24,288 nucleotides of DNA, taken from a virus. Under the pieces are notes generated by a model. It saw only the letters and a program-made list of their open reading frames with translations, did not search any database and was not told where the DNA came from. This document shows, piece after piece, positions 1-24,288 of this stretch; the first letter of the stretch is position 1, and each line of letters opens with the position of its first letter. Both the position numbers and the translations under genes were made by a program. The stretch covers positions 1-24,288 of IMG/VR virus record IMGVR_UViG_3300006751_000131; one strand, 5' to 3'.

Positions 1-407
1 GCTTGTCTTTCAGCCATTTGATTAGCGGCTTCTTGTTTACCAATTGATATAGCAGCTTTTTGAGCATCTAGAGAACCTGTATTAGCCATTGTTTGGGCTA
101 AAGCAGCGATACCAGATCCACCTGCAGCACCTCTCATTTGGCTTAATATATTTGCTTGGCTTTGTTGTTGTTGTTGTTTCATGAAATCAGCTTCCTGTTG
201 ATTAACAGTTAGATCTTCCATTTTATTTTCTAGATTAGCAAAAGGATTACTTGTATCTAATTGAGAAAATTGCTCCTTTCTTCTATCCATTTCAGCTTTA
301 GCTTTCTTTCTTTCTTTCTCAGCAGCTTTCTTTTGCTTAGCACCAGATATAGCTTCAGCTACTCCACCGCCAACCAAAACAGCCGCGCCTACTATTAAAA
401 AACTCAT
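1..407 (-). CDS. Probable internal (ejected) virion protein, 3' end beyond window
   Basis: The reading frame opens with an ATG at 407 and stays open for 135 codons to the window edge, so the C-terminus is missing. The first ~22 residues are hydrophobic and glycine-rich (MSFLIVGAAVLVGGGVAEAI). A Lys/Glu/Ala-rich helical stretch follows at about 24-45, then a run of five glutamines near residue 80, and an Ala/Gln-rich helical region. A short Gly-rich membrane-seeking N-terminus followed by long Ala/Gln/Lys helices is typical of podovirus internal core proteins of the T7 gp14 or P22 ejection-protein kind, which leave the head with the DNA and cross the cell envelope. The position at the end of the tail module fits. 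The start follows the stop of the cupin-like gene by three bases and has an A/T-only leader with no Shine-Dalgarno. The role is inferred from composition and position; a plain structural coiled-coil protein is the alternative. Confidence 0.65.
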   Translation of the reverse strand, partial: MSFLIVGAAVLVGGGVAEAISGAKQKKAAEKERKKAKAEMDRRKEQFSQLDTSNPFANLENKMEDLTVNQQEADFMKQQQQQSQANILSQMRGAAGGSGIAALAQTMANTGSLDAQKAAISIGKQEAANQMAERQ

Positions 408-410
408 ATC

Positions 411-863
411 TTATTTATTTTTATTAATGTATTCTTCATATTCTCTAAAATCTTTAGCTACAATCTCTTTTTCTAACCATTCTATATCTTGTGAGTTTGT
501 AGGATTTTTATGTATATTTACAAATATTGATTCTTCATTTGCGTATATAACTCTTTTTGTTCCTGGTGTTGCAACCACATAACACGGAGCTATATAATCT
601 TCTATAGTATTTTCTGTAGCAACAGATATGTGACCAGTTAATAAAAACCAAACATGTAAATGTTTGTGAATTGCTCCAACAACAACTGATCCGGTTTTCA
701 TAGACATTTGTCTAACATATATGCCGTCCGCAAAAGTATGTTTTAATGGAAATAATTCCGAGTCTTGATGAGTAACTATATCAACCTCATCGGCTTCACT
801 TATCAACATCGATTGAAAATCTAAGATTTTCTTTCGAGAAGATAGCTTTATATCTTTATTCAT
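411..863 (-). CDS. Cupin-like protein in tail module
   Basis: This is a 150-residue protein. The centre (about 45-118) reads as a small beta-barrel of the cupin type. A first motif has closely spaced histidines H66, H68 and H70 (GAIHKHLHVWFLLTG), and a second has Pro-Gly-Thr-Lys-Arg near residues 100-104, followed by a strand ending in an Asn-Ile-His. In classic cupins motif 1 has a Glu and motif 2 a His as further metal ligands. Here Trp/Phe stand near the Glu position and Arg at the His position, so metal binding is uncertain. The C-terminal ~30 residues are charged and helical. It sits between a small tail protein and the candidate internal virion protein, so it may be virion-associated or an enzyme carried in the late operon. 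The substrate is unknown. I rely on motif shape only; the fold call is moderate and any catalytic claim would be a guess. Confidence 0.6.
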   Translation of the reverse strand: MNKDIKLSSRKKILDFQSMLISEADEVDIVTHQDSELFPLKHTFADGIYVRQMSMKTGSVVVGAIHKHLHVWFLLTGHISVATENTIEDYIAPCYVVATPGTKRVIYANEESIFVNIHKNPTNSQDIEWLEKEIVAKDFREYEEYINKNK

Positions 864-905
864 ATTTAATTTAATTTATAGTTAAATAATCACACTTTTT
901 TGCAA
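864..905 (-). promoter_or_regulatory. A/T-rich leader with weak promoter-like elements
   Basis: This gap upstream of the cupin-like gene reads, in the coding sense, TTGCAA, then 19 bases, then TATAAA, and then AAATTAAATTAAAT directly before the ATG. The two hexamers are roughly sigma-70-like, but the spacing is long and the composition makes chance matches easy. The lack of any purine-rich Shine-Dalgarno is clear. The leader is probably a translation-initiation region; promoter activity is speculative. Confidence 0.2.
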
Positions 906-1265
906 TTATTTACTACTTTCAAACGTGTCTACACCAACACTAAATAACTCAGAAGTAGTAGTCGATGTATTTTTAAATTTAACTTCTGCATAATAACCTA
1001 AAATACTGCTTAGATTTGCTTTATTATCTTTACTAAATAATATAAAAGGAGTACCAGGAACACTACCTATTAGTGCGTTTCCTACAGTAATAGTATTTGT
1101 GCCTTGGTTTATAGCTGTTATAACACCAATCTCAACTATATCAGTATGTAATCCGGTATTAAATCCTCCACTTGCTATTTGACTGTCTATATAATAAGCT
1201 GTATCACCAATTTGTACAGATGTATTTAATGTATTTGCGAATGTTAATGTTATTGTTGCTGGCAT
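906..1265 (-). CDS. Small tail-associated structural protein
   Basis: This 119-residue protein is rich in Thr, Ser, Asn and Gly, and alternating hydrophobic residues suggest an all-beta fold. It has no signal peptide, membrane segment or cysteine. The segment at about 40-72 (IVEIGVITAINQGTNTITV) resembles the short beta repeats of phage tail and fibre proteins. The C-terminal part reads ILGYYAEVKFKN followed by a Ser/Thr stretch and ends FESSK, a type of C-terminus I associate with small virion proteins of uncultured marine phages. It begins two bases after the stop of the giant stabilization/hub gene, so translation is probably coupled and the product may sit on the tail tip or hub. The exact function is unknown; the structural role is inferred from composition and position. 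Confidence 0.6.
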   Translation of the reverse strand: MPATITLTFANTLNTSVQIGDTAYYIDSQIASGGFNTGLHTDIVEIGVITAINQGTNTITVGNALIGSVPGTPFILFSKDNKANLSSILGYYAEVKFKNTSTTTSELFSVGVDTFESSK

Positions 1266-1267
1266 AT

Positions 1268-4200
1268 CTATGAAGTTACTGTTATAAAATTAGGTTGTAT
1301 AATTATATTTCCATTAGGAGAAGCAGTACCATATTTCTTAACTCTAAGAGTACCTGTTACAGTCACCACACTAGTTGTAGCAGTTGCCGCAAGATTTATA
1401 AATTCATATTCCCAATCACTTGATATTCTTATTAACTCTCCAGCGGCCATACTCGCTGTTGTTGTAGCGTTAGATATTACAATATCTGCAGCATTAACCG
1501 TATTAACAACTGTATTAGCTGGTATTCTTCCTTGGCCATCATCATCTTCTACCTTCATACCAGTCTTAATACCAATTATACTAGTTATTTCTATCGTAGT
1601 TTGTCCTATAGCTTCACTTCCTGTAAGAGAATATGTTTTTTCAGCGCCAGTTATATCAAGAACAGAAGATGGTTGACGATTTAAAGCTACCGATGTTATA
1701 CCTTCGTTTTTAGTCCAAGTAAATGAAAACGGATGATCTTGATTATAAGGTGTTGTTAGTTGTTGTTTGGTAGGCATACTAACAGCTGTAACAGTTGCAG
1801 CGGTGGTATTTGCAAGTGTACCTGGAGTAAGAGTAGCATTAACAGCTGGTGTTATAAGTAAGTTTAATTCGTTTATAGCATCAGCTACACTCGCTGTATC
1901 AATAGTTAAAGCCGTTCCTCCAGTACCAGCCGCCATATATGCAGAGTATGTAGCAGTTTCACTTGTTGAAGGCATATCAATTATTACTTGTTGAGAAGCG
2001 CCTAGTGTATACGTAATAGTTTTTACGTGATCGGTTCCCGGAACACCTTCACCAGTAGCATCAAAAGTTTCGCTTACAAAATCATAATAATGTGTAAGAG
2101 CGCCCTTAGCTTCATTTAGTTTTACAAAGTACAATTTCGCATTACCAGCGGCATTTGCGCCTGTAGTTACCGTTACTTGGCTACTTGGTAAAGCAGTTTC
2201 ACTTGAAAGAGATAGCGAAGTAACTTTATTTCCTATGCTAGTGCGCGTTACAAGCGCTTGAGAACTGTAATTTAAACGTATATCGTGTATAAAGCTACAG
2301 AAATTACCCTCACCCGAGATAGGATCTGGATCTAAACCACTAACTCCAACTGGTGGTGTATAGTAAATTTTAACTTTAGTGCTTTCTATCATTCCGGAAT
2401 TGTTCCCAGTGTAATAAGTATCTGTTACTGTAAAGTTATAGTAAGGTTCCCAAGGAGTATTTATCGCTCTAGTAAACCACAAAGGTTCTATACCTTTACT
2501 ATTACTTCTAGGTACTAAATGATAACCGGCGTCAGCCGTTATAATATATTCAGCTATTTTAGTAGAAACCCCTTGTTGAACAGTTCCACTCCATTTATCA
2601 GTTGACATTTGGGCATTAGGAACAAAAGGTATGTTATCTGTTCTTGTTATTCCCGTAACAGGACTTTGAGGAACTATTGCAACCTTATCAACGCTAATAC
2701 CGTTATCTTCTTGATATGTTACATGTAAGCAAGCTTCTCTATAAATCTTTCCACCACCTGATAATGTTGCCGCGTGATCTACATCATAATATTTAATGTA
2801 ATTGCTTGCGGGCATTGTAAAACTAGGATAATAAGCTCTCGCTCTTACAGTATTACCAGGATCATTAGCTATACCAATATTTGTAAATTCAACTTTACTA
2901 ACGCCACTTGAAACAGTATCACCAGAACTAAAAGTACTATCAGCATTCCAAGGATTGCCTTCTCCTGTATCAGCATCTGCGGTATATATGTATACAGTTG
3001 AGTTTCCACTACCAGTAGTAGTAGTTATTCCACCTGGAACACTAAAATTAGCAGCATCTAAATTTAAACCAGAATAAGTAAGAACACCTTTAGAGTTTGC
3101 TGTAACATTAGTTATAATAGTATCTAAATAACCAGCGGCTATTGTGGCTCCAACTACCCCAGTTCGAGTTAAATCTGGAGTGGTAGTCCAATCTGTAGAA
3201 TCAGCACTTGCATCCCAAGTTGCTCCACTTGTTGGTGTTGCTCTAGGATACACCTGTATTGCGTATGGCGTTTCTGCAGTTCCATCAGTAGTAGTGCTCG
3301 CTAACGTATCTAATCCTTGAACTGAAAACTCTCGTTCATCTAAATTAGATAATGTTGTAGCAACACCTTTTATTGTACTAAACCACTTGCCTTCTTTATT
3401 TTTAAACTCTAAATCTTCAACTTCTTGTAAATCTGTAATAATAGATTCTGTATACCAACCGGTTTTTGCATTTAAATTATAGTATTCTTTATCTGTATAA
3501 CTAACACCACCTTGACTTACAGTTGTAAATTGAGTAATTCTTGCTTGTGAACCTTCGTAATTTATTGTTCCAAAACTTTTTACAGCTCCAGGTTGATCAT
3601 TAAACATTAGTGTAACATCAGAATAATATTGGGTTCCATAAAAATTATTAGCTGTAGCGTTGGTATGATGTTGCCACATACTACCCTCATTCCATGTGTA
3701 GTATTCATTATTCATGCTGACGCCATGTTCTGGACCAAACGATTTAAAACTTACCCAACCTTTTGTTAATTCATTAAAACTAACTGTTGTTTTAACTGAT
3801 CTAAATTGTTGATACCAATTTTTAGTTCCAAATGTTAAATTATATTCGTTCTTTTTATCATCATATGTACCTACAATTTCTGATATGTCTTGAAGATTAT
3901 CATTAAAATAATCTTTCATACCAATATCAGATATACTTCTAATAGTTGCATTGCCTTCTAAACTTAACACTTGGCCTCTCATTTGATCACACCAATACAT
4001 ACCATGTGGTGTTACTGCTAGTGATTCTGGATTTGTAGAAATTCCATAATCACCCATTATTGGCGTAGCTTGACCTATAACTTTATTACTAGCTATTAGT
4101 TGTGGATTTCCATCAGCTTTATATATAGCGTCTTTATCTGTTGTTAAATTTAAAACTTTATCTTCACAAAAAGCTATTGTATTAGTATCTCTACCTACAA

Positions 4201-7200
4201 GCCTTTGTAGTGTTCCGTGTCTAGGACTTAAGTCTTTTGTTATTGGTTCTGCTTGTATAAATTGATTAAGATTATTAACTCCACTTGTTGAGTTAAATAT
4301 ACCAGACCATATTAATCCACTACTTCTATGTTCTTCAGCATAAGGTTCTGCTAAAACAGTAGATGCTTTAACACCATTTCTAAGTTGAGGAGCGTTATAG
4401 TCATCTCTAACTCTATCAGATTCTATACCGTTACCAAATTGCCAACAATTATGAAAACCTAATACTAGAGGTTGATGATGAGGTGCTCTCCAAGGTTGAT
4501 AAGCAAAAGGTGTTGCTGTGTTATAAGGCTGTTTACCAGTGACAACTTGAATGATTGTATCGTTATCACTTGCAGCGCTTCCAGAATAAGTAACTATTTT
4601 ACTACCATCATATCTATTTATTCTAATCCATCTATCAATAGCTAAATCAGATGTTAGCGCTGGTGATAATGTTAAATTTGTTAAATCTCCATTAGAAGGT
4701 TGATTAACCGCTGTAACTGTAAAGTTTATTACCTCACCAAATGTATCTGACGCAGCATCATCATCAACGTGTAAATTTCCAGATGAATCTGTAAGCTGTA
4801 ACGTAGAATATAAAGGTATTAATAATTCGTTATTTCTATGAGTAACATCTAATGGTATTGAGCCAGACGCTTCATAATATATGTCTAATCCAATATCTTC
4901 TTTTGGTTCTGTTTCCCATATAGCTGGATCTTCAGTTGACATGATAGAACCACCAGCCATTATATTAAGATCTTGTTGTAAAATATCTATTGGCGTAGTA
5001 GTTGATCCATCAGGTCTATTCGCACTCAATGGATCCCAAGTTGCAACATCTACAACTCCAAAATATGGTCCTGGCATGATTACCCCATCTAATCTTTCAA
5101 ACCTAATAACCATTTGTCTTTTTTGACAGTGTGACTTACTAGTATTACAAGTTTTGCAAGTAGTATAACGATGATAATTATATGCGGTTCTTTCACCACG
5201 TCTATTTCTTACTATATACACGGTACGAGTAGGATCAGCTCTAAATCTAAATAGAGTTCCAGCTGTTCTCATTGCACGGTGAAGTCGTAGAGCAGAGTGA
5301 GTTGATCCTAAATCACCATCAGCAGGGTCTAATCTATCCCATCCACCATTAAAACCAAGATGTAATTGACTGTGATCTGAAAAATGTTGAAAACAACCAT
5401 AGGTAGAATTCGAAGAACCTCCACCATAAGTAGTAGGCGACGAAGATTGCATCATATGTGTTGAACTAACACCAGGATATGAGTTGTGAAATCCACTTCC
5501 CGTTGTCCAACCATCACCTACTCTATGTCCTGCGCCGTCTATATACCAATTATTTCTTTGTCCAGATGTATCTGTTCTCCATTTCCAATACTGTTTTGTT
5601 CTTGTTCTAGCGTCACAATCTCCCATTCGACCACTACTAACACCGAAAGAACCAGTCATATCGTAGAAATCATAACTATTACTATTTCTCCATCCATCAT
5701 CTTCACCACCACCACGGTGATATGTATGATTTGATTGATTTGCAGATGGATGTAATCCCTCCGATTTATCAGGATGTGTTATAAGACCCACGTTGAAAGT
5801 ATCTATTATTGTAAAACTTGAACTATCCTCAAACTCTCTCATTACAGCTTGTTGTAATAGTAAATCTTTATATACTTTTACAAAAAATCTTCCATCAAAT
5901 TCTGGTCTAGGTTCTACGATGTGCTCTATAATTTGTACAGAATATGTTGGACTTGTAAAATTATCAGTTTGGTCAGCAGTATCACCAATAGCTTGATCTA
6001 TTTTTATAGATATGTTTCCACTAATAACTCTTATAGCTACAATACCAACAAACTCAGATCCCGCAATATCATTTCCTTCTGACGCGGTTATTCTTGCAAA
6101 AGCATTACCACGTGCTATTTTAGGATATGTGGTAGTTAAAAAATCACTACCAAAAGCAGCGTAAAAAGTGGCATCATCAACTAGTATATTAGTTGCTACA
6201 GCAAGACCCCCTCCCGTTGTATCAAGTGTAGCTGCGGAACCGTGTGGCTTTTTTTCTGTTTTAACAAAAAGTGGTGCGTCTTCTGATATAGCTATTACTT
6301 TATATCTACCAGTTTCATATACAGCTTTATTGGCATCATGTTCATTTTTAAGTATTAAGAATGTTTCTTCGTCGACTTTATTTCTTTCTGCAGAAGGAAA
6401 CGATAACCAAACGTTACCATCTTCAGCATCGTACCAACGATCCATTGCTAAATTATAATATTCGTTTGAAGTTTCTTTTACATAATACTTCATGTACTTA
6501 GCCCAAACTGGAGGTGGTGATGAGGGATTTAATCTAGCCCTTAAACTATTAGAATATGCAGACCATTTTTTATCTAGTGTTATACTACTACTTTCTTTTG
6601 GCACTTGCACGGGTGTTTCTCTTCCGTATTCATCAGCAAAAACAACCCCAATTTGATAAGTTCTTAATGTTTTACAAGATTTTTGAGGTTCCTCTATATC
6701 TGAGAAAGATCTTGAATGCCAAATATGACTCCAGTCTATATCTAACTTTAGATCAGCGTTTATATCATAATTTTGTTTATAATTACCATATACTAATCTA
6801 TTTGATGACATCTCCTGAGTTAATGCTGACTTAGGAACATTATCCCAAGGTCTTAATAATTGATTAGAAGGAATAACCGCATGAATCATTTCTGATGTTA
6901 ACACGTAATTACCTCTGTTATAATTACTAGACGCTCTATCTGGCCATTGCGGTGCGCCATCTTTTCTTTTTACTTCTTTAACCGTGTATATATTTGTACT
7001 ACCCTCTTCTTTGTATAATAGATCTACTTGAACAACATCTTTTGGTATTAAAGCAAATTCATGGAAATAGTTTTTAAGTTTTAAACTTCTCAATCTATTT
7101 GTCATACCTAAGTTATAGCCTTTCTTTGCCATGTAATCAAAATCACCTGGTAGAAAAGCAACTTCAGTCCAAGGAGCAAAACACGAATATTCACCATCTT

Positions 7201-8755
7201 GGTATTTCCATCTATATGAAAATCTAGGGAACTTAAACTCAAATAATGTTGGTTTGTCTTCTAATCTTACCATCCAATTTTGATCAGTATCTGGAACCGT
7301 ACTAGATATTGATAAAACACTTATATCATAAGGACCAACGCTTCCACCGTTGTTAGGCATTCCACTAGGTGCATCCTTTACAGTAACCCTAACAAGAGCA
7401 TTGTCTTCTGGAAAATTTTGTGGTGGTAAAGTTAAATCATTACAATAAATCAAAACATCTCCAACTCTAAAGTCGACAGGATCTGAAAAATAGACACCAG
7501 AAATAAAATGATCTACTTCAAATGGTTCGTCATCATTATCAGTCCATTTCGTTGTAGCAGTTGCACCTGAAGAGGTACCAGTTTGAGAATATACTAGATT
7601 TGCTGTTGGTTCTGGAGTTGTAGCGGTTGGATCAGGAGTTCTATCTATAGAGGTAGTAGACATTTCTAATTCTAAAGGAAACTTAGGGGATTTTTTTATT
7701 ACCGTTATATTTTCTAAAGTTGACCATTCTGGTCTAACATTTTGTCTATTTAAGGCGGTTTCGTAACCAAAAAGATCGGCGGTACTAATAACTACCCTAG
7801 TATGAAAATTAGCATTACCACCAGCGTCTGCTGCATTGATAACTCCAGAAGCAAGAGTGTTTCCAGTATTACTAGCGTGACTACCTAGTTGGGCATCTGT
7901 CCAACCAAGCGCTTGTGTTGTTCCACCTGTACCCAGTATACTTCTTTCAATATGTATTTTCTTAGGTTCACTAATGCCGTCTGTCCAAAATATCATTCCA
8001 TCTAAGTGATTTATAGAATGTATTTTTTGTAATGCTTCAAATTGAAGTACTCTTTCCCCAAATTCAGATTGAAAATATATACTTTCACTTGCGGCTATTG
8101 GTAAAACTGCACCACTAGAACCATTATCCCATAAATAATCATGATAAATTTTCCATCTACTATTACCAGTGTCATATACAACATCTGTTACTAATACATT
8201 GTCAGAGATATATATTGAATATGTAGATCCATTAGTTATAGTAGCGCTTCTAACGGTTATACTACCACCTGTATTATTTGTAAATGTACCACTAATATGC
8301 ATGCCAACTCTAACACCGGTTGTATTTGTTGAACTTCCACCATCTGGTATAGTAAAGTATTTATTTGAAGTATTAGCTAAGCTTTGTGTTGTCTTTACGC
8401 TATATATATCTACAAATACATATTTTGTAGTTTTTAATATTGTATTATATTCTATAATATAATCTTTTTTCACTAGAGGTTGATAGCCCTTCATACCACC
8501 ACCAGCTACAAAATAATATATTAAATCTTTTTCAGGAAGAGGCATAACACCAACACAAGTAGAGTAATCATCTGGAACAACACCATCAGTTACTTCACTA
8601 TTACCCAATAGCGTTTGTAAAGATCCTACATCAGAACCGTCAGATGTAGATATCTGTATATTATTGGCATCACGATATTGACCAGCGGGTACAACCCTCT
8701 CGTCCATATCTTTATTCATCTTTGCCCCAGAAAAATCTCTTTTAAATTCAGCCAT
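1268..8755 (-). CDS. Giant tail stabilization / hub protein (P22 gp10-like N-terminus)
   Basis: At 2495 residues this gene fills almost a third of the window. The N-terminus (DFSGAKMNKDMDERVVPAGQ, then YRDANNIQIST) is the opening I know from stabilization proteins of crAss-like and other podoviruses, related in role to P22 gp10, which plugs the ring beneath the portal and holds the fibres. Residues ~1005-1155 are a Gly/Ser/His/aromatic-rich low-complexity stretch. A Cys/His cluster follows: C1200, C1203, H1209 and C1210. A conserved-looking block lies around 1490-1650 (phrases such as GLIWSGIF and HGMYWCDQMRG), which may be propeller-like. From about 1830 to the end the protein is Thr/Ser/Ala-rich with beta-sandwich-like repeats. 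No membrane segment or signal is apparent. It starts eight bases after the preceding ring-protein stop. Most known stabilization proteins are much shorter, so this is probably a fusion of hub and additional tail or adhesin domains. Identity of the N-terminal part is fairly firm; roles of the rest are inferred. Confidence 0.75.
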   Translation of the reverse strand: MAEFKRDFSGAKMNKDMDERVVPAGQYRDANNIQISTSDGSDVGSLQTLLGNSEVTDGVVPDDYSTCVGVMPLPEKDLIYYFVAGGGMKGYQPLVKKDYIIEYNTILKTTKYVFVDIYSVKTTQSLANTSNKYFTIPDGGSSTNTTGVRVGMHISGTFTNNTGGSITVRSATITNGSTYSIYISDNVLVTDVVYDTGNSRWKIYHDYLWDNGSSGAVLPIAASESIYFQSEFGERVLQFEALQKIHSINHLDGMIFWTDGISEPKKIHIERSILGTGGTTQALGWTDAQLGSHASNTGNTLASGVINAADAGGNANFHTRVVISTADLFGYETALNRQNVRPEWSTLENITVIKKSPKFPLELEMSTTSIDRTPDPTATTPEPTANLVYSQTGTSSGATATTKWTDNDDEPFEVDHFISGVYFSDPVDFRVGDVLIYCNDLTLPPQNFPEDNALVRVTVKDAPSGMPNNGGSVGPYDISVLSISSTVPDTDQNWMVRLEDKPTLFEFKFPRFSYRWKYQDGEYSCFAPWTEVAFLPGDFDYMAKKGYNLGMTNRLRSLKLKNYFHEFALIPKDVVQVDLLYKEEGSTNIYTVKEVKRKDGAPQWPDRASSNYNRGNYVLTSEMIHAVIPSNQLLRPWDNVPKSALTQEMSSNRLVYGNYKQNYDINADLKLDIDWSHIWHSRSFSDIEEPQKSCKTLRTYQIGVVFADEYGRETPVQVPKESSSITLDKKWSAYSNSLRARLNPSSPPPVWAKYMKYYVKETSNEYYNLAMDRWYDAEDGNVWLSFPSAERNKVDEETFLILKNEHDANKAVYETGRYKVIAISEDAPLFVKTEKKPHGSAATLDTTGGGLAVATNILVDDATFYAAFGSDFLTTTYPKIARGNAFARITASEGNDIAGSEFVGIVAIRVISGNISIKIDQAIGDTADQTDNFTSPTYSVQIIEHIVEPRPEFDGRFFVKVYKDLLLQQAVMREFEDSSSFTIIDTFNVGLITHPDKSEGLHPSANQSNHTYHRGGGEDDGWRNSNSYDFYDMTGSFGVSSGRMGDCDARTRTKQYWKWRTDTSGQRNNWYIDGAGHRVGDGWTTGSGFHNSYPGVSSTHMMQSSSPTTYGGGSSNSTYGCFQHFSDHSQLHLGFNGGWDRLDPADGDLGSTHSALRLHRAMRTAGTLFRFRADPTRTVYIVRNRRGERTAYNYHRYTTCKTCNTSKSHCQKRQMVIRFERLDGVIMPGPYFGVVDVATWDPLSANRPDGSTTTPIDILQQDLNIMAGGSIMSTEDPAIWETEPKEDIGLDIYYEASGSIPLDVTHRNNELLIPLYSTLQLTDSSGNLHVDDDAASDTFGEVINFTVTAVNQPSNGDLTNLTLSPALTSDLAIDRWIRINRYDGSKIVTYSGSAASDNDTIIQVVTGKQPYNTATPFAYQPWRAPHHQPLVLGFHNCWQFGNGIESDRVRDDYNAPQLRNGVKASTVLAEPYAEEHRSSGLIWSGIFNSTSGVNNLNQFIQAEPITKDLSPRHGTLQRLVGRDTNTIAFCEDKVLNLTTDKDAIYKADGNPQLIASNKVIGQATPIMGDYGISTNPESLAVTPHGMYWCDQMRGQVLSLEGNATIRSISDIGMKDYFNDNLQDISEIVGTYDDKKNEYNLTFGTKNWYQQFRSVKTTVSFNELTKGWVSFKSFGPEHGVSMNNEYYTWNEGSMWQHHTNATANNFYGTQYYSDVTLMFNDQPGAVKSFGTINYEGSQARITQFTTVSQGGVSYTDKEYYNLNAKTGWYTESIITDLQEVEDLEFKNKEGKWFSTIKGVATTLSNLDEREFSVQGLDTLASTTTDGTAETPYAIQVYPRATPTSGATWDASADSTDWTTTPDLTRTGVVGATIAAGYLDTIITNVTANSKGVLTYSGLNLDAANFSVPGGITTTTGSGNSTVYIYTADADTGEGNPWNADSTFSSGDTVSSGVSKVEFTNIGIANDPGNTVRARAYYPSFTMPASNYIKYYDVDHAATLSGGGKIYREACLHVTYQEDNGISVDKVAIVPQSPVTGITRTDNIPFVPNAQMSTDKWSGTVQQGVSTKIAEYIITADAGYHLVPRSNSKGIEPLWFTRAINTPWEPYYNFTVTDTYYTGNNSGMIESTKVKIYYTPPVGVSGLDPDPISGEGNFCSFIHDIRLNYSSQALVTRTSIGNKVTSLSLSSETALPSSQVTVTTGANAAGNAKLYFVKLNEAKGALTHYYDFVSETFDATGEGVPGTDHVKTITYTLGASQQVIIDMPSTSETATYSAYMAAGTGGTALTIDTASVADAINELNLLITPAVNATLTPGTLANTTAATVTAVSMPTKQQLTTPYNQDHPFSFTWTKNEGITSVALNRQPSSVLDITGAEKTYSLTGSEAIGQTTIEITSIIGIKTGMKVEDDDGQGRIPANTVVNTVNAADIVISNATTTASMAAGELIRISSDWEYEFINLAATATTSVVTVTGTLRVKKYGTASPNGNIIIQPNFITVTS

Positions 8756-8763
8756 GCTATATT

Positions 8764-9723
8764 TTAGTGTTTAATCCATTTAGATTTACCTCTCATAATC
8801 TGAGTAATTTCTTCTATTTTAATTTCAGATAATCTTATTTTTGCTTTTCTTGTTTCAGCCCACTTTTCTTTTTTAAGTAGTTGTAGCATGTTGTGATCAA
8901 CTTTTGCTCGTCCTTGCATACACCCGTATAGTATATGTTTTACCATAGCTTCTTGAGCAAACTTATGAACTATAAAATCTTGTTCAGGATTTGTTTCTGT
9001 AGCCCATGGTGATCCAGTATCTGTCCCAGCTTGTAAAACCCCAACACCATCACTTATATACTTTAAAGTTATAGTTTTTCCAGAACAATTACTACTAAAA
9101 TGAATTCTTCCTTTGGCATAGTCTATATAAAAAGAACCATTAGCATTCATTTGTTTAGGTTCTGCTCCATAAATCATACCATGATTAAATTCTAATAAAT
9201 CACGATCATCATCATTATTGTTATTATTAGTTGACGCGGCCGCTTTATAATCAGTCCATGTATTAGATTCACTAGCCGTGGTAGCTGTATTAGAACCATC
9301 AAACTGTAAATAGTAATTAGCGTCTTGAAGATATGCCTCTGGATTAGATGTTATTATCGCTGGGTATAAAGTGTGCTCTATACCAGTAGAATCTTTCCAA
9401 GTTACTTTAGTATATCCTACGTAATCATGTGGCAAAGCCATTAATAAAGAAGGAGGTATTTCTATCTCCATTGATTTTGTTGATCTAAAGGTATCAAAAC
9501 TTAGTTCTTGTAATGCTCTATGAGCATGGTATTTTACATCTGATTCTCTAGTACCTTCTAACATTTTTTCTGGTCCACAGTAAGTTGCCACTACATCGCT
9601 AACGACATCACCAATTTTCATAAATTGATAATTACCATACTGTAAATCATCTCCGGTTAATTGTACACCATCTTTACCTTCGTAATATTGCTCGTGGGTT
9701 AGTGTTATTAGATTATCTGCCAT
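8764..9723 (-). CDS. Tail tubular / ring (head-tail adaptor) protein, P22 gp4-like candidate
   Basis: This 319-residue protein has an N-terminal alpha-helical part (about 33-85, including VVSDVVATYCG and KYHAHRALQELSFDTFRS), which resembles the helical bundle of podovirus tail-tube A / P22 gp4 adaptor proteins. A beta-rich centre follows (about 88-240: PHDYVGYTKVTWKDSTG, then GSFYIDYAKGRIHFSSN), and then a basic helical C-terminus (about 253-319, ending KSKWIKH). An odd low-complexity insert of Asn then Asp (NNNNNDDDRD, about residues 166-175) is encoded by AT-rich triplet repeats near 9200-9230. Such proteins form a ring of about twelve subunits under the portal. The position between the preceding connector gene and the stabilization gene matches the P22 gp4-gp10 order. 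The fold is inferred from sequence pattern and synteny, not from a clear motif. Confidence 0.65.
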   Translation of the reverse strand: MADNLITLTHEQYYEGKDGVQLTGDDLQYGNYQFMKIGDVVSDVVATYCGPEKMLEGTRESDVKYHAHRALQELSFDTFRSTKSMEIEIPPSLLMALPHDYVGYTKVTWKDSTGIEHTLYPAIITSNPEAYLQDANYYLQFDGSNTATTASESNTWTDYKAAASTNNNNNDDDRDLLEFNHGMIYGAEPKQMNANGSFYIDYAKGRIHFSSNCSGKTITLKYISDGVGVLQAGTDTGSPWATETNPEQDFIVHKFAQEAMVKHILYGCMQGRAKVDHNMLQLLKKEKWAETRKAKIRLSEIKIEEITQIMRGKSKWIKH

Positions 9724-9729
9724 GTTTTA

Positions 9730-10557
9730 TTATTTTGTTTGTGCTTCGTTTTGTTGTTCTTCGTTCGATGCTATTTGAACTAAACCAGGTTTATTTATTG
9801 TAATACCAGCTAATTCCAATATCTTTATAACTAAATTAGTTTCTTCTGATCTATGCATGTTAAAATCTGTAGACGCCGCAGCGCTATATAAAGCTTTTTC
9901 ATTTACAACTACATATCCCCATTCAACCGCTCTAGGTACCACAGCTATAACTTCAATTTTTAATTTACCAGCTGATGTTATAGGAGCATTTGTTCCATCG
10001 CCTTCTGAATACAAACTATAGCTACCGTCTAAATTCTCTGTATAAAGAATTCTAGCAGTATCAGTAGAATGCCATCTACTATTGCTTTTAGCAGCAAAAT
10101 TTTCAGTAATTGCTTCTAAATCATTTTTATTAATAAGTTCTAATGGGATAGACGATCCATTTGTACCAGAATAGTACATTCGTCCAGTTCTGTATATTGA
10201 GCTGCTTAATGCTGGTAATTTATAACACTTGTTTGTGCTATCAACTGTTAAAGCAACATCTGTACCTTTGTATATAGATATTTTTTCTCTAAGAATATTT
10301 ACTGTGTCACCAAAATCTGGTGCCATTTCAACGTTGGCACCTGGTTGTTTTTGTTCTTCACCTCTTGACTTCAAAGCTGTCATTGTTGCTAAATCATAGA
10401 AATATTGTTCAAATATATCTAATTGCGCTTGGTTAGCGTGTAAGTTAAATTCTTGTGGCGTAATATAGCCTCTTTGCTCTTTGTTAGCTAATGCTAAAAC
10501 TCTTTGATAAACTGTATCTATACTTATAGTCGTTTGACCAGCTACTATTATTGCCAT
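9730..10557 (-). CDS. Head-tail connector / ring protein candidate
   Basis: This is a 275-residue protein. Its N-terminal helical segment (about 16-65) contains VYQRVLALANKEQRGYITP and then EFNLHANQAQLDIFEQYFYD, a pattern I recognise from connector or ring proteins of crAss-like and marine Bacteroidota phages. The rest is beta-rich (about 85-215) and ends in a helix and a Gln/Glu/Asn-rich tail (EEQQNEAQTK). There are no catalytic motifs and only one cysteine. It probably forms part of the neck between portal and short tail, acting with the next gene, which starts six bases after this stop. Neighbours on the other side are the 49-residue mini-gene and the capsid region. Structural role is likely; which ring it forms cannot be decided from sequence alone. 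Confidence 0.6.
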   Translation of the reverse strand: MAIIVAGQTTISIDTVYQRVLALANKEQRGYITPQEFNLHANQAQLDIFEQYFYDLATMTALKSRGEEQKQPGANVEMAPDFGDTVNILREKISIYKGTDVALTVDSTNKCYKLPALSSSIYRTGRMYYSGTNGSSIPLELINKNDLEAITENFAAKSNSRWHSTDTARILYTENLDGSYSLYSEGDGTNAPITSAGKLKIEVIAVVPRAVEWGYVVVNEKALYSAAASTDFNMHRSEETNLVIKILELAGITINKPGLVQIASNEEQQNEAQTK

Positions 10558-10562
10558 GTATT

Positions 10563-10712
10563 TTAATTTTTATATGGAAACCACCGGTTTAATATATCTC
10601 TTCTAGTTTCACATCCACAATCGTTTTCTTTAAATAACATTTTTATAAAAAGTTTTACACCAAGAAATTGAGTTATTTTGTGAACCGTATCTCCAAAACC
10701 TTTAGATTTCAT
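10563..10712 (-). CDS. 49-residue cysteine-containing small protein, function unknown
   Basis: A short frame with ATG at 10712 and TAA at 10563 encodes 49 residues starting MKSKGFGDTVHKITQFLGVK and ending RWFPYKN. It has a basic amphipathic N-terminal helix (about 8-28), then a DCGC element (C32, C34) followed by charged residues, and a conserved-looking aromatic end. I recall similar mini-proteins with a GFGDTV start and a DCGC centre in marine phage genomes, always without a function. The start follows seven A residues and there is no Shine-Dalgarno, as elsewhere here. It lies between the hairpin at 10725-10759 and the connector gene, with five bases to the latter's ATG, so it looks co-transcribed. 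The Cys-x-Cys pair could bind metal or form a disulfide, but this is only a possibility. The call rests on coding-like composition, placement and memory of homologues. Confidence 0.7.
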   Translation of the reverse strand: MKSKGFGDTVHKITQFLGVKLFIKMLFKENDCGCETRRDILNRWFPYKN

Positions 10713-10724
10713 TTTTTTTATTTA

Positions 10725-10759
10725 AGTATAGCAATCACCCCGAAGGGTGATCGCATACT
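10725..10759 (-). other. Long RNA hairpin with cUUCGg tetraloop
   Basis: In the coding sense the inner arm GCGATCACCC, loop TTCG and arm GGGTGATTGC form a 10-pair stem with one G-U pair. After a one-base bulge, AGTAT and ATACT extend it by five more pairs. The loop is the very stable UUCG tetraloop closed by C-G. The following sequence is A-rich (TTAAATAAAAAAAATG), with no U-tract, so it is not a canonical terminator. It lies ten bases after the stop of the preceding gene and just before the mini-gene start, and may protect or process the messenger or gate translation. Confidence 0.75.
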
Positions 10760-10768
10760 ATTGTTTAC

Positions 10769-11614
10769 TTATCTTAACTGTTTTTCAACAGATTGTAAGA
10801 CTTCCATTCCTTCATCAGTTTTAAACCAAGAGGCTAAAGCTGAATAAGGATGATCTTCAAACGGAACGTTTAATAATTTTCTACCATTTGATCTCCAAGA
10901 AAAAGTTCTTTGGTCGTCAGATAGCATAATTATATTTTGTTCAACTGATTTTATACCTAAATTCCTAAGATGTATGTTATCATCTTGCATTAAGTCTAAG
11001 AGTAATTTAGGGTTTTTCTTTGCAAACACCATAATATCTCTATTAAGTTCCTTAGAAGTCATCTTAGATACTTTAGAACCATTCTGAACACGCATAATAG
11101 CTTCAACTAAATCAATATCCATTTCTCTAGCTGCTATTAAAGCATCTACTTCTAAGTTGATATTTTCTAATTCGTTTTTAGCTGCAAGTTGTGGTTGCAC
11201 TTCTCTGAATATCTTGTTTTTCCACGGGTGATACACAGATAGCATCTTTTGTAAAGTTACTTTATTTTTAGGTACAAATAAACCGCCATTCCTAAAAACT
11301 ATTCTACCTGGTCTTATATCTCCTTTCATTTCATCTACAAAAAGAGTAGGTTGATTTTCAGTATATTGCATTTCTCTTTCGTAACCCAGCTTTTCGTCGA
11401 AATAATATATTCCTCTAGTTTTTATTCCATAGGATAATGGAGCTTTACCACTACTTAAAACGTATCTTCTATCTTTTATCTCCCAATTGTTTATAACCCT
11501 ATTAGTAGGTTCTGATCTTTTCGGTTCTGGAGTTTCCATAACCGGTGTTTCAACTTTTGGTTGTTCTATAACCTGTGGAGTTGGTTCCACTTCTGTTTTT
11601 TGCTTTTTTGCCAT
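10769..11614 (-). CDS. Conserved virion-associated protein of unknown function
   Basis: This is a 281-residue protein. The first ~40 residues are a disordered Pro/Glu/Lys/Thr-rich tail (for example PQVIEQPKVETPVMETPEPK). Then comes a beta-rich region (about 42-125, including YVLSSGKAPLSYGIKTRGIYYFDEK), and from about 145 a helical region, with a Lys-rich segment at ~180-210 and an end such as ALASWFKTDEGMEVLQSVEKQLR. There is no enzyme motif, signal or membrane segment. It stands directly after the capsid gene and its terminator and before the connector genes, a place where decoration, head-completion or core proteins are usual. The disordered N-terminal arm would suit capsid attachment. Transcription must come by read-through of the terminator at 11638-11673 or from a promoter inside the capsid gene, because only about 20 bases lie between the T-tract and the ATG. 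Function is not recognised. Confidence 0.55.
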   Translation of the reverse strand: MAKKQKTEVEPTPQVIEQPKVETPVMETPEPKRSEPTNRVINNWEIKDRRYVLSSGKAPLSYGIKTRGIYYFDEKLGYEREMQYTENQPTLFVDEMKGDIRPGRIVFRNGGLFVPKNKVTLQKMLSVYHPWKNKIFREVQPQLAAKNELENINLEVDALIAAREMDIDLVEAIMRVQNGSKVSKMTSKELNRDIMVFAKKNPKLLLDLMQDDNIHLRNLGIKSVEQNIIMLSDDQRTFSWRSNGRKLLNVPFEDHPYSALASWFKTDEGMEVLQSVEKQLR

Positions 11615-11637
11615 GATATAATATAATTTAATAAGTT

Positions 11638-11673
11638 AAAAAAAATAAAAGGGGAGGAGGTTGTCCTCCCCTT
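11638..11673 (-). terminator. Intrinsic terminator after the major capsid gene
   Basis: In the coding sense, AAGGGGAGGA, a five-base loop CAACC and TCCTCCCCTT form a perfect 10-pair GC-rich stem, directly followed by TTATTTTTTTT. This is a textbook rho-independent terminator. It begins 24 bases after the capsid gene ends. It should confine the most abundant transcript to the capsid gene and whatever precedes it, letting only a fraction continue into the connector and tail genes. The opposite strand has A-rich flanks and would terminate poorly. Confidence 0.92.
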
Positions 11674-11696
11674 CTAAAGTTACTGATTAGTTGCTA

Positions 11697-13181
11697 CTAG
11701 TTAGCCCCTTTTAGTAAAAAGAAGTTATTAGCACCTTGAACAACTAAACATCTTTCAGATAAGAAATGCATTTCCATCGCATCTAAATCAGAAGTAGTAG
11801 CACCAACCGAACCAGTAGTCCAAGTTTTGTACTTTCTGCTTTCTAAATTAGAAGCTCTGTAACGCACATGTAAGAAAGGTCTTTTCAAGTTCTTACCTAA
11901 GTTTTGGTCATATACAGAAGATACACCAGCAGGAATTATAACACCATGAATTGCGTTAGCAACATCTTTAGCGTTTATTAATCCTCTTGTTGCAGCATCA
12001 TTTAGATATTTGAAATCAGATTTGTAGAAATCATAAGATCCACGTCTGAAACCAGAGAAACCTAAATTAAGTGCCATGTCTTCTTCGTTGTTAAATACTC
12101 CATAAGAAGTACCATTAGCACCATAAGAATTTTGAGCGGCTAAACAGTCATCCATTTGTAGAGAAGCACCTCTATCCATAAACATCATGTTTTCTTCAAT
12201 AGCACCGTTAGCATCAAATTCAGCAAGGATATCATCTAAGTCGCTCATTGCAACACTTCCAGAACCGTCAAAAACGTTAGATATATTACCTCTAGATTCT
12301 AAAGCTTCCCATAATCCTTCAGTACCTTTTATAGTACCAGTAGCACCAGTCACAGTACTTACAGTATTAGCACCTGCGCCTGCGGCAGTTACTGATTCTA
12401 ACATAGCCATCTCTAAGTAATCAGAGAATCTAGCTTTAGTATCACCAGAAGCTTTTAAGTACCATAAATAACCTGATTGACCTTCTTCACCAGAAACTTC
12501 AACCCAACCAATCGCAGATGCATCAGAACCTGATACTTCATACTTATCTTTTAAGATAATTGGTTTGTTAGTTCTAGATAAATGTTGTGGTTTGTTAGCA
12601 CCAGCTCTACCTATAGATCCTTTAACATACTCAGATCCATAAACTAGTACAGAAATATCAGTACCAGAAGCAATACCATTATCACCAGTAGCGTGACCAT
12701 CGTATCTTTCACAGTCAATAGTTGCAGTACCAGAAGTAGCTACAGTATTAACAAAAGCTTTAACACTAGCGTTTGCGTCAGATGCTATAATCATATCACC
12801 TGGACGAATACCGTGATCAAGACCAGCGTTACCAACGTCTCTACCATCCGCATCAGTTGTGGTTCCATCTACCATAGTAATTCGCAAGAGACCACCTACA
12901 TTGGAGGCTGTGCATAATTTATATGATAAATGTAATCTACCTTGTTCAGACCAAACTACTTGGTCAGAAGCCATAGACTCTTCTGCTCCAACTTGAGATA
13001 AAAACCCACTAATTGTTCTATTACCGAACACTTCAGCTTCTTTTTCCATCAAATCAGGCAGGTATTGTTGCGCCCAATCATTGCTCCCGCCAGTAAAGTC
13101 GAGATACGCAGTTGAGAGCGTTTGCTTCATCGGGGCAGGAGTTAATAGTCCTGTCGCGACAGCTTTTTGAGTTACACCCAT
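11697..13181 (-). CDS. Major capsid protein
   Basis: The 494-residue product forms the icosahedral shell. The N-terminus reads MGVTQKAVATGLLTPAPMKQ, then a helical region about 35-75 (WAQQYLPDLMEKEAEVFGNR). The centre is Gly/Ala/Ser/Asp-rich and beta-like. The C-terminal part includes IHGVIIPAGVSSVYD, RPFLHVRYRASNLESRKYK and LSERCLVVQGANNFFLLKG. The length and overall pattern suit HK97-fold capsid proteins of ~490 residues such as those of crAss-like phages, though the fold itself has no short diagnostic motif. Context is decisive: it follows terminase, portal and scaffold and is followed by a strong terminator, as expected for the most highly expressed gene. Composition is less AT-biased and more orderly than neighbours. 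No separate N-terminal prohead protease domain is visible here, so the separate acidic gene upstream is taken as scaffold. The leader is A/T-only. Confidence 0.88.
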   Translation of the reverse strand: MGVTQKAVATGLLTPAPMKQTLSTAYLDFTGGSNDWAQQYLPDLMEKEAEVFGNRTISGFLSQVGAEESMASDQVVWSEQGRLHLSYKLCTASNVGGLLRITMVDGTTTDADGRDVGNAGLDHGIRPGDMIIASDANASVKAFVNTVATSGTATIDCERYDGHATGDNGIASGTDISVLVYGSEYVKGSIGRAGANKPQHLSRTNKPIILKDKYEVSGSDASAIGWVEVSGEEGQSGYLWYLKASGDTKARFSDYLEMAMLESVTAAGAGANTVSTVTGATGTIKGTEGLWEALESRGNISNVFDGSGSVAMSDLDDILAEFDANGAIEENMMFMDRGASLQMDDCLAAQNSYGANGTSYGVFNNEEDMALNLGFSGFRRGSYDFYKSDFKYLNDAATRGLINAKDVANAIHGVIIPAGVSSVYDQNLGKNLKRPFLHVRYRASNLESRKYKTWTTGSVGATTSDLDAMEMHFLSERCLVVQGANNFFLLKGAN

Positions 13182-13206
13182 AATTTTAAATGTTTTAAAT
13201 TAATAT

Positions 13207-14364
13207 TTACTTTCGTTTTTTAATTCTAAGCTTCATATCGTTAGAATCTTCACCTAAAACTTTAAATTTCATGCCTCCATCACCTTCATAAACTTTATGA
13301 GACTCTCTAGACGTGTTAATGTTTTTAGCTTCGGAAACCGTTTGCTTAATAGCATCCGATTTACCTTGTTCATAAAAATGCTTAGCTATCGAATCAGGAT
13401 TCATAGCGGTAAATAAAGATTTATGATAACCAGCAGCGTCTTCCATAACTGATTTATCGTTTAGAAACTTTCCAACGAAATTATTTATATCAGTCTGCTT
13501 GTTTTTCACTTCATCAGTATTAGAAACATTATAAATTATCTTTTTATCACCAACATTAAACTCAAACCCTTTAAAGTTTTTATCAAAAACTTTTTCGGTT
13601 TTGTTTAAAAAGGTAGATTGTTGATTTTTCATAACCTTTTCGTTTTGCTCTGTTTCCTGATTGTATCTATTAAAGAATTCAACTGCCTCTTGTTGCTCAC
13701 CCGTGAGTTTTGAACCAGCCTTAACTTCTTCATAGTATTTAGACTTTTCCCCGTCTAAGTAGGTCTTAGCTTCAGCAACTTGCTCTTTTAAAGCTAATTT
13801 TTTTCTTTTCACATCTCTTTCTTCATCTTGATCTTCATCATAAGAAAACTGATCTTCTAATAAGAAGTTAATCTCAGAATCATCCAAATGTGGTTTTGTC
13901 TTTTTATAATAATCATGTAAGATTTCAGAGCTATCCATTTTATCAATATCTCTGTTTAGATTTACATAATCATCTAGATCTCCACCAGTTTCGTTCATAA
14001 ACTCCATTAACTTCTGGAGATTTTCTGGTAAATCTATAATTTCTTCTGTAGCTTCAACACTTACCTCTCCTTCATCTACAGTAGATTCTTCAGTATTTTC
14101 TTCTGTAGGCTGTTCAGTATTCTCTTCTTCACTAACCGTTTCTTCAACAATCTCTTCTTGAACTTCCTCGGTTTCTGTGTTATCAGTTGGCTGTTCATCT
14201 TCTTGTATTGGTGGTGGTTGTGTTAAATCTATTTTTGTTACTTCAGGATCATCAGCACTTTCAAATTTACTTAGATCCACTTCAGGTTTTTGTTCTTCAA
14301 CCTGTTCTTGTTGAGTCTCCTCTTGTGTAGTCTCCTCGACTACGTTTTCTACGTTTTCTTCCAT
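13207..14364 (-). CDS. Capsid scaffolding protein (acidic coiled-coil)
   Basis: This is a 385-residue protein. Residues 1-120 are extremely acidic and low in complexity, with Glu/Thr/Val/Gln repeats such as EENTEQPTEENTEESTVDE. The middle (~125-290) is predicted to be helical and charged (MEFMNETGGDLDDYVNLNRD, then DQDEERDVKRKKLALKEQVAEA). The C-terminus is basic, ending MKLRIKKRK. A charged helical protein with a basic C-terminal tip, placed between portal and major capsid genes, is the standard description of a scaffolding protein, whose basic end touches the capsid protein's inner face. No protease motif is seen, so removal would be by exit or by a protease encoded elsewhere. The acidic arm may also mimic DNA charge inside the prohead. 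Start ATG at 14364 lies 20 bases after the portal stop, with an A/T-only leader. Identity is by composition and position, not motif. Confidence 0.8.
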   Translation of the reverse strand: MEENVENVVEETTQEETQQEQVEEQKPEVDLSKFESADDPEVTKIDLTQPPPIQEDEQPTDNTETEEVQEEIVEETVSEEENTEQPTEENTEESTVDEGEVSVEATEEIIDLPENLQKLMEFMNETGGDLDDYVNLNRDIDKMDSSEILHDYYKKTKPHLDDSEINFLLEDQFSYDEDQDEERDVKRKKLALKEQVAEAKTYLDGEKSKYYEEVKAGSKLTGEQQEAVEFFNRYNQETEQNEKVMKNQQSTFLNKTEKVFDKNFKGFEFNVGDKKIIYNVSNTDEVKNKQTDINNFVGKFLNDKSVMEDAAGYHKSLFTAMNPDSIAKHFYEQGKSDAIKQTVSEAKNINTSRESHKVYEGDGGMKFKVLGEDSNDMKLRIKKRK

Positions 14365-14384
14365 GATATAATAATATTAAATAA

Positions 14385-16790
14385 TTAGTTAGTTGTTAAA
14401 CCAGCCACTCCCATTCCAGTAGCTAATGAATCATTACCTGAAGATTCAAAATTCTTAGGTGTTGTTTCGTTCTTTTTCTGGTCTATTAATTGACTTTGTT
14501 GACTAGCTTGTATCTTTGTTCTTTCATCTTTACGATCGTCCTTTTGTGCTTCTTTACTTTTAGCGGCATCATTATCTATACCTCTAAGTTTCATATTAAT
14601 TTCAAACTCATGATCCATTAGCTTAGTTTTCATAGCAGCTTCTTGTTTCATGTATTCTATTTTTAATCCATTTTTCGCTGTTTCTAACTCTATAGCCGTA
14701 GCTGTCTTCGCTTGCTCTTCCTGTACTTTGGCTTGAGAAGCGGCTTGTGTTGATTGTGTGTTAGATTGAGTTTGCGCATCCATTTGTTGTTGTTGGATTT
14801 TCTGATCTCTCTCTTGTTTCTTTTGTCTACGTATTTTTAACAATTGATTAGCCATCTTCAAATTTTTAACTTCACGTAAATCAATAGCATCGTCTAAATC
14901 TATTAATTTTTGTTGAATAGCCATTTGAATATTGTTTTCTAATATTTGTCTTTCTTCTTCATCTGGTTGTAATTCAATAAATATACCAAAATCATAAAGA
15001 TGTAATTCAGACATTTCTTTTAATGTAGCTACATTATGAGCACCAATAGCATGTATAAAAGCATCTCTTGTTGGTGAATATTCAACGATGTCAGATATTC
15101 TTAATGAGAGTTGTTCAGCTGTTTCTACAGTTAAATATAACGAAGCATCTAATATATGTCTTGTCGCTACATTTGAATTTGCTGCTGCCATTTTTTGTAT
15201 ACCAACTAATGATCTAGAATCTGGCGTTGAAGCATCTCTAGCTTCGTTAAGACCAGTTACATCTCTAATCATTTGTAGATAGTAGTTGTAATTTCCTATT
15301 AATGCTTGAAGTTTACCACCCGCGCCTGCTCCATTTGAAATTTCTTGAATAGGTATTTTTGCAGCGTTTTGATCACCTTCTCCAGTATAACTTCTTCCAA
15401 CAACAGAACCGGTTTGAAAGAACATGTTTAAGGCTTCTTGAGCATTATAATTTGTTCCATTACCTAAATCAACTTCTGCTAAACCATCTATATCTAAATA
15501 AACTCCATCAGGTACCATTCTTGCTAATACTTGTTGTAACTTTAAGTGAGTTAATTGAATCATGTCAGCAAAACTAGTTATTCTACTAACTATAGATTCT
15601 ATCTTACCGTTGTACATTTTAGGAGCAACGATAGAGTAATTCATTTTAACTTTGTTAAAATCACTCTTATCTCTCATCATATTATCAGCTTTCTTCCACT
15701 TAAGCATCTTTTGAGAACCTACAACTTTAACACCTTCAAATAAACACTCTACAGATTTTTGTATTCTAGAATAATCAGTTGCGTCAGTTGGTGGTTTAAA
15801 AGTATCATCCCTTTTTATAGATTTCTCAGCTCCCGAAGATAGTGTTTTAACCTTATAAACATCATTCATATATGTTTTATAGTTAAAATATAACAGTGTT
15901 ATCTTATTATTATCACTATCACCTGATTGTATCCTATCATTACCTATATGATTTCTTTTGCTTTGTAGATCTTTTAAATCTTCGTGAGTAAGATGTGGAA
16001 ATTCTTTTGCAACTTCATTTATAGGAATTTGCTTCACTTCACCAACGTAATATATATCTTCAAAATAAGGGGAATCAGTATATGAGTATACTAAATTAGC
16101 TGGATCAACATATTGTACTCTAGCGCCTTCAGCCCAATCAAAAGTTGTTTTAGCGCAAGCTATACCACAAACTGTTAAATCTTCTAAACATCTTCTTCTT
16201 ATTAAATCATACTTACTACCATCTAATAAAACATTTATAGCGTTTTCATTTGCAATTTCAACTTGTTGCTTGTAAGTCAACTGCATATGTAATCCTAATT
16301 CTTCTTCTGTTTCTGGTAAAGTTTCTGGATCATTTTTATAAAGATCCATATTAAACTGTTGTTTTGCTTGATCATTGAACTGTTTAGTTCTCATATCCTT
16401 TAGGATACTATCCATGTACTCCGTTCTTTTTGCCACTCCATAAGGATCTTGTGAATATGCTTTTATATCAAAACTTCTATTAGCCATACCATTTACAACT
16501 ATATCTACAAATTTCGGTATGATCGGAACTGGTGTCCAATCTAGATTTAAGTAGCTTAAGTCACCGTTAATGGATAACTCATCTTTATATTTTTGAACTG
16601 ATTGTTCTCCTCTAGCGTATAACCTTAAATTATGATATTTTCTTTGAGAATGAGAATATCTATGAGAATTAGAACTATCAAACCATTCCAGTTCAATTGC
16701 TTTACCAACTTCTAATCCATATTTACTAGTGATCTTTTCTAAATCACTAACAACTTGAGAGGGAAAATTTTTATGTACAGACTCTGCCAT
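14385..16790 (-). CDS. Portal protein
   Basis: The 801-residue protein should form the dodecameric DNA-entry channel. Its N-terminal and central parts show the mixed pattern of large podovirus portals: FVDIVVNGMANRSFDIKAYS (~95), a long helical insertion (~120-190), then the wing-like YDLIRRRCLEDLTVCGIACA with VDPANLVYSYTDSPYFEDI (~195-245), and a stem/crown region with MIQLTHLKLQQVLARMVPDG and NYNYYLQMIRDVTGLNEARD (~415-515). From about residue 655 the C-terminus is a Gln/Lys/Glu/Ala-rich coiled coil (RRQKKQERDQKIQQQQ and later AKTATAIELETAKNG), which would form the barrel reaching into the head, as in P22 and crAss-like portals. It follows the terminase stop by a single base and is followed by scaffold and capsid genes, the classical packaging order. 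Portal is well supported by size, order and pattern. Confidence 0.88.
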   Translation of the reverse strand: MAESVHKNFPSQVVSDLEKITSKYGLEVGKAIELEWFDSSNSHRYSHSQRKYHNLRLYARGEQSVQKYKDELSINGDLSYLNLDWTPVPIIPKFVDIVVNGMANRSFDIKAYSQDPYGVAKRTEYMDSILKDMRTKQFNDQAKQQFNMDLYKNDPETLPETEEELGLHMQLTYKQQVEIANENAINVLLDGSKYDLIRRRCLEDLTVCGIACAKTTFDWAEGARVQYVDPANLVYSYTDSPYFEDIYYVGEVKQIPINEVAKEFPHLTHEDLKDLQSKRNHIGNDRIQSGDSDNNKITLLYFNYKTYMNDVYKVKTLSSGAEKSIKRDDTFKPPTDATDYSRIQKSVECLFEGVKVVGSQKMLKWKKADNMMRDKSDFNKVKMNYSIVAPKMYNGKIESIVSRITSFADMIQLTHLKLQQVLARMVPDGVYLDIDGLAEVDLGNGTNYNAQEALNMFFQTGSVVGRSYTGEGDQNAAKIPIQEISNGAGAGGKLQALIGNYNYYLQMIRDVTGLNEARDASTPDSRSLVGIQKMAAANSNVATRHILDASLYLTVETAEQLSLRISDIVEYSPTRDAFIHAIGAHNVATLKEMSELHLYDFGIFIELQPDEEERQILENNIQMAIQQKLIDLDDAIDLREVKNLKMANQLLKIRRQKKQERDQKIQQQQMDAQTQSNTQSTQAASQAKVQEEQAKTATAIELETAKNGLKIEYMKQEAAMKTKLMDHEFEINMKLRGIDNDAAKSKEAQKDDRKDERTKIQASQQSQLIDQKKNETTPKNFESSGNDSLATGMGVAGLTTN

Positions 16791-16791
16791 A

Positions 16792-19008
16792 TTATTGTTT
16801 AATTATTTTTGAATTCGTTCCCCTATTATTATATCTAGCAATGCTTATATCAATAGGTTTTCTTTCTATTTTTGCATTTGGAGCATACAAATGTCTATTA
16901 CAAGCCATTATTGCCAAACCAGAACTAATAGATGCATCATATTTTGTTCTTTTATTTATATCAAATTTACTCCAATCGTTTAATGTTCTATTGAAATACA
17001 TTCCACCATATTGTCCTTCTTGTACTTCTCCAACTTTTTCTTGAATATACATCTCAATTGCAGCAGCGTGAGCTTGTTTTATATCTTCACTTGAATTAGG
17101 TATTCCACCTATTTCTTTTTCTGCTACAGATAATTTATTCCATACCTTATCTGGCCTATTCATTGAATAACCTCTATAACCTCTTCTTCTTAAATAATAT
17201 AATAATCGAGGTTTATTATTCTCCGCCAACATTGGCATTCCATAAAAAACTAATGCCATTAAAATATCTTCAAAAAACATATCAGCTGTTTGTGGTTTAG
17301 CTATATATTCTAAAAAGAATTGTCCTGGAGGAGCGTCTTCCATTGAGAATTTTGTTAATCCATGTAATGCTCCTTTTGATCCAATACCATCTACTGTTCC
17401 ACTAATATCGTAACTATCACAACCAAAAGCTCCCATGTGTTCGTTTCCTGGATATTTTAAACCATTCTTTATAATAACTTGGTTTTGTAAATGAACTTTT
17501 GGCACCCAACTAACTTTAAATCTTCCTTTTGGATTTGGATAAAATATTACTTTAGAGTCTTTAATACCATTAACCCATTGAAAACTTCCTGTTGTTAATC
17601 CTAGTGTACTTCCTAATTCTTCGTTGTAATCTATTTGTTCGTATATTTTAACTAAATTAAATATACTGTTTTTTGTCTCATCTCTAAACGCGTGTTCTGT
17701 AGTTCTTGGAAATTGTCTATAAAACTCATTTAAAGCGTCTTGATCTGACTTTAAACCATCTGCCTCATTTTGCCAACTATCTACTACACCTACATCTATT
17801 AATTCACCATCTGGGGCGAAGACATCGATGTCAGGTGTATCAAATACTGGAATTCCGTACTCATCAATAAATCCTTCGTAGTTCCATTCCATTGGGATAA
17901 ACAAAGAGTATAAACCAGACTTTGTCTGACCATTTCTATTTCTTTGAGTGACATCGGATGCGTTATATAGTTTCTTAAAATTGTCTCCACCTTTATCTAA
18001 TGCGTTTGAAGTAGAGCCCATCATACATTTACCTATAATTCTACTACCTAATCGTAAACATGTTTTTGTAACTCTCCAATTATTTAAAATATTATCAGGT
18101 CTTTCCCATTTGCCACTTTCATCATGTACTAGTAAATTTAGTTTTTCACCATCATAACTATTATCCCCAGTATTCTTCCAATCAATCGTTGTATCTAATC
18201 CTTCTAATTCTTCTAATTTCTCATTAGATGTTATTTTCTTTCTAGTAAACCTTGTAGATGGAACTCTATATGCTAATTCTGTTTTAGGTCGATCCATACC
18301 ATCTTGGATCGGTTTAAAAAAGAATGGATAATTTATACTAATCGGTACAATTTTATCTGTAAACATTTTTTTAGCATCCGCACCTGTTTTAGATAATACT
18401 CCGTATCTACTATCACTAGACATTGTTGCTAGATTAACCGACTCTGCAGATGACATAAAAGAAAACCCAGATCGTCTATTTTTCAAATAACATATACCGT
18501 AACATCTTTTATCTGCTTTACAAGCTTCCCAAAAAATAAAGAATAATCTATTAGCTTCTCTGAAATCTGGCGCACCTACGTCTATTTTACTCCATTGTAA
18601 ATACATATAATGTGTACCTACTAAATATGTTGGCTTATTATTGTTCATAAACCAAAACCCATTATCTCTTCTATTAAACTCTTCGTCTATGTAATCAAAC
18701 CATTGTTCTTTTTGTTCATCTGGATAACCTCTCCAATCAAAGATATTTTTAATATTCTTTAATTTTTTAGGATACTCTGCTTTAACCCATTTATCTTCCT
18801 TGTGTTTATATACTTCTTTAGGTGCTTTGGGTAATGCTATCCGAAGATTTTGGATTTCATAGATTTCACCAATTTGACCAGTTTTTGATATAACGATAAC
18901 ATCATGCTCTTTATTGTATCCATATTTCCATTTTTTTGTTTTATTAAGTCTACTTATAGTAGTTTTCTTAATAGGTTCAATTACTTTAACTAAACTTTGC
19001 TCGTACAT
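16792..19008 (-). CDS. terL: Terminase large subunit (packaging ATPase-nuclease)
   Basis: The 738-residue motor protein cuts concatemeric DNA and pumps it into the prohead. A Walker A-like motif KNRRSGFS lies at 176-183 (the RRxGxS form of large terminases rather than GxGKT). Walker B is LNLLVHDES at 290-298 with D296 and the likely catalytic E297. The coupling motif MMGSTSN is at 329-335. The C-terminal RNase H-type nuclease shows likely acidic ligands D531 (FGCDSYD), E580/D581 (FFEDILM) and D691 (TKYDASISSGLAIMA). About 150 residues precede the ATPase core, making it longer than the usual 450-600 and nearer to crAss-like terminases. The start overlaps the upstream stop by one base (TAATG), indicating translational coupling to the candidate small subunit. 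Identity is firm; the nuclease residues are proposed by pattern. Confidence 0.92.
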   Translation of the reverse strand: MYEQSLVKVIEPIKKTTISRLNKTKKWKYGYNKEHDVIVISKTGQIGEIYEIQNLRIALPKAPKEVYKHKEDKWVKAEYPKKLKNIKNIFDWRGYPDEQKEQWFDYIDEEFNRRDNGFWFMNNNKPTYLVGTHYMYLQWSKIDVGAPDFREANRLFFIFWEACKADKRCYGICYLKNRRSGFSFMSSAESVNLATMSSDSRYGVLSKTGADAKKMFTDKIVPISINYPFFFKPIQDGMDRPKTELAYRVPSTRFTRKKITSNEKLEELEGLDTTIDWKNTGDNSYDGEKLNLLVHDESGKWERPDNILNNWRVTKTCLRLGSRIIGKCMMGSTSNALDKGGDNFKKLYNASDVTQRNRNGQTKSGLYSLFIPMEWNYEGFIDEYGIPVFDTPDIDVFAPDGELIDVGVVDSWQNEADGLKSDQDALNEFYRQFPRTTEHAFRDETKNSIFNLVKIYEQIDYNEELGSTLGLTTGSFQWVNGIKDSKVIFYPNPKGRFKVSWVPKVHLQNQVIIKNGLKYPGNEHMGAFGCDSYDISGTVDGIGSKGALHGLTKFSMEDAPPGQFFLEYIAKPQTADMFFEDILMALVFYGMPMLAENNKPRLLYYLRRRGYRGYSMNRPDKVWNKLSVAEKEIGGIPNSSEDIKQAHAAAIEMYIQEKVGEVQEGQYGGMYFNRTLNDWSKFDINKRTKYDASISSGLAIMACNRHLYAPNAKIERKPIDISIARYNNRGTNSKIIKQ

Positions 19009-19283
19009 TACTTAGATCTACTTTCAGCGAATCCTTTAAAGACTTTTTCCTTTTTCTCTTCAGGTGTCTTTCCCTCAAGTAGGTTCTCTTCTTCTTGAAT
19101 TCTGTTAAGTATTTCAAATGCATCAAATATAGCTAGTTTTTTAGTAGCTGCAGCATTCTTAAGTCTATCTGCTGATATATCGTCGTCTGAATCTACAATC
19201 GGTTCTTTAGCAACTTTAATCAGTTCTTCAACTGCTTTTTGCCCAGCTTGGATTATATTCTTCTTCGTTTCCTTCGTATTCAT
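19008..19283 (-). CDS. Candidate terminase small subunit
   Basis: This 91-residue, mainly helical, charged protein opens MNTKETKKNIIQAGQKAVEE and has a central conserved-looking helix (about 40-60: DRLKNAAATKKLAIFDAFEI), ending in a Lys/Glu tail. The position directly before the large terminase, with a one-base stop/start overlap, and its size fit a small terminase that recognises phage DNA and regulates the large subunit. I do not see a clear helix-turn-helix. The 5' end overlaps the preceding GroES-like gene by 56 bases in a different frame. I keep this ATG because no later in-frame ATG exists. Similar proteins occur before terL in uncultured marine phages (memory, no function assigned). 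Role by synteny only. Confidence 0.55.
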   Translation of the reverse strand: MNTKETKKNIIQAGQKAVEELIKVAKEPIVDSDDDISADRLKNAAATKKLAIFDAFEILNRIQEEENLLEGKTPEEKKEKVFKGFAESRSK

Positions 19284-19815
19284 ACTTAATTGTTATTAAA
19301 TTAGATTTAACTCTGTATAGTCTTTGGTTATCTATGATAAACTCATATTGACCTGCTGGTTTAAAGCGAACTAAATCACCCTTATTAACCGTTCCGTCAG
19401 AATAAACAACTATTCCCATTAATTTTTCTTTGTTTGCGTATAGTGTGTTTGTTTCTTTTAAAGGTTGTATAAAACAAAATCCTTTTAATGGTTTCCAGGT
19501 ATCATCTCTTTTGTAAGCAAATATTTGATCTTCATAAATTATATAGGTATTTTCATCAAAATAACTTGTACTATTTCTTTCTCTACCTTTTATATCATGC
19601 CATCTGCGAAATACATTATGATGAACAATAACTTCATCTCCTGTTTTAATATCTGTATCACCAATAATTGGAGTAGATATAACTTTAGCAATTCTATTTA
19701 TATATTGATGATTAAATATTTCGGTATTAAGTATTAATTCCGAATCTCCAACCTTCTTTGTATTGTTATATCTTTCTCCTACTGGCGTTACAACGAAGTT
19801 GTAAACACTTTTCAT
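19228..19815 (-). CDS. Tandem GroES-like (co-chaperonin fold) protein
   Basis: The 195-residue protein reads as two successive GroES-like beta-barrels. The first (about 5-102) has NFVVTP, a long loop (LNTEIFNHQYIN, 29-40), AKVISTP, IKTGDEVIVHHNVFRRW (56-72) and a closing NTYIIYEDQIFAYKRD. The second (about 112-180) has GFCFIQPLKE, LMGIVVY, VNKGDLVRFKPAGQYEF (143-159) and LYRVKSNLITIKYEY. Each half repeats the GroES order: an N-terminal strand with Pro, a G-x-V strand, a K-x-GD-x-V turn and a final Tyr-rich D/N-x-I strand. Phage co-chaperonins such as T4 gp31 help fold the capsid protein, and this gene lies a few genes upstream of the capsid gene. No mobile loop with the canonical Ile-Val-Leu tripeptide is certain, so chaperonin binding is inferred. 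It overlaps the preceding stop by one base (TAATG) and the next gene by 56 bases. A non-chaperone head protein with the same fold is the alternative. Confidence 0.5.
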   Translation of the reverse strand: MKSVYNFVVTPVGERYNNTKKVGDSELILNTEIFNHQYINRIAKVISTPIIGDTDIKTGDEVIVHHNVFRRWHDIKGRERNSTSYFDENTYIIYEDQIFAYKRDDTWKPLKGFCFIQPLKETNTLYANKEKLMGIVVYSDGTVNKGDLVRFKPAGQYEFIIDNQRLYRVKSNLITIKYEYEGNEEEYNPSWAKSS

Positions 19816-20039
19816 TACTCGAATTCTAGATTGTACTCTACAGACACCGCCATGTTCTTATTAAAATCCTTCCAAGGTATAACTTCTCTACCTTTTTTAA
19901 TATAAACCGAATATTTAGTTTCTTCTTCTAAGATGTCGCAGATAGTATGACCACCATACACTTCTTGCCCTACAGCATAGTGCATAGCGTCGTTCTTATA
20001 ATCTTTGCCGATACTTATTTTACGAATCAGCTTGTCCAT
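19815..20039 (-). CDS. Small conserved phage protein, function unknown
   Basis: This 74-residue protein, MDKLIRKISIGKDYKNDAMH and onwards, has a beta-like centre (YAVGQEVYGGHTICDILEEE, then TKYSVYIKKGREVIPWKDF) and an acidic end. There is one cysteine, no membrane segment and no recognised motif. The ATG overlaps the 3' end of the coiled-coil gene by 20 bases, and its own stop shares one base with the next start (TAATG), so it is translated as part of a coupled run of small genes leading into terminase. I recall similar proteins in uncultured marine phage genomes in the same position. Function not recognised. Confidence 0.6.
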   Translation of the reverse strand: MDKLIRKISIGKDYKNDAMHYAVGQEVYGGHTICDILEEETKYSVYIKKGREVIPWKDFNKNMAVSVEYNLEFE

Positions 20040-20316
20040 TCTCCTTAGCTTTTATAGTGCCGTCGCGAACATCAATATCAACACTACCATAATTATCTTC
20101 TAATTTAGTTTGTAGTAATTTGATCTCATCTTGAACTCCAGCTAGCATATGAAGAAAGTTGTGCTTTTGTGCTTCAACTTTACCTATTTCTAGATGTAAT
20201 CTGTCTACTTTACCAACTGTTGTTTGAAGTTCTGTTAATTCTTCTTGTGTAAGCTTTTCAGCTTGCGGTTTTAAGTCTACAATTTCTTTAGACTTTGGTG
20301 TTTTTCTCTTTGCCAT
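20020..20316 (-). CDS. Small coiled-coil protein, function unknown
   Basis: This is a 98-residue protein. A basic N-terminus (MAKRKTPKSKEIVDLKPQAE) is followed by a long helical heptad-like region (about 22-75: LTQEELTELQTTVGKVDRLH, then KVEAQKHNFLHMLAGVQDEI and KLLQTKLEDNYG). It ends in a short beta-like acidic tail (VDIDVRDGTIKAKENG). This is the layout of small coiled-coil proteins often placed before the packaging genes of marine Bacteroidota phages. It could oligomerise or act as a chaperone or regulator, but nothing shows which. The gene has the largest leader of this cluster (74 bases, A/T-only with TTAAATTAAATAAAATT before the ATG). The 3' end overlaps the next gene. Confidence 0.6.
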   Translation of the reverse strand: MAKRKTPKSKEIVDLKPQAEKLTQEELTELQTTVGKVDRLHLEIGKVEAQKHNFLHMLAGVQDEIKLLQTKLEDNYGSVDIDVRDGTIKAKENGQADS

Positions 20317-20390
20317 AATTTTATTTAATTTAAGTTAATTTATTGTTATTTATCTACTTATAATATCACAGAAAATAGCGAGTAATTACA
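20317..20390 (-). promoter_or_regulatory. A/T-rich intergenic leader before the small-gene and packaging run
   Basis: This is the longest gap in the upstream half of the window. In the coding sense it contains TGATATTATAAG, which could serve as a -10 region, but I see no convincing -35 partner and no Bacteroidota TAnnTTTG element. The end is TTAAATTAAATAAAATT directly before the ATG, matching leaders at 864-905 and 22671-22716. No hairpin terminator is visible. A promoter for the packaging genes here is possible but unproven. Confidence 0.2.
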
Positions 20391-20651
20391 TTAATCATCT
20401 ATTACCGGAATATATCCTCCTTTTTCCATCTCCCACTCAAATATACCTGATCCATCACCAACCCAATCAGAGTGGTTTGTAATAGTGTAATTTGAGCATG
20501 TTGTTATACTTTGAAACTTTCTTATTCTATTAGAAACAGTCTCTGTTGTAGCTACTAGTCTTGTAGCTCTATCTTGGCTTTTATGCATGTAAGATATTTG
20601 ATCTTTATCTAACGTGTCATATACTTCTTTTGTTACTATATAATAATTCAT
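20391..20651 (-). CDS. Small conserved protein downstream of fibre genes, function unknown
   Basis: This is an 86-residue protein. The N-terminal half (MNYYIVTKEVYDTLDKDQIS, then YMHKSQDRATRLVATTETV) is mixed alpha/beta. The C-terminal half carries SITTCSNYTITNHSDWVGDG and ends EWEMEKGGYIPVIDD. There is one cysteine and no signal or membrane segment. It starts two bases after the stop of the LamG protein, so it is co-translated with the fibre genes. I recall proteins of this kind beside tail-fibre genes in marine phages, without a function. A small fibre accessory or chaperone is conceivable, but nothing in the sequence proves it. Confidence 0.55.
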   Translation of the reverse strand: MNYYIVTKEVYDTLDKDQISYMHKSQDRATRLVATTETVSNRIRKFQSITTCSNYTITNHSDWVGDGSGIFEWEMEKGGYIPVIDD

Positions 20652-20653
20652 AG

Positions 20654-21730
20654 TTAGTGTGTTGTATGTGAAGAATCACCAGCTACAGTAAGATTGTAAT
20701 CACTTCCACTTAAAGCAGCACCAGTATTAGCTGTACCATTATTTTCAAACTGATGATATAGTTGTAGATTACTACTTGACTCGTAATCACCACTATCACT
20801 TGTTAGATTAATTGGTGTTCCACTGTTATATATAGCTGTTATCTCAGCTGCTGTTAGTGCTTCGTTCCAAATAGCAAATTCATCATATTGTGTTTGTGTA
20901 CCATCACCACACTTTATATAACTATTACCGTTATTTGTGCTTCCTATAATTACTTCTCTAGTGGTGTTTGTTGGCATAGACATTGTTGAGGCGTTAGTAT
21001 CATAACTTAAATCAACAGTTCCGCAGTCATTAGCATTCCAATAAAGCTTAAGATCAGAGGAAGCGCTAGAAGTACCTTTTACAATTGTTAGCATAGTCCA
21101 ATCATCAGTGTTGTAACCTCTATTAGCAGCAGACCAATAATCTGTCCCTAAACCAGCCGCAGCATAGCTTTCTGCATATATTCCACTATTATCATGAAAT
21201 AACCATTGTGCATCCATATCTCTATTAGATCCACTTGCATCACTTCTCATTAAAAATTTTATTCTATTTTGATTTTCTGCATAATATAAAGCCATTGAAC
21301 TATCCCACCAAGATGAGGCGCCGGGTTCACTAATAGTCCAAAAGAATATATTTGTATTTAAAGAACTACTCCAACCAGCTTTAACCCATATTGAAACAGT
21401 AAATGCACTACTCTCTGTAAAATGAATAGCACTACCAGCTGATATAGCTCCTGATTTTATAGTTTCATCAGAACCAGTTGATAAAGATTTTGAAACAGCA
21501 TAAGCATTTGCCCAAGCAGCCGCAGCATCATGATCATATCCATACCATTCTGACATTGCAAACGGTGATTCACCATCAGGAGCACTGTCACTGTTTTCGT
21601 TAAATGATGTGTTCTCCGCTAAACTTCTTAAAGATATATTACTATAACTCTCGCCAGCGCTGTAGTTGTCTTCATCTATTTCATTTTGAATACCAAGAAG
21701 ACTTACTGCACCATTACTTGGAACAGCCAT
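20654..21730 (-). CDS. Tail fibre / adhesin with LamG (concanavalin-like) domain
   Basis: The 358-residue protein has a small N-terminal virion-attachment type module (about 1-70, opening MAVPSNGAVSLLGIQNEIDE and closing MSEWYGYDHD), a form seen in many marine phage tail proteins. A LamG / concanavalin-like jelly roll follows at about 75-350. Typical phrases are FTVSIWVKAGW near 105-120, WTMLTIVKG near 212, and the hallmark YDEFAIWNEALTAAEITAIY near 285-305. LamG folds bind glycans, so the likely role is recognition of host surface polysaccharide or of capsule. No catalytic residues are evident. The ATG lies inside the 3' end of the S74 gene (17-base overlap), tying it to that fibre. There is no signal peptide, as expected for a virion protein. 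Domain call is good; the ligand is unknown. Confidence 0.8.
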   Translation of the reverse strand: MAVPSNGAVSLLGIQNEIDEDNYSAGESYSNISLRSLAENTSFNENSDSAPDGESPFAMSEWYGYDHDAAAAWANAYAVSKSLSTGSDETIKSGAISAGSAIHFTESSAFTVSIWVKAGWSSSLNTNIFFWTISEPGASSWWDSSMALYYAENQNRIKFLMRSDASGSNRDMDAQWLFHDNSGIYAESYAAAGLGTDYWSAANRGYNTDDWTMLTIVKGTSSASSDLKLYWNANDCGTVDLSYDTNASTMSMPTNTTREVIIGSTNNGNSYIKCGDGTQTQYDEFAIWNEALTAAEITAIYNSGTPINLTSDSGDYESSSNLQLYHQFENNGTANTGAALSGSDYNLTVAGDSSHTTH

Positions 21731-22670
21731 TGCACATTGTTTTTAATTCATCAATTTGTTTTTGTTGATCTTTAATAGCCTCGATTAAATAACCTACAAC
21801 GTTACCATAAGCAACGCCCTTATAATTACCATCATCTATAACTAACTCTGGAGCAACCTTTTCCATTTCTTGAGCTATAACACCAGAACTAGCTTTACCC
21901 GTATCTACACGATCAAAACTAACTCCTCTCATTTCTAACACTTTTTTACCATCTAGTGTTTTAATATTTTCTTTTAATTTTTTATCAGAATAAGCTATTA
22001 CATCAGCGGAACCTGTTATAGTATCACCCGCATATAATTTTTTAGCAATACTAGCACCACCCTCACATCTTAAGGCCCCAGTATCACCTGTAGCGTCTGT
22101 AGAGTCTGTGGTATCTGTTATATCTAAAACCCCTGTTATAGCACCTCCAGCTAAAACGTTAGTGTTAGTATCTTCCCAAGGTACATTGACCGTAGCTACA
22201 CCATCTTCATCTGTTTGAAGTTGATAAGATCTACCTGTTACTGCTGATATATTTGCAGGAAGTACCGAGGCGGCTGTACCAGAAACTTTTACAAGTCCTT
22301 TATCGTCACCAGAAGCATCTGGTACTTTACCATTAATATAAGTAGATAATCTTGTCATTGTAGCTTTTCTATTAGTGCCATTAGCACCATCATCTACAAG
22401 AAAAAGGTCAGCATCTACTAAAGCAGCACCTATATCAGTTTGGCCATCAATATCTACAGTTGCTGTTACTGCGGCCCAAACAGCTTTTGTGTTCGTATCA
22501 TCCCATTTCAAATAATAACCATCAGTATGTGCAGATTGTCCAATTTTTGTAACATGACCACTTCCATCAAAAGTGAAAGCAGCTGTTCCACTAGCTTCTT
22601 GTAACGAACCACCGTCATCTATAATTATATCACCAGTAACTTTTATATCATTTAAAAAATCTATAGCCAT
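21714..22670 (-). CDS. Tail fibre with C-terminal S74 intramolecular chaperone
   Basis: This is a 318-residue protein. The N-terminal half is fibre-like (GSLQEASGTAAFTFDGSGHV near 21-40) and holds a unit at 75-112 (DGQTDIGAALVDADLFLVDD) that resembles the repeats of the upstream fibre. The centre is Thr/Asp/Gly-rich. The C-terminus (~215-318) is the peptidase S74 / endosialidase-type chaperone: SADVIAYSDKKLKENIKTL, then SSGVIAQEMEKVAPELV, and a helical end KDQQKQIDELK. The chaperone trimerises the fibre and then cuts itself off. The likely self-cleavage Ser is S228 with K233 as partner, by analogy with the known Ser/Lys pair spaced five residues apart. The end MCNGCSK contains two cysteines. 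The upstream gap (22671-22716) is A/T-only. Domain identity is firm; cleavage is inferred from the retained residues. Confidence 0.88.
   Translation of the reverse strand: MAIDFLNDIKVTGDIIIDDGGSLQEASGTAAFTFDGSGHVTKIGQSAHTDGYYLKWDDTNTKAVWAAVTATVDIDGQTDIGAALVDADLFLVDDGANGTNRKATMTRLSTYINGKVPDASGDDKGLVKVSGTAASVLPANISAVTGRSYQLQTDEDGVATVNVPWEDTNTNVLAGGAITGVLDITDTTDSTDATGDTGALRCEGGASIAKKLYAGDTITGSADVIAYSDKKLKENIKTLDGKKVLEMRGVSFDRVDTGKASSGVIAQEMEKVAPELVIDDGNYKGVAYGNVVGYLIEAIKDQQKQIDELKTMCNGCSK
22335..22448 (-). repeat. Partial, diverged fibre-repeat unit in the S74 fibre
   Basis: Residues 75-112 of the S74 fibre (DGQTDIGAALVDADLFLVDD and onwards to RKATMTRLSTYI) align with the second part of the 81-residue repeat (SGQTNMTGDLADADELLVSD, then GTLKRADFSVV). 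The shared pattern is GQT, ADADLxLVxDxG and a following Lys/Arg. This suggests that neighbouring fibre genes share shaft modules by duplication or recombination. Confidence 0.55.
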
Positions 22671-22716
22671 TTATATTCATTTTTTATTTATTTAATTTAA
22701 TTTTATTTTACTTCAT
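22671..22716 (-). promoter_or_regulatory. A/T-only leader between fibre genes
   Basis: In the coding sense this gap is AAATTAAATTAAATAAATAA-like sequence running into the ATG of the S74 fibre. It shows no GC hairpin, no Shine-Dalgarno and no clear promoter. It shares the TTAAATTAAAT core with the leaders at 864-905 and 20317-20390, so it is best read as an unstructured translation-initiation region. Confidence 0.3.
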
Positions 22717-24288
22717 TTAATCTGCCGTAACAACAACAGTATAATCTGATTGTTCTACAGCAGTTCCAAACCCAACAGAAATTGTAGTTGTTGATGGCCA
22801 TTTAACTTCTGTAAATACTTGTTGATAAGGAGAAGCAGTTTGATAAACTTGAACATTTACCGCTCTCGATGTATAACCATGTGTAACTGTGAAAATAGTA
22901 TCATCTGTACCAGAATTATTACCAACAACATCAGTTGTAGCGTGGGCTAATGCAAAAGATGCAGAAAGTGCAGGTAGTCTAGCAGCAGCTAACGTACCAG
23001 AAGATATATTACTTGCACTCGTTGTATCTGTTGTAGCAGAAGTAGCTAAACCATGTGAAGTTACACTTGTTAATGCGCCTGATAATTTACTAGTTGCAAT
23101 AGCCGCACCAGAAGCTACAGAAGCATTAACTACAGCGTCAGCAGCTAATTCATCAGCTCCTACAGCATCATCATCTAACTGAGCTTGTGATACTGAATTG
23201 TTAGCTAGTGTTGCAGCTCCACCATCTGCGACTGTTACATCACCACTTAAATCATTATAGATAGCGTCTCTTACAACACTAAAATCAGCTCTTTTTAATG
23301 TACCTCCGTCTGATACTAATAATTCATCAGCATCTGCAAGATCGCCCGTCATATTTGTTTGACCAGAAATTGCGTTGGTGTTAAGCATTGATCCCTCAAC
23401 AGCATTTGCTTGAATAGTCGCAGCTGCTGTAACATTCCCAGAACCATCGAAACTTGCAGAGGTCCAAACAACGTCTCCTGTCATACCTATTGTTCTACCG
23501 GTAGCTAAAGCCGTAGCAGTTGTTGCATTACCAGCTAAAGCAGCTGTAACTGTTCCAAATTTAGCATTCATTAACGTTCCAGAAAATACCTCACTACTAT
23601 TCGTAGCAGCTGTATATCCTGTAAAAAGTCCTAAACTATCGTCATATCCAAAGAAACCAACAGCCGCGGTTTCACCAGTATGATATCTAAATTCAATACC
23701 TCTATCTTTATTATCATCAGAGCCAGGAGCTGCATCACCACCTAATGTAAATATAGGATCATCAACTGTTACTACTGTAGAGTTTATCGTGGTTGTAGTA
23801 CCACTAACAATTAAATCACCATTAATAGTTAAATCCCCAGATATAGTTCCATCTATTGATGAACCACTTCCAATAGTATAATTGGTATCTATCAACGCAA
23901 GAGTCGTTTCAAGATTATCTTTACTAACACTAACATCAGTATTAGTTGTAAATGTAAGGTTAGATTGTAAATAGGTTTGTAAGACACTAACATCCATTCT
24001 TTTAAGTGTACCAGCATCACTAATAGCTAGTTCATCCGTTGAAGCTAAGCCCGATGTTAACGCTGTTTGACCTGAAATAACATTATTGTTAAGCATACTA
24101 CCTTCAACAGCGTTTGCTTGAATAGTTGCTGTTGTAGTGAAATTTCCAGAACCATCAAAGTTTGCAGATGCTAAAACTACATCACCAGTAGTTGTAAATG
24201 ATCTTGCATTTGCTAATGCAGTTGCTGTAGCAGCATTACCAGTACAAGTACCTGAGCTTCCACTTACATCACCCGTTACGTCGCCTAC
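22717..24288 (-). CDS. Repeat-containing tail fibre protein, 5' end beyond window
   Basis: The frame is open past the first in-window ATG (24096) to the window edge, and the 64 codons upstream are clearly coding (GNAATATALANARSFTTTGD is part of a repeat). The true start is therefore outside and 524 codons are seen. It has two 81-residue repeats (23998-24240 and 23290-23532) and between them a domain with TTTINSTVVTVDDPIFTLGG and then FRYHTGETAAVGFFGYDDSL, known from many marine phage fibres. Downstream is a T7-fibre-like segment (LSGDVTVADGGAATLANNSV, then QAQLDDDAVGADELAADAV). The end is a beta domain (~380-459 counted from 24096, VTHGYTSRAVNVQVYQTASP). Ala/Thr/Gly/Asp-rich strand repeats suggest a trimeric beta-helical shaft. 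It should be a receptor-binding or proximal fibre. The exact attachment point is unknown. Confidence 0.82.
   Translation of the reverse strand, partial: VGDVTGDVSGSSGTCTGNAATATALANARSFTTTGDVVLASANFDGSGNFTTTATIQANAVEGSMLNNNVISGQTALTSGLASTDELAISDAGTLKRMDVSVLQTYLQSNLTFTTNTDVSVSKDNLETTLALIDTNYTIGSGSSIDGTISGDLTINGDLIVSGTTTTINSTVVTVDDPIFTLGGDAAPGSDDNKDRGIEFRYHTGETAAVGFFGYDDSLGLFTGYTAATNSSEVFSGTLMNAKFGTVTAALAGNATTATALATGRTIGMTGDVVWTSASFDGSGNVTAAATIQANAVEGSMLNTNAISGQTNMTGDLADADELLVSDGGTLKRADFSVVRDAIYNDLSGDVTVADGGAATLANNSVSQAQLDDDAVGADELAADAVVNASVASGAAIATSKLSGALTSVTSHGLATSATTDTTSASNISSGTLAAARLPALSASFALAHATTDVVGNNSGTDDTIFTVTHGYTSRAVNVQVYQTASPYQQVFTEVKWPSTTTISVGFGTAVEQSDYTVVVTAD
23290..23532 (-). repeat. 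Fibre repeat, second copy (81 codons)
   Basis: This is one of two equal-length in-frame units in the fibre gene, running from GNATTATALATGR to SDGGTLKR. By my residue-by-residue alignment it matches the copy at 23998-24240 at 57 of 81 positions, with the core TIQANAVEGSMLN fully conserved. The units are 708 bases apart and carry the shaft motif FDGSGN. They probably arose by internal duplication. Confidence 0.9.
23998..24240 (-). repeat. Fibre repeat, first copy (81 codons)
   Basis: This is the upstream partner of the unit at 23290-23532, from GNAATATALANAR to SDAGTLKR, with no insertion or deletion between the two. It spans the in-window ATG at 24096, which shows that this ATG (inside EGSMLNNN, matched by EGSMLNTN in the other copy) is an internal methionine and not the gene start. 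Confidence 0.9.

Follow-up and report, generated by a model that had tools for sequence, protein, structure and literature searches.

A covarying hairpin between the capsid-side and connector genes of marine phages related to flavobacterial podoviruses

The hairpin that lies behind a 281-aa gene (g281) in a 24,288-nt stretch of viral DNA (hereafter the window, meaning the whole stretch analysed) is almost certainly a selected RNA element at a fixed position after that gene, as judged from comparison with homologous sequences. Its shape has been kept while its letters changed, which implies that the phage needs it, and the phages that bear it are a marine clade related to flavobacterial podoviruses. 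The genes of the window lie on the minus strand, a point on which an earlier note on this DNA was silent, in the order terminase, portal, a 385-aa gene, major capsid protein, g281, hairpin, a mini-gene of 49 aa, and then the genes for two virion structural proteins (275 and 319 aa). These last two match PHROG 14543 and PHROG 13977, respectively, and the PHROG matches of the flanking genes bear out the placement of the hairpin in the earlier note, between the gene that follows the capsid gene and the connector genes. The relevant features are, in minus-strand order:

11697 to 13181, minus strand: major capsid protein gene (PHROG 13704, virion structural protein), homologous to the protein annotated as major capsid protein in Cellulophaga phage Calle_1
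11646 to 11676, minus strand: ordinary intrinsic terminator (hairpin plus U-tract) in the gap between the capsid gene and g281, found by the terminator scan; a contrast case
10769 to 11614, minus strand: g281, the gene whose 3' end precedes the hairpin (stop codon at 10771-10769)
10725 to 10759, minus strand: intercistronic hairpin of 15 bp with one bulged U (10730), a cUUCGg loop (10744-10741), and no U-tract
10713 to 10724, minus strand: A-rich, unpaired 12-nt leader from the hairpin to the start codon, with the sequence TTAAATAAAAAAA, followed by the ATG at 10712
10563 to 10712, minus strand: mini-gene of 49 aa containing DCGC; accessory
9730 to 10557, minus strand: g275, virion structural protein in a connector-like position (PHROG 14543)

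By capsid and g281, the nearest isolates are the flavobacterial podoviruses Maribacter phage Panino, the Flavobacterium elemo phages, and Cellulophaga phi38:1 and Calle (Pervagoviridae), phi46:3 being a more distant relative. We found no PDB relative of g281, by sequence or by fold. The matches of its predicted fold are confined to uncharacterised proteins, from crAss-like viruses, Cellulophaga phi14:2, Azobacteroides phage ProJPt-Bp1, and other phages, so that g281 may be a general, unnamed head gene of these phages. A canonical terminator is present in the gap between the capsid gene and g281 in nearly all loci. At the start codon of g281 stands an AT motif, TATATTATAT(T/C)-ATG (window 11615-11634, minus strand), which also occurs just upstream of 14364, before the 385-aa gene of the window, and in many relatives at the start of the gene that precedes the capsid gene. 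The motif was found one to two times per record in 18 records, with 0 matches for the reversed control pattern, and may serve as a late promoter of the phage, giving an almost leaderless transcript, or as a signal for translation. Elsewhere in the window, the gene after the two virion structural ones encodes a single protein of 2495 aa (1268-8755), and a 318-aa protein (21714-22670) has an SDKKLKENI stretch that presumably resembles the self-cleaving chaperone domain of tail spikes.

Structure, covariation and position of the hairpin

From 10759 to 10725 the minus strand reads AGTATGCGATCACCC-TTCG-GGGTGATTGC-(T)-ATACT, in agreement with the 15-pair hairpin with a cUUCGg loop and without a U-tract that had been noted before. 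Its minimum free energy is -24.9 kcal/mol, compared with -13.2 ± 2.8 in dinucleotide shuffles (z = -4.2; none of 200 shuffles was as good). The plus strand of the same site scores similarly (z = -4.1) but would form a CGAA loop. The G+C-rich stem-loop typical of an intrinsic terminator is thus present, whereas no U-tract directly follows the stem on either strand, for which reason we rejected an intrinsic terminator in both orientations; likewise, the hairpin at 10725-10759 is not listed in the terminator scan of the window. A search of Rfam (release 15) gave no match in the window above the gathering score and nothing at the hairpin up to E = 5, and we found no open paper describing this hairpin.

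The comparative evidence comes from two sets of loci. Among 80 loci collected as capsid relatives, nearly all those with intact synteny have a gap of 50-66 nt after g281 that contains a hairpin. In the 46 distinct sequences of this set, 99.8% of the cells of the inner 10-bp stem are paired. Both partners have changed in 58 cells, where shuffles give 20 ± 4 (0 of 500 shuffles reached the observed value), and shifting the partner strand by one column reduces pairing to 36-48%. The second set, found via g281, contains the hairpin in 47 of 63 new loci; in its 43 distinct rows the inner stem is again 99.8% paired, with 45 double changes versus 14 ± 3.5 after shuffling, in an alignment fitted to the model and therefore favouring the structure. 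Compensatory changes among relatives, whose absence the earlier note had named as a refutation, are numerous in both sets and speak for a function. G.U pairs make up 78 of 460 stem cells (17%), and the antisense strand would pair only 82.8% of them compared with 99.8% for the sense strand, which argues that selection acts on the coding-strand RNA. These G.U cells, together with a UNCG loop seen on the coding strand only, led us to reject a DNA-level palindrome such as an operator, packaging, or origin site. A c(UNCG)g loop, where N is U, A, or G, closes the stem in ~35 of the 46 distinct sequences; a DNA scan with N left open found 98 UACG, 27 UUCG, 2 UGCG, and 0 UCCG loops among the matches listed. 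Other loops met in relatives are UAUAUA, UUUUA, and CAAUAAAA. The outer stem and the internal loop vary, and little is conserved outside the inner stem: relatives have 12-21 pairs, usually 15, most of them arranged as a 10-bp inner stem and a ~5-bp outer stem with an asymmetric internal loop between the two, and two loci (L080 and L112) have a continuous or very short stem.

The hairpin usually begins 6 nt after the g281 stop codon and, with few exceptions among the relatives, leaves 10-18 nt to the next ATG, in a leader that is 67% A. A scan with a DNA-only stem-loop pattern found at least 127 viral contig stretches, with one match each, and among the matches listed g281 lies directly upstream in 125 of 127, the other two having only 75 and 21 nt of upstream sequence, too short to tell. 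Since g281 is its nearly invariable upstream neighbour among these matches, we assign the hairpin to g281 and not to the mini-gene. On the other side, the g275 gene is found downstream in all 113 of the listed hairpin loci with enough downstream sequence, directly after the hairpin where the mini-gene is absent. In each of 17 records, the longest of 66 kb, a covariance model found a single convincing hairpin, with a second, marginal match (E = 0.06) in one record, and this single copy rules out a dispersed repeat or general processing signal. No other U-less hairpin recurs in the 871 kb of related loci; this one has 60 occurrences at the slot after g281. The hairpin is missing after g281 in L090, L094, L126, L191, and L198; in L090 and L094, g281 is separated from the mini-gene or g275 by an additional 1-1.5 kb, and in these two and L126 the extra region is closed by a hairpin-plus-U-tract terminator. 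An exact-pattern scan of 84,980 genomes gave 24 matches, most of them from high-GC actinobacteria and not one from a record with Bacteroidota in its title; these are probably chance occurrences in coding DNA, and a host origin of the hairpin was rejected.

Terminators in the same slot and possible roles of the hairpin

Among the isolates, elemoE/F, phi38:1, Calle_1, and MW202828 have a U-tract terminator in the slot after g281, followed by a TATMTTTG box; the slot of Panino contains a terminator together with additional genes, and a promoter box precedes its g275 homologue. None of the isolates searched is itself a member of the hairpin clade. A minority of the marine clade has a U-tract terminator and a conserved AT-rich block instead of the hairpin, and on a quick capsid tree, which has moderate supports and long branches among the isolates, loci of the terminator type fall into about four separate places. 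The conserved block, GCTAACCTTTC...TTATTATGTAACTATATTATAGTAAAAT, stands after the U-tract behind g281 in L078, L079, L111, L130, L166, L169, L177, and L228 and is probably a phage-specific promoter that replaces the host TAHHTTTG box, the flavobacterial promoter consensus (PMC6847099, PMC9723704). No TAHHTTTG promoter occurs in any hairpin gap, this consensus being that of the host sigma-A, with which a phage-specific promoter could be missed, and only one of 64 loci has such a box within the last 250 nt of g281. Some hairpin stems, such as that of L093 (GUAGCCACUC-UUCG-GGGUGGUUAC), resemble by eye the terminator stems (AUAGCCACUC...GGGUGGCUAU), which suggests that the two forms may interconvert.

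The role that we favour, at about even chances, is that of messenger punctuation, in which the hairpin would protect or process transcript ends within the late structural-gene mRNA; the earlier proposal that it protects or gates the messenger is plausible. The hairpin would mark the 3' boundary of g281 and lead into the connector genes. RNA polymerase would read through it, since there is no U-tract, the next start codon is only ~12 nt away, and no promoter is recognisable. The stable stem could then block exonucleases that degrade the g281 mRNA from its 3' side, and/or it could shield the 5' end of the connector mRNA or be the place where that mRNA is processed, so that the amount of g281 would be set apart from that of the connector proteins and the messages would have different lifetimes. 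In sister lineages and isolates, the terminator found in this slot would do the same job, with a host-type promoter behind it in most isolates. Translation initiation in flavobacteria relies on A-rich leaders free of structure (PMC6847099), and a further effect of the stem may be to leave the leader behind it unpaired. A protein-bound operator or a factor-dependent terminator would be expected to leave a similar sequence record.

Such an operator, to which a phage protein in excess (for example g281, g275, or the capsid protein) would bind and so repress translation of the next gene in the manner of T4 gp43, seems to us rather unlikely. Its distance from the next ATG places the stem within reach of the initiating ribosome in nearly all relatives, it is present in a single copy per genome beside structural genes, and there is a precedent in phage T4, where gp43 binds a hairpin upstream of its own start codon (PMC3014915). 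However, the loops (from UAUAUA and UUUUA to CAAUAAAA), the outer stem, and the internal loop all vary, which suits a reading based on stability better than one based on sequence, and the gene downstream is not always the same (mini-gene or g275).

A site for an RNase III-like endonuclease, which would cut the stem with its asymmetric internal loop and separate the g281 and connector mRNAs as in T7, overlaps with the punctuation reading and, taken by itself, has in our view a small probability. The inner stem, internal loop, and outer stem of most relatives would fit such a substrate, as would the single intercistronic copy. Classical RNase III substrates are irregular helices of ~20 bp with an internal loop. 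The usual total of ~15 bp, in a range of 12-21 pairs among relatives, seems short beside them, and L080 and L112 have a continuous or very short stem. A more general possibility, equally tentative and on balance improbable, is that the hairpin founds a so far uncatalogued kind of RNA regulator, spread through the lineage, that a phage factor would read (as an operator or as a factor-dependent terminator or antiterminator). Such a regulator would fix the ratio of capsid-side to connector proteins and be swappable in evolution with a terminator-promoter cassette.

Very doubtful is an unusual U-less terminator that would act via pausing, a phage factor, or a phage RNA polymerase. True terminators do occupy this slot in sister lineages and isolates, and the likeness between some hairpin and terminator stems points the same way, but the nine bases after the stem contain only 0-3 T in 52 of 61 loci. 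Moreover, the next gene begins after only ~12 nt, with no promoter to be recognised in between, so termination at the hairpin would leave the connector genes without transcription.

The 49-residue mini-gene

The open reading frame at 10712-10563 on the minus strand encodes the 49-residue DCGC protein reported in the earlier note, and homologues, for which that note had suggested a search, are found at 57 loci. The family follows the pattern SKG(F/L)GDT...GIK...DCGC..R...LN..FPY, and across 41 sequences the positions S, G, GD, C.C, N, P, and Y do not vary. The window protein matches PHROG 32048 (E = 2e-4), as do 36 of the 41 members at E ≤ 0.01, and both the profile match and the SKG.GD, CGC, R, LN, P, and Y residues place it in that family. 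The profile has 119 positions and is matched over its first part, whereas the window protein has 49 aa. In L003 (5001-5363) and L011 (5001-5378) the mini-protein corresponds to the N-terminal part of a protein of ~120-125 aa with a second Cys motif, SCGSC, a longer form that may explain the length of the profile. No relative was detected in Pfam, NCBIfam, or the PDB, and a structure model of moderate confidence consists of three short helices. Between the window and L002, dN is 0.16 and dS 1.85, with synonymous sites near saturation. This points to strong purifying selection on the 49 codons, the lack of which the earlier note had named as a refutation, and likewise speaks for a function. By its sequence record, the mini-gene is a genuine phage gene family under purifying selection, and an optional one.

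The proposal that hairpin and mini-gene are a unit, the hairpin serving the mini-gene and both forming one module, did not survive the comparison: the two are adjacent in the window, in L001 and L002, and in 41 of the 113 listed hairpin loci, but the mini-gene is absent from the other 72 and from 11 of the 17 hairpin-bearing records (30-66 kb), occurs without such a hairpin in many unrelated phages, and stands behind terminators in L078, L111, L130, and L133, a distribution that refutes this reading. We regard the mini-gene as an accessory gene in its own right that was inserted into this gap and that moves between contexts.

Comparison with known phage elements

To our knowledge, structured cis-elements of phage late operons have rarely been catalogued outside T4, T7, and lambda. 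The present hairpin, which has no Rfam entry, is supported by covariation in ~90 distinct sequences and by at least 127 stretches found by pattern, and it illustrates that structure in the space between two phage genes does not have to mean a terminator. The cultured relatives with a terminator in the slot (Cellulophaga phi38:1, Calle_1, and Flavobacterium elemo) offer a natural comparison between what may be two ways to dose capsid-side and connector proteins.

With an intrinsic (Rho-independent) terminator the hairpin shares a G+C-rich stem-loop after a stop codon, in a slot where relatives have real terminators, but it differs in having no U-tract and a start codon after ~12 nt. By analogy, it would work most like the processing sites of T7 or the CUUCGG hairpins of T4. 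RNase III sites of the T7 type lie between late genes. The hairpin can be likened to them by form and place, as an intercistronic stem with an internal loop in a structural-gene transcript and without a terminator U-tract, although its helix is shorter and there is only one site per genome. The T4 CUUCGG hairpins are likewise intercistronic (Tuerk et al. 1988, cited in PMC7165471), and in T4 the CTTCGG of the sense strand is flanked by self-complementary arms more than half the time and that of the antisense strand never (PMC7165471). The present hairpin has in common with them a very stable sense-strand stem with a cUUCGg (UNCG) loop, located between genes and selected on the sense strand. 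The phages that bear it are not T4-like by gene content. In contrast with the T4 sites, it is a single element whose orthologues occupy one fixed place and have been kept, through compensatory change, in a whole clade of phages with other hosts.
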